A DNA stretch of 64,000 nucleotides, taken from Candidatus Peribacteria bacterium (GTDB lineage Bacteria > Patescibacteriota > Gracilibacteria > Peribacterales > Peribacteraceae). The notes below the pieces were generated by a model, which saw nothing but the letters and a program-made list of their open reading frames with translations, was not told the DNA's origin and ran no database searches. The stretch's first letter is position 1. The number at the start of each line of letters is the position of its first letter. The DNA is taken from the NCBI GenBank assembly GCA_023038255.1, contig CP082927.1, positions 572,146 through 636,145 of the forward strand. The letters are read 5' to 3'. The translations under genes were made by a program, and so were the position numbers. This document shows positions 1-64,000 of the stretch, in pieces.

Positions 1-173
1 GCGTAGCTTACTTCAAGTTTGGAATAGGCAAGTATCTGGTCATGTTCATCATTAAGGATTTTCAAAAGACTTGCATGTGGATCTGCCGGCTTATGCTTTA
101 TAAGTTGCTGGAAAACATCAGATTCCGGTGAATCTTCCTGCGTATCATTGGTATTGTCGGGAGCAGTGTTCAT
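1..173 (-). CDS. hypothetical protein, 3' part outside the window
   Basis: The minus-strand frame opens with ATG at 173 and stays open to the window edge, giving 57 codons that begin MNTAPDNTNDTQEDSPESDV. The N-terminus is acidic and polar, followed by a helical-looking stretch (FQQLIKHKP, LLKILNDEHDQILAYSKLE). No signal peptide or known motif is visible. It is divergent from leuS. The function is unknown because the rest of the gene is missing. Confidence 0.5.
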   Translation of the reverse strand, partial: MNTAPDNTNDTQEDSPESDVFQQLIKHKPADPHASLLKILNDEHDQILAYSKLEVSY

Positions 174-287
174 AGTGTGAATGGATGAAATAAAGCGCCG
201 CAGTATTCCACTAATCCTCATGTGGTCAAATGTTTGGGGTATGCGAAGTCGCAAGATTCCTCATTTGTCGCTTCGGAAAGCTCTCTG

Positions 288-293
288 TATACT
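288..293 (+). promoter_or_regulatory. -10 box of leuS
   Basis: TATACT at 288-293 lies 7 bases before the ATG at 301, with TTGTCG at 265-270 as a -35 (17-base spacer). The spacing puts the transcript start at or next to the start codon, and it argues against the longer frame opening at 181. Confidence 0.6.
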
Positions 294-300
294 CCGCGCG

Positions 301-2712
301 ATGTACAGAGACTATATTCCATCGGAGGTTGAAGCGAAGTGGCGCAAAGCCTGGGCGGATGCCGGGGTGTATGAAACAGATCTGAAAAATGCGAAAGATC
401 CGTTTTACTCTCTGGTGATGTTCCCGTATCCGAGTGGAGACAAGCTCCACGTGGGTCACTGGTACAACTATGCTCCTGCCGATAGCTTTGCGCGTTACCA
501 GCGCATGCTCGGAAAAGATGTCTTCAGTCCAATGGGATTTGATGCATTCGGATTGCCTGCAGAGAACTATGCGATCAAAACCGGCGTGAAGCCTGCAGAG
601 TCCATCAAGAAAAATGTGGAGACAATGGTGGAGCAGCTCTCGAAAATCGGTTGCATGTACGACTGGAAGAAAATGGTGAACACGACAGACCCGTCGTATT
701 ACAAATGGACACAGTGGCTGTTTTTGCAGATGCATAAGCACAAGCTCGCGTATCAGAAAGAGGGGAATGTGAACTGGTGCCCGAAAGACCAGACCGTACT
801 TGCCAATGAACAGGTGAAGGATGGATGTTGCGAACGGTGTGGCACAGAAGTGATTCAAAAGTCATTAAAGCAGTGGTTCTGGAACATTTCCAAGTATTCA
901 CAGAAATTGCTCGATGGACTCGAGACACTCGATTGGCCGGAAAAAACCAAACTGATGCAGCAACACTGGATCGGACGCAGTGAAGGGGCGGAGGTGCAGT
1001 TTGCGATTGAAGGATTCGACGACATCATCAAAGTATTTACCACACGCCCTGATACGTTGTTTGGAGTGACATACGTCGTCCTTGCGCCGGAGCATCCACT
1101 CGTCGAAAAAATCACACCGAAGGATCAGTGGGGAGTGGTTGCGGTGTACCGTGAACAAGCGAAGAAGAAAACCGCGATGCAAGTGGAGCTGGAGAAAACG
1201 AAAACAGGCGTGCCGACCGGTGCGTTTGCATTGCACCCGGTGACTGGTGAAAAACTGCCGATCTGGATTGCGGATTATGCACTGATGAATTATGGAACAG
1301 GAGCGGTGATGGCGGTGCCTGCGCACGATGAACGAGACTTTGCATTCGCCACTGTCTACAAACTCCCGATGATACAAGTTGTCGATGGGACTATGCCCGA
1401 TGCAACTGCCCTGACCGGTGATGGTATTGCTATCAATTCCGATTTCCTCAACGGTCTCAAAACGGCGGAAGTAAAAAAGAAGATGATTGCGTGGCTGGAG
1501 GATAATGATAAAGGCCGCGGACTTATTAACTACAGATTGAGAGACTGGCTCGTGTCCCGTCAGCGTTACTGGGGTGCCCCGATTCCGATTGTGTACGATC
1601 CGGAAGGCAATGCACACGAAATTCCTGAGAAGCATCTGCCGTGGCTTCTGCCGACCGATGTTGAATTCCTACCGACGGGAAAATCTCCTCTCTACGATTC
1701 CAAAGAATTCCGCGAGCGCACAGAAACAATTTTTGGTGCAGGCTGGACGCCCGAGTTCGATACCATGGACACTTTCGTCTGCAGCAGTTTTTACTATCTG
1801 CGTTACCTGATGGAAGGAAATCCGGATGCGTTTGTTGATCCTACACTCGAAAAGAAATGGATGCCGGTCGACATGTATATCGGCGGTCCGGAGCACGCGA
1901 CCATGCACCTCATTTATGCACGCTTCGTCATGATGGCACTGAAGGATTTCGGTTTCGTTTCCCACGATGAACCGTTCCAGCGCCTGGTGCATCAGGGGCT
2001 TATTACCAATCAGGGTGCCAAAATGAGTAAGAGCAAAGGCAACGTCGTCAGCCCGGATTCGTTTGTGGAATACCACGGCAGCGATGTCTTCCGCATGTAT
2101 CTGATGTTTATGGGGCCGTTTACAGACGGCGGTGACTGGAGCGATACCGGTATAAAAGGAATCGCACGTTTCGTGCAGCGCGCGTGGAAACTGCTCACAG
2201 AGAAATCAAATGCAGATGCGACTGACGATTCTGAAATGACGACCATGCTGCATAAAACGATCAAGGCAGTCACAGACGGATTGGAAAAAATGCAGTTCAA
2301 CACAGCAATTGCAGCGCTTATGGAGTGCATGAATCTCATCGATAAGCGCGATGCGATACATCTCGATACAGCTCAAACTATTGCAAAATTACTGTCGCCG
2401 CTTGCGCCACATCTCGCAGAAGAGCTTTGGTCTGTGTTAAACCAGAAACCAGAAACCAGAAACGAAAAACAATCCTTCGTTATCAATCAGAAGTGGCCCA
2501 TCTTCAACCCTGCATTCCTGCAATCAGACACGATGACGATAGCAGTCCAGGTAAATGGAAAACTGCGTGGTGATGTATCCGTCTCATCAAGTGCGTCCAA
2601 AGAAGAGATTCTTGCGGCTGCGAAAGAAATTGAGAATGTAAAGAAATATCTGGACGGAGCAATCAAGAAAGAGATTTATGTGGCAGGAAAGCTGGTCAGC
2701 TTTGTGTTGTAA
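301..2712 (+). CDS. leuS: leucine-tRNA ligase
   Basis: Class I aminoacyl-tRNA synthetase that charges tRNA-Leu in the cytoplasm; 803 aa, near the usual bacterial length. The HIGH motif appears as HVGH at residues 50-53 and KMSKS at 574-578. A zinc-binding insert with CP and C-x2-C pairs follows residue 155, and the CP1 editing domain is present (TRPDTLFG, and VMAVPAHDERDF with its editing aspartate). The frame is open from 181, but the start at 301 (MYRDYIPSEVEAKW) matches family N-termini and sits 7 bases after a -10 box. A short low-complexity insert (QKPETRNEKQ) near residue 720 comes from a tandem accaga-type repeat. The C-terminal editing/anticodon region ends normally. Confidence 0.97.
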   Translation: MYRDYIPSEVEAKWRKAWADAGVYETDLKNAKDPFYSLVMFPYPSGDKLHVGHWYNYAPADSFARYQRMLGKDVFSPMGFDAFGLPAENYAIKTGVKPAESIKKNVETMVEQLSKIGCMYDWKKMVNTTDPSYYKWTQWLFLQMHKHKLAYQKEGNVNWCPKDQTVLANEQVKDGCCERCGTEVIQKSLKQWFWNISKYSQKLLDGLETLDWPEKTKLMQQHWIGRSEGAEVQFAIEGFDDIIKVFTTRPDTLFGVTYVVLAPEHPLVEKITPKDQWGVVAVYREQAKKKTAMQVELEKTKTGVPTGAFALHPVTGEKLPIWIADYALMNYGTGAVMAVPAHDERDFAFATVYKLPMIQVVDGTMPDATALTGDGIAINSDFLNGLKTAEVKKKMIAWLEDNDKGRGLINYRLRDWLVSRQRYWGAPIPIVYDPEGNAHEIPEKHLPWLLPTDVEFLPTGKSPLYDSKEFRERTETIFGAGWTPEFDTMDTFVCSSFYYLRYLMEGNPDAFVDPTLEKKWMPVDMYIGGPEHATMHLIYARFVMMALKDFGFVSHDEPFQRLVHQGLITNQGAKMSKSKGNVVSPDSFVEYHGSDVFRMYLMFMGPFTDGGDWSDTGIKGIARFVQRAWKLLTEKSNADATDDSEMTTMLHKTIKAVTDGLEKMQFNTAIAALMECMNLIDKRDAIHLDTAQTIAKLLSPLAPHLAEELWSVLNQKPETRNEKQSFVINQKWPIFNPAFLQSDTMTIAVQVNGKLRGDVSVSSSASKEEILAAAKEIENVKKYLDGAIKKEIYVAGKLVSFVL

Positions 2713-2715
2713 TTT

Positions 2716-3021
2716 TTACTGCATCAACAAAGCCTGTACTTTTTTATGAGTGAACCTTCCCAATTCTTCAACGGTCCATTGCAAAAAGGCATCACTTCTT
2801 CCGATTCCTTTCATTTGGTCATACATGGGTATCCGGACACCAAAATGTTCGGCAATTAAAACAGAATATCCCGCAACTTCTGCTGCCTCGACAATACCAA
2901 GATCCCGCAATGTCTTCCCTTTCTGTTTATCCGGCGCAATGCTGTTATAGTCAGCGATCACATTAAATGTCTGATCAATAACCTCTACTTCATCCGGTGC
3001 TATTCTTTCTACTGTGGACAT
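2716..3021 (-). CDS. acyl-carrier-protein-like small protein without the carrier serine
   Basis: A 101-aa protein whose residues 12-75 follow the acyl carrier protein pattern: helix I (VEVIDQTFNVIADY), then LRDLGI, then a helix II-like stretch ending AEHFGVRIP, where ACPs have DLGADSL...EEEFGIEIP. The DSL motif that carries phosphopantetheine is replaced by VEA, so no attachment serine is present. This is a by-eye family match. It ends 3 bp from the end of leuS (convergent) and has its own promoter. A second ACP-like gene lies just upstream on the same strand. Possible roles are a non-modified ACP-fold adaptor or something unrelated. Confidence 0.55.
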   Translation of the reverse strand: MSTVERIAPDEVEVIDQTFNVIADYNSIAPDKQKGKTLRDLGIVEAAEVAGYSVLIAEHFGVRIPMYDQMKGIGRSDAFLQWTVEELGRFTHKKVQALLMQ

Positions 3022-3046
3022 AGTCTGAAAATGTATTATTAATAAT

Positions 3047-3074
3047 AATATACACTCTAAAGCAAAATTGTCAA
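3047..3074 (-). promoter_or_regulatory. sigma70 promoter of the 2716-3021 gene
   Basis: On the minus strand TTGACA (3069-3074) and TATATT (3047-3052) are separated by 16 bases. The ATG at 3021 follows about 25 bases after the -10, so this gene has a short leader, unlike most of its neighbours. Confidence 0.6.
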
Positions 3075-3092
3075 TGAAACGCTGTGTATAAC

Positions 3093-3377
3093 TTATTGTG
3101 GGAATAGCCTCTTAATATACGTTCTGACATTTTGCACGACTTCCTCCAGATTTTTTGTCCCGTCTAACCCCCACCACACATCGTCTGCATTAAAGAGAGG
3201 AACAGTTTTTTTCAGTCTTCGCTCAAAAACCAGAGACATATACGTTGTTTTTTCCCAGTCCAGATTGAAGTGTGCTTCAGCAACCAGATTGATATGTATA
3301 GGTAAACAATCCGCCAATCCGGACATCGCAATGTCGCGGATAACGTCATCATCGGGATTGATTGGCTGCCTTTCCAT
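3093..3377 (-). CDS. second small acyl-carrier-like protein, hypothetical
   Basis: A 94-aa protein starting MERQPINPDDDVIRDIAM. Its helix pattern (VIRDIAMSGLADCLPI, DWEKTTYMSLVFERRL, LEEVVQNVRTYIKRL) resembles ACP helices I, II and IV, with W where the carrier serine would be. The resemblance is weaker than for the neighbouring gene. An upstream ATG at 3401 is in frame, but the promoter TTGACA-16-TATGCT lies between it and the ATG at 3377, which follows the -10 by 7 bases, so 3377 is the better start. The gene is divergent from the methyltransferase gene. Confidence 0.5.
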   Translation of the reverse strand: MERQPINPDDDVIRDIAMSGLADCLPIHINLVAEAHFNLDWEKTTYMSLVFERRLKKTVPLFNADDVWWGLDGTKNLEEVVQNVRTYIKRLFPQ

Positions 3378-3384
3378 GGTGCCG

Positions 3385-3412
3385 AGCATAAAACTAAACA
3401 TTTACCTGTCAA
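3385..3412 (-). promoter_or_regulatory. promoter of the 3093-3377 gene
   Basis: Minus-strand TTGACA at 3407-3412, 16-base spacer, TATGCT at 3385-3390, then 7 bases to the ATG at 3377. It lies back to back with the divergent -10 of the 3430 gene. Confidence 0.65.
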
Positions 3413-3417
3413 TGCTG

Positions 3418-3423
3418 TAGTAT
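3418..3423 (+). promoter_or_regulatory. -10 box of the 3430 methyltransferase gene
   Basis: TAGTAT preceded directly by TG and ending 6 bases before the ATG at 3430. No convincing -35 is seen. The divergent promoter next to it leaves only 5 bp between the two elements. Confidence 0.45.
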
Positions 3424-3429
3424 TTACGC

Positions 3430-4884
3430 ATGGATCAGAAGAAAGAATCCACTGGCTTTCCTGTTTTCAACCGCTATGGCCCTTTTACAGATCTCCAGGC
3501 TCTGAATGATTTCAGTGCCCGGCCGCTGCGTAAATCCGTGCGTGTAAATACGCTGAAGATCAGTGTGGAAGAGTTTCTTGCGTATGGAAAAAAGAAAGGA
3601 TGGCAACTGACGCCGGTGCCGTGGTGCAACGAAGCCTTTTTTATTGATCGTGAAAATCGTGAAGAAGCTCTTGGTCGCGATGAGCTCCATTTGCTTGGTG
3701 GATTTTACATGCAGGAATCCGCATCAATGTTGCCTGCGGAACTTTTGCAGGCTGAGCCTGGTGAATCAGTCCTCGATATGAGTGCGGCGCCCGGCAGCAA
3801 GACAACGGAGATCGGTGCAAAGATGCAGGGAAGGGGAGTGATCCTTGCAAATGATATTCAGGAAAAGAGACTCTGGACTCTGAAAAATGCGATTCACCGT
3901 TCGGGCGTCATTAATGTGATTGTCACCAAAAAAGTCGGTCAGTGGTTTGCAAAACACATGACGGAACGATTCGATCGCGTGCTTTGTGACGCACCATGTA
4001 CTGCGCAGGGAACAGTCCGCAAAGATTCCGATGCGCTGCGCTATTGTTCGATCGAAAGTATCGAGAAAATGTCGAGACTGCAGTATCAGCTTCTGGAATC
4101 CGCCATTCATGCAACCAAAGTCGGCGGACGGATAGTCTACTCCACCTGCACGCTCACACCGGAAGAAAACGAAGGCGTCATTTTGCAGATGCTGGAGCGC
4201 TTTCCGGATCAGCTGGACGTTGTCGATCCTCGCACATTGAATATTGCACCAGACGGATACTGGGACCAGGCAATCAACGATTCGATTGTTGTTCAGAAAA
4301 CACTGATCGCAGATGATCGTCTGCCAGTTCCGCTCATTCGTCTCTGGCCTCATACCTATGACACCGAGGGATTCTTTTCTGCAGTCCTCCGTAAAACAGC
4401 GCCGACCAAAAACGTGGAACCGATGGATCGTGTGAAATTTCAGGAAGTGGAATTGCCAAGATCCCGCAAAAACGAAATCATCAACATGATGAACGAACAC
4501 TATGGAACAGGATTTGTCGGAGACGATGAGCGTATTTTTGAGCGTGGCGAAATGCTGCTTCTCTCGAATGAAGACGTCGCGCACTTCCCTTTGCCGCTCC
4601 AGGATTACTCACTGGGCATTCCTTTTGGCAAGCGCCTCAAAGATGGACGTGTCTTACTCGATCACGAAGTCGCGACCCTGCGCGGACATCTCGCAACAAA
4701 GCATGTATTCGATGTAACGGATGACGAACTGGAAAAGCTTCTGGAAGCTCAGGACATCTCGTGTCCGGAGGAACTGCATGGACATGTCATTATTCGGCAT
4801 AACGGAAAGGCGATTGGCATCGGACTCGCGAAAGAAGGGCATTTGAAGAATAACCTGCCGCGGGCGATGGTGAAGTACTCTTGA
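3430..4884 (+). CDS. NOL1/NOP2/Sun (RsmF/RsmB-like) RNA m5C methyltransferase
   Basis: A 484-aa SAM-dependent methyltransferase that makes 5-methylcytosine in rRNA or tRNA. The N-terminal substrate-binding part (RVNTLKIS near residue 38) is followed by the SAM motif VLDMSAAPGSKTTEIGA, the DAPC motif with Cys190, and the STCTLTPEENE motif with Cys240; these two cysteines form the standard catalytic pair. The C-terminal 170 residues look like the extra domain of RsmF-type enzymes (SLGIPFGKR, LATKHVFDV). The exact target nucleotide cannot be told. It ends with TGA. A palindromic repeat follows. Confidence 0.9.
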   Translation: MDQKKESTGFPVFNRYGPFTDLQALNDFSARPLRKSVRVNTLKISVEEFLAYGKKKGWQLTPVPWCNEAFFIDRENREEALGRDELHLLGGFYMQESASMLPAELLQAEPGESVLDMSAAPGSKTTEIGAKMQGRGVILANDIQEKRLWTLKNAIHRSGVINVIVTKKVGQWFAKHMTERFDRVLCDAPCTAQGTVRKDSDALRYCSIESIEKMSRLQYQLLESAIHATKVGGRIVYSTCTLTPEENEGVILQMLERFPDQLDVVDPRTLNIAPDGYWDQAINDSIVVQKTLIADDRLPVPLIRLWPHTYDTEGFFSAVLRKTAPTKNVEPMDRVKFQEVELPRSRKNEIINMMNEHYGTGFVGDDERIFERGEMLLLSNEDVAHFPLPLQDYSLGIPFGKRLKDGRVLLDHEVATLRGHLATKHVFDVTDDELEKLLEAQDISCPEELHGHVIIRHNGKAIGIGLAKEGHLKNNLPRAMVKYS

Positions 4885-4899
4885 AAAAACTCGAAGTAC

Positions 4900-4964
4900 G
4901 AAATTCTACATCCGAATAAACTGGAGATTTTTTGTTTTTAAAATCACTGAGAGTTTAGAATTTC
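4900..4964 (+). repeat. intergenic inverted-repeat element, copy 1
   Basis: GAAATTCTA at 4900-4908 is the exact reverse complement of TAGAATTTC at 4956-4964. The 65-bp element shares GAAATTCTACAT and AACTGGA with a second copy at 28265-28355. It sits 15 bp after a stop codon. It may be a degenerate MITE, a terminator-like element or an RNA-processing site. Confidence 0.45.
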
Positions 4965-5005
4965 CCACGTCTTTAAAATTGCCCTACAAACTCCGGACAT
5001 GAGAG

Positions 5006-5011
5006 TATACT
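5006..5011 (+). promoter_or_regulatory. -10 box of dnaG
   Basis: TATACT at 5006-5011, 10 bases before the ATG at 5022. A weak TTGCCC lies upstream with a long spacer. A very short leader is expected. Confidence 0.45.
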
Positions 5012-5021
5012 GAATCTCCTT

Positions 5022-6767
5022 ATGGACTCCGTTTCAGAGATCAAAGCCCGGCTGCCGATAGACGAATTGGTGCGGCAATATTGCACGCTCACCAAAAAAG
5101 GCCGCAACTTTGTCGCACTCTGCCCGTTTCACCACGACACGCGCCCGAGCTTCCTCATTTCTCCGGACAAAGGCATCTGTTACTGCTTCCCGTGCCAGAA
5201 AGGCGGCGATATTTTCAGTTTCTATCAGCAGATAGAAGGAGTGGATTTTCGCCAGGCTCTCAAAGACCTCGCGGAAAAAACAGGAGTGACCCTTCCGGAC
5301 CGTCCGGAGGAAAATATAGTGAATAAAGATGAAAAGGAGCGGCTGCGTGATTGTCTGACTGCTGCGGTCGATTTCTATGCAAAGCAACTCGCGTCATCTG
5401 CATCGACAAAAGAATATCTCGCAAAGCGCGGCGTCACGCAGGAGGAAATTAGTACATTCGGCCTCGGTTTTGCGCCCGATTCTTTTGATGCAACGTATCA
5501 GTATCTGTTGAAAGCAGGATTCAGCCGCAAAGAAATCCAGACTGCGGGCCTCGCGATTCAGAAAGACATGAATGACGAAAAAATCTACGATCGTTTCCGG
5601 AATCGTCTGATGTTCCCCATTCACGATAACCAGGGGCGCATTGCAGGATTTGGCGGACGCACCCTCGGGAATGATGATGCGAAATACCTGAACTCATCGG
5701 ATTCGCCGCTCTATCATAAATCATCCGTGCTCTATGGATTCCACCATGCTGCAAAAGCGATGCGCGAAAACAAGCGCGTTATTCTGGTCGAAGGATATTT
5801 CGATGTCCTTGCCTGTCACCGCGTCGGCATTCATGAAGTCGTTGCAACCTGTGGGACCGCGATGACCGAAGATCATGCGCGGCTGCTCAAGCGATCTGTT
5901 GATCGCGTGGTGCTCTGTCTGGATCAGGACAAAGCGGGGCGCGATGCCGCGGAGCGTGCATTTATTATTGCTGCCAAAGAGGGCCTGCAGATTGAAGGGA
6001 TTGTTCTGCCTGACAAAGATCCTGCAGACGCAGTCCTTACCTCTCCCGATGGACTGAAAGAATTGCTGACGAGTGGTGCGAAACCGTTTCTTGATGTCGT
6101 CCTTTCGGCAATCAGCAAGGCGGATCTTACCTCGCCAGCTGTCCGCCATGCTGCGCTTGAAAAACTGATGCCGCTCTTCAATGCCGTGATGTCATCCACA
6201 GAACGCGCATTTATGATCAAAACCAGCGCACTTGCACTCGGGACCACGGAAACATCGTTGCTGGATGATCTGCGGACATTCTCCTCAAAGAATGCTGCTC
6301 CGAAACCAGCAAACACCGAACACCCGTCGACGGTCACACTGTTTACGTCGCTCGAACTCGCACTGGGGCTTTTCCTCATGTACCCCGCACACATCACGCT
6401 GATGGAAGAATTGATCGCCCCGGGAGACGGTTTTGCTCTTGCCCTCTTTACCGCACTCAAAAAAAACGCTGATGCGAAGGCGCCCATCACGCTGGATACG
6501 CTCGACATGGACGACGAAACGCGGCATCAGGCAGGCATCCTCATGCTCTATTGTGAGGAAAACGATTTTCATGAATGGAATGAGGCGGTCGCCATCCGCG
6601 AAATCCGCCGTAACTGCAAACATGCGAACCGCGAGTATATCCGCGAGAAACAGCAGGAGATCACCAAAAAACTGCTTGAAGCAAGAAAGGCGGCCAATGC
6701 GGCGGAGGAAAAAGAGCTGACGGCAACCTATATGGAACTCCTCAAGCTTTCAAAAACAGCAGTCTAA
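5022..6767 (+). CDS. dnaG: DNA primase
   Basis: Makes RNA primers at the replication fork. The 581-aa protein has a CHC2 zinc finger (Cys34, His37, Cys55, Cys58) and a TOPRIM catalytic core with VEGYFD (Glu257) and the metal-binding LCLDQDKAG. A C-terminal helical domain of about 170 residues presumably contacts DnaB; it ends in a Lys/Glu-rich coiled region (IREKQQEITKKLLEARKAANAAEE). Length is normal. It lies directly upstream of rpoD, the classic macromolecular-synthesis pairing, although rpoD seems to have its own promoter in the 94-bp gap. Confidence 0.97.
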   Translation: MDSVSEIKARLPIDELVRQYCTLTKKGRNFVALCPFHHDTRPSFLISPDKGICYCFPCQKGGDIFSFYQQIEGVDFRQALKDLAEKTGVTLPDRPEENIVNKDEKERLRDCLTAAVDFYAKQLASSASTKEYLAKRGVTQEEISTFGLGFAPDSFDATYQYLLKAGFSRKEIQTAGLAIQKDMNDEKIYDRFRNRLMFPIHDNQGRIAGFGGRTLGNDDAKYLNSSDSPLYHKSSVLYGFHHAAKAMRENKRVILVEGYFDVLACHRVGIHEVVATCGTAMTEDHARLLKRSVDRVVLCLDQDKAGRDAAERAFIIAAKEGLQIEGIVLPDKDPADAVLTSPDGLKELLTSGAKPFLDVVLSAISKADLTSPAVRHAALEKLMPLFNAVMSSTERAFMIKTSALALGTTETSLLDDLRTFSSKNAAPKPANTEHPSTVTLFTSLELALGLFLMYPAHITLMEELIAPGDGFALALFTALKKNADAKAPITLDTLDMDDETRHQAGILMLYCEENDFHEWNEAVAIREIRRNCKHANREYIREKQQEITKKLLEARKAANAAEEKELTATYMELLKLSKTAV

Positions 6768-6801
6768 TACCTATAAAAATTAGTGGATATTGACCCCACT
6801 C

Positions 6802-6810
6802 TGGTATAAT
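6802..6810 (+). promoter_or_regulatory. extended -10 promoter of rpoD
   Basis: TGG-TATAAT at 6802-6810 is a consensus extended -10. The leader to the ATG at 6862 is about 45 bases, one of the longer leaders in this window. Confidence 0.55.
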
Positions 6811-6861
6811 CCGCCCGTACGCGGACATTGCGCCCGCTTTTCTTTTCTCTGATTTCTCCGT

Positions 6862-8343
6862 ATGGCGTCACACCCACGAAAATTCATTGCCCAGCCGACA
6901 GAAGATGACCTCAAGAAGTTTCCGGAAGACATTCGGCATTTGGTGAAGAAAGGCCGCGAACAGCGGTATGTCACGCACCAGGAAATTATCGCAGCACTCC
7001 CGAACGCGGAAGAAGATGTGGATCTCCTTGATGAGATTTACATGCTGTTTGTCGACCTTGGTATTGAAGTCATCGACGTGAAAGATGCGCTGATCTGGGA
7101 GAAAAAAGGAAAGGGCGGCAGCGTCCCGGAACCGACTGAGGATCTGGCGGAAATTGTCTCAGACGATATTGTGTCTGATGACGACGCAGACAGCGACGAA
7201 GCAGATGATGTCGACAGCGTCGCAGAAAAACTGGAAGACGACGAAGACGGCGGAGTGATGCAGATGGTGGCAACAGCTGGTATCGCAATTGATGACAGTG
7301 CCGCGAGCGAAGAAGAAAAGAAGAAGCGCCGCCGCGAACGCGAAGTGGACCTGCTTGAAATTTCGAACGACTCCGTCCGCATGTACCTGTCCGAAATCGG
7401 ACGTGTACCGCTTATCGACGGTAAGAAAGAAGTCGAACTCGCACGCCGCATCCGCAAGGGTGATGCATCTGCAAAGCAGCAGCTGGCAGAAGCGAACCTT
7501 CGTCTTGTGGTGTCTATCGCAAAGAAATATATCGGACGCGGTCTGTCTCTGCTCGACCTCATCCAGGAAGGAAACATCGGTCTCTTCCGCGCGGTCGAAA
7601 AGTTCGATCCGGAAAGAGGATTCAAATTCTCGACGTACGCAACCTGGTGGATCCGCCAGGCTATCACCCGCGCGATTGCCGACCAGGCCCGCACCATCCG
7701 TATTCCGGTGCACATGGTTGAAACCATCAACAAGCTCACGCACACACAGCGCAGACTTGTGCAGGAACTCGGCCGCGAACCGACGCTGGAAGAACTCGCA
7801 GTCGAAATGGAGATGGATATCAAGAAAGTGCAGCACATCCAGAAAATCAGCCAGGATATTGTGTCCCTCGAAGCACCAGTCGGTTCAGAAGAAGACAGTA
7901 AACTGGGAGACTTTATTGAAGACGAAGAAGCCATTAACCCGTTCGAAGCCACGAACCGCCAGCTCAAGAAAGAAAATGTCCACGCGATGCTCGACTTCCT
8001 CACCCCGCGCGAACGCAAGATCATCGAAATGCGTTTCGGTCTGCAGGATGGCATTGGCCACACACTCGAAGAAGTGGGACAGGAATTCGGTGTCACCCGC
8101 GAACGTATCCGTCAGATTGAAGCAAAAGTGCTCCAGAAAATGCGCGACCACCCGAGGTCCCTGACCATCCGCGAACATGGTCTGCCTCCGAAGCGCGTCG
8201 GCTTCGCACCTGTGCCGTCATTCGCACAGGCTCTCATGTGTCCGAAGTGTCACCAGGGAATCCTGAGTCCTCTCAGCAAAAATGGCATGGCCATTCTCAA
8301 ATGTGACCATTGTGCATTCGAGAAAGAAGACGACGAACTGTAA
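6862..8343 (+). CDS. rpoD: principal RNA polymerase sigma factor with a C-terminal zinc ribbon
   Basis: Primary sigma70, 493 aa. A region 1.1-like domain (residues 1-75) and an acidic linker ([11 protein letters not shown] and similar) precede regions 1.2-2.4 ([31 protein letters not shown]), region 3.0 with HMVETINK, which reads extended -10 elements, and region 4.2 ([21 protein letters not shown]). After the normal sigma end near residue 430, the protein adds about 60 residues containing CPKC (460-463) and CDHC (481-484), a zinc-ribbon pattern not usual in RpoD. The abundance of extended -10 promoters in this window fits an intact region 3.0. Confidence 0.96.
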
Positions 8344-8360
8344 TACAGAATTGATAAAAA

Positions 8361-8404
8361 AACTGCCGCGAGGTAATGGTCGTAACCATTCTCCAGCGGC
8401 AGTT
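8361..8404. terminator. stem-loop after rpoD
   Basis: A perfect 9-bp outer stem, AACTGCCGC (8361-8369) with GCGGCAGTT (8396-8404), encloses a second hairpin AATGGT/ACCATT. A-rich sequence lies on its left and TTATTGTTT on its right, so it could terminate rpoD transcription and, from the other side, the minus-strand RNA. Confidence 0.65.
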
Positions 8405-8446
8405 ATTGTTTGAGTGAGCAACGTCCCAATACAATCAGACTGACAA

Positions 8447-8598
8447 TAAAAAAGCCCCCATCACGAGGCTTTCTGTCTAAGCGAACGTCACTAGAGACGT
8501 CTCTGTGATGGGGGGGCATTTGCCCTCATTGCTCTTGGACATGCGTGGTCACGTCCAGCAAGGGGACTTCCCTTCAAGCAGTTTTCACCGTCTGAATT
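8447..8598 (-). ncRNA. putative structured small RNA of unknown family
   Basis: Read on the minus strand, a promoter-like TTGCTC-16-TAAATT (8605-8632) is followed by about 150 nt dense in helices. CCTCA near 8598 pairs with TGAGG near 8525. Inside lie an AAGGG/CCCTT hairpin and a GGAC/GTCC hairpin, and then a 3' domain closed by GTGATGGGGGC (8454-8464) with GCCCCC-CATCAC (8505-8517) and ending in six U. No protein frame explains this. It does not match the SRP, tmRNA or RNase P signatures I know; a 6S-like RNA is possible but unproven. Confidence 0.45.
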
Positions 8599-8613
8599 GA
8601 GGATAATTTACAA

Positions 8614-8629
8614 CTCTTTTATAAAAGAG
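8614..8629. promoter_or_regulatory. 16-bp perfect palindrome
   Basis: CTCTTTTA followed by TAAAAGAG, with no loop, inside the -35/-10 spacer of the putative RNA promoter and 47 bp upstream of the helicase start. This is typical of a dimeric repressor operator; the regulator is unknown. Confidence 0.4.
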
Positions 8630-8660
8630 CAAGGAAACCCGAAGCAGCAAAGTTTCTCTC

Positions 8661-8669
8661 TGCTAGGAT
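8661..8669 (+). promoter_or_regulatory. extended -10 of the helicase gene
   Basis: TGC-TAGGAT ending 6 bases before the ATG at 8676, with no clear -35. Leaderless expression is predicted. Confidence 0.55.
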
Positions 8670-8675
8670 GGCTCT

Positions 8676-11639
8676 ATGCAGTCATTTGATGAATCCTACA
8701 CCCGGCTAAACGAGGCCCAGAAACAGGCTGTCGACACCGTCGAAGGGCCGGTGATGGTTGTTGCCGGACCGGGAACAGGAAAGACACAAGTGCTGAGTTT
8801 GCGTGTTGCACATATTTTGAAGAAAACACAGGCGCGGCCAAGCAATATTCTCTGTCTCACATTTTCGTCTGCAGGAGCCACTGCCATGCGCGATCGTCTG
8901 CGCCAGCTGATCGGTGGTGATGCGTATGCGGTGACCGTGAATACGGTGCATGGCTTTTGTGATGGACTGATCCGCCGCAATCCGACAGCATTCTCCGAAT
9001 GGTCCGACAAGAAATCAGTATCAGATCTGGAGCGGTACAAACTAATGCAATCGATCATTGATACAGTGAGTGGCACATCGGCGCTTATCAATCCGAAAAA
9101 TCCGTATGACCGTATTCCGGATATTTTCACACGCATCAGCGAATGCAAGCGTGAAGGAAAGACTGCGACGGAGTTACGCCGGGTGGCTGATGAGTACGAC
9201 ATGCAGATGGCGACGAAAAGCAAAGAAGGAACAAAGCAGCACCAGAAGAATCTTCTCGCTGCCAAAAAATTCCGCGATTTTATCGATCTCTTCGATCGCT
9301 ATCACTCTGTGCTAGAGCAACGTGCGCTCTACGACTATGACGACATGATCCTGACGGTCATCACTGCTCTGAATGAAGAGGATTGGCTTCTTGCAAGCCT
9401 GCAGGAACGGTACCAGTACATTCTGGTCGACGAAGCGCAGGACTTAAACGGTGCACAGTGGAAAGTAATTGAACGGCTGACGACGTACGACAACGTGCCG
9501 CAGGACCCGAACTTCTTTCTGGTCGGTGATGACGACCAGGCGATCTACCGTTTCCAGGGCGCAAACATGGAGCACATGATGGCGTTCCGGGACCGGTTCC
9601 CGCATGCGCCCGTTATTGTGCTCACCACAAACTATCGCTCCACACAGCCGATTCTCGATGCAGCAGGGCGGTTGATTGCTCATAATGAAGAACGGTTGAT
9701 TGGACGGATCCCGGGACTGAAAAAAGATCTGAAAGCGTTTACAGAAGAAAAAGGAACGGAACCAACGCTCTTGCGCCCTGCATCGGATGCGGCAGAACCC
9801 TGGCTGATTGCGGACATTATCGACGAACGACTGGAGCAGGGAATTCCGGCGCAGGAGATCGCGATTCTTGTGCAGACAAACGGCGAGCTGCGCCCGATTT
9901 ATGATGTGCTGCGCGCACGCAACATTCCGGTTATTCTCCAGGGAAAGTCCGATCTGCTCTCTCATCCTGTCGTCAGGCAGTGCATCCTGATTCTGCGCAG
10001 TATGATGGATCATTCAGATGATGCATTTCAGCATGCGATGAGCTGTGAAACATTCGGATGTCATCCGACCGATATTGCACGTCTGGTTCTGCATGCCCGC
10101 GGAGAAAAACGGTCGTTTCATGAAGTCTGTCTGGCTGCGGAGCTTTTACCTCTTCCGTTTGTGAACCGTGATGCGATTATTGCTGCGCGTGATTGTATGG
10201 AGGATCTTATTGCGCACAGAGAATCCCGCACACTGCTTGATTCGCTCGAACATGTGATGCGGCAATCAGGGATAACAGAAGCAGCGACAACAATGGACCC
10301 GCTCGATCTTGCCGTCATCGAGACATTTTTCCAGTACGTGAAACAGCGTTGTCTGGATAATCCATTGCTCGACATCAAAGATTTCCTGAACGATCTGCGC
10401 TACTACGCCGATGAAGAGTTCGGTCAAATCCGTCTGACCTATCAGATTCCGCATCTTGTGACGTCCGGAGTACAACTCCTCACTGCGCATCAGAGCAAGG
10501 GGCTTGAATTCCATACGGTGATTTTGAGCGCATTCCGCGAAGGACACTGGGATGAGCGCCGCAGTCCCGCAAAATTGGCTCTCCCGGAAGAGTTGCTCTT
10601 CGGATGGGAGAAAGATGCAAAGACATTCGAAAAACATCAGGACGAGCGTCGTGTGGCCTATGTTGCCATCACACGTGCAAAGCGTGAGCTCTTCATGCTC
10701 TGCCCGAAAGAATTCGCCGTCGGTGAGCGCAGCAGGTCTGTGGCGCCGTCTGCCTTTTTTGCAGAAGCCGGCCCCTTGCCGGAGCGCGATGCAGCCCTGA
10801 AGAATGCGGAAAAATCATCACTCCTGCTTTTGCAACCGCTGCGTGATCTCGACAGTGAATTGCAGGCATACATCAAAGAAAAACTGGAAACGTTTGCATT
10901 GTCCCCCAGCTCCCTCACAACATTCCTGGAAGATCCGCAGCTTTTCCTGCGCGTCCATCTGCTCAATCAGCCGCAGGAATTCACAGAGGCATCGCTGCGT
11001 GCCATGGGATACGGAAGTGCCGTACACTGGGCATTGCGTAAATGGGCGGAGGCGGTTTCCGCGTCGACAGACCATTTCGGGTTTGATGATTTCATGCGTG
11101 AGTTTGAGTGGCACCTGGCGGAGAAAAATATTCTTACGGAGAAGCAGCGCGATGATCTCTCGAAACTCGCGAATGCTGTGTTGCCCGCATACTTTGCAGA
11201 ACATCTCAACGATCAGCGTCCTATTATCTATGCAGTTGAGCGCGATTATCGTGCGCAACTTCGCGATATCCCCCTAAAAGGAAAAATCGACCGCATTGAT
11301 CGTCTGTCACCAACATCGTCGGATGCCATCATCATCGATTTCAAAACAGGCCGCCCGAAAGCTCCCGGCGAAATCCGCGGCGGGCTGGAGGAAGGAATTG
11401 TCTCGCGCACGGCAGAGGGTGCGTATTTCCGTCAGTTGGCATTTTATGCGCTGCTCATTGAGCAGGCAGAGCCGCTCCTGGTTCCGCAGGCATTCCGGCT
11501 GGCCTTTATCGGGGAACGGGGCGAAGAGCCGATCATGCGCGATTTCAGGATTACGGATGCGGAGAAAGAGGATCTGAAAAAAGTGATTGCTGAGGTCTGG
11601 GCAAAAATACAGAACCTTGATTTTACGCCTTTAGCATAA
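8676..11639 (+). CDS. UvrD/PcrA-type helicase fused to a RecB-family nuclease domain
   Basis: A 987-aa ATP-dependent DNA helicase. Superfamily 1A motifs are in order: Q-motif (LNEAQKQAV), Walker A GPGTGKT (31-37), Walker B LVDEAQDLN, motif III GDDDQAIYRFQGA, motif V LLTAHQSKGLEF and motif VI RRVAYVAITRAKREL. The last 250 residues form a PD-(D/E)XK nuclease of the RecB/Cas4 type: GSAVHWALRKW, then GKIDRID (Asp872) and IDFKTG (Asp888, Lys890). This architecture resembles AddA or actinobacterial AdnA/B rather than plain UvrD. No AddB partner is nearby. It likely acts in recombination or repair of double-strand ends. Confidence 0.9.
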   Translation: MQSFDESYTRLNEAQKQAVDTVEGPVMVVAGPGTGKTQVLSLRVAHILKKTQARPSNILCLTFSSAGATAMRDRLRQLIGGDAYAVTVNTVHGFCDGLIRRNPTAFSEWSDKKSVSDLERYKLMQSIIDTVSGTSALINPKNPYDRIPDIFTRISECKREGKTATELRRVADEYDMQMATKSKEGTKQHQKNLLAAKKFRDFIDLFDRYHSVLEQRALYDYDDMILTVITALNEEDWLLASLQERYQYILVDEAQDLNGAQWKVIERLTTYDNVPQDPNFFLVGDDDQAIYRFQGANMEHMMAFRDRFPHAPVIVLTTNYRSTQPILDAAGRLIAHNEERLIGRIPGLKKDLKAFTEEKGTEPTLLRPASDAAEPWLIADIIDERLEQGIPAQEIAILVQTNGELRPIYDVLRARNIPVILQGKSDLLSHPVVRQCILILRSMMDHSDDAFQHAMSCETFGCHPTDIARLVLHARGEKRSFHEVCLAAELLPLPFVNRDAIIAARDCMEDLIAHRESRTLLDSLEHVMRQSGITEAATTMDPLDLAVIETFFQYVKQRCLDNPLLDIKDFLNDLRYYADEEFGQIRLTYQIPHLVTSGVQLLTAHQSKGLEFHTVILSAFREGHWDERRSPAKLALPEELLFGWEKDAKTFEKHQDERRVAYVAITRAKRELFMLCPKEFAVGERSRSVAPSAFFAEAGPLPERDAALKNAEKSSLLLLQPLRDLDSELQAYIKEKLETFALSPSSLTTFLEDPQLFLRVHLLNQPQEFTEASLRAMGYGSAVHWALRKWAEAVSASTDHFGFDDFMREFEWHLAEKNILTEKQRDDLSKLANAVLPAYFAEHLNDQRPIIYAVERDYRAQLRDIPLKGKIDRIDRLSPTSSDAIIIDFKTGRPKAPGEIRGGLEEGIVSRTAEGAYFRQLAFYALLIEQAEPLLVPQAFRLAFIGERGEEPIMRDFRITDAEKEDLKKVIAEVWAKIQNLDFTPLA

Positions 11640-11666
11640 GCTAATCGGGGATTTTTATAGAATCCT

Positions 11667-11694
11667 TTGACAGCGCCAGACAATGGAATAGGAT
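11667..11694 (+). promoter_or_regulatory. promoter of the 11703 gene
   Basis: TTGACA (11667-11672), 16-base spacer, TAGGAT (11689-11694), then 8 bases to the ATG at 11703. The TTG at 11667, which would open a longer frame, is part of this -35 box. Confidence 0.6.
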
Positions 11695-11702
11695 CTCTGG
11701 CA

Positions 11703-12227
11703 ATGCGCGACTTTTCCGAACCCTTCAGGCTGAATCTTCCTTCGGAAGATGAAGAAAATGATACCGGCAATCCTCAAACGGATTTTATTATGAACGAGGA
11801 AAAAGAGGCGTTTCTTCATAGTGTTGTGGAAGACTTCATTGTGCTGCTCAAGCAATACCGCAATGCAAGCGCGAGTCAGTTAAAAATCAATCATAGAGTG
11901 AATATGGCGGGGAATGTCCTTCTGCACATCGGTAATATGGTCATTAATCAGGCAGCCGCGATGCTTGCTGTGCTGACGTCATGCGCCGCTCCACTGGTGT
12001 CACAGGCAGTGGCAGGACGTATTACAGAAGTCATGTGCGGGCAAAGTACGCAGTCTGCCCAGGAGAGGCTGGATACGCACGTGCAACGCATGAATGTCAT
12101 GCTCAATGAGGATGTCGATGCAATGTGTATATTCCTGGCTCATCTCATTTTCGTCAAAAAGAATGACTACGGACTACTGGAAATTGATTGTGAAAAGATC
12201 TTACAGCACCATCCGGATCTACAGTGA
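11703..12227 (+). CDS. hypothetical protein, helical
   Basis: A 174-aa protein with no recognised family. The first 30 residues are acidic and probably unstructured (LPSEDEENDTGNP). The rest is predicted largely helical, with a small, hydrophobic middle stretch (VLLHIGNMVINQAAAMLAVLTSCAAPLVSQAVAG, read in two parts) that could be a membrane hairpin or a buried helix pair. The start at 11703 is chosen from the promoter geometry. Its last 9 bp overlap the end of the convergent rdgB gene. Confidence 0.6.
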   Translation: MRDFSEPFRLNLPSEDEENDTGNPQTDFIMNEEKEAFLHSVVEDFIVLLKQYRNASASQLKINHRVNMAGNVLLHIGNMVINQAAAMLAVLTSCAAPLVSQAVAGRITEVMCGQSTQSAQERLDTHVQRMNVMLNEDVDAMCIFLAHLIFVKKNDYGLLEIDCEKILQHHPDLQ

Positions 12228-12812
12228 TGATTGCACATAGTGCGTATAGTTTTGCAGAGCCCGACCTCGGTGACTGATCTGATTTTTCTCTTCAACGCTC
12301 AGCGCTGAAAATACTTTGTCGTATCCATCCGGTTTGAAACACGCAGAAATCGGCAGGCCCGGTAAATACGCCGCTTCCAGTTCGTCGGTGATCACGCCAT
12401 CACAACTTCCTTCGAATGTATGAAGATCGCCATTGGCATCAATGTACGCAAGTGTGCACAAAAACCGCGCCTTCCGGTTGTCTTCCTGGCGCATCCTTTC
12501 GAGGAAAAACTCAATCCAGTCCTGATCACTCACAGTGGCACCCAGGCCCCATCTGCGCGTGTGAATGCCGAGTTCATTCTGCAGTGCATCAACGACAATG
12601 CCGGAATCATCAGCCAGTGTTGGTATCTTTCCGAGATCAAAATAGAAACGTGCTTTCTGTACTGCATTTTCCTCGTACGTCGTTCCGGTTTCCTGCGGCT
12701 TCTCCAGAATATCGATCATCTCAGGGGTGATAATCTGCATCTGCAGATTTGCGAGGGCATCGCTCATTTCTTTGATTTTGCCTTTGTTCGATGTTCCGAT
12801 GAGGAGCTTCAT
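12219..12812 (-). CDS. rdgB: XTP/dITP diphosphatase (RdgB/HAM1 family)
   Basis: Removes ITP, dITP and XTP from the nucleotide pool by hydrolysis to the monophosphate and pyrophosphate. The 197-aa protein shows the family hallmarks: the N-terminal TSNKGKIKE triphosphate-binding loop, TYEENAVQKA with the metal-binding Glu, ADDSGI with the catalytic Asp, and the late SHRGRAL motif. Length is normal. TATACT ends 6 bases upstream of the ATG, so leaderless expression is predicted. Confidence 0.95.
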   Translation of the reverse strand: MKLLIGTSNKGKIKEMSDALANLQMQIITPEMIDILEKPQETGTTYEENAVQKARFYFDLGKIPTLADDSGIVVDALQNELGIHTRRWGLGATVSDQDWIEFFLERMRQEDNRKARFLCTLAYIDANGDLHTFEGSCDGVITDELEAAYLPGLPISACFKPDGYDKVFSALSVEEKNQISHRGRALQNYTHYVQSSL

Positions 12813-12818
12813 GATGTG

Positions 12819-12824
12819 AGTATA
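12819..12824 (-). promoter_or_regulatory. -10 box of rdgB
   Basis: Minus-strand TATACT, exactly 6 bases before the ATG at 12812. No -35 is recognised. Confidence 0.5.
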
Positions 12825-13008
12825 GAAGAAAAAATTTGCATCCGTCCATACGCTCGTTTAGGATGCCCCTGCATTTGTTCATTGCATCATTGCTTATCCA
12901 GAGTGACGGCTAGAGACATGACTCATTGACCCGTCCAGCAACTCATTGCTTTCCCACCCGCAATGTAAGTGCTCCCTTCATGCCCCTCGCGGGGACAGAT
13001 AACCTCTA

Positions 13009-13017
13009 TGCAACAAT
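13009..13017 (+). promoter_or_regulatory. possible extended -10 of the kinase-like gene
   Basis: TGC-AACAAT ends 6 bases before a GTG at 13024. The hexamer is weaker than others, but the spacing repeats that of many genes here. The rest of the 12813-13023 gap holds only the rdgB promoter and a short TCCGCCC/GGGTGGA hairpin. Confidence 0.35.
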
Positions 13018-13023
13018 CGCAGC

Positions 13024-13848
13024 GTGCTTTGCTCTCCGCCCCTTAGGGTGGATTTCTTTCTGTGTATGTCCATTGCCGCTCCTCCTCTTCTTGTCGATGA
13101 ATGTTCCGCTCCGGACATTCAATGTTTCACGGATTTTCCCGCTGCTATGTTTGAGAACACCAGGCAGAGCATTGATACACTTTTTCCGGCGGCTACATCA
13201 CTGACAGATGCAGAGGCGGAACTTATAGAAGAAGTGGGATTCAATCCAAAACACGCAGGGGAGATTATTTCCAAGGGGGCCCAGAGTATTGTCCGCAGAT
13301 TTCAGGATACTGACGTGATCAAATTGCCGCTGAGTGCAATATCCAATGACTGGCATTCAAAAATAATGTCCATGATTATGGGGCAGGATTGCAATGGTTC
13401 ACGGTATCACTATCTGATCTGCAAAAAAGATTTTGGGGATGTCCTCAATGTAGAGCCATCGGATTTTGTTCCAGGAAAAACACTCGATCGTTTTGTTGCG
13501 ATTCAAAAATACAAAAACCTGGAACGCATTGAACCCTTTGAACTTCGTCATGGTGGTGAACATCGGGAGCAGATGAAGCTGCTTCTGCAAAGAAATGGAG
13601 AAACGTATCATAAGCGTGGGTACGCACTTGATATTGCAGGATGGGATGGAAAAAGAGTACTGCAGGGTGCGCCTTATACGAATAACGTGTGGCGCGATGG
13701 AGACAATGGTGAATTATGCCTCATTGATACAGGACTGTTGGATTATCAATCTCATGTCCTGCAAATTATTTTTCAGTCGTGGAATATGAGAAAATATGGC
13801 CTGGATTTTTTTGGAAGAAAAGGGAAGGAACTGATTTCAACTCCCTAG
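13024..13848 (+). CDS. putative protein-kinase-like fold protein, hypothetical
   Basis: A 274-aa protein, no confident family. Residues 85-240 suggest a degenerate kinase or aminoglycoside-phosphotransferase fold: VIKLPL could be the beta3 lysine strand, YHYLICKKDFG and VPGKTLD the hinge, YALDIAGWDGKR a catalytic-loop remnant, and NNVW...ELCLIDTGLLD the metal-binding Asn and D-x-G. The first 40 residues lack a clear signal. The GTG start at 13024 rests on -10 spacing; ATG codons at 13066 and 13147 are alternatives. A substrate cannot be proposed. Confidence 0.55.
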   Translation: MLCSPPLRVDFFLCMSIAAPPLLVDECSAPDIQCFTDFPAAMFENTRQSIDTLFPAATSLTDAEAELIEEVGFNPKHAGEIISKGAQSIVRRFQDTDVIKLPLSAISNDWHSKIMSMIMGQDCNGSRYHYLICKKDFGDVLNVEPSDFVPGKTLDRFVAIQKYKNLERIEPFELRHGGEHREQMKLLLQRNGETYHKRGYALDIAGWDGKRVLQGAPYTNNVWRDGDNGELCLIDTGLLDYQSHVLQIIFQSWNMRKYGLDFFGRKGKELISTP

Positions 13849-13871
13849 ATACGTCTAACCCTTTCATGATG

Positions 13872-13899
13872 TTAGACAGGAGTGTCCCAAGTGTATACT
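13872..13899 (+). promoter_or_regulatory. promoter of the AlkD-like gene
   Basis: TTAGAC (13872-13877), 16-base spacer, TATACT (13894-13899), then 6 bases to the ATG at 13906. The GTG at 13882 lies inside the promoter and is not a likely start. Confidence 0.6.
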
Positions 13900-13905
13900 G
13901 CTTCC

Positions 13906-14616
13906 ATGACCTCCACTGATGTTGTTCGCGCTCTCAAAAAACAAGCCGATCCCGAAAAAGCGGCCTTCTTCCCGCGTTTCTTTAAAACAGGCAAAGGGGA
14001 GTACGGCGAGGGCGATGTCTTTATTGGTATTACTGTTCCTCATATCCGATCAGTCGTAAAAATATATCGCGATCTGCCTCTTGCTGACGTGGAAGAACTG
14101 CTTGAGCAGAAGCTCCACGAATGCCGGTTAGCGGGATTATTGATTCTTGTAGATCAGTACAAACGCGCTGATGACAAACATAAAAAGAAAATCGTCGATC
14201 TGTATCTGCGCCGCACAGACAGAATCAATAACTGGGATCTGGTCGACTCATCCGCGCATCTCATCATCGGACCATGGGTGGATGTCATGAAGAATGCATC
14301 TCTCCTTGATGAACTCGCTGCATCCAACAATATGTGGGAGCAACGCATTGCGATGGTAGCGACGTTGCATTTCATCCGGAAAGGAGAACTTACCCATACA
14401 TTCCGCATTGCAGAAACGCTCCTGCATCACCCGCACGACCTGCTGCACAAAGCAGTCGGATGGATGCTGCGCGAGGCCGGGAAGAAGGATCAGAAAGCGC
14501 TGGAGGCATTCCTGCTGACGCATCACCGTGTTATGCCACGGACCATGCTGCGGTATGCGATTGAGAAATTAAGTGACACGAGAAAGAAGGCATTCATGAA
14601 AGGAACGGATCGCTGA
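13906..14616 (+). CDS. AlkD-like DNA alkylation repair protein
   Basis: A HEAT-repeat protein of 236 aa, matching the DNA alkylation repair family whose AlkD members excise N3- and N7-alkylpurines. Recognisable parts are the N-terminal GITVPHIRSVVK, the central NNWDLVDSSAHLIIG (the WDLVD segment carries the catalytic Asp in AlkD), WEQRIAMVAT, and the C-terminal HKAVGWMLREAGKKD and MPRTMLRYAIEKL. Length is usual. It stands alone, convergent with ftsK. Confidence 0.9.
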   Translation: MTSTDVVRALKKQADPEKAAFFPRFFKTGKGEYGEGDVFIGITVPHIRSVVKIYRDLPLADVEELLEQKLHECRLAGLLILVDQYKRADDKHKKKIVDLYLRRTDRINNWDLVDSSAHLIIGPWVDVMKNASLLDELAASNNMWEQRIAMVATLHFIRKGELTHTFRIAETLLHHPHDLLHKAVGWMLREAGKKDQKALEAFLLTHHRVMPRTMLRYAIEKLSDTRKKAFMKGTDR

Positions 14617-14627
14617 AAATTTTGCGA

Positions 14628-16886
14628 TCAGTCCTGCAGCTGTGACGGACTGCCTGCCATCTGTTCAATGAATACCTTGCGTGGCTTTGCGCCGTCTGCA
14701 GGGCCGACAATGCCCTTCTCTTCCATGATGTCGAGAAGACGGGCTGCGCGTGCGTAGCCGACCTTCAACTGGCGCTGGAGCAGGCTGGCGGATGCTTTGC
14801 CATGCTGCTGTACCACGCGTACTGCATCGAAGAACAGATCATCACCGCCATTGTCGTCTGCATCCAGATCAATCATGCCGGATGGCCTGCCGTTGCCGCT
14901 TGCATCATCCATCACACCGTCGCCGTCTTCATCATCTGCAAGACCGATCTGCTCGGTAATCTTTCCGCCTCCCGCAATCTTTACGGCATTGATCACACGC
15001 TCGATTTCTTTGGAGGACAGATAAATACCCTGAATACGGACAGGCTTTGCAGTTGTGGCGGTCATGTACAACATGTCTCCTTTTCCAAGCAGATCTTCCG
15101 CACCGATGCCATCAAGTATCGTGCGGCTGTCCACAGAGCTCACCACGCGGAAGGCCATGCGTGTCGGGATGTTTGCTTTAATAAGACCGGTAATCACATC
15201 CACGCTCGGACGCTGGGTGGCAATAATAAGATGCATACCGACGGCACGGGCCATCTGCGCAATGCGGACAATCATCGTTTCCGTGTCGCGGCGGAACTGA
15301 CGCATCATAAGGTCGGCAAGTTCATCAATGACAATCACAATGCGCGGGAGCAGGTTTGCTTCATCTGTTTGCTTCTCGTTGTATTCGTTGATATTGCGTG
15401 CACCCTGCTCGGAGAATCTGTGCAGGCGACGTCCCATTTCCGCCACAGCCCAGCGCAGAGCCTGCAGAGCCTTGTCCGACTCGGTAATCACCGGAGTCAG
15501 CAGATGCGGGATACCGTTATAGGGCATGAGCTCCACGCGCTTCGGGTCAATGAGGATAAACTTCAGTTCATGCGGCGCATTCTGATACAGAAGCGCTGTG
15601 AGGAACACGTTCATCGCCACGGACTTACCGGCACCGGTTGCACCGGCAATCAGCAGGTGGGGCATGTCTTCCAGGCTGGCAACAATGGCTTCGCCCGAGA
15701 CATCGCGCCCGAGCGGGAATGTGAGAGAGGATGCGCTTTCATGGAACACCGGACTTTCCAGGATCTCACGCAAGTGCACCATCGTACGATCCAGGTTTGG
15801 CATTTCGATACCAACCAAAGATTTTCCAGGAATCGGCGCTTCAATACGCAGACTCTGTGCAGCGAGTGCAAGAGCGAGATCATCTTTCAGGTTTGCAATG
15901 GAACTCAGTTTCACACCCTCGGCAGGCTGCAGAGTGAATTGAGTCACCGTCGGACCCGGACGGGCATCGCGGACTTTCACTTCAATACCGAACTCCCCGA
16001 GCTTCTCTTCGATTCTCTTTGCATTCTTTTTGAGTTCCGCATCATTCACTGTGACGACGCTCTGCTGGTCTTCCAAGAGATCCATGCCCGGGAATGTCCA
16101 TTCCTCAAAGCGCGTGTCTTTCATTTCCAGGAAGTCTCCTTTGCGCTTCAGTTTTTCTTTCAGCATTTTCTCTGCTTTATTCTTCGCAAGCGTCTGCGCA
16201 AAACTCGGACGGACAATGTTGAGTTCTTCATCTGCATCCGGCTCTTCAATCAAATCCACGATATCTTCCTCCTCGTCCTCTTCTTCCTCTTCCTCGTCTT
16301 CATCCGCGACAGCGGCGGCACGGCGCGTCTGACGGAGTGGTACTTTTGTTGCAGGCTTCAGCATCTGAATGATGGCTTCAATATCCGGCTCAAACGCGAG
16401 GAATAGTCCAATCAGCATGGTGGTGGAAAGGACGGTGTACCCGACCGCACTGCTCATAAAGAGAAGGAAGGGGAGGCTCACCATAAAGCCGATCGATCCT
16501 GCAAGCTCGTCTCTGCGTGGACCGATTTCATTCAGCGGCGCGCCCATGTGCATGAGTCCCAGGAAGGACAGCATACAAATGACGAGCCCGACGGAGCGCT
16601 TCAGTTCAAGTTTTCCTGCTCCAAACAGATGAAGCATACCGGACCCTAACAGGAAGTAGGGGAACAAAAATCCCCATGCACCAAAGAAGAAGGTCAGGAC
16701 CTTATCAACTGTGTCGCCAAGCGTGCCTGCATTATTGTTGATAGCCAGAAAAAGCAGTACAGCGCCGCAAATCTGCACAATACCACTGATGGTCCGCTTG
16801 GTGGCGGGGTCCAGTTCGAGTAAAGGTTCTGCCGATACCGACTCACGCTTCTTGCGGGTCGATTTTCTGCGTTTCTTGCGTGGCAC
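14628..16886 (-). CDS. ftsK: FtsK/SpoIIIE DNA translocase
   Basis: Septal DNA pump that clears chromosomes and helps dimer resolution. The 752-aa protein has a very basic N-terminus (MPRKKRRKSTRKKRE), about four membrane helices between residues 32 and 170, an acidic linker (runs of Glu/Asp near 195-220), the alpha/beta/gamma motor with Walker A GATGAGKS (Lys421) and Walker B IVIDELADL, and a C-terminal winged-helix gamma domain (ASASLLQRQLKVGYARAARL). The start is GTG, 7 bases after an extended -10. The linker is short compared with E. coli FtsK, as in SpoIIIE. Confidence 0.97.
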   Translation of the reverse strand: MPRKKRRKSTRKKRESVSAEPLLELDPATKRTISGIVQICGAVLLFLAINNNAGTLGDTVDKVLTFFFGAWGFLFPYFLLGSGMLHLFGAGKLELKRSVGLVICMLSFLGLMHMGAPLNEIGPRRDELAGSIGFMVSLPFLLFMSSAVGYTVLSTTMLIGLFLAFEPDIEAIIQMLKPATKVPLRQTRRAAAVADEDEEEEEEDEEEDIVDLIEEPDADEELNIVRPSFAQTLAKNKAEKMLKEKLKRKGDFLEMKDTRFEEWTFPGMDLLEDQQSVVTVNDAELKKNAKRIEEKLGEFGIEVKVRDARPGPTVTQFTLQPAEGVKLSSIANLKDDLALALAAQSLRIEAPIPGKSLVGIEMPNLDRTMVHLREILESPVFHESASSLTFPLGRDVSGEAIVASLEDMPHLLIAGATGAGKSVAMNVFLTALLYQNAPHELKFILIDPKRVELMPYNGIPHLLTPVITESDKALQALRWAVAEMGRRLHRFSEQGARNINEYNEKQTDEANLLPRIVIVIDELADLMMRQFRRDTETMIVRIAQMARAVGMHLIIATQRPSVDVITGLIKANIPTRMAFRVVSSVDSRTILDGIGAEDLLGKGDMLYMTATTAKPVRIQGIYLSSKEIERVINAVKIAGGGKITEQIGLADDEDGDGVMDDASGNGRPSGMIDLDADDNGGDDLFFDAVRVVQQHGKASASLLQRQLKVGYARAARLLDIMEEKGIVGPADGAKPRKVFIEQMAGSPSQLQD

Positions 16887-16893
16887 GGGATGT

Positions 16894-16902
16894 AGTATAG
16901 CA
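16894..16902 (-). promoter_or_regulatory. extended -10 of ftsK
   Basis: Minus-strand TGC-TATACT, 7 bases before the GTG at 16886. TTCAAT lies 17 bases upstream as a weak -35. Confidence 0.55.
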
Positions 16903-16940
16903 AATCACGCCTTCTGATTGAATGGCATTTCTTACGTCTC

Positions 16941-17345
16941 TCAGGCCAAATCCAAATCCCGGAAAATACCCTCTATTGCGGAAAGCTCCTCGCGGGTCCA
17001 CCGCTTGTCCCAAGTGGAATGTGCGAGTGCATCAGCAGTGTCCAGTTTGAATAGTTTACTCACCCCCAGCTTTACCCGATCCATGGTATGGCTGATCCAG
17101 AAAGATCGTTGTCTTTTGAATAATTCGCTTGCGATGGCATCTTTGTCTGCGTCGGTGAACTCATACCGATAGATAGCCTGTTTTACCGCATACTCAAAAT
17201 GAGTATTGAATGCACCATTCCGATCACGGACAGGTATTTCTCTGATATTAGCCAGACATTCGTCAATACAATGACAGACTCTCTGATGCAAGCTTTCGGC
17301 ATTGCTCAATGCATCGTTATTGGGATCATGTTCTTCATGTTCCAT
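16941..17345 (-). CDS. hypothetical protein
   Basis: A 134-aa soluble, charged protein (MEHEEHDPNNDALSNAESLH) with predicted helices and Trp-rich segments (RQRSFWISHTMDR, STWDKRWTREELSAIEGIF). It has no signal peptide or known motif. Its own promoter (TATAAT 6 bases before the ATG) supports it as a real gene. It is upstream of ftsK on the same strand but separately promoted. Confidence 0.65.
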   Translation of the reverse strand: MEHEEHDPNNDALSNAESLHQRVCHCIDECLANIREIPVRDRNGAFNTHFEYAVKQAIYRYEFTDADKDAIASELFKRQRSFWISHTMDRVKLGVSKLFKLDTADALAHSTWDKRWTREELSAIEGIFRDLDLA

Positions 17346-17351
17346 GTCATT

Positions 17352-17357
17352 ATTATA
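17352..17357 (-). promoter_or_regulatory. -10 box of the 16941-17345 gene
   Basis: Consensus TATAAT on the minus strand, ending 6 bases before the ATG at 17345. Confidence 0.55.
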
Positions 17358-17456
17358 CTAGGGATGTCTCTTTTTACTACCACAGAAGAGTACAGATACA
17401 GCATTCAACGTCAGATTCTTTCAAGAAATTTGTATGTGCAGACAGAAAAACCACGC

Positions 17457-17462
17457 TATGAT
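17457..17462 (+). promoter_or_regulatory. -10 box of the 17473 gene
   Basis: TATGAT, 10 bases before the ATG at 17473. In-frame ATGs at 17434 and 17458 lie in or upstream of it. Confidence 0.4.
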
Positions 17463-17472
17463 CTGGACCAAT

Positions 17473-18297
17473 ATGACGGTTCTCATTTTTGGAGGCAACG
17501 GCTACCTGGCGCAGGAGTTCCTGACAATCTATCCTGAGGCTCTGACGCCGAAGATTGATATTGCCGATCAGCATGCGGTTGCAGCTGTGCTCGATACTGA
17601 AAAGCCCGATGTCGTCATCAACTGTGCCGGCAAAACCGGCCGGCCGAATGTCGACTGGTGTGAGGATCATAAGGAAGAAACCATCCGAGCAAATGTGCTT
17701 GGCCCGTTGGTTCTGAATGATGAATGTCAGAAGCGTGGCATCTACTGGGTACACATCAGTTCCGGTTGTATTTACCAGGGCGATAATGGCGGTAAGGGGT
17801 TTACAGAGGATGATCTCCCGAACTTCAGCGGCAGCTTCTATTCCCGCACAAAAACATGGTCAGACCAGATTCTGAAGGAATTTCCGGTGCTGATCCCGCG
17901 TCTCCGTATGCCGTTTGACGGATCGGACCATCCGCGCACACTCATCAGCAAAATCCGTAAATACCCGACTGTGCTCGATGTGCCGAACTCCCTCACCTAT
18001 ATCCCGGACTTCCTGGAGACCGTCCGCATCCTTATAGAGCGACGCAAAACTGGTATCTACAATGTCGTGAACCCGGGTCTCATTTCCCCGTACGCCATCA
18101 TGCAGATGTATAAGGAGATTGTGGACCCCGCTCATACATTCGAACCTCTCACGCTTGATCATCTGTCTGATGTTGTGAAAGCAGGACGAAGCAACTGTTT
18201 CCTCAGTACGGCAAAAATCGAAGCAGAAGGCATTCATCTCCGCCCGATTGAGGTTGTGACCCGCGAGGCATTGGAGGAAATGAAGGCAAGACGCTAA
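17473..18297 (+). CDS. NAD(P)-dependent sugar epimerase/reductase, RmlD/UER-like
   Basis: A 274-aa extended short-chain dehydrogenase. It starts MTVLIFGGNGYLAQEF with the nucleotide-binding glycine motif. NCAGKTGRPNVDWCEDHKEE, NFSGSFYSRTKT (the Y-x3-K catalytic pair), LRMPFDGSD, DVPNSLT and GIYNVVNPG follow closely the C-terminal half of plant RHM and the NRS/ER enzymes, which turn NDP-4-keto-6-deoxyglucose into NDP-rhamnose by 3,5-epimerisation and 4-reduction. A single-chain bifunctional activity is inferred from that resemblance. No other rhamnose gene lies nearby. Cell-surface glycan synthesis is the likely purpose. Confidence 0.8.
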   Translation: MTVLIFGGNGYLAQEFLTIYPEALTPKIDIADQHAVAAVLDTEKPDVVINCAGKTGRPNVDWCEDHKEETIRANVLGPLVLNDECQKRGIYWVHISSGCIYQGDNGGKGFTEDDLPNFSGSFYSRTKTWSDQILKEFPVLIPRLRMPFDGSDHPRTLISKIRKYPTVLDVPNSLTYIPDFLETVRILIERRKTGIYNVVNPGLISPYAIMQMYKEIVDPAHTFEPLTLDHLSDVVKAGRSNCFLSTAKIEAEGIHLRPIEVVTREALEEMKARR

Positions 18298-18355
18298 ACA
18301 TCAGTATAGTATTCAGAATCAGCAATCCTGGTTATTTTAATAGTCTTATAATTAG

Positions 18356-18384
18356 TTGACTGCATCATTAGTAGACAATATAAT
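18356..18384 (+). promoter_or_regulatory. promoter and candidate operator of the MarR-export operon
   Basis: TTGACT (18356-18361), 17-base spacer and TATAAT (18379-18384) form a near-consensus promoter. An inverted repeat, TTGACTGC-N7-GTAGACAA (18356-18378, 6 of 8 positions paired), overlaps the -35 and the spacer, a typical place for a MarR dimer to repress its own operon. Confidence 0.65.
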
Positions 18385-18410
18385 TAGTATATCTAACAAT
18401 TTATCAATCT

Positions 18411-18860
18411 ATGAATCCTGTGCAGAAACCTGTCGACCGGATCATCAACTCCTGGATGGATATTACCCGTCTCATGCGTCAGCAGATGCGCGGCATGAAA
18501 AAGGATTTTACGGTGAATCCCGTGCAGATCCATGCTCTGATTATTATCAAAGAGCACGATGCACTCACCATGAAAGAATTTGCTGATTTCCTGCATATCA
18601 CTTCCCCGTCAGCAACATCCATGGTCAACCGCTTCGTGAAGATGAAGTGGGTGAAGCGTGTTGCAGACCGCACAAACAGAAAGCTCGTTCGCCTGAAGCT
18701 GACAGAAGATGGCTTACAATGTGTCACAACAACAATGAAGCAACACACACATATGATGCGCGATCTTTTTTCTCTCCTCACAGTGAGCGATCAGAAAGAT
18801 TTTGCAAGAATCCTCGGAAATTTGCATGGCACCCTCGCAAAACAGGCAAAAAAATCATAA
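18411..18860 (+). CDS. MarR-family transcriptional regulator
   Basis: A 149-aa winged-helix regulator. The HTH runs over ALTMKEFADFLHITSPSATSMVNRFVKM and the wing over VKRVADRTNRKLVRLKLTEDG, followed by a C-terminal dimerisation helix. It is the first gene of an operon with a membrane fusion protein, an ABC ATPase and two permeases, so it probably represses their export system until a ligand releases it. The ligand cannot be deduced. Confidence 0.88.
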   Translation: MNPVQKPVDRIINSWMDITRLMRQQMRGMKKDFTVNPVQIHALIIIKEHDALTMKEFADFLHITSPSATSMVNRFVKMKWVKRVADRTNRKLVRLKLTEDGLQCVTTTMKQHTHMMRDLFSLLTVSDQKDFARILGNLHGTLAKQAKKS

Positions 18861-18909
18861 AATACCTCCTTATTTCTCAACTCCAACCCTACTCTTCACC
18901 TTACATCCC

Positions 18910-20658
18910 ATGTCATACATCTCGTCCATCGTCGCCTTTATCCGCCGCCACAAGTGGAAACTGCTTATCGCAGCCATTATTCTGATTCCTCTCGGTCTCA
19001 TTGTCAGCTATGCCGTTTCGCCGACGCAGCCGGTGTATGTAACAGAAGAGGCGCGCAAAGGTGATCTGAAGCAGGCAGTCGAAGCAGTCGGTACAGTCAT
19101 TTCCGACAACGATCTCAAGCTTCAGTTCCCGCAATCGGGTATCGTATCGGGTGTTTTCATTAAGGAGGGAGACAAGGTGAAAGCAGGACAGCGTCTTGCG
19201 ACACTCCGTTCCGGAAACGTCGCGGCAGATATTGCGTCAGCACAGGGCCGCGTGATGGCTGCACAGGCAACGCTCGATGCATTGCAGCAGGGCAGTCGCC
19301 CGGAAGATATCGCAATTTCCGAAGCGGACGTGCAGAACAAGCAGTCGTCTCTCGCCGCAGCGAAAGCCAGTTTGCAGAATGCAGAGGAAACCCTGAAGAG
19401 TTCCAAGCTGAACCTTGATGCTCTGGAGCAGGAAATCAGTGTCAGTTTGGCAGGCACGATCAGCAACATCGGCAGCGCAACAGTGCAGCAGGCAACGAAG
19501 GCCGATATCGCACTTTCCTCCATGCAGGATATTTTCACAAAGAATGACGTCGCAGATGCACTCATCAAATACGGATCGACTGATGCGGATCTCCTGAGAA
19601 ATGCAATGCAATCCACCACGCAGACTCTCCGAACACTGCAAGCTTCCGCCAGTCCTGCCGATTACGATGCAGCGATCTCGCTTCTCGACAGAACACGTAC
19701 CGCCATCCAGACGGCATCCACACAGGTAGACCAGGTCTATGCGCTTATCAGCAGACTGCCGGTCACAACCTATTTCACGGAGTCTGCACGCAGCACCTAC
19801 AAAGATCTGATTTCCGCAGAGCGCACGAGCACACAGGCCGCTCTCTCTTCCATTGATGCAACATCGAAATCCCTCCGCGACGCTGCGGCGAATTTCACAA
19901 CCCGTATGGCACAGGAGCGTTCGAGTCTGACAGCTGCACAGGGGGCGAAAGACAGAGCGCTTGCGGACATTGCAACCTACCAGGCAGCACTCCAGATTGC
20001 GCAGGCCCAGCTTCAGCTGAAGAAAGCCCCAGCTCGACAGACGGACATCAACTCTGCCGTTGCGTCATTGCAACAGGCACGTGCCTCGCTGGCTGCCGCA
20101 AGTGCGAACTTCCAGAATACCGTGCTCACCTCTCCTATCAATGGAACTGTGACCAAGGTCAATCTGAAAGTCGGTGAAATCACTCCGGTTGGCGCAGCAG
20201 TGACGATGCTCGGGTCCAGCCCGTACCGCATTGAAATGTACGTCTCTGAAATCGATGTACCAAAAGTGCAGCTCTCCCAAAGCGGCAGTGTGGAACTTGA
20301 TGCATTCCGCGGCACCGACTTCAAGCTCCGCGTGTCTGAAATCGACACTGCTCCGACGGACCAGTCCGGTGTGAACAAATACCGCGTCCGCCTCGACTTT
20401 GTCTATCCGCACGATGAGCTGAAAATTGGTATGACCGGAGATGCTGAGATTGAAACCGGCATTCGCAAAGATGTGGTCAGTGTACCGCTTCGCTCTGTCA
20501 TCAAGAGTGCATCCGGCCAGACAATCGTACGCGTGCTCACCGATGCCCAGACAGTGGAAGAAAAAGCGGTAGCAACCGGCATGGAAGGCACGGACGGCAA
20601 TGTCGAGATTGTCAGCGGTATTAAAGAAGGGGACACTGTTATTGTTCTTATCCAATAA
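18910..20658 (+). CDS. membrane fusion protein of a MacAB-like exporter
   Basis: A 582-aa HlyD/MacA-type periplasmic or extracellular adaptor. One membrane helix (residues 16-35) is followed by the first half of a lipoyl domain (QAVEAVGTVISDN), a long Ala/Gln/Ser-rich coiled-coil hairpin of about 300 residues, the second lipoyl half (TVLTSPINGTVTKVNLKVGE) and a beta-barrel plus C-terminal domain (KDVVSVPLRSVI). The start at 18910 (MSYISSIVAFIRR) avoids a non-signal N-terminal extension. The hairpin is longer than in E. coli MacA. It is followed 5 bp later by the ATPase gene. Confidence 0.9.
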   Translation: MSYISSIVAFIRRHKWKLLIAAIILIPLGLIVSYAVSPTQPVYVTEEARKGDLKQAVEAVGTVISDNDLKLQFPQSGIVSGVFIKEGDKVKAGQRLATLRSGNVAADIASAQGRVMAAQATLDALQQGSRPEDIAISEADVQNKQSSLAAAKASLQNAEETLKSSKLNLDALEQEISVSLAGTISNIGSATVQQATKADIALSSMQDIFTKNDVADALIKYGSTDADLLRNAMQSTTQTLRTLQASASPADYDAAISLLDRTRTAIQTASTQVDQVYALISRLPVTTYFTESARSTYKDLISAERTSTQAALSSIDATSKSLRDAAANFTTRMAQERSSLTAAQGAKDRALADIATYQAALQIAQAQLQLKKAPARQTDINSAVASLQQARASLAAASANFQNTVLTSPINGTVTKVNLKVGEITPVGAAVTMLGSSPYRIEMYVSEIDVPKVQLSQSGSVELDAFRGTDFKLRVSEIDTAPTDQSGVNKYRVRLDFVYPHDELKIGMTGDAEIETGIRKDVVSVPLRSVIKSASGQTIVRVLTDAQTVEEKAVATGMEGTDGNVEIVSGIKEGDTVIVLIQ

Positions 20659-20663
20659 GAAAA

Positions 20664-21401
20664 ATGACGAATACAACAGCCCCCCTCATCGAAACCCGCG
20701 ATCTTACGAAGTCGTACTTCAATGACGGCATCGAGACCCCTGTTCTGCACGGAATCAACCTGACCATTGAAAAAGGAGAATTCGTCTCCATCATGGGCCC
20801 GTCTGGTTCCGGAAAGTCGACGCTCATGCATATTCTGGGATTCCTTGATAGTCATACCAAAGGGGATTACCTCTTCCAGGGGCATCAGACAGTCAGCATG
20901 ACAGACGATGCACTGGCGCGTATCCGCGCAACGCGTGTGAGTTTCGTGTTTCAGGCGTTCAACCTTCTGCCACGTACAACGGTGCTGCAGAACGTGATGC
21001 TGCCTCTGCTGTATCATCCGACAATCAAAGAATCCGAACGTATGGAGCGCGCACTCAAGGCAATTGAAACAGTCGGACTGATGGAACGTAAAGATTTCCT
21101 CAGCAGCCAATTATCCGGCGGACAGAAGCAGCGCGTTGCGATTGCCCGCGCACTTGTCACGGACCCCGATGTGATCTTTGCAGATGAACCGACAGGAAAC
21201 CTCGATTCCGCGTCGGGGGTGGCCATTATGGAGGCGATTCAGGTTCTCAATAATAACGGACATACTATTATTCTCGTCACGCACGAACGCACCACGGCGA
21301 TGCATGCAAACCGCATCGTCACTATCCGCGATGGATATATTGAATCCGATTCGACGGACTTCAAGCGTGTGCTTGCCGGCACTCATGATCATCTGAAATG
21401 A
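20664..21401 (+). CDS. ABC transporter ATPase, MacB/LolD type
   Basis: A 245-aa ABC ATPase. Walker A is GPSGSGKST, the Q-loop lies in [10 protein letters not shown], the signature is LSGGQKQR, Walker B is [12 protein letters not shown] and the H-loop lies in LVTHER. These features are those of the MacB/LolD group that drives mechanotransmission rather than classical import. Its ATGA stop/start overlap with the next gene shows translational coupling. Confidence 0.95.
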
Positions 21402-22624
21402 CACTGCGCGATACGTTCCAGACGGCTCTCAAGGGCGTGACGGTCAACGCCACGAGGTCACTGCTTACCATGCTCGGCATCATCATCGGTGTCGGAGCGG
21501 TGGTGCTAATGAGCTCTGTGGGCGCGAGTATGCAGGATGTGATTCTCAGTCAGGTCAGCAGCCTCGGTTCCAAAAGCATGGTGATTTTCCCTGGCAAGGA
21601 GGAAGGGGGTGCTGCAGGCGTGCAGACTGGATTTGACAGCCTGACATTCGAAGATCTGAACGCACTTGAACGACTACCGAGTATTGAAAGTATTGCGCCG
21701 ATCATTCTTGTGCCCGGAAATGCCCTGTACGGCAACGAAGAAATGTCTGCACAGACAATGGGCGTCACGCCGGAATTTTTCCGCAATCAAACCATTGTCA
21801 CGACATCCGGACGCCTGATTGATGAAAACGACCAGAATGGCGCGTCGGCTGTTGCGGTCATCGGACCTGAAGTGGTGGAGAAGCTGTTTGGTGACCAGAA
21901 TCCTATTGGCCAGCGTATCAAAGTCGGGAACCACCATTTTACCGTGATCGGTGTAACCAAAGCGATCGGTGCGCAGTTTTTCCAGAGCGTCGACAACCGC
22001 ATCTATATTCCGTTTTCTCTTGCCCGCAACATCACGGGGCAGAAATATCTGAGCTACATGACCATGAATGCGGCCGAGAGCTTCACCCGGGCATTCGATG
22101 ATGTGAAATTCCTGCTGCGCACCCGTCATGGCATAGAAAATCCCGAAGACGATCCAAAGAAGGATGATTTCATTGTGCATTCATCCGAAGAGGCAAATCA
22201 GATTCTCGGCTCGGTGTCGCTCGGTCTCACGCTCTTTATTACCACGATCGCAGCGGTGTCTCTGCTCGTCGGCGGCATCGGTATCATGAATATCATGCTG
22301 GTCTCCGTCACGGAACGCACGCGTGAGATCGGTCTCCGCAAAGCATTGGGTGCCCTCAAGCGGAATATTCTCATGCAGTTTCTGATCGAGTCCGTGCTGC
22401 TGACCTTTATCGGCGGCATTATCGGGATGCTGCTTGGCATCGTCTGCGCCTATCTTCTGTCGCTCATCGTCCAGCAGTTTCTGTCGACATACGCTTTTGC
22501 CGTCTCCATTCCCTCCACCATTGCCGCTCTTCTGATGGCTGCCATTACGGGCCTGGTATTTGGTATTTCCCCCGCGCGCAGAGCCTCCAATCTTCACCCC
22601 ATGGAAGCGCTGCGCTACGAATAA
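21398..22624 (+). CDS. MacB-like permease 1
   Basis: A 408-aa FtsX/MacB permease: an N-terminal helix (LLTMLGIIIGVGAVVLM), a large extracytoplasmic MacB core domain (residues 50-240), then three C-terminal helices. The segment GGIGIMNIMLVSVTERTREI is the coupling region. It is 4 bp overlapped with the ATPase and 1 bp from a paralogous permease, suggesting the two permeases form a heterodimer around the ATPase dimer. Confidence 0.92.
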   Translation: MTLRDTFQTALKGVTVNATRSLLTMLGIIIGVGAVVLMSSVGASMQDVILSQVSSLGSKSMVIFPGKEEGGAAGVQTGFDSLTFEDLNALERLPSIESIAPIILVPGNALYGNEEMSAQTMGVTPEFFRNQTIVTTSGRLIDENDQNGASAVAVIGPEVVEKLFGDQNPIGQRIKVGNHHFTVIGVTKAIGAQFFQSVDNRIYIPFSLARNITGQKYLSYMTMNAAESFTRAFDDVKFLLRTRHGIENPEDDPKKDDFIVHSSEEANQILGSVSLGLTLFITTIAAVSLLVGGIGIMNIMLVSVTERTREIGLRKALGALKRNILMQFLIESVLLTFIGGIIGMLLGIVCAYLLSLIVQQFLSTYAFAVSIPSTIAALLMAAITGLVFGISPARRASNLHPMEALRYE

Positions 22625-22625
22625 T

Positions 22626-23840
22626 ATGAAAAGACGCGATCTCCTTTTGACGGCTATGCGCGGGATTACGGTCAATGCGACACGGTCCCTGCTCACCATG
22701 CTCGGCATCATCATTGGTGTCGGCGCCGTTGTGCTGATGGTATCCGTCGGAAACAGCTTCCAGAACTATATTCTCACGCAGATTGAGAGTGTCGGTGCCA
22801 GTACGATGGAAGTCATGCCGACTGGCCTGCAGAAATTCGGCGGCAATCTGGAAAGTCTGAAAATGGAGGATTACCGCATGATCGAAAGAATTCCGGGAGT
22901 CGTAAGCGCGACGCCGGTGATTATTGTCGCAAAGCCCGTACGCTATGGAAAAGAAGAGTTAAGCCCTCTCGTGTTCGGCGCCTATAGAAACATGGTAGAT
23001 AACTACGGACTGAAGCTCGAGAAGGGGAGACTGCTTGATGATGCAGACGAAGACGGTGCAAAAACCGTCGCTGTCATCGGCAATAAAACAGCGGAAGACC
23101 TCTTCGGGGACAGCGATCCTGTCGGCAGCAGAATCACAATCGGTGACGTGCCTTTTACCATCGTCGGGAAAATGGAAGCGGTGAAATCCGCCCTTCTGGC
23201 ACAGCTCGACACGCCGATTTTTATCCCGTTCAGCACTGCACAGGCTCTTACAAACCAGTCGCACCTGACCTATATCACCATGCAAACAACGGGAAATGCG
23301 GAAGTGATCAAGCAGGAAATCACGGCAATACTCCGTCAGCGTCACCGTATTGATAACCCGGAGAACGATCCGGATAAAGATGATTTCCAGGTACAGAGCG
23401 CGGAACAGGTCAGCGGCATTATCGGCTCTGTCACACTCGGTCTCACAATCTTCCTTGCACTCGTTGCAGGAATTTCCCTGCTCGTCGGCGGCATCGGAAT
23501 CATGAATATCATGCTGGTCTCCGTCACGGAACGCACGCGTGAGATCGGTCTCCGCAAAGCTCTCGGTGCAAGACGTCAGGATATTCTTCTGCAGTTTTTG
23601 CTGGAAGCCGTCTTTCTGACTCTTACCGGAGGTACAATCGGTATTATACTAGGTGCATTCTTCGGCTGGCTGCTCTCTGCGCTGGCTGCGAAGTTCCTCG
23701 GCGATTTCGACTTTATTCTGTCGTTTGTTGCCATTTTCCTCGCTATTTTTATGGCGATTTTCACGGGATTGGTCTTTGGCATCTATCCAGCCAAACGAGC
23801 TGCCGGATTGAGTCCGATGGAGGCATTGCGCTTCGAATAA
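22626..23840 (+). CDS. MacB-like permease 2
   Basis: A 404-aa paralogue of the preceding permease with the same topology and nearly identical N-terminal (ITVNATRSLLTMLGIIIGVG) and coupling segments. The extracytoplasmic domain has diverged much more. The start at 22626 follows the stop of permease 1 directly. This is a tandem duplication that specialised into a likely heterodimer. Confidence 0.92.
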   Translation: MKRRDLLLTAMRGITVNATRSLLTMLGIIIGVGAVVLMVSVGNSFQNYILTQIESVGASTMEVMPTGLQKFGGNLESLKMEDYRMIERIPGVVSATPVIIVAKPVRYGKEELSPLVFGAYRNMVDNYGLKLEKGRLLDDADEDGAKTVAVIGNKTAEDLFGDSDPVGSRITIGDVPFTIVGKMEAVKSALLAQLDTPIFIPFSTAQALTNQSHLTYITMQTTGNAEVIKQEITAILRQRHRIDNPENDPDKDDFQVQSAEQVSGIIGSVTLGLTIFLALVAGISLLVGGIGIMNIMLVSVTERTREIGLRKALGARRQDILLQFLLEAVFLTLTGGTIGIILGAFFGWLLSALAAKFLGDFDFILSFVAIFLAIFMAIFTGLVFGIYPAKRAAGLSPMEALRFE

Positions 23841-23883
23841 GGTACTTTTGGCAGGAAGGGGGTACCGTTGTCGTTTTTGCCGT

Positions 23884-23910
23884 AAAAGGGTACAATCGGG
23901 TATCCCTTTT
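23884..23910 (+). terminator. possible terminator of the export operon
   Basis: AAAAGGG-TAC and GTA-T-CCCTTTT form a hairpin rich in T on its 3' side, 44 bp after permease 2. TACAAT inside the loop (23891-23896) could instead act as the -10 of the lipoprotein gene. Confidence 0.4.
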
Positions 23911-23916
23911 GATTCT

Positions 23917-24561
23917 ATGATGTCTTTCACCCGTTCTGCATTTCTTGTAGCCGCCACACTTCTGATGACCGCCTGCGGCAGCGGAACAGTGGACGAATCC
24001 GCTTTTCCATTCCCGACAGAGCAGGTATCTGATGAAACGCTGCAAAGCAGTTACCAGATGCTGGAGCATGACCTCTCACCGCTGCCTGCGTACCATTTCC
24101 GCATGCAGGTTCCCAATGGCTGGAAGACGCTCGACACCGCTCTCACAGAAGAACCGGAGAAAGATCAGCCTGCCGATGTTGCAGTATTCCGCCAGGCAGG
24201 TCCGTGGATGAGCGACCCGCTTGCTCCCATCAACGGCGAGATTGCCGTGAGTGTGGTGAACGTTTCAGGAAGCACCCTGTCTCCTGCAGCTTGGCTGGAA
24301 GGCGTCCTGCAGAAAAATGCAAAAGGCTATACGCTCATCAAAAAACGCGTGGTGCCGTCTTCACACGGTGACATGTCCGATGTGCTCATTACCTATACAT
24401 CCGGCGGGGAAACACTTGTGTCCCGCATGATGGCAATGCGCTCCGGTGATAAAATGTTCATTGTTACGGGAAGCGATACAGCTGCAGAATACGCCAATAC
24501 CGCAGATGCGTTCAACGTAGCCATCTCCACGTTCAGACTCATCAACCCTGCAGTAAAATAA
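23917..24561 (+). CDS. lipoprotein of unknown function
   Basis: A 214-aa protein with a signal peptide and lipobox (MMSFTRSAFLVAATLLMTAC), predicting a lipidated Cys. The mature part (YHFRMQVPNGWKTLD, EIAVSVVNVSG, TLVSRMMAMRSGDKMFIVTGS) resembles PsbP-like or DUF1795-type lipoproteins in its strand pattern, but no firm family assignment is possible. It lies downstream of the exporter and may be an accessory. ATG at 23920 is an equal alternative start. Confidence 0.75.
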   Translation: MMSFTRSAFLVAATLLMTACGSGTVDESAFPFPTEQVSDETLQSSYQMLEHDLSPLPAYHFRMQVPNGWKTLDTALTEEPEKDQPADVAVFRQAGPWMSDPLAPINGEIAVSVVNVSGSTLSPAAWLEGVLQKNAKGYTLIKKRVVPSSHGDMSDVLITYTSGGETLVSRMMAMRSGDKMFIVTGSDTAAEYANTADAFNVAISTFRLINPAVK

Positions 24562-24573
24562 GCATCTGATGTC

Positions 24574-24582
24574 TGGTATGCT
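24574..24582 (+). promoter_or_regulatory. extended -10 of the 24589 gene
   Basis: TGG-TATGCT ending 6 bases before the ATG at 24589. Confidence 0.5.
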
Positions 24583-24588
24583 TTCTGC

Positions 24589-26106
24589 ATGCCGATGTCA
24601 GTGCGCCGCATGTTCTCCTCGCCGGATACGCTCGTCGCAGCGTTGCTTGCGTTGTTTTTTGCCCTGATTCTTTTTGCACTCAAGAATCCCACATCACTCG
24701 ATGACGGTCTCCGGCATTTTGCGATGGCGAGAGTTTTGCGCGATCAGGGAGTGATGGCAGTACCGGGCTGGAGCAATTTCTTCTACGAAGGCTGGCTGCA
24801 CCGGTATCCGGTCGACCCCTGGTTTCTCTCCGATGTACTGCTCATTCCCTTTACCTTTCTTCCGCTTGCGAAGGGGCTACAGCTGTTTGTTGTCTTTGAA
24901 ATAGTGTGTCTGCTGAGCGCATTTCTTCTGGTTCTCCGCTCGTTCAGAGTTCCGCCTGTCGCATCATCTGTCTTTCTTCTGCTGCTTGTGTTCGGGGAAA
25001 CGCAGTTTATGGGACGCTTTCTGTTTGGCCGGCCGTATGCACTGCTCACCGCGATGACGCTTTTTGTGATCTACGCAATGAAAGAGCGACACTGGATGTT
25101 CGTGAGTGTTGCAATCGCCATCAGTGTTTTGCTTTCACAGTTATTTGTCTTTCCACTTTTTCTCTGTGCATGCGGGGTGGCAGCTTTTCTTGTAACCAAA
25201 GAACTCCGAGATGCCTGCAGGTTGATGATTGCAAGTGTCTGTGGTGTTTTTGCAGGGCTGATACTCCATCCTGAACCGCTGCTCTACGCCCAGTATCTCC
25301 TGACCGTCTTTCTGAAAATCCCGTTTTTGAAATCGATCGGTCTGTCGCGCGAGATGCAGGCAGGTCTAACAAATTCCTCAGCCTTAAGTGTCCTTGCCGT
25401 TGCAGCGGTGATCCTTCTTTTTGGCATGCAGTTACATCGTCATTCACAGGTAAAGATGACAAAAAATGCAGATATTCTCACGCTTTGCATTGCTATTCTG
25501 TTTTTCGGAGGAGCTTTCCTCATATGGCTCCGTGCCATTGATATTCTCTGGCCCTTACTCCTCATCTGTGCCGCTGCACTCTATGCGGCGGATCCGTCTG
25601 CACTACACAAACTCATCGTACTTTTTCGCCTCAGAAAAAAATCAGCGATGCTCATGCTGACTGCTTGTTTTACCGTTGTGTGTATGACACAGGTTCTGAT
25701 TCTTCCCTACATTTTTGCACGCGATGACGCATCGCATTCGCTGCAGCCCTATGAAAGTCTTGCAGTGATTCCCCCCGGATCACGCGTGCTTAATCTCGAT
25801 TGGGAAAAATTCTTCCAGTATGTCTCCGTCCGTCCGGATCTGCAGTATGCCATGGGCATTGATCCGAGCTTTACGCATCTGACCGACCCGGAGGTCCTTC
25901 CGCTCATAGGCAAGCTAACCAATCAATCGCCACAGAACAGTGTTGATCCGACTATTCTGATTCACGCTCTTCTGGAGCAATACCCGTCAGAATGTATGAT
26001 TCTGTCGCAGGCACGATTCTCCTCTGCGATTGATGCGCTTGAAAAAGCACCGTCATTTGAAAAGATTCTTGAGACTGATGTGCTTGCGGTATTTAAGGTG
26101 TTGTAA
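24589..26106 (+). CDS. multi-pass membrane protein, possible GT-C glycosyltransferase
   Basis: A 505-aa protein with about 10-11 membrane helices and a C-terminal soluble tail of about 110 residues. After the first helix the loop SLDDGLRHFAMARVLRDQG resembles the acidic first loop of GT-C glycosyltransferases, which use lipid-linked sugars. The tail (LNLDWEKFFQYV, DPSFTHLTDPE) fits that group too. No exact family or acceptor can be given. It is probably leaderless and is followed by tRNA-Tyr on the other strand. Confidence 0.6.
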   Translation: MPMSVRRMFSSPDTLVAALLALFFALILFALKNPTSLDDGLRHFAMARVLRDQGVMAVPGWSNFFYEGWLHRYPVDPWFLSDVLLIPFTFLPLAKGLQLFVVFEIVCLLSAFLLVLRSFRVPPVASSVFLLLLVFGETQFMGRFLFGRPYALLTAMTLFVIYAMKERHWMFVSVAIAISVLLSQLFVFPLFLCACGVAAFLVTKELRDACRLMIASVCGVFAGLILHPEPLLYAQYLLTVFLKIPFLKSIGLSREMQAGLTNSSALSVLAVAAVILLFGMQLHRHSQVKMTKNADILTLCIAILFFGGAFLIWLRAIDILWPLLLICAAALYAADPSALHKLIVLFRLRKKSAMLMLTACFTVVCMTQVLILPYIFARDDASHSLQPYESLAVIPPGSRVLNLDWEKFFQYVSVRPDLQYAMGIDPSFTHLTDPEVLPLIGKLTNQSPQNSVDPTILIHALLEQYPSECMILSQARFSSAIDALEKAPSFEKILETDVLAVFKVL

Positions 26107-26141
26107 AAAAGTGGCATCACATGACTGTGCACAATTTTAGG

Positions 26142-26227
26142 TGGTGGGCCGGGAGGGATTTGCACCCCCGAAGGCATAAGCCAGCAGATTTACAGTCTGC
26201 CCCGTTTGTCTACTTCGGTACCGACCC
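26142..26227 (-). tRNA. tRNA-Tyr (anticodon GUA), CCA encoded
   Basis: An 86-nt class II tRNA. The acceptor GGGTCGG pairs fully with CCGGCCC (one U-G pair), followed by ACCA. The D stem is CCG/CGG, the anticodon arm is GCAGA-CTGTAAA-TCTGC, and the long variable arm contains GCCTTCGG. The T stem GGGGG/CCCTC closes a loop reading TGCAAAT, so position 55 is G instead of the near-universal U. Confidence 0.93.
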
Positions 26228-26308
26228 ACGATGATGAAAACGTGCTACGAACGCATTCCAGCTTGCAGCCATGGCAGTGTACGGAGAAAAACCGGACTAT
26301 TCAATGTT

Positions 26309-26581
26309 TTACAAAGAAGGCGGCTCATCCTTCTTTCCCCAGCGCCAGCCTGGCTTTTCGCCTGTCATCCAGCTGATTGCCACCAGAATAAGGACTAATG
26401 CCATTGTATCGGGCATCCAGCGGGCAAAAGATTGGGCATCGGATGCTGAGGATGCGTCAATCCAGTAAAAATCGAGCACAATAAGAACGACGAAGATAAG
26501 CAAAATAAGCCATGCCTGCCATGTAGCAGGGGACCAGCCCCATCCGTAGTCTTTGGCCCTGAACCAGATTGGCTTCTTCAT
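26309..26581 (-). CDS. small two-helix membrane protein
   Basis: A 90-aa protein starting MKKPIWFRAKDYGWGWSPATWQAW, with two membrane helices (WLILLIFVVLIVLDFYW and MALVLILVAISWM) and a C-terminal KPGWRWG. The aromatic N-terminal motif is shared by a widespread family of small uncharacterised bacterial membrane proteins, recognised only by pattern. An upstream in-frame ATG at 26656 would add 25 residues without membrane character, so 26581 is preferred. Confidence 0.6.
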   Translation of the reverse strand: MKKPIWFRAKDYGWGWSPATWQAWLILLIFVVLIVLDFYWIDASSASDAQSFARWMPDTMALVLILVAISWMTGEKPGWRWGKKDEPPSL

Positions 26582-26737
26582 AAGACTCAGTCTAAAGATA
26601 CAATGCATGGGAAGCGAATGAAATGCGCGGTAATTTGCCGTATACCTTTCGTACACCTTTGTGGTCTTTATATAATTGCAGGAAAAAATCAGATCTTCAC
26701 TATTGGCTTCATGGAAACGAAAAGTATAGTCACTGAC

Positions 26738-26760
26738 TTATGATACAAAATTGATCATAA
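26738..26760. promoter_or_regulatory. palindromic operator-like site
   Basis: TTATGAT (26738-26744) and its exact complement ATCATAA (26754-26760) are separated by 9 bp. The site ends 5 bp before the -35 of the next gene. Confidence 0.45.
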
Positions 26761-26765
26761 AGGTA

Positions 26766-26793
26766 TTGAACTATGGGTGTACGAGTGTACACT
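26766..26793 (+). promoter_or_regulatory. promoter of the 26818 gene
   Basis: TTGAAC (26766-26771), 16-base spacer, TACACT (26788-26793) preceded by TG. The in-frame ATG at 26773 lies within it, so the start at 26818 is chosen. Apart from this promoter and the palindrome, the 26582-26765 stretch shows nothing. Confidence 0.5.
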
Positions 26794-26817
26794 TATCACG
26801 TTCTTCCCCACCCACCC

Positions 26818-27060
26818 ATGATCACCTCGCTCTTCAACACTTCCCTCGTTATTGATTTCTCCGATACGCAACACACAGACAAACATCCTCTTCTTATTGA
26901 ATCTGAAATCCGGAACCTGATTGAGTTCATTCAATCACATCCGGAACGCCGTTCCATTCATGTCTACCTGCGTAGCGGTATTGTGAGTGCCACCAACCGC
27001 AAACTGCAGAGCCGTCTTCAGTCACTCGGGTGCAGAGTGACTGCAAAAATTTCACTGTAA
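26818..27060 (+). CDS. small hypothetical protein
   Basis: An 80-aa soluble protein with alternating strands and helices (SLVIDFSD, ESEIRNLIEFIQSH, SIHVYLRSG, NRKLQSRLQSLGCRVTAKISL), a pattern that suggests a small alpha/beta domain. No family is recognised. Its promoter and the palindrome upstream suggest regulated expression. It lies 29 bp before an SLH-domain gene that has its own -10. Confidence 0.5.
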   Translation: MITSLFNTSLVIDFSDTQHTDKHPLLIESEIRNLIEFIQSHPERRSIHVYLRSGIVSATNRKLQSRLQSLGCRVTAKISL

Positions 27061-27077
27061 AACAACAGTTTCTTCTG

Positions 27078-27083
27078 TAGCAT
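27078..27083 (+). promoter_or_regulatory. -10 of the SLH-CAP gene
   Basis: TAGCAT preceded by TG, ending 6 bases before a GTG start at 27090. This supports GTG as the true start, since the upstream ATG at 27082 leads to an early stop. Confidence 0.5.
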
Positions 27084-27089
27084 GGTCCG

Positions 27090-28253
27090 GTGTTTTCCAC
27101 TGTAGCCGGAATCATCGCTTTACTGGTGCCTTTGTCCTATGGGGCGGAGGGGAAATTCGACGATGTTCCGTCAACCGCCGCTCATGCGGAGGCAATTGAA
27201 TATCTGAGATCCAAAGAAATTATTTCCGGATACAAGGACAATACATTCCGCCCTGAGCGCACAGTCAACCGTGCGGAATTTGTGAAGGTCCTCACAAAGC
27301 TGATGGTCAGCCCGAATGAGATAGATGAATGCACACGGACCAACCGTGACAGATTTACTGATGTCCCCATGAGCAGCTGGTTTGCATCTTTTGTGTGCGC
27401 CGCAAAAGCAAAAGGATTCATCAATGGATATGAAGACAATACGTTCCATCCGGCTGAGACAATGAATATTGCAGAAGCATCAAAAATTCTTGCCGTTGCA
27501 TTTGATCTTCATCTTGGCGAGAAAGATCCAGCTCTGTGGTACAAGCCTTATGTCACAGCGCTTACCGGAGTAAACGCAATTCCCGCAGATGTCCGAGCGA
27601 CCGGTGAATCACTGACACGCGGTGTCATGGCAGACATGCTCTGGCGCCTGAAAGAATCAAAAACAGATCAGCCTGCAGCCAATGAACACGCGCTTATTGC
27701 AGCACAGTGCGATTGGTTTGCCGAAGAGAGCATTCCCCGGGTTGATATGCAGGAAGTGCGCAGAGTCTGGACCAAGTGGATAAATGACGTACGAACCAGT
27801 ATGAATCTTGCGCCCTACACGCAGGATAAGCAGCTCAATAAAACAGCAGTACTCTGGTCACAGCGCTCGAGAGATATCGGAAGCATTACACACAAACGTC
27901 CGGGGCAAACCGCATACTACGATTACAAAGGTATCGAAGGGTGGTTTTCCAAGCAGGACATCGATTTTGCCAATGTGAAAAGTTCCACCTTTACAGAAAA
28001 TATCGGCTGGGGGATTTTCAAATGCAAAAAACAAGATTGCACGCAGGACCTCATTGATTCCATCCGCACAACATTCGATTTCTTTATGAGCGAAAAAGGA
28101 AAAGCATACAGCCCGCATTACAACAGTATCGTGGAGCCACAGTTCCGTCTGATCGGTACAGGAATTTCTGCTGATCCTTCAACGGGAAAATATTTCATCA
28201 CGACGCATTACGGAACATCGATTACATCAAATCCAGATCCAGTGTGTCTGTAA
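27090..28253 (+). CDS. secreted SLH- and CAP-domain protein
   Basis: A 387-aa exported protein. A short signal peptide (VAGIIALLVPLSYGAEG) precedes two S-layer homology repeats (KFDDVPSTAAHAEAIEYL...GYKDNTFRPERTVNRAEF and FTDVPMSSWF...GYEDNTFHPAETMNIAEA), then a partial third. The C-terminal half (from about residue 225) is a CAP/SCP domain: WTKWINDVRTSMNLAPY, AVLWSQRSRDIGSITHKRP, TENIGWGIF and HYNSI. The SLH part should bind it to cell-wall polymer, and the CAP part is of unknown activity. It starts with GTG and is probably leaderless. Confidence 0.85.
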   Translation: MFSTVAGIIALLVPLSYGAEGKFDDVPSTAAHAEAIEYLRSKEIISGYKDNTFRPERTVNRAEFVKVLTKLMVSPNEIDECTRTNRDRFTDVPMSSWFASFVCAAKAKGFINGYEDNTFHPAETMNIAEASKILAVAFDLHLGEKDPALWYKPYVTALTGVNAIPADVRATGESLTRGVMADMLWRLKESKTDQPAANEHALIAAQCDWFAEESIPRVDMQEVRRVWTKWINDVRTSMNLAPYTQDKQLNKTAVLWSQRSRDIGSITHKRPGQTAYYDYKGIEGWFSKQDIDFANVKSSTFTENIGWGIFKCKKQDCTQDLIDSIRTTFDFFMSEKGKAYSPHYNSIVEPQFRLIGTGISADPSTGKYFITTHYGTSITSNPDPVCL

Positions 28254-28264
28254 GGGGTAAAATC

Positions 28265-28355
28265 GAAATTCTACATTTGCAACTCTAATCTAACTGGAAA
28301 TAATTTTATAGTATTCATAGCAGACTCGAATGTAGTATTTAGTATTTAGAATTTT
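28265..28355 (+). repeat. intergenic inverted-repeat element, copy 2
   Basis: GAAATTCTA (28265-28273) and TAGAATTTT (28347-28355, one mismatch) bound a 91-bp element. It shares GAAATTCTACAT at its left end and AACTGGA inside with the copy at 4900-4964. It also follows a stop codon closely, by 11 bp. Confidence 0.45.
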
Positions 28356-28426
28356 TAAAAGCAAGCACTTTTTTGTCATTTTTGCATCTCGTCCATGTCT
28401 TAACTCTGAACCTTACCCCTTCCTCT

Positions 28427-29167
28427 ATGTCACGATCCTTCCTCACTTTTATAGCCGGCGTAACGCTTGCTATCGCCATTCCGACAATGGCACAAACCTA
28501 TCGCTCCACCTTTCCGGATGTTCCGGCTGATTCGTCATCAGCCGCAGATATTGAACGCATGGCCGAACTCGGCATTATCCGTGGCTACGAAAACGGCTGG
28601 TTTGGACCGAATAATTCAGTCACACGTGCGCAAGTTGCCATTATGCTGAACCGATACGATCAGACGGTGATACAGCCGCTGCGTGATCAGCTGAATGCCA
28701 TCAATAAAGAGTTGGGTTTGAATCAGATGTGTAACGGCCATGTGGTTGGAGACGCATACAAATCTCCCGATGGCTGTAATACATGCACGTGTACCCTTCA
28801 GGGTGAAATCTGCACACTCAGGGCATGTGCACCAACCTCTAAAAGCAGCTCATCCAAATCATCATCACGCGCTTCATCCAAGAGTTCGGGGGCAGTGTGT
28901 GGCAATGCTATCTGCGAAGCGGGAGAGGATCTCTACTGTCCTCCGTGCGAACCCGGAAAAGTCTGCGCCCAGTATTGCATAGCCGGAAGCTGCATGCGTG
29001 ATTGCAGGGCATCAAGCTCGTCTTCCGTGAGCAGTGCGTTTGGGTGTCGGCCGTACATGTGCAATGACGGTACAACAATTCCTGCATGTACCGACGACGG
29101 GCATGTCATTAACTACTTTGCTCCACCCTGCATGACCCACGGAGGCGAATCGCAATCTTCCCGTTGA
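28427..29167 (+). CDS. secreted SLH-domain protein with Cys-rich modules and Ser linkers
   Basis: A 246-aa exported protein. The signal peptide is SRSFLTFIAGVTLAIAIP through AQ. A single SLH repeat (FPDVPADSSSAADIERMAELGIIRGYENGWFGPNNSVTRAQ, read in parts) is followed by a short helix and three Cys-rich modules: CNTCTCTLQGEICTLRAC, CGNAICEAGEDLYCPPC and CRPYMCNDGTTIPACT. Ser-rich spacers (SKSSSSKSSS, SSSSVSS) separate them. The Cys pairs imply disulphides formed outside the cell. The modules resemble small extracellular EGF/VWC-like folds; their binding role is unknown. Confidence 0.75.
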   Translation: MSRSFLTFIAGVTLAIAIPTMAQTYRSTFPDVPADSSSAADIERMAELGIIRGYENGWFGPNNSVTRAQVAIMLNRYDQTVIQPLRDQLNAINKELGLNQMCNGHVVGDAYKSPDGCNTCTCTLQGEICTLRACAPTSKSSSSKSSSRASSKSSGAVCGNAICEAGEDLYCPPCEPGKVCAQYCIAGSCMRDCRASSSSSVSSAFGCRPYMCNDGTTIPACTDDGHVINYFAPPCMTHGGESQSSR

Positions 29168-29174
29168 TGTTCTC

Positions 29175-30005
29175 TTACAATGACCGGAAGGCCTTGCGTG
29201 TGACGATGAGCAGTACGACAGTTGTCAGTACGACTGCAATCCACACCGCAGGGCCGGTTTCCGGCGTGCTGAACGGCGTGTGATTCGAAACGGCAGGAGA
29301 CTGCCCGGACGGCTGGCGGTCAGGCAACGGCATATTGCCGCTTCCGACAGTGTACGGATTGACCGGTACCTGTGTGACAGTGGCAACCGGAGCTGCAGGA
29401 GACAGAGATGCAGCAGAGGACGCAACAGGCGTCACTACGACAGGAGAGGTACTGCTGGATGATGAAGATGATTCCACAATATCAGACGGAACATAGGGAT
29501 CCATCTGTACGCCACCCTGGATAAGAATCTGGCCGCTGACAATATCCGATGTTTTGGAAATATACGGATACGCTCCGGACGTTGCTGTCAGAGGAATCAG
29601 AATGTGCGTGCTGCTGCCCGGAAAAATGGCAGAGGTGACAAAAGGTTTTCCGTCGTCGGTCGGAAGAGTGTCGGAGGAGAGCACATGCGGAATGGAGTCA
29701 TCATTTGTCCAGGTAATAGTGGATCCAGGCTGAACTGTGATTGTGACAGGATCAGCGCCGTTTTCTGTAATATGGACGGTGATCGAAGACGGATTGACCT
29801 GGCCGCCGAGGGAGAAAAGACCGTATCCCTGAAGTGCGGCAACACCCGCAAGGAAGAACAGGAAAATACCGGCAAAAGCGGCAGGACGGCGGTGTGCACG
29901 GACTGGCATGCGTTCAGAATCTGTCTGAGACTGCTTTATGCGAACAGGAACAGCCTGCTCATCGCTGTCGTCAGTAGACTGCCAGTGCGGATGAAGGGTG
30001 GTCAT
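29175..30005 (-). CDS. surface cupredoxin-fold protein with ETGP sorting signal
   Basis: A 276-aa protein with a cytoplasmic tail of about 40 residues, a membrane helix (42-62), a cupredoxin-like domain (75-165: ITVQPGSTITWTNDDSIPH), a Ser/Pro/Val-rich stalk and a C-terminal PETGPA (248-253), helix and RKAFRSL tail. Only His107 of the four copper ligands is kept: the Y-x-Y-x-C-x2-H-x3-M signature reads YPYISKTSDIVSG, so Cys, His and Met are absent. Copper binding is unlikely. Its ATGA overlap with the cohesin gene puts it third in a surface operon. Confidence 0.75.
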   Translation of the reverse strand: MTTLHPHWQSTDDSDEQAVPVRIKQSQTDSERMPVRAHRRPAAFAGIFLFFLAGVAALQGYGLFSLGGQVNPSSITVHITENGADPVTITVQPGSTITWTNDDSIPHVLSSDTLPTDDGKPFVTSAIFPGSSTHILIPLTATSGAYPYISKTSDIVSGQILIQGGVQMDPYVPSDIVESSSSSSSTSPVVVTPVASSAASLSPAAPVATVTQVPVNPYTVGSGNMPLPDRQPSGQSPAVSNHTPFSTPETGPAVWIAVVLTTVVLLIVTRKAFRSL

Positions 30006-31375
30006 ACTTTGGCGCTGAGCTGTCTGCGGAATGCGAGTCCTGTGCCGATGACGGCAGACAAGAGGACAAAGAGCATAACAGTCGATGCGGGGCCGGTTTC
30101 TCCGGACACATTGCCTCCAGTGCGCGGAGTGTTTGGTGCGCGATTAATGGCGCTTGCACTCAATGGAGACGTTGACGTTGCAGGATTACCGACACTGATA
30201 CCAACTTCCTGGCTGAAGTCTGTTTCACGGTTATCTTTCGAGACGCCGCGGACGGCAAAGTAGTACGTCACCCCTTCCGGCAAAGCGCGGATAGTAATGT
30301 TCGTACTGTTCTTGTCCACGCTGCGCTTCTGCAGATACTGTCCGCTGATAGTGCCGTAATACACGTTGTAACCGACGAGATCTGCGGACGGCAGCTTGTT
30401 CCATGCAAGGAAGACAGAACTTCCTTCCGTTGTAACTTTCAGCTGCTGTACCTGGAGCATTTCAAAGACACCAGAAGTCGATCCAGACGGTGCAGAGGAT
30501 GCATTGTCGCCAGCAGATGACACAGATGAGGACGCCAATGATTCAGTGGATGAAGAGACAGAACCAGCGACCGGAGTAGAACTTGCTGTTCCGCCGGTAG
30601 CAGACGGCAAGACCTTCACCAGAAGAGAGCCCGGGGTTGCTGTTGCGCTATTTGTCTCCGTGGAACCATCCATCGTGATGATAGCCGTGTGACTGCCGAC
30701 TGTTCCTGTTGCGTCATAAAACGTCATGGGAACAGCGGTCTGTGTCCCGGGCAGCATGTGCAGGCGGATGCGTGCAACAATAATGCTCTGTCCGTTCTGA
30801 GGAGTTGTTGCAGCGCCGCTGACTTTGATCATACCGTCAGTCGTAGAGAAATCGTTTTCACCCGGAGTCGGTGTCGGGAAGGCATTTGCAACTTCAATCA
30901 ATTCTCCTTCCATGACGGTCGGGTCATACGCAATCCATGCGCGGAAGCGCTGAATAGGTTTGGACGTCGGATTCTTGATGATGAGATCCATGTCGAGTGC
31001 ATCCCCCTCACGCAGTTCAGACGTCTGTCGCGTGAGCGGGTCTTTCACCTCGTACGACGCACAGGAAGAATCCGGTACGGGTGCAACCCCTTCTTTTGGT
31101 GCAACGGCAAACGCTGTGCGGTACTCCGCACTGTCACAGTGCGGACGAAGTTCAAACATAGTGCCCTGAGCTGCAGCATCTGTTGCAGCACCGTTCATTG
31201 CACCATTGTTCGCAGTATTGTTTGTAGACGGGCCAGCAGCGTACTCACGTCCATCGCCAAGCGGCGGGAGCATTTCGAAAGACTGCGCAAATGCCTGTGT
31301 CTGCATAGACAGCACAACGCTGGCTGCAACAAGCAGAGTGCGGGCGCGCCGGCGACAGGTTGTGTGTGTGTTCAT
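30002..31375 (-). CDS. cohesin- and Fn3-domain surface protein with ETGP sorting signal
   Basis: A 457-aa exported protein. A signal peptide (residues 1-30, ending TQAFA) and a low-complexity Asn/Ala segment precede a cohesin-like domain at 108-257 (REGDALDMDLIIKN, FRAWIAYDPTVMEG, DGMIKVSGAAT, IIVARIRLHMLPG). A Ser/Ala linker, a fibronectin type III domain at 306-397 (VFLAWNKLPSADLVGYNVYY, YYFAVRGVSKDNRE) and GETGPA (425-430) with a membrane helix and RRQ tail follow. Cohesins bind dockerins, and a dockerin gene lies 31 bp upstream. A frame extension to 31420 has no signal character. Cohesin is assigned by pattern. Confidence 0.75.
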   Translation of the reverse strand: MNTHTTCRRRARTLLVAASVVLSMQTQAFAQSFEMLPPLGDGREYAAGPSTNNTANNGAMNGAATDAAAQGTMFELRPHCDSAEYRTAFAVAPKEGVAPVPDSSCASYEVKDPLTRQTSELREGDALDMDLIIKNPTSKPIQRFRAWIAYDPTVMEGELIEVANAFPTPTPGENDFSTTDGMIKVSGAATTPQNGQSIIVARIRLHMLPGTQTAVPMTFYDATGTVGSHTAIITMDGSTETNSATATPGSLLVKVLPSATGGTASSTPVAGSVSSSTESLASSSVSSAGDNASSAPSGSTSGVFEMLQVQQLKVTTEGSSVFLAWNKLPSADLVGYNVYYGTISGQYLQKRSVDKNSTNITIRALPEGVTYYFAVRGVSKDNRETDFSQEVGISVGNPATSTSPLSASAINRAPNTPRTGGNVSGETGPASTVMLFVLLSAVIGTGLAFRRQLSAKV

Positions 31376-31406
31376 ATATGTATGTGTATATGGGCGAGAG
31401 AGACTC

Positions 31407-31739
31407 TCAACGGACAGCAATGTCGTTCAGGATGCGGATTGCATCGTCAATGGTGAGCGCGCCGTCACCATTCGGGTCGGCAAGGAGCTCATCAGGGGTT
31501 GCGTCTCTGTAGCCGTTTGCAATTTCCAGAATGGTAATCGCATCGCGCACATCAATGATTCCATCTTCTGAAATATCACCCGTGAGACGTGTGCCCGAGG
31601 CCTCCATCGGTGCAACAGTCTGGATATTGCCGGCAGTTTTAAGTCCCAGTGCGAAGGATGAAACGACAGCGAGTGTGCCGAGTCCGAGGATCGTGACCGG
31701 GAGAGAGTGCCAACGTGTTGTGGAGTGTTTCTTCGACAT
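31407..31739 (-). CDS. membrane-tethered dockerin protein
   Basis: A 110-aa protein made of an N-terminal signal or anchor helix (residues 13-36) and a type I dockerin. The two calcium loops are GDISEDGIIDVRD (Asp55, Ser57, Asp59, Asp63, Asp66) and ADPNGDGALTIDD (Asp88, Asn90, Asp92, Asp99), each followed by the recognition helix (AITILEIANGY, AIRILNDI). No enzymatic module is attached. It is the first gene of the dockerin-cohesin-cupredoxin operon, so binding to the neighbouring cohesin is the natural inference. Confidence 0.85.
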   Translation of the reverse strand: MSKKHSTTRWHSLPVTILGLGTLAVVSSFALGLKTAGNIQTVAPMEASGTRLTGDISEDGIIDVRDAITILEIANGYRDATPDELLADPNGDGALTIDDAIRILNDIAVR

Positions 31740-31747
31740 TTCCTTCT

Positions 31748-31753
31748 ATTGTA
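31748..31753 (-). promoter_or_regulatory. -10 of the dockerin-cohesin operon
   Basis: Minus-strand TACAAT, 8 bases before the ATG at 31739. Confidence 0.45.
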
Positions 31754-31843
31754 CCGTAAGAACGGTCTTTCCTCAACGCTGCTCTCATTGACGCAAACTG
31801 TATACATTTCAAAATACTAAAAAAGAAATTCTGCGCTGAGCTG

Positions 31844-31852
31844 TGCTAGAAT
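31844..31852 (+). promoter_or_regulatory. extended -10 of holA
   Basis: TGC-TAGAAT ending 7 bases before the GTG start at 31860. Confidence 0.55.
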
Positions 31853-31859
31853 CAGACTC

Positions 31860-32816
31860 GTGGCACCCTTCTTCCTCTTTACCGGCGAAAACACGTTTTT
31901 GCTCCGTACAGAGCGTCACCGCTGGATGCAGGAATTCCGCAAAAAGCATGGTGAGGATAACTGTACCATTATTGACGGACAGAAATTGACAATCAGAACA
32001 TTACTTGACGATGTAGCAGTTTTACCGTTTCTTGCGGATAAGCGTTTGGTGATTGTCGACACAGTGCCCAAATGTTCACGTGAGGAAGTTCAGGCCCTGG
32101 CAGCAGGAATACATCCTCAGGTCATCGTTGCTTTTTGTGATCCGAAACCAGACAAGCGGAGCAGTGGCGTGAAAGAAATTCTCGCAACGGCAGACGTGAA
32201 AGAATTTGCCCCTTTGAAAGGTTCGGCACTCAGGCAATGGGCAGATACTTTTGCGCGTGATGAAGGAGCAACGCTTGAGCCTGCTGCACGCGATGCGCTG
32301 ATTGAATTTTTGGGAGAAGATATGGATCTGCTCTCACAGGAAATACGGAAGCTCGCTCTCTACGCAACGGGCCGCTCTGTGACACGGATGGATGTAGAAA
32401 TGATGACCATTCCGTCTGATGAGGGCATTGTCTGGCGCATGACGGATTTACTGTGTGAAGGATCTCGTATCGAGGCACTCACGTATGCAAAACGCATGCT
32501 GGACCGTGGCGGTGATGCATATGGACTCTGGGCGATTTTGCTGTCCATGCTGAAAAATCTGGTACTTGTCCGTGCTGCCGTGCAAAGTGGCATGACGTCC
32601 TCCAAAGACATAGCCGATGCGACTGCAGTCCATATTTTTGCACTGCGGTCATTATTGCCCTATGCCAAGCGCATCAAAGACGAAGATACCAAGCGTTTTC
32701 TGGAGTGGGCAGTGCATGCCGATCGGGATTTGAAAACCGGCGTTATCCGCTCGACAGATGAGGCGCCACAGGAGCTGCAGGCATTGATTGACGAGTTTAT
32801 CCTGCACTCGCCGTAA
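31860..32816 (+). CDS. holA: DNA polymerase III delta subunit
   Basis: Clamp-loader subunit that opens the beta clamp. The 318-aa protein fits HolA: FLFTGENTFLLRTERHRW at the start, VAVLPFLADKRLVIVD, a lid region (LRQWADTFARDEG, LIEFLGEDMDLLSQEIRKLALYA) and a C-terminal collar domain (WAILLSMLKNLVLVRA). Like HolA generally, it lacks a functional Walker A. The GTG start at 31860 is supported by the -10 spacing. Confidence 0.88.
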   Translation: MAPFFLFTGENTFLLRTERHRWMQEFRKKHGEDNCTIIDGQKLTIRTLLDDVAVLPFLADKRLVIVDTVPKCSREEVQALAAGIHPQVIVAFCDPKPDKRSSGVKEILATADVKEFAPLKGSALRQWADTFARDEGATLEPAARDALIEFLGEDMDLLSQEIRKLALYATGRSVTRMDVEMMTIPSDEGIVWRMTDLLCEGSRIEALTYAKRMLDRGGDAYGLWAILLSMLKNLVLVRAAVQSGMTSSKDIADATAVHIFALRSLLPYAKRIKDEDTKRFLEWAVHADRDLKTGVIRSTDEAPQELQALIDEFILHSP

Positions 32817-32829
32817 ACCTTTCCACCAG

Positions 32830-33216
32830 TTAATCCATCTGACTCAAAATATCTTCAGCTGCTTTTTCTGCTGCTGTCTGGTCGGCGACTTCCTTACTGC
32901 TGAGTTCTTGGCGCTTCCGGTGCCGTTCTTCCTCGACTCCTTCCAGATCTACCGCTGCCTGTTTCTCGATCTCCGGAGCGTACTTTGCATCAATAGCAGC
33001 CAACTGATCTTTTTCATTGGTAAGAATCGTCCGTAGTTGCGTCACCTGATCGGGGGTCATCACCGGCAGGATATCAATCCAGTACTGTCTCTCTGTGTTT
33101 GTCATGCTCTCCGATGCAAGGACCAGATCCACAAGATCCGGATATTGCTCACGCACCTCGGGCGGAACGGTGACGACGCCTGAAGCGTCCGTTGCAGTTG
33201 TTGTGTCATCACTCAT
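32830..33216 (-). CDS. hypothetical protein
   Basis: A 128-aa acidic, helical protein starting MSDDTTTATDASG. A middle helical segment (MTNTERQYWIDILPVMTPDQVTQLRTIL, read in parts) is followed by a long charged coiled-coil (EKQAAVDLEGVEEERHRKRQELSSKEVADQTAAEKAAED). No signal, membrane helix or known domain is seen. The -10 6 bases upstream of 33216 fixes the start; a frame extension to 33243 falls in the promoter. Confidence 0.65.
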   Translation of the reverse strand: MSDDTTTATDASGVVTVPPEVREQYPDLVDLVLASESMTNTERQYWIDILPVMTPDQVTQLRTILTNEKDQLAAIDAKYAPEIEKQAAVDLEGVEEERHRKRQELSSKEVADQTAAEKAAEDILSQMD

Positions 33217-33222
33217 ACAGAA

Positions 33223-33251
33223 AGAGTAGTGCAAGTGTTGCACATCGTAAA
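33223..33251 (-). promoter_or_regulatory. promoter of the 32830-33216 gene
   Basis: Minus-strand TTTACG (33246-33251), 17-base spacer, TACTCT (33223-33228), then 6 bases to the ATG at 33216. Confidence 0.5.
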
Positions 33252-33275
33252 GTTATAGAGAGTCGTCAGCAGGAA

Positions 33276-33830
33276 TCAGGCAACTTTCACAATTTCAAAC
33301 TGCACGATGCCGGACGGTGTGTGGACTTTTACTTCATCGCCGCGAACGTGACTGAGCAAAGCCTTTCCGATAGGGGATTCGTTGCTGATTTTGAAGTCGA
33401 ACGGATCAGCTTCTGTTGCGCCCACGATGGTGTATGCCTGCTCTTCGTTTCCGGACAGGTCGCGGACAGTCACCGTCGAACCGATGTTCACTTCTTTGCC
33501 GAGTCTGTCGGATTTGTCGGTGATGATTTTTGCGCTCTTGATCTTGTGCTCAAGCTCCAGAATGCGTCCTTCAATAAATGCCTGCTCGTTTTTTGCTTCT
33601 TCGTACTCAGAGTTTTCCGATAGATCTCCGTAGGAAATAGCCTCTTTCAGGCGCTGTGCAACTTCTCTGCGGCGCGTCTCCTTCAAATGTTCAAGTTCAT
33701 CTTTCAACTTCTTCAAACCTTCTTTGGTGACAAATGTCTCATCGTCATCATCAAAAGGGGATGTGCCGGTTGAGGCGCTGTCGCTGGAAGTAACAGCTGA
33801 ATCGTCGAGGAAATCGTCTGATGTAGGCAT
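33276..33830 (-). CDS. greA: transcription elongation factor GreA
   Basis: Rescues backtracked RNA polymerase by stimulating transcript cleavage. The 184-aa protein has the N-terminal coiled-coil with the tip motif ISYGDLSENSEYEEAKNEQ (the acidic residues enter the polymerase channel) and the C-terminal FKBP-like domain (SNESPIGKALL, VKVHTPSGIVQFEI). Compared with E. coli GreA it has an extra acidic N-terminal tail of about 28 residues (DDSAVTSSDSASTG). The start at 33830 lies 10 bases after TATACT at 33841-33846. Confidence 0.95.
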   Translation of the reverse strand: MPTSDDFLDDSAVTSSDSASTGTSPFDDDDETFVTKEGLKKLKDELEHLKETRRREVAQRLKEAISYGDLSENSEYEEAKNEQAFIEGRILELEHKIKSAKIITDKSDRLGKEVNIGSTVTVRDLSGNEEQAYTIVGATEADPFDFKISNESPIGKALLSHVRGDEVKVHTPSGIVQFEIVKVA

Positions 33831-33840
33831 AGTGCCGCGT

Positions 33841-33846
33841 AGTATA
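33841..33846 (-). promoter_or_regulatory. -10 of greA
   Basis: Minus-strand TATACT, 10 bases before the ATG at 33830. Confidence 0.45.
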
Positions 33847-33910
33847 AAGAGGCTGGATGGGGGATACAAGGCCAGTTTCTGTGTTTATTCCGCTATGGAA
33901 GGGCTTTTCC

Positions 33911-36900
33911 CTATTTTTGCAGTAACTGCGGCCAGGCCATGGTTGGCAGCTGATCCGGCTTTTCTGTCTGCAATGCTTCTACAATGCGCTTCAGGAGCTG
34001 GACGTTTGTGATGAGGGGAATGCCGCGATCGGTCGAAAGGCGGCGCATGAAGTAGCCGTCCGTCTGTTCCTGTGTGCTTTCATGCATCGGGATATTCACA
34101 ACCAGGTCCACGCGGCGGTTTTCGAGATATTCTTTGATATTCGGGCTGCGCGGCTCGGAGACTTTGTGCAGCATCACCGACGGAATATTGCGGGCCTTCA
34201 GGAATTCGTGGGTGTTGAGGGTGGCATAGAGAACGAATCCCATATCGTGCAGTGTCTGCATGGTCGGAAGCAGGGAGACCTTGTCCTCCAGGCGGCCGAT
34301 CGTGAGGATGATGTTCTTCTGGGGGATTTTGAAACCGACTGCAAGGAGTGCAATGAGCAGAGCCTGTTCTGCACTCTCCCCGAAACACGCGACTTCACCG
34401 GTGCTGACCATTTCCACTCCCAGACGCGGGTCGGCTCCTTTGAGACGTGAGAAACTGAATTGCGCAGCTTTCACGCCGACATGGTCCAGATCCAGTGTCT
34501 GGTACGAAATGCCTGTCGGCGCCTTCCCAAGCAGTGCTTTTGCTGCAAGGACCGCGAAGTTTTCGCCGGTCACCTTGCTTGCAAACGGGAAGCTGCGCGA
34601 GGCGCGGAGGTTACACTCAATTACTTTCAGTTTATTGTCGCGTGCAAGGAACTGAATGTTGAACGGTCCGGAAATGTTCAGGCCCTTTGCAATTTTTTTG
34701 GCGATTACTTTCAGTTTACGGATGGTTTCGATGTGTACACGCTGCGGCGGAAGCACGAGCGTTGCATCCCCGGAGTGCACCCCGGCATTCTCCACGTGCT
34801 CAGAAATAGCATAGAGGAGTAGTTCTCCGTTCTGTGCGACGCCATCAAACTCAATTTCTTTGGCATTTAATTCAAATTTGGAAATCACGACCGGTGCGTC
34901 CTTGCTCACAAGAGCCGCCTGATCCAGGAAAGACTGCAGGTCATCTTCCGAATGCACCACTGCCATCGCCGCTCCGGAGAGCACGTAGCTCGGGCGCACA
35001 ATCACCGGGAAATTCACACTGCGCGCAAAAGTCAGCGCAGAATCAAAGTCGGTAAATTCCTTCCATTCCGGCTGATCCACCTCCAGTGAATCAAGGAGTT
35101 CACCGAATTTATTACGGTCTTCCGCGCGGTCAATGTCCGCAGGATCTGTTCCGATAATTTTGAGTCCTGCCTTGGCTAGTTTCGGAGCCAGGGAGTTCGG
35201 AATCTGTCCGCCCATCGAAACAACCACTCCTTCCGGCTGCAGAAGATCTGCAATGTCGCGGACACGTTCTTCTGTCAGCTGTTCGAAGAAGAGAAGATCG
35301 CATTCATCGTAATCCGTACTTACTGTTTCCGGATTACTGTTGATCATCGCCACTTCGTATCCCTGTTTCTGGAATTCATGCACGGTCTGCACGCAGCACC
35401 AGTCGAACTCCACAGACGAACCAATAGAATACGGGCCGCCACCGAGCACAATCGCACGCGGCTTTCCCCCTGCCTTGAAGGTAACGTCATGTTCCGTGCC
35501 GTGATACGTGAGGTACAGGTAGTTGGTTTGTGCCGGGAATTCTCCTGCAAGTGTATCGATCTGTTTCACGACCGGTACGATGCCGAGCTCCTTGCGGAGT
35601 TCACGGATTTTTTCGGCCGGGACATTCACTGTTTTTCCAATCGAGACGTCGGAGAATCCTGCTTTTTTCAGATTGCGGAGAAGAGTTTCGTCTATTGACC
35701 CGCCGGCACTCTGCTTCACGAGGACTTTCAGAAGATCGGCACAGGCTTTGATCCGATCCAAAAACCAGCGGTCAATGCCGGTTGCGATATTCACTTCTTC
35801 CACACTCCATTCACCTGCAAGCGCTTTTGCCACCGCAAACATTCTGCGCGGCGTCGGGCGTTTTACTTCCTGCGTCAGGTTATCGAACGGGAAGGGGATC
35901 GGGTACAAACCGTCTGCACCGATATTCAGCATACGCAGAGCCTTCTGCAGTGCTTCTTCAAATGTACGGCCGAGTGCCATCACTTCTCCCACCGATTTCA
36001 TTTCGCTCGTGACCTGATCCGATACGTGACGGAATTTCTGCAGATCCCAGCGGGGGATTTTCACCGCAACGTAGTCGAGCGCAGGCTCAAAGTCTGCACA
36101 GGTGACTTTTGTGATCGCATTGCGGATGCTTGGCAGTGTGTACCCGAGTGCCAATTTTGCAGCGACAAACGCGAGCGGGTATCCGGTTGCTTTGGATGCG
36201 AGTGCGGAGCTGCGGCTGAGACGAGCGTTCACTTCAATCACACGGTATCTGCGGGACTTCGGATCGAGAGCAAACTGGATGTTGCATTCTCCGACAATGC
36301 CGAAGTGACGGATCACTTTGTGCGCGAGCGAGCGCAGCATCTGATGATCTGTGTTATCAAGTGTCTGGCTGGGGGCAACGACAATCGACTCACCCGTATG
36401 AACGCCGAGCGGGTCGACGTTTTCCATATTACACACGGTGATGCAGTTATCGGCGCTGTCGCGGACAATTTCATATTCAAGTTCTTTCCATCCGGTCAGG
36501 TCTTCCTCGACCAGCACCGTGCTCGATTCCACGTACGAGGTGCCGAGCAGTTCTTTCAGTTCTTCCATGTTCGACGCACGGCCGCTTCCCTTTCCACCGA
36601 GTGCGAATGATCCGCGGACAATGACCGGGAAGTTGATCTGTTCAGCAGCTTTGATCCCTTCATCCACCGTTGCACAGGCAAACGAGCGGGGAACACTCAC
36701 ATCAATGGTGCGCAATTCTGCGTTGAACGCCGCGCGGTCTTCCGTTTTGCGAACGCTTTCAATAGGCGTACCAAGAATTCTCACATTGTACTGACGCAGA
36801 ATGCCGGACTCATCCAGCTTCATGCCGCAGTTGAGTGCAGTCTGTCCGCCGAAGCTGACAGAAATAGCATCCGGCTTTTCCTTCTTGATCACCTCTTCCA

Positions 36901-37171
36901 CAAACTGCGGTGTGACCGGCACGAAGTACACAGTGTCTGCCAGTCCCCAGCTTGTCTGGTTGGTGGCGATGTTCGGGTTGATCAGCACCACACGCTTGCC
37001 CTCTTCCTTAAATGCTTTAATAGCCTGACTGCCTGAATAGTCAAACTCACCGGCTTCACCGATCTTCAGAGCACCGGAACCAAGAAGAAGAATCGTTTTT
37101 ATTTCCGAAAAATCGTCCCGTCCGCCTGTGGAGGCGGTAACGGGGGCCATCGGTGTATCCGATCCTGTCAT
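33911..37171 (-). CDS. carB: carbamoyl-phosphate synthase large subunit
   Basis: Makes carbamoyl phosphate for pyrimidine and arginine synthesis. The 1086-aa protein has both ATP-grasp halves (first with LLLGSGALKIGEAGEFDYSG and VIEVNARLSRSSALASKATG; second with VLGGGPYSIGSSVEFDWC and VIECNLRASRSFPFASKVTG), the oligomerisation region and a C-terminal MGS-like allosteric domain (DMGFVLYATLNTHEFL). The start at 37171 (MTGSDTP) follows TACTCT by 9 bases; a GTG at 37252 would add 27 untypical residues. No carA or other pyrimidine gene is adjacent. Confidence 0.96.
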   Translation of the reverse strand: MTGSDTPMAPVTASTGGRDDFSEIKTILLLGSGALKIGEAGEFDYSGSQAIKAFKEEGKRVVLINPNIATNQTSWGLADTVYFVPVTPQFVEEVIKKEKPDAISVSFGGQTALNCGMKLDESGILRQYNVRILGTPIESVRKTEDRAAFNAELRTIDVSVPRSFACATVDEGIKAAEQINFPVIVRGSFALGGKGSGRASNMEELKELLGTSYVESSTVLVEEDLTGWKELEYEIVRDSADNCITVCNMENVDPLGVHTGESIVVAPSQTLDNTDHQMLRSLAHKVIRHFGIVGECNIQFALDPKSRRYRVIEVNARLSRSSALASKATGYPLAFVAAKLALGYTLPSIRNAITKVTCADFEPALDYVAVKIPRWDLQKFRHVSDQVTSEMKSVGEVMALGRTFEEALQKALRMLNIGADGLYPIPFPFDNLTQEVKRPTPRRMFAVAKALAGEWSVEEVNIATGIDRWFLDRIKACADLLKVLVKQSAGGSIDETLLRNLKKAGFSDVSIGKTVNVPAEKIRELRKELGIVPVVKQIDTLAGEFPAQTNYLYLTYHGTEHDVTFKAGGKPRAIVLGGGPYSIGSSVEFDWCCVQTVHEFQKQGYEVAMINSNPETVSTDYDECDLLFFEQLTEERVRDIADLLQPEGVVVSMGGQIPNSLAPKLAKAGLKIIGTDPADIDRAEDRNKFGELLDSLEVDQPEWKEFTDFDSALTFARSVNFPVIVRPSYVLSGAAMAVVHSEDDLQSFLDQAALVSKDAPVVISKFELNAKEIEFDGVAQNGELLLYAISEHVENAGVHSGDATLVLPPQRVHIETIRKLKVIAKKIAKGLNISGPFNIQFLARDNKLKVIECNLRASRSFPFASKVTGENFAVLAAKALLGKAPTGISYQTLDLDHVGVKAAQFSFSRLKGADPRLGVEMVSTGEVACFGESAEQALLIALLAVGFKIPQKNIILTIGRLEDKVSLLPTMQTLHDMGFVLYATLNTHEFLKARNIPSVMLHKVSEPRSPNIKEYLENRRVDLVVNIPMHESTQEQTDGYFMRRLSTDRGIPLITNVQLLKRIVEALQTEKPDQLPTMAWPQLLQK

Positions 37172-37260
37172 GTCCGCGGGAGAGTACCGAAGAAAAAGAG
37201 TGATGGCAACACCGTCTTTTTGAAAAACAGCGGGAGGATTTCGCGATTTCACGCATCCTC

Positions 37261-37269
37261 TGTTACTAT
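37261..37269 (+). promoter_or_regulatory. extended -10 of the 37277 gene
   Basis: TGT-TACTAT ending 7 bases before the ATG at 37277. Confidence 0.5.
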
Positions 37270-37276
37270 CGGTTCC

Positions 37277-38137
37277 ATGCGAAAGATGCGATCACTCCTT
37301 CTCCTGACAAGCATCGCCATGGCATTGCCCGTCCAGGCGGCAACGTCGTGGGAACTACTGATGGATGAAGCAGATGTCTGGGAAGGTGTTATTCGCGAAG
37401 ATATCGTGGAACAGAATGCACAAGACGCAGATGCTATTTTTCAAAACAGCAAAGAACTGTTTCCGGATCTCTCTCATCTGCAGGATGAACCATCGAGCGT
37501 GCTTGATGAAAAGCGCGACGAACGCACGGCAGGACTGTTGACGATCGATGTCTACGGCATCACTGTCACGCTTGCTGATGTGCCTATAAAAGAATGGTTC
37601 GCTCCTTACATCCGCGCGATTGCCGAAAAAGGTCTCGTCTCCGGTTACCGCGATGCAGCCGGTACGCCGACCGGACGTTTTGGTCCTGCAGACAATGTGA
37701 CCATTGAACAGATGGCAAAAGTTGTTGTGTCTGCCATTGGCGTCTCTCCCTCTGATTGTCTCAAGCCGACGGTGAATGCAACCGCATCCGGAAGCTGGTC
37801 CGCTCCATATTTTTCCTGTGCAGAGGAACGTCAGTGGCCGGTCTACGGCGATGGATCTGTTGATGCACATCGTTATGCAACGCGTGCGGAAGTCGTCACA
37901 ACGTTATTGCAGGCTTATAGCACAGCACCCGATACGGGAACGGGAGTGGTGTTCACCGATGTGTCACCAACCATGCAGTATGGTTCATATATCACACAGG
38001 CAAAACTGGATGGCATTATTTCCGGATACACAGACATCAATGGCGAAGCGACCGGACTCTTCGGCCCCACAGATCCCGTCACACGCGCAGAGTTTGCAAA
38101 AATTGTGACGCTGGCTATGCAGGTCTACGGAGAATGA
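37277..38137 (+). CDS. secreted SLH-domain protein
   Basis: A 286-aa exported protein. The signal peptide is MRKMRSLLLLTSIAMALPVQ through AA. A charged helical N-terminal region (residues 22-85) is followed by SLH-type repeats: one with ADVPIKEWFAPYIRAIAEKG and GYRDAAGTPTGRFGPADNVT, a degenerate middle one, and a third with FTDVSPTMQYGSYITQAK and GYTDINGEATGLFGPTDPVT. It probably attaches non-covalently to the cell wall. It has no second functional domain, so it may itself be a structural layer protein. Confidence 0.8.
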   Translation: MRKMRSLLLLTSIAMALPVQAATSWELLMDEADVWEGVIREDIVEQNAQDADAIFQNSKELFPDLSHLQDEPSSVLDEKRDERTAGLLTIDVYGITVTLADVPIKEWFAPYIRAIAEKGLVSGYRDAAGTPTGRFGPADNVTIEQMAKVVVSAIGVSPSDCLKPTVNATASGSWSAPYFSCAEERQWPVYGDGSVDAHRYATRAEVVTTLLQAYSTAPDTGTGVVFTDVSPTMQYGSYITQAKLDGIISGYTDINGEATGLFGPTDPVTRAEFAKIVTLAMQVYGE

Positions 38138-38147
38138 TTGTTGTTCG

Positions 38148-38216
38148 TTGTTTTGTTGCTCGTTTCTGGTTTGCTTGAATGTTCTATGCCACTAAAAAGC
38201 GAGCAACAAAAAACAA
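38148..38216. terminator. bidirectional stem-loop between convergent genes
   Basis: TTTTGTTGCTCG (38151-38162) pairs with CGAGCAACAAAAAAC (38200 on), giving a long stem with T-rich and A-rich flanks between the SLH gene and the convergent transporter gene. Confidence 0.65.
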
Positions 38217-38235
38217 TCCAACAAGCAGCATCGCA

Positions 38236-39231
38236 TCACGGCACTCTCTGCTTCAGATGCATTTCCAGGTGTTCTTCATCCGGATGTGCGCCGATCACCT
38301 CGAGGAGAATTGTTCCCAGAATAATGAAGGCGCCACCAAGGTAATGATACCACGCAATCGGTTCACCGAGGTACACGAACGCAAAGAGAATGCTGCCGAT
38401 AATACCAAGGCTACCAACCAGTGACACTGTTGTAAGTTCCAGTCTGTCGATTGCCTGGTAGTAGGTGACACTGTTCAGAAAACGTCCGATGAACGCAAAG
38501 CCGAGCAGGGCAGGAATGAGAGTCGGCGGGAAATCTGTCACTTCGCTGATGAACGGATGTGTGAGGAATGGGGAGACCACGAAGAAGGTCGCAATAGCAG
38601 TCGTGCTGCGCATGAGGAGGGCGACGTGTGGTTCAATGTGCGAGAGATGCTTGCGGTAATAAATACTTCCCGCTGCGTACCCGAGGGATGATGCAATAAC
38701 GAGGACATCTCCAATCTGCAAAGACAGTCCTTCTGTGAATCCGCGGAGAGAAATAACAACTGTTCCCGCAAGAATCGTGAAAATAGCCGCATGATGCGCG
38801 GAGGTGATTTTTTCTTTCAAGACGAATGCGGCAAGGATGACAATGAATACCATCTGCATGTTCGAGTAGAACACGGCGTTCACAGCTGTGGTGTAGTAGA
38901 GACCTGCAAACAGCAGCATCGGTCCGGCGACACCGTTTAAGAAGGAGACAACCGCCAGCCAGACAAGATCCGTACGGTGCATGTGCAACACGCGCTTGAC
39001 AACCGGCAGGAATCCATAGGAAAAGAGCACGAAAAATGCAGTCAGTACCTCGCTCACAAACATCAGGGACAACGATGACAATGCAGACGTCAGAACTTTT
39101 GCAAAGCCGGTAAACGTCGATCCGGAGATAGTGCTGATGCTGAGCGCAATCCAGCCTGCGGCCTTTTCCGCATCTTTTACTCCCTCTCTTTTATGGAAGA
39201 ACGGCCGTGGGGGAAAGGGGATTGTTAACAT
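38236..39231 (-). CDS. EamA-family (DMT) transporter
   Basis: A 331-aa drug/metabolite-type carrier with ten membrane helices in two EamA repeats (WIALSISTISGSTFTGFAKVL for the first, GDVLVIASSLGYAAGSIYY for the second). The repeat ends carry the usual AAIFTILAGTVVISL and YLGEPIAWYHYLGGAFIILG motifs. The cytoplasmic C-terminus is His-rich. Substrate is unknown; family members export metabolites or amino acids. TATAAT lies 14 bases before the ATG. Confidence 0.9.
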   Translation of the reverse strand: MLTIPFPPRPFFHKREGVKDAEKAAGWIALSISTISGSTFTGFAKVLTSALSSLSLMFVSEVLTAFFVLFSYGFLPVVKRVLHMHRTDLVWLAVVSFLNGVAGPMLLFAGLYYTTAVNAVFYSNMQMVFIVILAAFVLKEKITSAHHAAIFTILAGTVVISLRGFTEGLSLQIGDVLVIASSLGYAAGSIYYRKHLSHIEPHVALLMRSTTAIATFFVVSPFLTHPFISEVTDFPPTLIPALLGFAFIGRFLNSVTYYQAIDRLELTTVSLVGSLGIIGSILFAFVYLGEPIAWYHYLGGAFIILGTILLEVIGAHPDEEHLEMHLKQRVP

Positions 39232-39300
39232 GTGTATTTCAAAATATTATAACACAAATACATTAAATATGCAAATACAGACCAGACAGGCACTCTGTGG

Positions 39301-40659
39301 TTACTGGATGTTTTTTGGCTTATACACGGTACAAATCCACAAGATCATTAATGCCGCCGGAATCATCAACTGCCTGTAATACGATTCGCCATTTGCCAGA
39401 AAGGCGGCATTCGGCGTGAAAATATACGTACCGAGGATGATCAAAAGACTCAAGAATCCCCATAGCCCAAGAAGCAAAACCGACCGGTCCGCCCGCTCAT
39501 CCTTTTTCCATGTTAGCCAGAGAACGAGGGTAGATGCTACAGCAATGCCGTACCAGACAGCTCCCATCGACCCGCTGGCAAAAAGACCAGAGAATATATC
39601 GTCGATGACTTCCGGATGCCATTCAATCCGCGAGTCTGATGCATGTGGTGTGAGGCCCATACCCTGACTGAGCAAAAATAGCGGAAAGGGCAAAGACAAA
39701 AGAAAGCCGACTATCAATGGTGTGCGGTGCGTCAGGCGATTCTCTTTTGTGCGCATGGCAAGGAGGACCAGCAGGAGCCATGGTGCCCATCCGACAAAGA
39801 GCCCTTCTGATTTCGTCCAGACACTGGCTGCAACAAACACTGCAGACAGCATCAGCCAGCGTCGATCATTGTCTACGCTGCCGATCCAGAGCGTCAGGAA
39901 AGAAAGACACAGGAAAAGGACAAGGGGGAGGTCTCCGTACCCCTGTGAGAGGTGAAATGCGAAAAGCGGAATACTGGTGAGTAGTGTCACCGCGAGCAGT
40001 GCACTGTCTGTTCCTTTCTTTTTCTGAAGCAGCAAAAATATTGCGATGAAGAGCGAACATGTCAGGAAGAAATGAATCGCATTCGCACTGCGGTCATTCC
40101 AGTCCCTATTTCCCTCGTTGACGGTGATCTGCAATGCATGAAACAGAATAGGATACTGCGGCTTCGCAACGCCCCGCACTTCGGTTGCATCAAACGCAAC
40201 CGCATGATCATAAAAAGACACTTTCGAACGCATGGTCCAGTTTGTCAGGCTGTCGATGTGGTACGTCGGCAGCAGGACGCCGTGCACGAAGGAAAACAGG
40301 AGCTGCAGACTCAGGAGGGTGATACAAACAGCGCGGGCTATCAGACGCAAACGATTTCCTGCTGCAGGAACCGTCTCTCCGGCGTATTGGATAAATCCGA
40401 CTACAGACTGCCTGCGGAAAAGAATGGCTGACAGAAAAAGAATGAGCGTATGGCCGATGAAAACCGACCAGAAGAAAAGTGGGATTCCAAAGAATGTGCA
40501 AAGGAAGATGATGATCGCATTTGCAAGAGCACCCAGCGGCAGGCCGAGAGATGCAGACAAAAGACTTCTTTTTTTCGATTGCAGTATGAGCGATGCAATC
40601 AGTGTTCCTTCCAGGACAAGAACAAGGAGCCAGAAGAGGAAGACAAAAAAGGGGATCAT
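39301..40659 (-). CDS. multi-pass membrane protein, possible glycosyltransferase
   Basis: A 452-aa protein with about 11-12 membrane helices. The loop after helix 4 (YHIDSLTNWTMRSKVSFYDH) and RDWNDRSANAIHFF suggest a GT-C-type membrane glycosyltransferase or O-antigen-ligase-like protein, but no diagnostic motif is certain. It overlaps the upstream gene by ATGA (40656-40659), so the two products probably work together in surface glycan building. Confidence 0.6.
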   Translation of the reverse strand: MIPFFVFLFWLLVLVLEGTLIASLILQSKKRSLLSASLGLPLGALANAIIIFLCTFFGIPLFFWSVFIGHTLILFLSAILFRRQSVVGFIQYAGETVPAAGNRLRLIARAVCITLLSLQLLFSFVHGVLLPTYHIDSLTNWTMRSKVSFYDHAVAFDATEVRGVAKPQYPILFHALQITVNEGNRDWNDRSANAIHFFLTCSLFIAIFLLLQKKKGTDSALLAVTLLTSIPLFAFHLSQGYGDLPLVLFLCLSFLTLWIGSVDNDRRWLMLSAVFVAASVWTKSEGLFVGWAPWLLLVLLAMRTKENRLTHRTPLIVGFLLSLPFPLFLLSQGMGLTPHASDSRIEWHPEVIDDIFSGLFASGSMGAVWYGIAVASTLVLWLTWKKDERADRSVLLLGLWGFLSLLIILGTYIFTPNAAFLANGESYYRQLMIPAALMILWICTVYKPKNIQ

Positions 40660-41690
40660 CGGGTGAGGGAATAGAGAGCGGTGCCGTCCGGGAACGATTC
40701 AATGAGTGTGGCAGGATGATTGATACTTCCGCAGCGGAGGTTGCCGTTGTCATCACTCCAGTTGAGATCATGTGTCACAACGACGTGTGTTGTTGCAGGG
40801 AGAAGCTGGCCGCTCATGGTGACCGGCAGCGGATACACCAGATACCGGAGAAGCTTTGCGTAATAGTCTGTACTGCTGAAACAGACACTGGCAGCTGCGG
40901 GAGATCGTGTGAGCGCGGCATGCTTCTTCAGAGCATCTGCAACGTTGTACGTATCCCCGGCTTGCCCGAAGCCATGAGTTGTTATCCATTCCTTCACATG
41001 CGTGAGCGAATGAACGGTGAGATCTGTCGTAAAGCGTGCACTATAGAAAAGAAGTCCGGCAATCAGTGTCAGAAAAATGGCCGGAGCTGCAGCAGATTTC
41101 TTTCTGATGATGAAAAACAACGTACTCATCAGAAGAAGAATGCCGAGAATCAATGCAAATGAGGTATTGAGAACTCTGTAGCCATGCAGCAAATGCATAG
41201 AGGATACCCAATACGGTTCTATAGAAGAAAACTGCAGAAAGGCTGCCGAAACGGTATCCAGAACACTGGCCGGGAGAATCGTCATCTCAGAGAACTGTGT
41301 GTCTGTCTGAACCGACGGACTCAGGAAGGACAGGTAATAGAGATGTGACGACGGTGTCCAGTTTGGAAGGGTCCGCAGATCAAGAGTGGCAGTACCGTTC
41401 CTGTCCTCCGGCAAAATAAAACTGTTCATATCTGCCGGGTTATACGTCTGGTCCGGATTCATAATGACAACGTAGCCGTTCAGATCCACCCCTGATGTGT
41501 ACCCTATTTTCAAAAACGCTCCCGCGCCTTCGACTATTCCGTCTGCGGATTCCTGGTAGCTGGAGAGAATGGTGTACTGATCAGAAGACAGTGCGCGGAC
41601 CGGACGAATATGTGTATCAGCAGAAAAAGCGGGCGTCGTCTGCAAGACGAAACCGATGCAGCAGACAGGAAGGATGATGCGCCAGCGCAT
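40656..41690 (-). CDS. exported membrane protein of unknown function
   Basis: A 344-aa protein with a signal peptide (MRWRIILPVCCIGFVLQTTPAFS), an extracytoplasmic beta-rich domain (residues 25-150: YTSGVDLNGYVVIMNPDQTY), two membrane helices (about 165-215) and a second soluble domain (FGQAGDTYNVADALKKHAAL, SSTDYYAKLLRYLVYPLPV). The last part looks like the C-terminal domain of membrane glycosyltransferases. It is first in a two-gene unit. The ATG at 41690 follows TATAGT (41698-41703) by 7 bases. Confidence 0.6.
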   Translation of the reverse strand: MRWRIILPVCCIGFVLQTTPAFSADTHIRPVRALSSDQYTILSSYQESADGIVEGAGAFLKIGYTSGVDLNGYVVIMNPDQTYNPADMNSFILPEDRNGTATLDLRTLPNWTPSSHLYYLSFLSPSVQTDTQFSEMTILPASVLDTVSAAFLQFSSIEPYWVSSMHLLHGYRVLNTSFALILGILLLMSTLFFIIRKKSAAAPAIFLTLIAGLLFYSARFTTDLTVHSLTHVKEWITTHGFGQAGDTYNVADALKKHAALTRSPAAASVCFSSTDYYAKLLRYLVYPLPVTMSGQLLPATTHVVVTHDLNWSDDNGNLRCGSINHPATLIESFPDGTALYSLTR

Positions 41691-41813
41691 GCTCAATACT
41701 ATAACAGGTCTTTTGGGAGAAGCAGACTGATTTTAGAGGTCGCGCTCGGCGTGGAAGTCCCTCGTTTAAAAGTCTCCTCAAAGACCCTTGGAAAAAATGG
41801 GGACCTCTGCTAG

Positions 41814-43232
<1,419 letters not shown>

Positions 43233-43268
43233 TTTCCATTCCTGATCCCCAATCTCCGATCACCCACC

Positions 43269-43685
43269 ATGCGTGTTGAATTGATCACCCCCGAAGGCAC
43301 TTCCTACAGCGGCGACGCTGTGTCCGTCACTGTCCCCAGTGGCATGGGAGAAATCACGATTCTGGAAAATCACATCCCTCTCATGAGCAATGTGATGCCC
43401 GGCACCGTGATTGTCCGCAAAGATGGCGAAGAGCTGTACTTTGCAGTGGCACGCGGCGTGGTACAGGTTGAAAAGCACGGATTGATGATCCTTGCTGATG
43501 GTGCGGACCGTACCGACGCATTGGAAGAATCTGCAATTGAAATTGCAAAGAAGCGCGCTGAAGAACTCAGAAATGAGCGCCGTAATGATGAAGAAGCCTT
43601 TGCTGATGCCACTGCGTTGCTCGAGCGTGAAATTGCCAAGCTCGCATCGCTGCGCCGCCTTCGTTCCCGTCGCCGTTCCATTTAA
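43269..43685 (+). CDS. atpC: ATP synthase F1 subunit epsilon
   Basis: Central-stalk subunit that couples rotation and can inhibit ATP hydrolysis. The 138-aa protein has the N-terminal beta-sandwich (MRVELITPEGTSYSGDAVSV, GEITILENHIPLMS) and a C-terminal helical hairpin (IAKKRAEELRNERRN, LEREIAKLASLRRLRSRRRS). The very basic C-terminus is unusual. It lies 36 bp after atpD. Confidence 0.93.
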   Translation: MRVELITPEGTSYSGDAVSVTVPSGMGEITILENHIPLMSNVMPGTVIVRKDGEELYFAVARGVVQVEKHGLMILADGADRTDALEESAIEIAKKRAEELRNERRNDEEAFADATALLEREIAKLASLRRLRSRRRSI

Positions 43686-43691
43686 TACCCT

Positions 43692-44042
43692 ATGGACACC
43701 ACACCTACAGAATCACAGGCAGCCACTCCTCCCGATGTGTCGCCAATGGATAGCACGTGGCTCGGGCTCAACTTTGCCTGGGAACTCGGCTACACCATTG
43801 CCATTCCGGCAGTCATCTTTGGTATCGGAGGCGCGTATCTGGACAAGTATATGAATACGTCGCCACTCTGCATGCTCTCGGGGTTTGTGTTCGCCTTCCT
43901 GATCTCCACTATCTCCATCACGAAAAAGATCCGCCAAATCCTTAATCAAATGCCAAAAGTCCTTCCGAAAAAACCAGATCCCGTGAAGAAAGAAATCAAC
44001 GAAAGCGATGAATTCCACGAATTTTTCCGCCCCAAATCCTAA
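43692..44042 (+). CDS. AtpI/AtpZ-like ATP synthase accessory protein
   Basis: A 116-aa protein with two membrane helices (YTIAIPAVIFGIGGAYLD and MLSGFVFAFLISTISITKK) separated by a DKYMNTSP loop, and an acidic/basic cytoplasmic tail. This is the layout of AtpI/AtpZ (F0F1 accessory) proteins that help c-ring assembly or cation supply. Its place between epsilon and a matches that of AtpQ/AtpR in N-ATPase operons, but only one gene is present here. Confidence 0.75.
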   Translation: MDTTPTESQAATPPDVSPMDSTWLGLNFAWELGYTIAIPAVIFGIGGAYLDKYMNTSPLCMLSGFVFAFLISTISITKKIRQILNQMPKVLPKKPDPVKKEINESDEFHEFFRPKS

Positions 44043-44045
44043 TTC

Positions 44046-44825
44046 ATGGCAGCGTTTGCAACTCCTACACTGGCATCCGAAACGATCTTCCACATTGGAA
44101 CGTTCGATGTTCGCAATACTCTGCTGATGGCATGGCTCGCCATGCTGTTCCTGTTGGTCATTGCACTTGCCACCAGAATGACCGGTTACAAAAAGCTGCC
44201 CGGGCGCTTCCAGACCCTCATGGAAATCGGCGTGGAAGGGCTCTATAACTTTTTTGGATCAGTCATCCAGGATGCCAAACAGACCAGACTCTTCTTCCCG
44301 CTCCTCGCCACCATTCTGATTTTCGTGGTGACAGGAAACTGGATGGGAATTTTCCCCGGAGTGGGAAGCGTCACTATCAAAGGAATGCACGAAGGACACG
44401 AAATGATGATTCCTCTGTTCCGTTCCATGAACGCAGACGTGAACATGACTCTCGCAATCGCTCTCATTTCCATGATCAGCGTGCAGGTGTTCGGTATTGG
44501 GGCGCTTGGATTCAAGCACTACGCTGGAAAATTCTTTGTGCCGCCCTGGAAAGATCCCGTGGGAACATTCGTGGGACTTCTTGAACTTATTGGTGAGTTC
44601 TCCAAAGTGATCTCCTTCAGCTTCCGTCTGTTTGGAAACGTGTTTGCAGGAGAAGTGCTCCTGGTGGTGATTGCCTACCTTGTTCCCTACATTGCCCCGG
44701 TTCCGTTCCTTGCAATGGAAATTTTCGTGGGCCTTGTACAGGGATTGGTGTTCTCACTTTTGACCGCAGTGTTCCTGAAGATCGGCGCCACAGCCCACGA
44801 AAGCCACGAGGAAGCACATGCATAA
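44046..44825 (+). CDS. atpB: ATP synthase Fo subunit a
   Basis: Proton-channel subunit of Fo, 259 aa, with five or six membrane helices. The essential arginine is Arg194 in SFRLFGNVFAGEVLL. The conserved GNWMGIFPGVG and the C-terminal FVGLVQGLVFSLLTAVFLKI are present. The start lies 3 bp after the preceding gene. Confidence 0.96.
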   Translation: MAAFATPTLASETIFHIGTFDVRNTLLMAWLAMLFLLVIALATRMTGYKKLPGRFQTLMEIGVEGLYNFFGSVIQDAKQTRLFFPLLATILIFVVTGNWMGIFPGVGSVTIKGMHEGHEMMIPLFRSMNADVNMTLAIALISMISVQVFGIGALGFKHYAGKFFVPPWKDPVGTFVGLLELIGEFSKVISFSFRLFGNVFAGEVLLVVIAYLVPYIAPVPFLAMEIFVGLVQGLVFSLLTAVFLKIGATAHESHEEAHA

Positions 44826-45131
<306 letters not shown>

Positions 45132-45153
45132 ATCAGCTCCTCCTTCATATTCC

Positions 45154-45663
45154 ATGGAAATTATTGAGACCCTCGGCATTGACTGGCAGCTTCTGCTGGC
45201 CCAGATCATCAACTTCGGCATCGTGCTCGTCCTTCTTATGAAGTTCGTGTACAAGCCGCTCCTCCGTGTCATCGACGCCCGGCGTGATGCCATCCGTCGT
45301 TCCATGGAAGAAGCAGCGGAAATCGACCGTCAGAACAAGAAGATGGAAGAGACCCGCAAAGAAAAACTTCAACTGGCCGACAAAGAGGCTGGAGCAATTC
45401 TGGAACGCGCTAAGCAAGAAGCGGATGCTCTACGCGCCGATACGGTTATCAATGCAAACAAAGAAGCTGAGCAGATTATTGCCAAGGGCGAAAAGCAGCT
45501 CGAACAGGAGCGTGCACGCGTCTTTGGAGAAGTACAGGAAGCGATGACTGCTTCCATCATTAAGCTGTCTGAAGAAATCATCCGCCGCGAATTCACGAAG
45601 GAAGACCAGGCACGCCTGATGAAGCACATTGAAAAAGAACTTCCCGCTCTCATGAAACTATGA
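45154..45663 (+). CDS. atpF: ATP synthase Fo subunit b
   Basis: Peripheral-stalk subunit of 169 aa: an N-terminal membrane helix (LLLAQIINFGIVLVLLMKFV), then a long charged coiled-coil (IDARRDAIRRSMEEAAEIDR onward) reaching F1. Its last 4 bp overlap the start of atpH. Confidence 0.95.
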   Translation: MEIIETLGIDWQLLLAQIINFGIVLVLLMKFVYKPLLRVIDARRDAIRRSMEEAAEIDRQNKKMEETRKEKLQLADKEAGAILERAKQEADALRADTVINANKEAEQIIAKGEKQLEQERARVFGEVQEAMTASIIKLSEEIIRREFTKEDQARLMKHIEKELPALMKL

Positions 45664-46080
45664 AGATCAAGCCCGAGCACATTGCACAGGCCCTTGCCGA
45701 TCTGAGTCTGACCATTCCTCAGGAGCAATTCTCTGATGAAGTGGATAGCGCCCTCATGTATATGCGTCAGAACAGTCCCGGTAAATCCATCCGCCAGTTT
45801 CCCTACGTTCTTGAGCGCGTTCTTCGCCGCAAAGGTCGAATGTTTTCGGCCGTTCTCTCTACGCCGACCGGGGAGCCGGGAGAACATGCGACAGCTATCC
45901 AGAAAATCCTGGAAAACCATTTCAAGCATGAAGTCGAACTCGACGTTGTTGCCGATCCTTCACTGATTGGAGGTGCCGTGCTGCGCGTTCAGGATGAACT
46001 CTTTGACCTCAGTGCTGCAGGCGCACTCGAACTCCTGCGTTCCTATCTCGTCTCACATTCACATCATTCCACACCCTCAC

Positions 46081-46094
<14 letters not shown>
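45660..46094 (+). CDS. atpH: ATP synthase F1 subunit delta
   Basis: Peripheral-stalk subunit joining b to the top of F1. At 144 aa it is shorter than the usual 175-180 because the N-terminal helical domain is trimmed. The C-terminal domain shows the typical [10 protein letters not shown] strand, [34 protein letters not shown]. It overlaps atpA by 14 bp, which suggests translational coupling. Identification rests on position and the late GG-x-VLR motif. Confidence 0.82.
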
Positions 46095-47643
<1,549 letters not shown>

Positions 47644-47672
47644 TACCAGTATTTCACTCCTGACATCTTTCC

Positions 47673-48608
47673 ATGGGACGAAATCTCCGCGATATCCGGC
47701 AGAAAATTAAGGCGACCAAGTCGACCAAGCAGGTCACGAAGGCACTGGAAATGGTGTCTGGAGCCAAAATGCGCCGTGCCGTCCAGAATGCCCAGCAGTT
47801 GCGCCGTTACGCTCTCCATGCGTGGCGCATTCTACAATCTGTTGGAAAGATTCACGTGCAGGATCATCCGTTTTTGGCCCGCCATCCAGTTAAGAAAGTA
47901 CTGGCTATCATGTTTACCTCGGATCGTGGTTTGTGTGGAAGCCTGAATGCTCAAGTGTTCCGTACATCCAATCAGTATCTGCAGGGCCTGGAAAAGCTCT
48001 CCAGTTTTGAAAAGATCGATTACATTACCGTCGGTCGCAAAGGGAATCTCTTTTTGCTCCGTCAGAATAAAAACGTGATTGCGACCTTCCCGGCGCTCTC
48101 CAACCACCCGACATTCAAAGACGTTCTGCCCATTGCACGTCTGGCCGAGCAGAGCTTTCTTTCCGGTGAATATGATCACGTCGTGCTGCTCTATACCGAT
48201 TTCATCTCGCCCTTGGTGCAGGAAACCGCAGTGAAGGTCCTCCTTCCATTCTCCCGCAGCGAAATGCGCGATATGGTCACAAACATGCTCCTGAACCGCC
48301 GCATTTCCAAGGAGCAGAAGGAAATGAATGAAGAGCCGGTGGAAGATGTTTTGGAATACAAATTCGAGCCGTCCAAAGAAGAAGTGCTCAACACTATTCT
48401 TCCGCAGCTTACCGAAATTCAGATTTTCCAGGCCGTGCTTGAATCCGTTGCCTCCGAACACTCCGCCCGCATGATCGCCATGAGAAGCGCCACCGATAAC
48501 GCATCGGATATCATCGATGATCTGACACTGATGTATAACCAGACACGTCAGACCAACATTACGGCAGAACTCTCGGAACTCTCAGCCAGTAAGGCTGCGT
48601 TGGATTAA
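47673..48608 (+). CDS. atpG: ATP synthase F1 subunit gamma
   Basis: Rotating central shaft, 311 aa. The N-terminal helix (NLRDIRQKIKATKSTKQVTKALEMVSGAKM, read in parts), the Rossmann-like middle (VLAIMFTSDRGLCGSLNAQV) and the C-terminal helix (ARMIAMRSATDNASDIIDDLTLMYN, in parts, then RQTNITAEL) are all conserved. An insert of about 20 acidic residues (SKEQKEMNEEPVEDVLEYKF) precedes the last domain. It is the last gene of the operon. Confidence 0.96.
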   Translation: MGRNLRDIRQKIKATKSTKQVTKALEMVSGAKMRRAVQNAQQLRRYALHAWRILQSVGKIHVQDHPFLARHPVKKVLAIMFTSDRGLCGSLNAQVFRTSNQYLQGLEKLSSFEKIDYITVGRKGNLFLLRQNKNVIATFPALSNHPTFKDVLPIARLAEQSFLSGEYDHVVLLYTDFISPLVQETAVKVLLPFSRSEMRDMVTNMLLNRRISKEQKEMNEEPVEDVLEYKFEPSKEEVLNTILPQLTEIQIFQAVLESVASEHSARMIAMRSATDNASDIIDDLTLMYNQTRQTNITAELSELSASKAALD

Positions 48609-48633
48609 AACGAAATAGGATTGCGAATCGGAT

Positions 48634-48720
48634 GGTGCCGCCGCCCGGACTTGAACCGGGAAGACCTTTTACGGTCAGGAGATTTTAAGTCTCCCGTGTT
48701 TACCGTTTCACCACAGCGGC
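48634..48720 (-). tRNA. tRNA-Leu (anticodon UAA), CCA encoded
   Basis: An 87-nt class II tRNA. The acceptor GCCGCTG pairs with CGGCGGC, followed by ACCA. The anticodon arm is GGAGA-CTTAAAA-TCTCC, the variable arm is a long hairpin (TGACCGTAAAAGGTCT), and the T-arm CCGGG-TTCAAGT form is canonical. Confidence 0.95.
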
Positions 48721-48811
48721 TTGGATAAGGAAATGAAACCTGAAAGAAGTATAAACAGGAATAAGCCTCTATCATAGTCTATTCCTCTTCTCTTCACTGT
48801 AACTCCTGCCC

Positions 48812-50203
48812 TTAAATCGGCAGTGTTCCCATCTTCGTCTTCGGTGCATCGTTTTCTTTGCGATGCTCGCCGACTTCCATCGGTTTGCCCGTCGTCGGAT
48901 CCACTTCCTGCGCGGTGATAATCAGACGGCGTAAGGTTGTTCCAACGGGCGTACAGGTCATCAGAGTCGCTGTGCGCTTGCTGACCGGCTGATCCAGTAC
49001 CGAAACATCACTTGGTCTGATTTCCTTTTTACCCTCAATCACGTAGCGGAATTTATCACCGCCGTAGTAGACCCAGTATTCGTCACCGACATTCAATTCG
49101 CCAAGGCGTGCGAAGATCGATTTAAATTTACCAGGTGCCCATGGGAAGTAAGAGCTATGACCGGTTACAAAGAAGTTTCCCGCCTGCCCCGGACGTGCGG
49201 TGCCCGGATAGTGCACAACACCGTCCTGCAGCGCGCTTTGAATATCCTCTTCCAGCGCAGCCCAATCTTCTTTGAGGAGATCAGCATTTGACGGCACTTC
49301 AATCGGGACATTCAGATTGAGTTTCGGGATAATCAATCGGTTTTCCGGCGGGCCGACTTCCGGCAAAAATGCCGTCAGGTCACCGCCATCACCTCCTGCG
49401 ACTGCAAGAGAGGGGACATGCTTGAGCTTTTCTGAGAGTGAATCTGTTGCATCTGCCAGCTGTTTGCCGGACGTAACGTCTGTAAGAGGAGTCACATACG
49501 ACTGTGCAATCGACCAGAAGCTCTGGAAGTTGAGTGATACGAACAGGACCACAAAGAGTGAGGCAAATGTGCCGCCGAAACGGACAGTATCGAGCAGAAA
49601 AAGTGTGCCGCGGCCGTACTGCTTCGGTTCGTTCTTTCTGCCCGGAACCCACACAGGCTGTGTCAGGAAAGACCACAGACGGATTGTTCCGTTCTTGCAG
49701 GACGCGAGGATCGTGCGGCTCGCCTGAATACTATCCACAATACTTGCCTGGTACTGACGTGAGCCCTCCGACAGCAAATCATTGGTCACTGCAAACATCT
49801 GGCCGCGTACATCGTTCCAGACATGTGCTGCATCCGCGACTTCTTCCTCACTGAAATTTTCATCCGTCCCTGCAAGCATTGCCGCAATCGGATCATGAAT
49901 GACACTGCGGACCGGTTCCTCTTCGTATTCTTTCTCGGGAGTCGCTTCAACGATCTCCTCGGAGACTGTAAGCATCTGCGCCGTATCGTGCTCCGTATCT
50001 TCAACTGCAGTCCACGGGAGCGTCAGGCTTTTTTCCAGCTCTGCGGAATACCAGAGACCTTCTTCCATATCATTGAAGGATTGCTCTGTACGCACAGCAC
50101 GGAACATCTCTTCTTTCGGGTCGTGCGGGCGGGCGCCCGGGAGAATAATATTCCCGTCGCTGTCGACTGTGGCCCGGTGGTTGGCGTCATGTGAAGGTAT
50201 CAA
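48812..50203 (-). CDS. sortase with a long cytoplasmic N-terminal region
   Basis: A 463-aa membrane transpeptidase. Residues 1-200 are cytoplasmic, acidic and of unknown function. One membrane helix (about 208-228) is followed by a linker and a sortase domain from about 290 (RLIIPKLNLNVPIE). The catalytic residues are His349 (FVTGHSSY), Cys417 (LMTCTP) and Arg425 or Arg426 (TTLRRLII). It should cut sorting signals such as the ETGP motifs at 29175-31375. The start is a TTG at 50203, directly behind TATACT at 50207-50212; a downstream start cannot be excluded. Confidence 0.85.
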   Translation of the reverse strand: MIPSHDANHRATVDSDGNIILPGARPHDPKEEMFRAVRTEQSFNDMEEGLWYSAELEKSLTLPWTAVEDTEHDTAQMLTVSEEIVEATPEKEYEEEPVRSVIHDPIAAMLAGTDENFSEEEVADAAHVWNDVRGQMFAVTNDLLSEGSRQYQASIVDSIQASRTILASCKNGTIRLWSFLTQPVWVPGRKNEPKQYGRGTLFLLDTVRFGGTFASLFVVLFVSLNFQSFWSIAQSYVTPLTDVTSGKQLADATDSLSEKLKHVPSLAVAGGDGGDLTAFLPEVGPPENRLIIPKLNLNVPIEVPSNADLLKEDWAALEEDIQSALQDGVVHYPGTARPGQAGNFFVTGHSSYFPWAPGKFKSIFARLGELNVGDEYWVYYGGDKFRYVIEGKKEIRPSDVSVLDQPVSKRTATLMTCTPVGTTLRRLIITAQEVDPTTGKPMEVGEHRKENDAPKTKMGTLPI

Positions 50204-50206
50204 GAC

Positions 50207-50212
50207 AGTATA
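50207..50212 (-). promoter_or_regulatory. -10 of the sortase gene
   Basis: Minus-strand TATACT. Only 3 bases separate it from the TTG start at 50203, closer than at other genes. The transcript may begin at or just inside the codon. Confidence 0.4.
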
Positions 50213-50284
50213 GCGGAAATCGTGACTTTTTGCACGGGGAAGAGACAGTGTAACACAGATGGAAAACAGGCGATGTACAGTATG

Positions 50285-51385
50285 TTAGACACCCTGCGTC
50301 ATAACGCCACCTCCGACGACTTCCTGGCCTCTGTAAAGGACCAATGACTGACCGGGGGCAATGAGGTTTTCGTGGCCGGAAAAAGAAAATACACCCTTAT
50401 TTCCAGTATACGTCAATGTTCCATTTTTGCGGGCAGACAGCGAACGCACACGGCACTCGAAGGTTGTCGGTTCATGCTCAGGCGGCTGCCACGACACCCA
50501 GTGAATATGTTCGAGCTCTACGCCGTTAATTCTCTGTGCGCCCTGCTCATCAACAATCAGTTCATTCGTCTCCACATTTTTGGATACAACTTCCAGCGGA
50601 ATGGTCAGTCCACCAATGCCAAGTCCACGACGCTGTCCAATCGTATAGAGCGGCAATCCTGCATGTGTTCCCACAACTGTCCCGTCCTTCCGGACAATAC
50701 GTCCTGGTTCAATGGCATCCGGGAGATAGCGCTTCAGGAATTCTGCGGGAGATTTTTCCGGGAAGAAACACAGGTCCTGACTCTCGCGATACTCTTCATC
50801 AAACGGAACGCCAAAATGTGCAGCGAGTCCGTACACATCACTTTTCTGCATGCCGCCGAGCGGGAACATCACCACGGACAGCTGTTCCTGTGTGAGTCCG
50901 TACAGATAATAACTCTGGTCTTTCGTACTGTCGGTCGCTTCCAGTAGCAAACGCCTGACTGTTCCATCGTTACACTCCTCCGTCGCAACGCGGGCGTAAT
51001 GTCCGGTCGCAAGTTTCTCGCAGCCGTATTCTTTCATAATTTCAAGCAACTTCCCGAACTTGATGGTGCGGTTGCAGCGGATACAGGGATTCGGGGTCAG
51101 ACCTTTCCGGAAGCCATCCAGAAACGGATCAACGACCTCTTCCTTAAATTCTTTTTCAAGATCGATGATGTGATACGGAATGCCGAGCGTCATCGCCGTC
51201 GCGCGTGCCCTTGATGCTGTCTGAGCGTTACAGCACTTGCTGGGGAGAATCTGTGCAATGCTTGGCGCGAGCGGATCAGTCCACAGCGTGAAGCGAACAC
51301 CGACCAGTTCGTGCCCCTGTTCTTTGAGCATGTGTGCGACGACACTGCTGTCTATTCCGCCAGAGAGGGCAACGAGAATTTTCAT
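50285..51385 (-). CDS. mnmA: tRNA-specific 2-thiouridylase MnmA
   Basis: Adds sulphur to U34 of tRNA-Lys, -Glu and -Gln. The 366-aa enzyme has the PP-loop SGGIDSSV (residues 8-15), the first catalytic cysteine in NPCIRCNR, the second in SQDLCFFPEK, and the C-terminal beta-barrel (RRGLGIGGLTIPLEVV). An extra Cys pair (KCCNAQTA) sits near residue 52. TAGAAT lies 9 bases before the ATG. Confidence 0.96.
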   Translation of the reverse strand: MKILVALSGGIDSSVVAHMLKEQGHELVGVRFTLWTDPLAPSIAQILPSKCCNAQTASRARATAMTLGIPYHIIDLEKEFKEEVVDPFLDGFRKGLTPNPCIRCNRTIKFGKLLEIMKEYGCEKLATGHYARVATEECNDGTVRRLLLEATDSTKDQSYYLYGLTQEQLSVVMFPLGGMQKSDVYGLAAHFGVPFDEEYRESQDLCFFPEKSPAEFLKRYLPDAIEPGRIVRKDGTVVGTHAGLPLYTIGQRRGLGIGGLTIPLEVVSKNVETNELIVDEQGAQRINGVELEHIHWVSWQPPEHEPTTFECRVRSLSARKNGTLTYTGNKGVFSFSGHENLIAPGQSLVLYRGQEVVGGGVMTQGV

Positions 51386-51394
51386 GGAGCGACT

Positions 51395-51400
51395 ATTCTA
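51395..51400 (-). promoter_or_regulatory. -10 of mnmA
   Basis: Minus-strand TAGAAT directly preceded by TG, 9 bases before the ATG at 51385. Confidence 0.45.
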
Positions 51401-51444
51401 CAAGAAAGCACGGCATATTTCTCGACAGAAAACCGATAAATCAT

Positions 51445-51450
51445 TAGAAT
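51445..51450 (+). promoter_or_regulatory. -10 of the 51458 gene
   Basis: TAGAAT ending 7 bases before the ATG at 51458. It is divergent from mnmA. Confidence 0.45.
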
Positions 51451-51457
51451 CCGGCAT

Positions 51458-52525
51458 ATGACTCAATTAAAAGACTTTATCGCCCACGCGCGCAAGAAAG
51501 GAATGGATCATTCGACCATTCGCATGCTTCTTTTGTCCGCCGGATGGAAGGAAAAGGACATTGCGGAGGCTGTCACCGAAGAAAGCCTCGATATGCCGAT
51601 TCCGCTCCCGACTGACGGAGGAGGTGCCCGTGACGCTTTTTTCCATCTGCTGACCTTCGTATCGCTGTATACGACTGTCATCAGCACCATCATCCTGTTT
51701 TTCACGTACATCAACCACCTATTCCCGGACGCAGCACTTGAGCAGTATCCGACGGATACCACATGGATGGGCTCAACCATCCGCTGGTCTATTGCCGCTA
51801 TTATCGTGTCCTACCCGCTGTTCATCTGGATCTCACGGATTCTGGTGAAAGAAATGAGTACACACACGGAAAAAGCAGTCAGTGGTGTGCGCCGCTGGCT
51901 CACCTATTTCACATTGTTTGTGACCGCCTCTGCGCTGATGGGTGATGTAATCACCCTCATTTTCTATCTCCTCGAAGGAGAGCTCTCCATTCGATTCCTC
52001 CTCAAGGTCTTTGTTGTTCTTGCCGTTGCAGGCACTGTCTTCCTCTATTACTTCCTGTCACTGCGCACACAGCCAAAGACTACGCAGGCATCAGGCCTGA
52101 ATAAGCTTTTCCTCACGATTGCAACCGCGATTGTTGGTGTTGCTGTCGTCTGGGGCATTGTCCTCGCAGGATCGCCAGGCGCTGAGCGCGAGCGCAAGTT
52201 TGATGACCGCCGTGTCGAGGATCTGCGTGCTATTCAGAATGAAATCACGAATATTGCCTATGGCAATAAGCCAATACGCCCGGACGCTCCCGTTGTTGCT
52301 ATTCCAAAGACACTTCAGGAAATCAGCGACCAGGCAGTCTATCAGAAATTGAACCTGACTGATCCGGAAACAGGCGCTTCTTACATTTATAACGTTCAGA
52401 GTGCCACTAAGTATCAGCTCTGTGCCACGTTCTCCTTTGAGCGCGATCTCAGTTACGACATCTTCTGGAACCATCCCGCAGGCGAACACTGTTTCGACCT
52501 GGATGCAGCAGAAACCACTCGGTAG
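51458..52525 (+). CDS. DUF5671-like membrane protein
   Basis: A 355-aa protein. The N-terminal 45 residues form a small helical domain (IAHARKKGMDHSTIRMLLLSAGWKEKDI, in parts). Six membrane helices follow (residues 60-225), matching the DUF5671 pattern (FFHLLTFVSLYTTVISTIIL). The C-terminal 120 residues are extracytoplasmic, with ERERKFDDRRVEDLRAIQNE and a cupin-like tail containing two Cys. This layout is common in Patescibacteria, with no known function. A hairpin with a T-rich run at 52534-52590 follows. Confidence 0.75.
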   Translation: MTQLKDFIAHARKKGMDHSTIRMLLLSAGWKEKDIAEAVTEESLDMPIPLPTDGGGARDAFFHLLTFVSLYTTVISTIILFFTYINHLFPDAALEQYPTDTTWMGSTIRWSIAAIIVSYPLFIWISRILVKEMSTHTEKAVSGVRRWLTYFTLFVTASALMGDVITLIFYLLEGELSIRFLLKVFVVLAVAGTVFLYYFLSLRTQPKTTQASGLNKLFLTIATAIVGVAVVWGIVLAGSPGAERERKFDDRRVEDLRAIQNEITNIAYGNKPIRPDAPVVAIPKTLQEISDQAVYQKLNLTDPETGASYIYNVQSATKYQLCATFSFERDLSYDIFWNHPAGEHCFDLDAAETTR

Positions 52526-52533
52526 TCTTAAAA

Positions 52534-52590
52534 GTCATATTTGAGCTCCTTTTAAATCAGGGGCTCGATATGACAGTCTTTCTGTTTTTC
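52534..52590 (+). terminator. terminator of the 51458 gene
   Basis: GTCATAT-TTGAGC (52534-52546) pairs with GCTCG-ATATGAC (52563-52574) and is followed by a T-rich run. Confidence 0.5.
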
Positions 52591-52592
52591 AG

Positions 52593-52598
52593 TATCAT
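52593..52598 (+). promoter_or_regulatory. -10 of prfA
   Basis: TATCAT ending 6 bases before the ATG at 52605, with ATGACA 17 bases upstream as a -35. Confidence 0.5.
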
Positions 52599-52604
52599 CT
52601 CTTC

Positions 52605-53666
52605 ATGATCGAGCAGCTAAAAACACTGGCACAGGAATACGATTCGTTGCAAGCCTCCCTGCAACAGGAAGCCGTGTATAACGATCCTGCAAAAGTTGCT
52701 TCTATCAGCAAAAAACTTGCCTCCCTTGAAACCGCACACCGCCTCTATGAAGAGTATAGGAAGTGCGAACAGTCTCTGAAAGACACAACGGAGATGAAAC
52801 AAGATCCGGAGATGCACAGTCTCGCAGTCGAAGAAGAGACGCAGATCACGAAGAAGCTGAAAGAGCTGGAAGCGGAAATACAGGTGGCACTCGTTCCGAA
52901 AAATGAAATCGATGAGCGCAACGCCATTCTGGAAATCCGTGCAGGAACAGGAGGGGAAGAGGCATCACTGTTTGCGGCGGAATTGATGCGCATGTATCTC
53001 CGTTTTGCAGAAACGCAGGGCTGGACAACGGAACTGATTGATAAATCCGATACGGACGGCGGCGGCGTGAAAGAAGTGATTATGAAAATAGGAGGAGCCG
53101 ATGTGTATGGACACCTGAAATTTGAAGCGGGTGTTCACCGTGTGCAGCGTATTCCTGCGACAGAAAACAAAGGACGCGTACACACGTCCGCAGCATCTGT
53201 TGCGGTGCTGCCCGAAGCGGAAGAAACGGATATTGTCATCCGAGCGGAAGACCTGCGTATTGATACCTACCGTTCCGGTGGGGCAGGGGGTCAGCACGTG
53301 AATAAAACAGATTCTGCTGTTCGTATTACGCACATCCCGACCGGTGTTGTGGTGAGCAGTCAGAACGAACGTAGCCAGATTAAAAACCGTGCGTATTGTA
53401 TGAATGTTCTGCGCACCAGACTTTTTGCGGCACAGGAAGAAAAGCGCGCGTCTGAACTCGGGAATCTCCGTTCGTCACAAATCGGAACCGGAGATCGCGG
53501 GGAAAAAATCCGTACGTACAATTTTCCGCAGGATCGCCTGACGGATCACCGCATCAATCAGAGTTTCCATAATCTCCCGGGAATTATGGAAGGGGATATT
53601 GGTGAAATTATCAATGCTCTGCGTGCATACGAAACAGAGATGCTGATGAAAGGAGCACAGGAATAA
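52605..53666 (+). CDS. prfA: peptide chain release factor 1
   Basis: Terminates translation at UAA and UAG. The 353-aa protein carries the catalytic GGQ (228-230), and the codon-recognition tripeptide is PAT (IPATENKGRVHTSA), the RF1 type rather than the RF2 SPF. Length is normal. RF2 lies outside the window but must exist, because TGA is used as a stop here. It ends 1 bp from convergent folD. Confidence 0.96.
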   Translation: MIEQLKTLAQEYDSLQASLQQEAVYNDPAKVASISKKLASLETAHRLYEEYRKCEQSLKDTTEMKQDPEMHSLAVEEETQITKKLKELEAEIQVALVPKNEIDERNAILEIRAGTGGEEASLFAAELMRMYLRFAETQGWTTELIDKSDTDGGGVKEVIMKIGGADVYGHLKFEAGVHRVQRIPATENKGRVHTSAASVAVLPEAEETDIVIRAEDLRIDTYRSGGAGGQHVNKTDSAVRITHIPTGVVVSSQNERSQIKNRAYCMNVLRTRLFAAQEEKRASELGNLRSSQIGTGDRGEKIRTYNFPQDRLTDHRINQSFHNLPGIMEGDIGEIINALRAYETEMLMKGAQE

Positions 53667-53667
53667 T

Positions 53668-54522
53668 TCAGGACTTTCTTTCCAGCTGTCTCTCTTTCGC
53701 GCGGATGCAATTTTGCAGAAGTGAGGCAACAGTCATCGGGCCGACTCCGCCCGGCACAGGAGTGATTGCGCTTGCTACGTCTTTCACATTTTCAAAATCA
53801 ACATCGCCGACAAGTGTATCGCCGACTCTGTTCATACCCACATCAATCACGACAGCGCCGGGTTTGATCATATCTGCAGTAATAAGATTTGCTTTTCCTG
53901 CTGCGGAAATGACGATATCGCCCTGGAGCGTGTATGAGCGCAGGTCATGTGTGAATTTGTGACACTGGATCAGTGTTGCATTGCGATTTACGAGCATGGT
54001 CCCAAGGGGCTTGCCAACAATATTACTGGCGCCGACAACCACTGCACATTTTCCTTCGATCTCAATGCCGTTCTGTTCAAGAAGAGAAATAATTCCTGCA
54101 GGAGTCGCAGGCGGAAGATGTTCGAAGTCACTGGAGAGAAACATTTTCCCGAGATTGTACGCAGTAAAGCCGTCAATGTCTTTGTACGGATCAATCTCCC
54201 GGAACAGAAGGGGCTCATTCTCCTGGAGCATCTGCGGAAGCGGCAATTGCAGAATGTAACCGGTCACATCATCATCCTCATTCAAAGTACGGATTGTTTT
54301 CATCAGCTCATCAAACGTGACACTTGCATCGAAATGAAGATGCTCGCGGCGCATACCGATGTCATCACAGCTCTGGAGTTTTTTACGGATGTAACTGTCG
54401 CTCGCCGGATCGTTGCCGATCTGGATAATCACCAGCTTCGGGTCCAGCTTCTTTACCATCGGTTTCAGCGAGGTGAGAATCTTGTTTGCAAGATCGGTGC
54501 CGGAAAGAATGCGGGCGGACAT
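53668..54522 (-). CDS. folD: methylenetetrahydrofolate dehydrogenase/cyclohydrolase
   Basis: A bifunctional folate enzyme of 284 aa that interconverts 5,10-methylene- and 10-formyl-THF with NADP. The motifs are IGNDPASDSYIRKKLQSC (catalytic Lys with the YxxxK pattern), GYILQLPLP, the NADP loop VVVGASNIVGKPLG and the terminal TPVPGGVGPMTVASLL. TACACT ends 6 bases before the ATG. Confidence 0.97.
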   Translation of the reverse strand: MSARILSGTDLANKILTSLKPMVKKLDPKLVIIQIGNDPASDSYIRKKLQSCDDIGMRREHLHFDASVTFDELMKTIRTLNEDDDVTGYILQLPLPQMLQENEPLLFREIDPYKDIDGFTAYNLGKMFLSSDFEHLPPATPAGIISLLEQNGIEIEGKCAVVVGASNIVGKPLGTMLVNRNATLIQCHKFTHDLRSYTLQGDIVISAAGKANLITADMIKPGAVVIDVGMNRVGDTLVGDVDFENVKDVASAITPVPGGVGPMTVASLLQNCIRAKERQLERKS

Positions 54523-54528
54523 ACGGAA

Positions 54529-54534
54529 AGTGTA
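54529..54534 (-). promoter_or_regulatory. -10 of folD
   Basis: Minus-strand TACACT, exactly 6 bases before the ATG at 54522. Confidence 0.5.
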
Positions 54535-54540
54535 GCGCGC

Positions 54541-55125
54541 TTACGACAGTGTGACGAGTCTCAGGATGTCATCCGCCACAAGCTCCTGTGCGCCGGTTGT
54601 ATCGACCATCGGCAGTGCCAACGTCTGCATACTGCGCACATACCCATCGTAGACACGTCGCTGCAGGGAATCCTGACTCTCCAGCATATCTTTGCTCCCC
54701 CGGCCGTTTACACGCTCCATACAGGTTTCAAAAGAGGGGAGCGCTAGAATCTGCAGATCTGGTTGTATAAAATTTTTGTTCATATTGTCCAGCCATTTCA
54801 CATCCAATCCGAGTGCTTCGCCGTATATCAGCGTGGATAGTGCATAGCGGTCAGAAATAACAGTTTTGCCGCTTTCCAGTGCCGGAAGAATGCCTTCGGC
54901 CACATGCCACGCTCTGTCTGCAGAAAAAAGCATCTGCAGAGCGTCAGCCGGGATAGCTCCCACTGCCAATTGCGCACGGATAAAAGCACCAATGGGGCCA
55001 TCGGTGGGTTCCTGGGTCAGGAGAACATCGTCACCTTTTTCCTTCAAACGCTCCGCCAACAGGGCAGCATGTGTTGTCGTACCGCTTCCGTCGGGGCCCT
55101 CAAGAACTATAAATCTGCCACGCAT
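54541..55125 (-). CDS. tmk: thymidylate kinase
   Basis: Phosphorylates dTMP to dTDP. The 194-aa protein aligns with bacterial Tmk: the DR-Y signature in ISDRYALSTLIYGEALG, the N-terminal P-loop RFIVLEGPDGSGTTTH and TQEPTDGPIGAFIR. The P-loop lysine (GKS/T) is replaced by Thr (GSGTTT), a variant seen in some Tmk-like proteins; whether activity is kept is uncertain. The C-terminal lid is short. TACAAT (55135-55140) lies 9 bases upstream of the ATG. Confidence 0.88.
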   Translation of the reverse strand: MRGRFIVLEGPDGSGTTTHAALLAERLKEKGDDVLLTQEPTDGPIGAFIRAQLAVGAIPADALQMLFSADRAWHVAEGILPALESGKTVISDRYALSTLIYGEALGLDVKWLDNMNKNFIQPDLQILALPSFETCMERVNGRGSKDMLESQDSLQRRVYDGYVRSMQTLALPMVDTTGAQELVADDILRLVTLS

Positions 55126-55134
55126 ACACTCGGA

Positions 55135-55140
55135 ATTGTA
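55135..55140 (-). promoter_or_regulatory. -10 of tmk
   Basis: Minus-strand TACAAT, 9 bases before the ATG at 55125. It lies next to the divergent TATAAT at 55153-55158 that serves the 55177 gene. Confidence 0.45.
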
Positions 55141-55176
55141 GTGATTTTCCGCTATAATGATAGGATTATTTGGAAC

Positions 55177-55575
55177 ATGCCGACTCCCACCAACACCTCC
55201 ATCGGCGCACTCTTTCTCCGCTGGTATCTCGTGCAGAGACCGGGGGAAATTGTCCGTGAGTACGTGGCGTATGCGGCAGCGTTCGGATCAATGTTTTCGA
55301 TCATCTTCTTATTGAAGACACTCTTTGCACCGTGGAAGAGTATCCGCGACAGCTACCCGACAAAAGGATTTGATCTCACGGCTATTCTACAAACCCTGAC
55401 GCTGAATATCACAGCCCGTGCCATCGGATGCATCATCCGCCTCGGTGCATTGGTGTTCGGTGCTCTTCTGCAGGCTGCGCTCTTCGCGGGCTTCTCGCTC
55501 TACATTCTTCTGTGGCTGGTGTTTCCGTTGGTCGCCTTCCTTGCCATTCCATTCCTTGTCTACGTCTCGCTCTAA
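55177..55575 (+). CDS. small membrane protein preceding the Clp-like ATPase
   Basis: A 132-aa protein beginning MPTPTNTSIGALFLRWYLVQ, with an amphipathic start, one helix at about 30-48 (AAAFGSMFSIIFLLKTLF) and a long hydrophobic region at 85-132 forming two more helices. No family is recognised. It ends directly before the membrane-anchored AAA+ gene (1 bp gap) and is surely cotranscribed, so the two may form one membrane complex. TATAAT is at 55153-55158. Confidence 0.7.
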   Translation: MPTPTNTSIGALFLRWYLVQRPGEIVREYVAYAAAFGSMFSIIFLLKTLFAPWKSIRDSYPTKGFDLTAILQTLTLNITARAIGCIIRLGALVFGALLQAALFAGFSLYILLWLVFPLVAFLAIPFLVYVSL

Positions 55576-57984
55576 ATGCCATTACTGACGCTCAACTTTG
55601 CCGGCACCAAGGAATTCAAGACAGCACGTCTGCGTAAGCTGGCACTGGGACGAGTCTCAATGCTGATCTATGCCGTCATCCTGATTGGTTTTGGCATTGT
55701 GTCGTATCAGACCAATGATCCGTGGCCATTCCTCCTGGCTGCCTTCCTTATCCTGTTTTTCACACATGTGATGAAACTGTTTTTGGAAGAAGAGCTCGAA
55801 AACGATCTGCTTCCTCTGTCGGAAAATGCTCCGGTCGAATCCTGGCTTTCGCACAGCCTTCTTTCTCACCTTGTCCCGAAAAAGAAAACATCCGCTGGCG
55901 ATCTTCTGGAAGCTGCTGTCCATACAACACGCGGACGGTTTTTGCTGGAAGAATTAAGTATTGATGCAAAAGACATGCTGGTGAAATGCCGCGCTGATAT
56001 AGATCAGAACGTCGAGCTGGAGATGTTTTTGAAGTACGCCAAGCAATCACTCACGACGTTCAATGAAACGCGCATTGATGCAAACATTGTGTTGTACCTT
56101 TTCTTCACATTCGTGCATTGCTGCCGCGATCTTCTGAATCAGGCGGACTTGTCTGAAGAGGACCTTGTGGGACTCCTGCACTGGGAACATTTTCATCATC
56201 ATTTCCGTCTGAAGGATAAGCCGTGGAGTCCGCAGGCTATTGCGCACAATAGTTCCCTCGGCCGTTCGTGGATTATGGGGTACACCGATGCACTCGACAT
56301 GCTGACAACGGAAATCGATGCATCACAGGAAACGAGTGGTGAACGCAGCATTGTCATTCACAAAGAAGTGGTTGATGCAGTCCTGCGTATGCTTCTCCGC
56401 TCGAAAGAACGCAATGTGCTTGTTCTCGGAAAAACAGGAACCGGCAAACGCACGCTCATCCGAAATGTCGTGAAAGAACTGCGCAGTCACGAACGTACAA
56501 AGCATCTGCCGTTTACTCGCGTTCTTCAGTTGCAGACAGAAAAGTTGCTCTCAGGAGTGGCAAACCCCGATGCCTTCCTGCTGAATGCACTGAACCGCGC
56601 GCAGCAGAGCGGGCGTTTTATTCTCGTCATCCGCGATCTCTCCCTGCTCCTGCGCTCCGCAGATCAGAACCTGATGGGAGTCCTGAAAAAGTTTTTGGAA
56701 TCATCCAGCATTTCTGTGGTCGGTATTGCAGACACGCAGGATTATCATTCACTGATCAAAACGGATCCGATGCTTGATAGCCTGTTCCAGAAAGTGACTG
56801 TCGAAGATGCAAACGACGAAGAGGCGATGGAAACCTTGATGGCCCATTATTTCGCATTACAGAGCCATAATATCCGCATCACATACAAGGCGCTCAAATC
56901 CATTCTCGACCTCACCAAGCGCTTCCTTTCCATGCGCGGAGGTCTTCCGGGCACTGCGCTCGATGTGATGGACGAAGCGGTCCATCGTGCTGCGGAAAAC
57001 GGGGACACGTTTGTGCGTGAGACCCATGTACGCGAAGTCATTTCCCTCAAGAGCCGTGTGAACGTCCAACAGGTATCGGAAGGGGAGAAGGAAAGACTGC
57101 TCGTACTCGATGAAGCAATGCAGTCACGTGTAATCGGTCAGGACAATGCGATTCATGCAGTCGTCAGCTCACTCAAGCGCGCTCGCATGGATTTGCGTGA
57201 GAGAAAAAAGCCTGTCGGGACATTCCTGTTTTTGGGTCCGACCGGTGTCGGAAAAACGGAAACTGCAAAAGTACTTGCGGAAGAATATTTCGGCGCAAGC
57301 GATGCAATGATCCGTCTGGATATGAATGAGTACAGTCACGCAGACAGCGTCTTTGGTGTCATCGGTGATTCCGGATCTACAGAAGGATTCCTCGCACAGC
57401 GCGTTCAGGACAAACCGTTCTCCCTCATTCTCCTCGATGAAATCGAGAAAGCACATCCGACCGTGCTCAATCTCTTCCTGCAGATTCTGGATGAAGGATT
57501 TTTAACAGACAGCCGCGGTATCCGCACAGATTTCCGCAACACAATCATCATCGCCACATCCAACGCCGGCGCACTCTTCATCCGCGATTTTGTCAAAGAA
57601 CATGCGGAATACGACAAGCAGGCATTCAAAACTGCACTGATTGATTCCATTCTTCAGCAGAAACTTTTCACGCCGGAATTCGTCAACCGTTTTGATGAAC
57701 TCGTTCTGTTTTATCCGCTGTCACTTGAAAACGCCGGACGCGTTGCAACACTGATGATCGATTCCATTATCGGTGACCTGCAGAAACGTCGCGGCATTAC
57801 AGTCCGCCTGGAAGATGGTGTGATTGCCGCTCTCGTGAAGCGCGGTTACAGTGTGGAATTCGGTGCACGTGAAATGCGCCGCACCATCACCGATATGATT
57901 GAAGACTATCTCGCGGATTATCTGCTCCGTCACGACGTCAAGCGCGGCGATGAAATTGTCATCCCGGCTGCAGCCATAGAATAA
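55576..57984 (+). CDS. membrane-anchored ClpB/ClpC-like double AAA+ ATPase
   Basis: An 802-aa protein. Two membrane helices (about 27-68) replace the usual Clp N-domain. A helical region follows (residues 75-260). The D1 module has GKTGTGKR (Lys291), with Arg where Ser/Thr should be, and a Walker B reading ILVIRDLS instead of IDE, so D1 probably does not hydrolyse ATP. D2 is intact: GPTGVGKT (Lys560), LILLDEIEKAHP (Asp621, Glu622) and the sensor-2 region FGAREMRR. No ClpP-docking GF loop is seen, so a disaggregase or unfoldase at the membrane is more likely than a protease partner. Confidence 0.85.
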   Translation: MPLLTLNFAGTKEFKTARLRKLALGRVSMLIYAVILIGFGIVSYQTNDPWPFLLAAFLILFFTHVMKLFLEEELENDLLPLSENAPVESWLSHSLLSHLVPKKKTSAGDLLEAAVHTTRGRFLLEELSIDAKDMLVKCRADIDQNVELEMFLKYAKQSLTTFNETRIDANIVLYLFFTFVHCCRDLLNQADLSEEDLVGLLHWEHFHHHFRLKDKPWSPQAIAHNSSLGRSWIMGYTDALDMLTTEIDASQETSGERSIVIHKEVVDAVLRMLLRSKERNVLVLGKTGTGKRTLIRNVVKELRSHERTKHLPFTRVLQLQTEKLLSGVANPDAFLLNALNRAQQSGRFILVIRDLSLLLRSADQNLMGVLKKFLESSSISVVGIADTQDYHSLIKTDPMLDSLFQKVTVEDANDEEAMETLMAHYFALQSHNIRITYKALKSILDLTKRFLSMRGGLPGTALDVMDEAVHRAAENGDTFVRETHVREVISLKSRVNVQQVSEGEKERLLVLDEAMQSRVIGQDNAIHAVVSSLKRARMDLRERKKPVGTFLFLGPTGVGKTETAKVLAEEYFGASDAMIRLDMNEYSHADSVFGVIGDSGSTEGFLAQRVQDKPFSLILLDEIEKAHPTVLNLFLQILDEGFLTDSRGIRTDFRNTIIIATSNAGALFIRDFVKEHAEYDKQAFKTALIDSILQQKLFTPEFVNRFDELVLFYPLSLENAGRVATLMIDSIIGDLQKRRGITVRLEDGVIAALVKRGYSVEFGAREMRRTITDMIEDYLADYLLRHDVKRGDEIVIPAAAIE

Positions 57985-58016
57985 TGTCTCTTTGGCAGGA
58001 TCTCTTCCGTTGCATC

Positions 58017-58025
58017 TGCTAGCAT
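58017..58025 (+). promoter_or_regulatory. extended -10 of the 58032 gene
   Basis: TGC-TAGCAT ending 6 bases before the ATG at 58032. Confidence 0.5.
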
Positions 58026-58031
58026 CGGCAC

Positions 58032-58787
58032 ATGAAGACTTCCCTTATGTATGTTCTGTGTACAGCACTCATTCTTTCGGCATGTGGCGCAGAAAAAAGC
58101 GCTGATGGTGTGAGGATCGTGACCGATACCGTGAACGTCACAGAACAAGCCTACACACTCACACTGCGTGTTCCACAAATAAAAGGATTAAACGACAGCG
58201 CAACGCAGACCGACGTGAATGACCGCCTGAAGAAAATAGTCGATGATGCAAAAACCGGATTCTTAAACGAGATTAAAGACATCGTGATCGAACCCGGTGA
58301 TGATACAAAAAGCGGCCTGACCGTCGACTACAAGGCCGGTACGTTCTCGCAGGATATTCTCAGCATCGTCCTGGAAGCATCACCGTACATGGCTGGTGCC
58401 GCTCATCCGAATCACGTCAGCGTGTCTTTTGTGTACGACGTTGCAACGAAGAAGGAAATCGCATTCACAGATCTCTTCAATACGAATGCGAAATATCTTG
58501 AGCGCCTTTCGACACTCACCATTGAACAACTGATTGCAGAATCCAAGAAAAAAGGAACGTTCTATGCACAGAAAGAGCAGACAATCCGCCAGGGGGCAGG
58601 GCCCAAGGCAGAGAACTTCAGGACATTTTCCATCGAAAACGGCAGTATTGTCCTGACATTCGACCCGTATCAGGTCGGCCCCTACGCTGAAGGCACGCAG
58701 ACCGTCACTCTGTCCAGAGCCCAGATAACCGACGTTTTGAGCAATTACGGCAGGAAATTATTGAGCGAAACGGAGAAGAAGAGTTAA
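58032..58787 (+). CDS. lipoprotein with PdaC/RsiV-like (DUF4163-DUF3298) domains
   Basis: A 251-aa lipoprotein with the lipobox ALILSAC. The mature region starts with a PdaC/DUF4163-like part (YTLTLRVPQIKGLNDSATQT) and ends with a DUF3298-like part (MAGAAHPNHVSVSFVYDVAT, ITFTDLF-type segment IAFTDLFNT, NGSIVLTFDPYQVGPYAEGT). This pair is found in RsiV and peptidoglycan deacetylase PdaC, where it binds lysozyme or glycan. The role here is inferred to be cell-wall or glycan binding. No catalytic domain is attached. Confidence 0.75.
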   Translation: MKTSLMYVLCTALILSACGAEKSADGVRIVTDTVNVTEQAYTLTLRVPQIKGLNDSATQTDVNDRLKKIVDDAKTGFLNEIKDIVIEPGDDTKSGLTVDYKAGTFSQDILSIVLEASPYMAGAAHPNHVSVSFVYDVATKKEIAFTDLFNTNAKYLERLSTLTIEQLIAESKKKGTFYAQKEQTIRQGAGPKAENFRTFSIENGSIVLTFDPYQVGPYAEGTQTVTLSRAQITDVLSNYGRKLLSETEKKS

Positions 58788-58886
58788 ATACACATCCTTC
58801 TGCCTCACGTCTTTGCTGCCATGAACTCTGCTACGAGAAAATCCCACCTGTTAGTGGACACTCAGTTAGGGTAGAAGGATCGGGTT

Positions 58887-58917
58887 GCTGAGATTGTATG
58901 ATCTCAGCGCCCTTTTT
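58887..58917 (+). terminator. terminator upstream of the 58957 gene
   Basis: GCTGAGAT (58887-58894) and ATCTCAGC (58901-58908) form an 8-bp stem followed by GCCC and five T. It ends the upstream lipoprotein transcript, 100 bp after the stop. The sequence between (58788-58886) may hold a small RNA, but I see no strong promoter. Confidence 0.7.
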
Positions 58918-58956
58918 CATTGAATCCCTGAAAGCAATCAATTATTGTTCCCCACT

Positions 58957-60813
58957 ATGTCACCCACACTTTCCACCGCTGATGTTCTCAGCTCTCTTGA
59001 TGCAGAATTTAGTGAAAACCGAAGCAACGCAGAGCTTTTAGAGGCAAGAATCGAAAATATCCGGAATCCCGGAAAACTTGAAAGTATTGCAAAAGAAATT
59101 GCTGCATCGAGAACAAGAATGTCCGAGCTGCTTATTCACACCAATGAGATCAAAGAAATCAGCAATCCTTTAAAGCAAAAAGAGGACTTCAGTGCAGAAA
59201 TCTGGAATGAGCGTTTTGTACGCCTGGGAGACATCAATGACATCGATGGTCTGTTTCCCGAAGGGGAACAATTGCGCATGCTGATCTGGTCCAGAATGCC
59301 TGACTGCCGTTTCAAGCGTATTCAGGAACTCTACTGTCAGCCGGAGGATTTTTGCGTTCCAAGATTCACCGTCGTCGACAAGAGAATTGTCTTCCAGGCA
59401 AGCACGCGCTTTGATGATTTGTCTCTGGACCCCATCCTGATGGATATCAATCTTGTTGCCGATTCCCTTCTGGAAAAGCTCCAGATAGCAGAGTTCCCGG
59501 AGGAAGACCCAGTGGAGCACCTGAAAATGAAAGCTGCGGCACTTCCACGATTCAAAGAAATTCTGGAAAGAGCGACGCAACTCTCTCCGCGCAACAAGCG
59601 TATTTTGATTGTGGCATCACAGCACAACCAGACCGAGAGCATTGAAGCAGATGTTCGTGGTGCACCGAATGCGGTGGAAGGGGCAATAATCTACCTGAAA
59701 ACAGATGACAGAAAAAAATCACCGACAAAAAAGAAACAGTTTGAAAGACGGTCTGCACAGTTCTTCGAAAATGGATATGACGCCAAGCGCAAAACACATC
59801 ACGAAGAACTTGCGTATAGCAATGAAGTATCAAAGCTTTCAAAGCTCATTGTCAGAATCAAAAACATCAATGGTGAAATTGATGCACAATGGAAAGCCGA
59901 GGCTGCGGATTCTGTAAAACAGGATATGCGCAGTAGAGCGAATGAATTATTCGGGGAATGCGCGGAGACACTGCAATTCTGCTCTAATTTGTACAAAGTA
60001 AAAGCGCGCACCCGTGTTGCCACTATTAAGAGTCATATCAGTGAAGACGTCACAAAAAAGCCGAATATCTCTGCAGTCATGACCTGTATGACATCTGCCA
60101 GAGAAGATCTGCAGAAGCGTAACGAGACGGACATTGTCGAAAAAAGCGGCTTCAATCAGAATGATCGCGCCGGACTCCAGACTCAGCTGAAAAAACATGA
60201 GGATATCATTGCGGAGTACGGTGCAGGAATTATGTCTGTTGCCAAAAGCTTTGCAGACAATCCGGATATTTTTGAGCCGGATTATTTATCTGCTGATGAA
60301 ATTCCGGTCAAAGTGCAGGAATTCCTGATGCAGGTACGTCCTGAACTTCTCGATGAAGTCATCATGGCGCCGTTTGTGACCTATGCGTCGAAACTAAAAG
60401 AAAAATACGATGCACTCGGGGCGGCAGCATCTATGCAAGACAGGGAAGCAGCTGCGCAGATTCTGATTCAGATGCATGTCATCAAAAAGTTTTCAGATGT
60501 GCAGAAGGTATTCGAAAAGATTAAAGAAAGCATCATCGATCCGCGCTTTGTGTCTGTGGATGTCATTCGAACATTTATCACGGATCTGAACCGGGAATTC
60601 TTTGCATTCCAGATTTTCGGAGAGACGATTGTCGAGAGTTACGTTCCTGCCTACGAAAGCATGCGATCCTCTTTGGCTGTCATGGAAAAAAGACTGACAC
60701 ACTATGAAGCACACAAGGCGATGACCATTGAAGAGCGCACGGAAATGTACGGACGTATGAAGGAATACCTGGATAGGTTTGATATTCCCACAATTGTTGG
60801 AGGTTTTGAGTAA
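58957..60813 (+). CDS. large helical hypothetical protein
   Basis: A 618-aa protein, not recognised. It is almost entirely helical and charged, with coiled-coil-like stretches (LEARIENIRNPGKLESIAKE, KLSKLIVRIKNINGEIDAQW, YESMRSSLAVMEKRLTHYEA). No signal peptide or membrane helix is present. Lys/Arg are frequent in the middle (DDRKKSPTKKKQFERRSA). It resembles no enzyme in motif terms and could be structural or a DNA- or protein-binding factor. The start at 58957 (ATG) is preferred over TTG at 58945. Confidence 0.65.
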   Translation: MSPTLSTADVLSSLDAEFSENRSNAELLEARIENIRNPGKLESIAKEIAASRTRMSELLIHTNEIKEISNPLKQKEDFSAEIWNERFVRLGDINDIDGLFPEGEQLRMLIWSRMPDCRFKRIQELYCQPEDFCVPRFTVVDKRIVFQASTRFDDLSLDPILMDINLVADSLLEKLQIAEFPEEDPVEHLKMKAAALPRFKEILERATQLSPRNKRILIVASQHNQTESIEADVRGAPNAVEGAIIYLKTDDRKKSPTKKKQFERRSAQFFENGYDAKRKTHHEELAYSNEVSKLSKLIVRIKNINGEIDAQWKAEAADSVKQDMRSRANELFGECAETLQFCSNLYKVKARTRVATIKSHISEDVTKKPNISAVMTCMTSAREDLQKRNETDIVEKSGFNQNDRAGLQTQLKKHEDIIAEYGAGIMSVAKSFADNPDIFEPDYLSADEIPVKVQEFLMQVRPELLDEVIMAPFVTYASKLKEKYDALGAAASMQDREAAAQILIQMHVIKKFSDVQKVFEKIKESIIDPRFVSVDVIRTFITDLNREFFAFQIFGETIVESYVPAYESMRSSLAVMEKRLTHYEAHKAMTIEERTEMYGRMKEYLDRFDIPTIVGGFE

Positions 60814-60878
60814 GCACACTCAAGGCTCATCACAATTTGCCAAATAATGCGAAAAGTTTATAATATTTTGCCGATCGT

Positions 60879-61196
60879 ATGTTCGGTTTCTGCTTCACGG
60901 TCTTTCACACGCAAGGAAAACAGATGCTTGTACTTATGTTAGTGCTACTAAGCTTCCTTGTAGGAAGCGGTACAGCGGAAGGAATCATTCTGCTTGTTTC
61001 ACGAAGTAAAGAAATTGCGGATAAACAACAGTTTATATACAGAATGTCCGTTTTTTTTATACTGTTGAGCTTTACTCATACAATACAGTGCATCTTGAAA
61101 CATCCGGAAAGAGAGGGTTTCATCTCTATTATCTACTGCGGAACCATTGGTGGTTTCGTGGTTATGTACCTTGCAAGAAAGAAAGATGCGGATTAA
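60879..61196 (+). CDS. small membrane protein
   Basis: A 105-aa protein with three hydrophobic segments (QMLVLMLVLLSFLVGSGTAE, MSVFFILLSFTHTIQCIL, YCGTIGGFVVMYLA) and a basic C-terminus. No family is recognised. TATAAT at 60859-60864 lies 14 bases upstream; an internal ATG at 60924 is another possible start. The DNA here is more AT-rich than its surroundings. It is followed by a strong terminator shared with groEL. Confidence 0.5.
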   Translation: MFGFCFTVFHTQGKQMLVLMLVLLSFLVGSGTAEGIILLVSRSKEIADKQQFIYRMSVFFILLSFTHTIQCILKHPEREGFISIIYCGTIGGFVVMYLARKKDAD

Positions 61197-61198
61197 TA

Positions 61199-61219
61199 AA
61201 ATCTGATCCTTTCAGATTT
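61199..61219. terminator. first stem-loop after the 60879 gene
   Basis: AAATCTGA (61199-61206) and TCAGATTT (61212-61219) form an 8-bp stem with a 5-base loop, followed by T then A runs. Confidence 0.5.
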
Positions 61220-61220
61220 T

Positions 61221-61254
61221 AAAACCCCCAGCTCACGAATGTGCTGGGGGTTTT
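61221..61254. terminator. bidirectional terminator between groEL and the 60879 gene
   Basis: AAAACCCCCAGC (61221-61232) and GCTGGGGGTTTT (61243-61254) are a perfect 12-bp stem with a T run on either strand. Confidence 0.9.
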
Positions 61255-61267
61255 ATCTCTATAATCT

Positions 61268-62902
61268 TTAGAAATCCATTCCACCCATTCCACCACCTGC
61301 CGGCATAGCAGGCTCTTCCTTCTTCGGAATATCGGTGACAGCAACTTCCAGCGTGAGGAACATGGCAGCAACGGAGACTGCGTTTTCAAGTGCTGCGCGT
61401 GAGACTTTCTTCGGATCAATCACCATGCCTTTCACGAGGTCTGTGTATTCACCCGTGAGAGCGTTGTATCCGAAGCCGTCTTTTCCTTCCTTCACTTTGC
61501 TCACCACAACATCACCGGCTACACCTGCATTTTCTGCGATATTCTTGGCAGGAGCCGTGAGAGAGTTCATCACGATCTGAATACCGATCTGCTCGTCTTT
61601 GTTGCTGGTCTTTTTAAGCAATGCTTCAAGTGTCGGCAATGCGCGGATGTACGCCGTTCCGCCTCCCGGGACGATTCCTTCCTCAGCAGCTGCACGTGTT
61701 GCGGAGAGAGCGTCTTCCACGCGGTGCTGCTTCTCTTTCTGTTCCACTTCTGTCGCGGCACCGACTTTGATGACAGCAACACCACCAGTGAGCTTTGCGA
61801 GGCGCTCCTGGAGTTTCTCGCGGTCGAAGTCTGACTTTGTGTAGTCGAGCTGTGCCTTGATTTCATTGATGCGCATTTCAATATCCGCTTTCTTTCCGCG
61901 GCCACCCACAATGAGTGTTGCATCTTTGCTCGCAACAACACGACGTGCTGTTCCAAGATCGGCAACCGTTGCATTCTCAAGCTTCAGACCGACTTCCTCG
62001 CTGATGACGCGACCGCCTGTGAGAGCGGCAATGTCTTTCAGGATTTCTTTGCGGCGATCACCGAATGCGGGAGCCTTCACAGCAAGAGCCACGAATGTGC
62101 CACGGAGTTTGTTCAGAATGAGGGTCGTGAGTGCTTCGCCTTCAATGTTTTCTGCAATGATCACGATTTCCTTCTTACCCTTCTGGGCAAGGCCCTCAAG
62201 AAGCGGCAGGATTTCCTGAATGGAGCTGATTTTTTTGTCGGTAATGAGAATGGATGCATTCTCAAATACAGCATCCATGCGAGCGGTATCAGTCACGAAA
62301 TATGGCGAGATGTAGCCATTATCGAACTGCATACCTTCCACGAATTCTTTCTCAAGACCCAGTGTCTGACCCGCTTCCACAGTCACGACTCCGTCCTTTC
62401 CCACTTCGTCGATGACTTCTGCAATAGCCTTTCCGATTTCGCTGTCCTGTGCAGAAATTGTCGCAACGGCTTCGAACTCATCTTTCTTCGTCACATCTTT
62501 TTTCAATTTGCCGAGGAAATCTGTCACTGCGCCCGTCGCCATTTCCATACCACGCTTGATGAGAATCGGATTGGAACCGGAGCTTAAGTGCTTCATGCCT
62601 TCGTCCATCATTGCGTGTGCAAGAACGGTTGCGGTTGTGGTTCCGTCACCGGCAGCATCGTTTGTTTTCGTTGCCGCTTCCTTCACAAGCTGCGCGCCCA
62701 TATTTTCAAACGGATCATCCAGTTCGATTTCTTTGGCGACTGTGACACCATCTTTCGTGACAGTCGGTCCGCCGTATTTCTTATCAATCACAACGTTGCG
62801 GCCCTTGGGACCCATGGTTGCGCGGACAGCAGCTGCGAGTTTGGTGACACCGCTCAGCACTTTCTGACGTGCCTGGTCACCGAAGAGAAGTTGTTTAGCC
62901 AT
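61268..62902 (-). CDS. groEL: chaperonin GroEL
   Basis: Cage-forming Hsp60 that folds proteins with GroES. The 544-aa protein has the ATP-binding [14 protein letters not shown] and [14 protein letters not shown], the apical [14 protein letters not shown] and the C-terminal GGGMGGM tail. Length is standard. It follows groES by 43 bp in one operon. Confidence 0.98.
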
Positions 62903-62945
62903 ATAATAGGTTATAGGTAATAGGAAATAGGAGAATAGGGATGCG

Positions 62946-63275
62946 TTATTTTACGAGACCAAGAATGGAATCAACGTGGAGGATTTTGACTTCGACATCT
63001 TTATTGTCTTTATCCTTGAGTTTGACGTCGTCACCGGCATATTTTCCGAAGAGGACCTTGTCGCCGACTTTCAGGTAATCGTGCGGATTTACATTGTCTT
63101 TGCCCATGCCGCCCTTTCCGAGTGCGAGCACAATACCTTCCTGGGGCTTTTCGCCTTTGGCCGTATCGGGAATCACAATGCCACTTGCTGTAACCTGTTC
63201 AGCCTCAATAGGCATGACAACGACACGATCTCCAAGAGGTTCAATCGAGACGGCTAATTTTGGAAGAGTTGCCAT
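62946..63275 (-). CDS. groES: co-chaperonin GroES
   Basis: Lid of the GroEL cage, 109 aa. [19 protein letters not shown], the mobile loop [19 protein letters not shown] and [17 protein letters not shown] are family-typical. The length is about 12 residues above E. coli GroES because of N- and C-terminal additions. It is the first gene of the groES-groEL operon under CIRCE control. Confidence 0.97.
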
Positions 63276-63311
63276 AGAAAATGTATGGGAAATGAAAGAA
63301 AAATGACTTGG

Positions 63312-63338
63312 TTAGCAGTCCCTATTTTAGAGTGATAA
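63312..63338. promoter_or_regulatory. CIRCE operator of groES-groEL
   Basis: TTAGCAGTC-N9-GAGTGATAA matches the CIRCE consensus TTAGCACTC-N9-GAGTGCTAA with one change in each arm. It overlaps the promoter below, so HrcA would block transcription. HrcA itself is not in the window. Confidence 0.85.
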
Positions 63339-63351
63339 TTTGGATCGTCAA
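63324..63351 (-). promoter_or_regulatory. promoter of groES-groEL
   Basis: Minus-strand TTGACG (63346-63351), 16-base spacer and TAAAAT (63324-63329), overlapped by CIRCE. The leader to the ATG at 63275 is about 40 bases. Confidence 0.65.
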
Positions 63352-63680
63352 GTAAGCGAGGTCTCCTCATAGAAATACAGCCCCCTTTCTCTGTCTTTTG
63401 AAAGAGATTTCTCTCGCAGCAGCACATTCATTTTATCCCGCACAACCGCAAAGAAGCGGCGGGGAATCCCTATGGCATCAATAATCTCATCCACACTACA
63501 GCCAGCGTCCCCGGACGAACGGACTCTGTGTACGATAAATTCCCGCAGATCATCAACCACTATCTGGATATGTTCAATGGTATCAGCGGATGCAAAACGG
63601 CGGACATCGGTCGGTCCGACAAAGCGGTGTATGGAAGAGGGCGCATTCATAAAAGGGCTTACTCTAGCAGAGCTGATCAA
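63348..63680 (-). CDS. hypothetical protein, possible winged helix
   Basis: A 110-aa soluble protein. The C-terminal half (SVDEIIDAIGIPRRFFAVVRDK, LSKDRERGLYFYEE) has the spacing of a helix-turn-helix with a wing. The N-terminal half is a helical region (ADTIEHIQIVVDDLREFIVH). The ATGA overlap with the upstream ATP-grasp gene indicates coupling. An ATG at 63650 is another start. The role is unknown. Confidence 0.6.
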   Translation of the reverse strand: MISSARVSPFMNAPSSIHRFVGPTDVRRFASADTIEHIQIVVDDLREFIVHRVRSSGDAGCSVDEIIDAIGIPRRFFAVVRDKMNVLLREKSLSKDRERGLYFYEETSLT

Positions 63681-64000
63681 GCAGGACCATATGCTTCACC
63701 CAGCAGAAGATCTGTCAGCTTTTCATAAAAATGCCTGTAGTTTTTTCCCATAGAAAGCGGGGACAGTCCTACCTTCGCATTAAGTTCAATCAATCTCCAG
63801 TTCCCGCCTTTGCCGCGTGCAAAATCCGCAGAATAAATGCGGCGCGGATACCGGGACAGTTTTGCGTCGACTATCTTCATCATGTTCAAAGCTTCATCAG
63901 GAATGTCTCCAATCAATACCTCCGTCTCCTTTCCGCCGAGAGATACATTGGAAATACGCAATCCTTCCGCAGGCGTCCGGATGTAACTCACAACTACTTC
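63677..64000 (-). CDS. ATP-grasp-domain protein, N-terminal part outside the window
   Basis: The frame is open to the window edge, so only the C-terminal 107 residues are seen. SADFARGKGGNWRLIELNAKVGLSPL holds the metal-binding Asp, Glu and Asn of an ATP-grasp ligase (RimK or glutathione-synthetase-like), preceded by VVVSYIRTP and a conserved DIPDEALNMMKIVDAKLSR stretch. The substrate is not known from this fragment. It is cotranscribed with the 63348 gene. Confidence 0.7.
   Translation of the reverse strand, partial: EVVVSYIRTPAEGLRISNVSLGGKETEVLIGDIPDEALNMMKIVDAKLSRYPRRIYSADFARGKGGNWRLIELNAKVGLSPLSMGKNYRHFYEKLTDLLLGEAYGPA

Follow-up and report, generated by a model that had tools for sequence, protein, structure and literature searches.

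Few non-covalent protein pairs are known to be as strong as that of cohesin and dockerin domains, which is known chiefly from complexes that degrade cellulose. How CPR bacteria assemble their surface and make contact with hosts is poorly understood. The closest described systems to the locus studied here are the clostridial type I cellulosome pairs, such as CohA2/Doc0917 of C. acetobutylicum (6kgc-6kgf) and the ScaC cohesin with the ScaB dockerin (4uyp/4uyq). Cohesins also occur outside the cellulosome, as in the Archaeoglobus cohesin 2xdh and in C. perfringens GH84C (2w1n), and PMC10066038 cites a review by Peer et al. (2009) on such non-cellulosomal cohesin/dockerin modules. Within the phylum of the organism studied here, two papers report that cohesin and dockerin are expressed in Ca. 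Shapirobacterales, where they are interpreted as a cellulosome (PMC9123182), and that a dockerin protein, SEML1_0315, is essential in a saccharibacterium (PMC10633639). The genome paper on Ca. Peribacter makes no mention of either domain (PMC4736985).

Here we analyze a cassette of three genes, DOC (dockerin), COH (cohesin-Fn3) and CUP (third protein), in a 64,000-nt stretch of a Candidatus Peribacteria genome (hereafter the window, to which all positions refer). The cassette resembles the clostridial cellulosome pairs in its cohesin fold (Z 14-15), in its dockerin with duplicated calcium loops and in the anchoring of surface proteins through the pair, which is predicted here. Unlike them, it has a single cohesin and an enzyme-free dockerin with a membrane segment of its own, and it contains neither scaffoldin repeats nor a carbohydrate-active enzyme. 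With the non-cellulosomal modules it shares a cohesin outside a cellulosome and, as in 2w1n, a cohesin followed by Fn3, but in GH84C the module sits on an enzyme, whereas both halves of the cassette are enzyme-free, lie in one operon and are nearly universal in the family. The proteins reported in PMC9123182 and PMC10633639 are similar in being surface dockerins or cohesins; the available portions of these papers describe no paired membrane-anchored cassette, family-wide conservation or reduction. In the open-access literature searched, we found no description of the DOC-COH-CUP cassette.

Organization of the Locus

An earlier note on the window had described three adjacent minus-strand genes for a membrane-tethered dockerin, a cohesin-like/Fn3 protein and a cupredoxin-fold protein. 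The coordinates of the open reading frames (ORFs) bear out this arrangement and its spacing, with a gap of 31 bp between DOC and COH and an ATGA overlap between COH and CUP. The note had also placed the genome among the CPR Peregrinibacteria, rightly, as the named relatives belong to Ca. Peribacteria/Peribacteraceae. The features of the locus are as follows.

31407..31739, minus strand: DOC, stand-alone dockerin with a predicted membrane anchor, 110 aa (ORF and homology searches)
31641..31697, minus strand: hydrophobic segment, DOC residues 15-33; F29 and G32 invariant in 51/51 relatives
31599..31637, minus strand: juxtamembrane motif, DOC residues 35-47, [TS]AG[DE]-V..x..A; A47 invariant in 51/51
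31419..31580, minus strand: dockerin domain, DOC residues 54-107, two calcium loops
30002..31375, minus strand: COH, cohesin-Fn3 protein, 457 aa, with an N-terminal signal peptide and a C-terminal sorting-like tail
31286..31375, minus strand: likely signal peptide, COH residues 1-30 (...QAFA/QS), poorly conserved (read from sequence)
30602..31072, minus strand: cohesin domain, COH residues 102-258 (profile and structure model)
30200..30463, minus strand: Fn3 domain, COH residues 305-392 (Pfam, structure model)
30005..30118, minus strand: C-terminal tail of COH, GETGP and membrane segment (TM); family consensus SAxIGTxxAxRRQ
29175..30005, minus strand: CUP, third protein, 276 aa
29517..29789, minus strand: cupredoxin-like region, CUP residues 73-163 (Cupredoxin_1 E 0.0012, below cut-off)
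48812..50203, minus strand: sortase, 463 aa, candidate processor of TG-P tails

The identical three genes stand in identical order throughout the whole family, which argues against a chance association. A scan for promoters and terminators gave no signal above chance. On the DOC side, the cassette adjoins a divergent 318-aa ORF at 31860, beyond which the ORFs at 32830, 33276 and 33911 are conserved and accompany the cassette in most relatives; we take the ORFs at 31860, 33276 and 33911 to resemble holA, greA and carB. Two surface-like ORFs on the plus strand (27090-28253 and 28373-29167) also lie beside the cassette and converge with it. Both appear to contain SLH-like repeats, and the ORF at 27090-28253 looks YkwD-like as well.

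Domain Assignment of DOC and COH

The calcium loops of DOC read D55-x-S-x-D-G-x-x-D-x-x-D66 and D88-x-N-x-D-G-x-x-T-x-x-D99. In an alignment of relatives, loop positions 1 and 12 are retained in 50-51 of the 51 distinct DOC sequences, and positions 3, 5 and 9 are mostly D, N, S or T. The window DOC reaches 14.8 bits against Pfam Dockerin_1 (PF00404), below the cut-off of 22.9, and several of its relatives score above this cut-off. A phmmer search of the PDB with DOC matches the solved dockerin 6kgc_B (1.9e-4), and the DOC family profile matches the dockerins 8ajy, 2y3n and 6kgc at about 1e-5, along with some EF-hand proteins. At the level of sequence, the phmmer match, the family profile and the retained loop ends confirm the previous call of a dockerin, with two calcium loops predicted to be intact, for which Pfam alone is weak. 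One exception in the family is L059:6809-7153 (G027), in which loop 1 of the dockerin is degenerate.

The window COH scores 17.2-19.5 bits against Pfam cohesin (PF00963), below the cut-off of 24.1, and COH relatives of the same family and of the same class pass it. Cohesins make up the majority of the PDB matches of the COH family profile. The cohesin part of the AlphaFold model of the window COH matches 6kgd_A (Z 14.0, 2.3 A over 135 residues), and the model of a COH homologue matches 4uyp_A (Z 15.1). The Fn3 domain lies above its Pfam cut-off (2e-7), and the corresponding part of the model matches Fn3 domains. The cohesin domain is preceded by a conserved strand, LRPHC (about residues 76-80), and the cysteines C80 and C105 are conserved. 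The earlier note would have given up the cohesin call for a beta domain that matched non-cohesin folds only; the model of COH matches cohesins, and its predicted fold is the cohesin beta-sandwich. With the structure-model matches, the relatives over the Pfam cut-off and an Fn3 domain over its own, both the cohesin and the Fn3 calls stand.

CUP consists of an N-terminal motif (HP.W.ST), a TM (42-60), a cupredoxin-like domain, a Ser/Pro-rich linker and a PETGP + TM tail. Its score against Cupredoxin_1 is 19.2 bits, with a cut-off of 27. The Cys/His copper ligands are absent from every aligned CUP relative, none of which has a Cys/His pair in the C-terminal loop, and a single His is present in many aligned members. 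Given this lack of ligands throughout the alignment, CUP is unlikely to bind copper, and we rejected the reading of CUP as a copper protein. What remains of the initial cupredoxin call is a cupredoxin-like domain, below the Pfam cut-off and lacking copper ligands.

Membrane Segments, Tails and Sortases

DOC contains a single hydrophobic segment, at 15-33; that of COH is C-terminal, at 431-449, and CUP has two, at 42-60 and 250-268. The mean pairwise identity of DOC in the family is 35% for the membrane segment (16-34), 45% for the juxtamembrane region and 47% for the dockerin, and that of COH is 19% for the signal peptide, 36% for the cohesin, 54% for Fn3 and 43% for the C-terminal tail. The DOC anchor is thus conserved nearly as well as the dockerin and the COH tail better than the cohesin, with the signal peptide at 19%, which fits anchors that have a job. 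The identities of 35% and 45%, together with the invariant F29, G32 and A47, indicate that the N-terminus of DOC evolves in a way unlike that of an ordinary signal peptide. We infer that it is a membrane anchor, perhaps with a helix-helix contact. Judged from its consensus, the COH tail does not look disposable either.

At the C-terminus of both COH and CUP, ETGP is followed by a hydrophobic segment and then by basic residues. The ETGP anchor that the earlier note had ascribed to the two proteins is therefore present in both, but family-wide it gives way to a looser tail, x-x-T-G-[PAILV] with a TM and a basic end, without the LP of LPXTG. These tails resemble those of LPXTG sortase-anchored proteins in the C-terminal x-x-T-G-P, the hydrophobic segment, the basic end and the presence of sortases in the genome. 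They differ from them in the missing LP and in the strong conservation of the COH membrane segment itself (SAxIGTxxAxRRQ). The genome of the window (G000) encodes two sortases, one in the window and the second elsewhere, and sortases are present in 18/18 genomes tested. The hydrophobic segment of DOC and the tails of COH and CUP make a membrane tether, as proposed before, probable.

Conservation of the Cassette in Ca. Peribacteraceae

DOC has a match in 33/35 genomes of the family set. The two negative genomes are G034, which is 66% complete, and G019 (L050), which has COH without a detectable DOC. Among 39 named loci, which overlap the 35-genome set, DOC lies directly upstream of COH in all 39, and the third gene lies downstream of COH in 38, the exception ending at a contig edge. 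The neighbourhood search in relatives that the earlier note had called for thus finds the three-gene set and its order kept across Ca. Peribacteraceae. A contig in a record titled Kiritimatiellales (L145) also carries a complete Peribacteraceae cassette and is probably mis-binned. In-frame TGA codons are found in two cohesin-Fn3 homologues, 2 in L064:6493-8225 (G044) and ~10 in G045:C12:6208-7017, which is what one would expect of genomes that translate TGA as an amino acid.

Searches of the window's own genome detected one cohesin and one dockerin, so that each is the only detected partner of the other. A second dockerin was not found in these searches, and hence no dockerin-bearing enzyme. 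The previous remark that the dockerin carries no enzyme is right, as DOC has no catalytic domain and the genome has no detected dockerin-bearing enzyme.

Long Forms in Relatives and Reduction in the Window's Lineage

The operon of other families in the class codes, in this order, for long proteins, a cohesin lipoprotein, the cohesin-Fn3 protein and the third protein. The long proteins have 559-2459 aa, most of them with an N-terminal hydrophobic segment; most carry a C-terminal dockerin or dockerin-like loops, and several contain Big, TIG, DUF11 or TSP_3 domains. The cohesin lipoprotein has about 190-240 aa and a lipobox Cys. One genome of the window's own family, G452, keeps the long set, with a 565-aa dockerin protein, a 1320-aa Ig-like protein, a cohesin lipoprotein, the cohesin-Fn3 protein and the third gene, and the N-terminus of its 565-aa dockerin protein (SFVLGLKT...EA) matches DOC. 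In the tree of cohesin-Fn3 proteins, the 34 members of the short-dockerin lineage form a clade (support 0.99) with G452 as its sister (joint clade 0.87).

Comparison of these sequences shows a reduction in the window's lineage, which has lost the giant protein and the cohesin lipoprotein and in which the dockerin protein has shrunk to an anchor and a dockerin. The giant protein and the cohesin lipoprotein co-occur, being present in the identical 11/41 genomes. This pattern is suggestive of two cognate pairs, one lost whole and the other trimmed in the window's lineage, and the joint loss of the giant protein and the cohesin lipoprotein may have been a single evolutionary event.

Proposed Mode of Action and Alternatives

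We consider that the cassette probably represents a cohesin-dockerin module, reduced and free of enzymes, that works as a clamp in cis on the surface of Peribacteraceae cells. DOC would be held in the membrane by its N-terminal segment and would display the dockerin outside the cell. For COH, we envisage export by way of a signal peptide that is then cleaved off, and retention by the C-terminal TG-P/TM tail, which would either stay in the membrane or serve for attachment by sortase. DOC and COH would most likely bind each other in cis, the dockerin being folded by calcium, and the cohesin-Fn3 arm would thereby be clamped to the membrane beside CUP, a putative third envelope component with two hydrophobic segments. 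The operon of the relatives probably serves to fasten long Ig-like proteins of the surface to membrane-held cohesins by way of the C-terminal dockerins of these proteins; in the window's lineage, the ectodomain of the dockerin protein was deleted and the giant protein and the cohesin lipoprotein were lost, so that the clamp alone would remain. Tentatively, we go further and propose a pure envelope clamp, in which the dockerin, embedded in the membrane, would hold on to a cohesin arm that is anchored on the same cell by sortase or in the membrane, as a conserved enzyme-free surface part of CPR bacteria and a remnant of a phylum-wide fastening of giant proteins.

A natural in-frame read-through of DOC into COH in a relative (L020), with the stop read as Gly, was used to model the pair as a fusion. 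The AlphaFold pTM of the fused DOC-COH is 0.62, against 0.60 for a control (the window cohesin + Fn3, for which no docking is expected), so the score does not separate the pair; the pLDDT of both domains in the fused model is around 95-98.

The place where DOC ends up bears on two alternatives. With cleavage near A47, DOC would be secreted as a small, soluble protein that plugs the cohesin or serves it as an adaptor, or else the cohesin would capture dockerin proteins of other cells. The invariance of A47 in 51/51 sequences, the variable sequence after it and the similar N-terminus of the long dockerin proteins in relatives are consistent with such a secreted form, but the distance of ~14 residues between the hydrophobic core and A47 is greater than one would expect for a signal peptidase site, and DOC keeps F29 and G32 invariant whereas the signal peptide of COH evolves fast, so we regard this as unlikely. 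If DOC stays on the cell, the dockerin and the cohesin could still pair in trans, between sister cells or with a host. Both proteins are predicted to be surface-located with anchors, the organisms are CPR, and for the essential dockerin-domain protein of the saccharibacterium the authors speculate on the targeting of host-cell glycans (PMC10633639). However, with both halves in one operon of one genome the two proteins would meet in cis first, the dockerin follows the juxtamembrane motif after only ~6 residues, which gives it a short reach, and no partner from another organism has been identified; adhesion in trans is thus quite unlikely. The attachment to a host cell that the earlier note had offered as an example finds no support in the present analysis.

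It might also be that the two share an operon but do not bind at all, the dockerin-like segment only sensing calcium as an EF-hand does and the cohesin-like domain serving only as a beta-sandwich arm. The Pfam scores below threshold and the EF-hand matches of the DOC profile would allow this reading, which is nevertheless very unlikely, as the profile and structure matches are mostly cohesins and dockerins, at least 20 genomes have members of the two families next to each other, and DOC and COH are maintained one to one through the family. Most improbable of all is a classical cellulosome or enzyme-docking scaffold, in which the cohesin recruits dockerin-bearing enzymes. The folds themselves, the expressed CPR cohesin and dockerin interpreted as a cellulosome in PMC9123182, and a cellulosome-like cluster in another Patescibacteria genome (L098) speak for it, but the single cohesin and single dockerin detected in the window's genome, the lack of a detected dockerin-bearing enzyme and the lack of a catalytic domain in DOC speak against it. 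For this genome we rejected the cellulosome reading, as no multi-cohesin scaffoldin and no second dockerin were found. Since the cassette is kept in nearly every member of the family, the fastener that we propose most likely serves to build the cell surface and not a complex that digests cellulose. The dockerin (~60 residues) and the cohesin (~160 residues) are small, so that binding is directly testable in vitro.

Cohesins and Dockerins Elsewhere in the Phylum

In a sample of 287 genomes of the phylum, cohesin matches are found in 78, dockerin matches in 104 and both in 52, with an odds ratio of 6.0 for co-occurrence (p 1.5e-10, not corrected for phylogeny). Cohesin and dockerin lie within 10 kb of each other in at least 20 of the 287. 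A two-component, enzyme-free and near-universal cassette, together with genes linked across the phylum, suggests a general way of surface building in CPR bacteria. In other families of the class, four loci (L092, L093, L105 and L110) have Pfam cohesin matches and no nearby dockerin by the DOC profile; in other classes, this profile missed many dockerins that Pfam found.

Two loci of other classes, L104:3427-7827 (G227) and L109:9320-13508 (G238), each encode a long protein with a dockerin and, after it, two small proteins with cohesins; in G227, one of the small proteins has a C-terminal hydrophobic tail. The plan of both loci is that of the window's class. The cluster at L098:1593-13359 (G123:C27), in a genome of ~1.0 Mb, adjoins pilM and encodes four proteins of 620-713 aa with C-terminal dockerins (one with Apiosidase + CBM6, another being GH5/apiosidase-like), as well as a 939-aa protein in which two cohesins are combined with a dockerin. 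A genome of the same family, G149, has a similar set of cohesin and dockerin matches. Other small genomes are rich in dockerins, with 11 matches in G124 and 19 in G229, where several repeats lie in one 1465-aa frame.

Follow-up and report, generated by a model that had tools for sequence, protein, structure and literature searches.

The window, the whole stretch of 64,000 nucleotides, carries on its plus strand two directly abutting genes, both confirmed as open reading frames, which encode a small membrane protein, P0002, and a large Clp-type ATPase, P0001:

55177..55575, plus strand: P0002, a membrane protein of 132 aa and the constant partner of P0001 (open reading frame; conserved motif FSxxxLLKTLFxPWK)
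55576..57984, plus strand: P0001, a membrane-anchored two-domain Clp/HSP100 AAA+ protein of 802 aa (open reading frame, Pfam, AlphaFold2)

The TAA stop codon of P0002 (55573-55575) is immediately followed by the ATG start codon of P0001 (55576), an intergenic gap of 0 nt. An initial reading of the locus from its letters alone, here called the sequence-only reading, had joined the gene for a 132-aa membrane protein to the ATPase gene 1 bp upstream; the pairing holds and the distance is corrected to 0 nt. Scanning for promoters and terminators gave signals at chance level only. The genome of the window is a single contig of 1,239,242 bases, and the corresponding locus of a Candidatus Peribacteria metagenome-assembled genome is 64% identical to that of the window. 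Candidatus Peregrinibacteriota are part of the Candidate Phyla Radiation. It is within Candidatus Peregrinibacteriota that Candidatus Peribacteria are placed (NCBI taxonomy).

Of other genes in the window, the next one after P0001 on the same strand (58032-58787) encodes a putative lipoprotein in which DUF3298 and PdaC domains are recognized; for an open reading frame of 622 aa further downstream (58945-60813, plus strand), even the best Pfam match, KaiA (E 0.14), does not rise above chance. On the minus strand, 48812-50203 encodes a protein that has a Sortase domain (PF04203, E 4.2e-22) preceded by a long extension at the N-terminus.

Architecture of P0001

P0001 is recognized by the Pfam families AAA_2 (147.1 bits, E 6.4e-43) and ClpB_D2-small (64.8 bits, E 7.5e-18), both above cut-off. 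Its AlphaFold2 model, derived from 77 aligned homologues (mean pLDDT 89.1, pTM 0.80), is composed of a helical hairpin (26-46/50-74), an all-helical domain (87-211), a first AAA+ module D1 (approximately 255-478) and a second module D2 (502-797). The closest solved structures are ClpC and ClpB, and Foldseek and VIA match the model to ClpC, ClpB and ClpA with Z of approximately 30-35. The part ahead of the AAA+ modules comprises two features:

55651..55797, plus strand: N-terminal transmembrane hairpin, residues 26-74 (hydropathy; model helices 26-46 and 50-74)
55834..56208, plus strand: divergent Clp N-domain, residues 87-211 (hhalign; structural alignment to a ClpC model)

Conservation was assessed in an alignment of 100 relatives, of which 43, with the window included, belong to its family and 57 to other parts of the phylum. 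Hydropathy locates the hydrophobic segments of P0001 at residues 19-37 and 48-72, and a hydrophobic hairpin is present in 41 of the 43 family rows, the remaining two being cut at the N-terminus. All 57 phylum rows possess a hydrophobic hairpin or segment ahead of the N-domain, with fusions counted via the hydrophobic part of P0002 itself. Membrane anchoring is thus supported by conservation across the 100 sequences, and no soluble form, which would have spoken against the sequence-only reading, was seen among the 43 relatives of the family.

That reading had also seen two membrane helices in place of the Clp N-domain. The two helices are there, but a replacement is rejected, as the helices precede a divergent Clp N-domain which has been kept behind the hairpin. 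In a profile-profile comparison of 99 family and phylum sequences with 22 canonical N-domains, hhalign assigned a probability of 96.2% (E 2.1e-9), as compared with 0.17% for the best of 20 column-shuffled controls. From its residue 1 onwards, a ClpC model aligns to residues 85-802 of the P0001 model with an rmsd of 19.6, a value taken to reflect differing angles between the modelled domains. For the single P0001 sequence, Clp_N was not among the matches listed (25 of 47 Pfam families). In canonical Clp proteins, the N-domain is the site for substrates and adaptors.

A degenerate D1 module

Canonical behaviour was defined by 19 Clp proteins encoded by genomes of the window's class, its family among them, and three references, namely the ClpB and the ClpC of the window's own genome and a Lachnospiraceae ClpC. 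Measured against these, D1 of P0001 has lost the hallmarks of a working AAA+ module:

56338..57009, plus strand: degenerate D1 AAA+ module, residues 255-478 (alignment to D1 of ClpC/ClpB; model)
56428..56454, plus strand: remnant of D1 Walker A, GKTGTGKRT
56554..56571, plus strand: site of the D1 pore loop, GVANPD (canonical KYRG)
56620..56637, plus strand: remnant of D1 Walker B, ILVIRD
56776..56787, plus strand: site of the D1 arginine fingers, DSLF (canonical ERRF)

The arginine after the Walker A lysine and RD instead of DE in Walker B, both pointed out in the sequence-only reading, are read directly from GKTGTGKRT and ILVIRD. GK[ST] is retained in 3/43 rows of the family and 15/57 of the phylum, DE in 0/43 and 6/57, respectively, and close relatives with an intact D1, which would have contradicted that reading, were not encountered in the family. 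Walker A and Walker B are both intact in none of the 43 family and in three of the 57 phylum rows, none of the latter with a finger arginine, and the paired arginines occur in 0/43 and 2/57 rows; a working Walker A, a working Walker B and paired fingers are found together in no row of the 100. A non-catalytic D1 is supported by this pattern across the 100 sequences, while the three phylum members that keep both Walker motifs suggest that in part of the lineages D1 could have retained nucleotide binding. The KYRG motif is absent from D1 of all 100 relatives, as opposed to its presence in 19/19 canonical Clp proteins and 3/3 references, and some aromatic residue is found in the D1 loop of 13/100.

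A catalytically conserved D2 module with an altered pore loop

57079..57966, plus strand: D2 AAA+ module, residues 502-797, with intact catalytic residues (active-site conservation)
57235..57258, plus strand: D2 Walker A, GPTGVGKT (K and T invariant)
57364..57390, plus strand: site of D2 pore loop 1, shortened to GDSGSTEGF (canonical GYVGY)
57424..57441, plus strand: D2 Walker B, LILLDE

Residues K560, T561, D621, E622, N663, R705 and R765 of D2 are each conserved in 100/100 relatives, and the role of D2 as the sole motor, as initially proposed, is backed by this conservation. An additional indication comes from a 1253-aa relative of P0001 (L140; G402:C20, 3372-7130, plus strand), in which an intein of approximately 418 aa with an endonuclease domain (LAGLIDADG, 1.8e-22; Intein_splicing, 6.1e-17) is inserted within the D2 Walker A motif (GPTGVGK / T). 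The P-loop is a site at which inteins are typically found in functional ATPases, and the insertion thus fits a working ATPase site in D2.

The description of D2 as intact applies to its catalytic residues, but not to pore loop 1, and a fully canonical D2 is rejected on this ground. A GYVG-type motif is present in 0/100 relatives versus 22/22 canonical Clp proteins (19/19 plus 3/3 references). The length of the loop site varies in the relatives, mostly between 6 and 13 residues. When the 293 eight-residue windows of D2 are ranked from most to least variable, the loop comes 11th in the relatives and 244th in canonical Clp proteins. A loop of such variable length and sequence is not selected as a grip. 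Some aromatic residue is nevertheless found in the shortened D2 loop of 19/100 relatives, which, together with the aromatic residues in D1 loops, leaves room for a non-canonical grip, and a moderate conservation of pore loop 2 in D2 counts against a non-threading reading. Taken together, we are highly confident of the anatomy of P0001 as a protein consisting of a hairpin, a divergent Clp N-domain, a degenerate D1 and a conserved D2.

The partner protein P0002

P0002 is modelled with a pLDDT of 93 as a small membrane protein of helical structure that shows no AAA+ fold. Foldseek retrieved no match in the PDB below E 2.7, and an assignment of function by fold was dropped. Equally, P0002 of the window matches no Pfam family at E<=0.01, and a local match to PrgI (E 0.45) was set aside as chance.

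The relation of the two proteins was inspected at 60 loci from the 124 non-family genomes matched by the family P0002 profile, mostly the strongest matches. The AAA+ gene lies immediately downstream of the P0002 gene at 49/60 loci, and the two are fused in one open reading frame at 11/60. Five of the 11 fusions lack a hydrophobic segment between their P0002 portion and the N-domain, which makes the P0002 portion the sole anchor. The junction spans at most 30 nt in 41/49 adjacent non-family pairs and at most 10 nt in 35/40 family pairs, that of the window included, whereby the lengths are approximate as starts in the relatives were set by a nearest-Met rule. A search for the two-gene pair, as had been suggested for CPR, shows it to be widespread in the phylum, with 60/60 inspected non-family loci either paired or fused, and its standing as a two-gene unit is borne out by the conserved pairing. 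The gene pair is real and conserved, and no artefact.

Distribution, neighbourhood and phylogeny

Full or partial relatives of P0001 are encoded by 46/68 genomes of the window's family. P0002 homologues are found in 45 of 115 genomes of relatives, all of them in the family and all also with P0001, and P0002 is absent from 47/47 genomes of the same class outside the family (G068-G114), where it has probably been lost or replaced, given its commonness elsewhere in the phylum. Several of these 47 genomes display in-frame TGA codons in conserved genes, as expected of a reassigned code. In the phylum, the family P0002 profile matched 136/379 genomes and the profile widened with phylum members 171/379, the weakest matches being partial. 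A scan of 84,980 species with short peptide patterns, too insensitive to show absence, recovered two members and one canonical ClpC.

Not all loci entered the counts. L038 and L039 are partial copies of the window and of L064, L061, L042, L047 and other partial loci are split or cut, L124, L143 and L146 are cut at contig ends, and L174 has no open reading frame with the searched motif. The P0001 relatives L059 (G031) and L061 (G058) are split over two overlapping frames, due to either an assembly error or a frameshifted gene. Genome G009 harbours two different P0001/P0002 pairs on contigs C37 and C56, with 57% and 47% P0001 identity to the window's, respectively, so that either the pair is duplicated or the bin is mixed.

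No further neighbour gene is conserved phylum-wide. The largest cluster of neighbours outside the family comprises seven phylum loci, all on the opposite strand, and within the family it is also on the opposite strand that genes recur which we take, partly from the window's own genes, to be of the tmk and folD type and groEL/groES. A larger operon that would reveal a pathway is therefore rejected.

A quick tree of D2 (121 rows) separates the 22 canonical ClpB/ClpC sequences from all 99 members with 99% SH-aLRT support; the tree is rooted at the midpoint only, and L140 was left out because of its intein. This split of the sequences fits a single ancient origin of a membrane-anchored Clp paralogue.

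Discussion

P0001 shares with ClpC, ClpA and ClpB the domain order N-D1-D2, the fold and the C-terminal D2-small domain as well as the Walker, sensor and arginine-finger residues of D2. It differs by the transmembrane hairpin added before the N-domain, the constant membrane partner P0002, the non-catalytic D1 and the loss of both aromatic pore loops. Among the features of class I Clp/HSP100 proteins, two Clp-type AAA+ modules, the D2-small domain and the Clp N-domain are present; working Walker A/B motifs in both modules and the KYRG and GYVG pore loops are not. The initial designation as ClpB-like is appropriate as to the Clp type and loose as to ClpB itself, since no insert between D1 and D2 provides the coiled-coil middle domain of ClpB and D2 clusters neither with ClpB nor with ClpC. 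P0001 scores 337.3 bits with the ClpB model TIGR03346 (cut-off 1232.1) and 337.8 with the ClpA equivalog model (cut-off 993.15).

Torsins possess one AAA+ domain, and an AAA+-like partner supplies their arginine finger. A review (PMC5425593) and a further paper (PMC6646356) describe them as Clp/HSP100-related, membrane-associated AAA+ proteins without aromatic pore loops, which have the membrane partner LAP1/LULL1; according to the review, Torsin misses an arginine finger of its own and is located in the ER and the perinuclear space. P0001 resembles Torsins in being Clp-related, linked to the membrane, devoid of canonical pore loops and provided with a membrane partner. In contrast to Torsin, it combines two AAA+ domains with an arginine finger of its own, R705, and P0002, unlike the Torsin partner, is small, helical and without an AAA+ fold. 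An identity of P0001 with Torsin is rejected on the basis of the two modules, the invariant R705 and a Pfam Torsin score of 22.2 bits against a cut-off of 27. As an analogy, Torsin nevertheless appears to be the nearest functional parallel, and the mode of action proposed for Torsins may come closest to that of P0001.

In the open-access full-text literature, no description of the P0001/P0002 pair was found; the main text of a paper on the protein families of these bacteria (PMC6744442) mentions neither Clp nor AAA.

How might such a protein work? As neither ring possesses aromatic pulling loops, the D2 cycle most likely does not serve processive threading. We consider it an evenly poised proposition that P0001 is a membrane-anchored ancient Clp paralogue, powered by D2, which remodels a P0002-based membrane complex instead of threading polypeptides. 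P0001, as an ancient ClpB/ClpC paralogue, and P0002 would then be in mutual contact and make up a machine of two proteins at the cytoplasmic membrane, in which D1 would provide the non-catalytic scaffold of a putative ring. D2 would bind and presumably hydrolyse ATP, its stroke probably reaching the membrane by way of D1 and the N-domain; there, P0002 may be the base or the client, with potential further clients. Such a machine may assemble, disassemble or reshape a membrane complex.

Alternatively, P0001 could be an unfoldase anchored in the membrane, with a D2 that continues to thread membrane or secreted proteins and grips them by non-canonical loops. The Clp fold throughout the protein, with its structural similarity to ClpB, ClpC and ClpA, the complete D2 active site, the retained though divergent N-domain and the aromatic residues in some of the loops agree with threading, but GYVG and KYRG are each absent in 100/100 relatives and loop length and sequence are unconstrained. 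The extraction of membrane or secreted proteins by an unfoldase, as put forward in the sequence-only reading, is weakened by the absence of these two grips, and we regard a threading function as doubtful. An ATP-binding ring with a structural or regulatory role is considered improbable. Acting as a switch or scaffold with little hydrolysis, it would position P0002 or other membrane proteins, which is compatible with a degenerate D1 and the loss of both grips; the Walker B glutamate, sensor 1 asparagine, arginine finger and sensor 2 arginine in 100/100 relatives, however, exceed what mere ATP binding needs.

A similarity also exists with FtsH. FtsH, a classical AAA protein with a zinc peptidase, carries membrane helices ahead of a cytoplasm-facing AAA+ motor. 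P0001 shares the membrane helices preceding the AAA+ motor, but M41 peptidase is not among its matches listed (25 of 47 Pfam families). The window's genome encodes its own FtsH, with a single M41 match at C1:274753-275313, and since FtsH is present in 41/46 family genomes with P0001 and 20/22 without, P0001 as a substitute for a missing FtsH is rejected. That P0001 serves as the ATPase component of a membrane-bound protease and feeds ClpP or another peptidase is very improbable for the same independence of FtsH from the pair. ClpP, like FtsH, is encoded in the genome, yet the same genome also has a canonical ClpC with a docking loop of the IG[FLY] type. In P0001 and its relatives, this IGF/IGL-type ClpP-docking loop, a ClpA/ClpC feature, is missing (0/43 in the family and 0/57 in the phylum versus 10/19 canonical Clp proteins), as already noticed in the window's sequence, and neither a peptidase domain nor a conserved adjoining peptidase gene was seen. 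A decaying, functionless ClpB/ClpC copy, as the eroded D1 motifs might indicate, can practically be dismissed in view of the phylum-wide retention, the D2 active sites conserved in 100/100 relatives and the constant partner.

Returning to the remodelling of a P0002-based membrane complex, a more specific and tentative version is that P0001 represents a bacterial counterpart of Torsin. As a membrane Clp ATPase without pore loops, with a dedicated membrane partner and ancient in the phylum, it might remodel the membrane or a membrane complex by rearrangement of rings or polymers and not by polypeptide threading, possibly for the benefit of the cell envelope in ultrasmall bacteria with a symbiotic way of life. 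Textbooks present Clp/HSP100 rings as motors for threading. A branch found throughout the phylum which has kept one motor, shed both sets of grips, settled in the membrane and gained a constant partner would offer a natural test of ring uses without threading, as for Torsins. Moreover, the pair gives a handle on P0002, a protein without a Pfam family, in bacteria about whose cell biology little is known.
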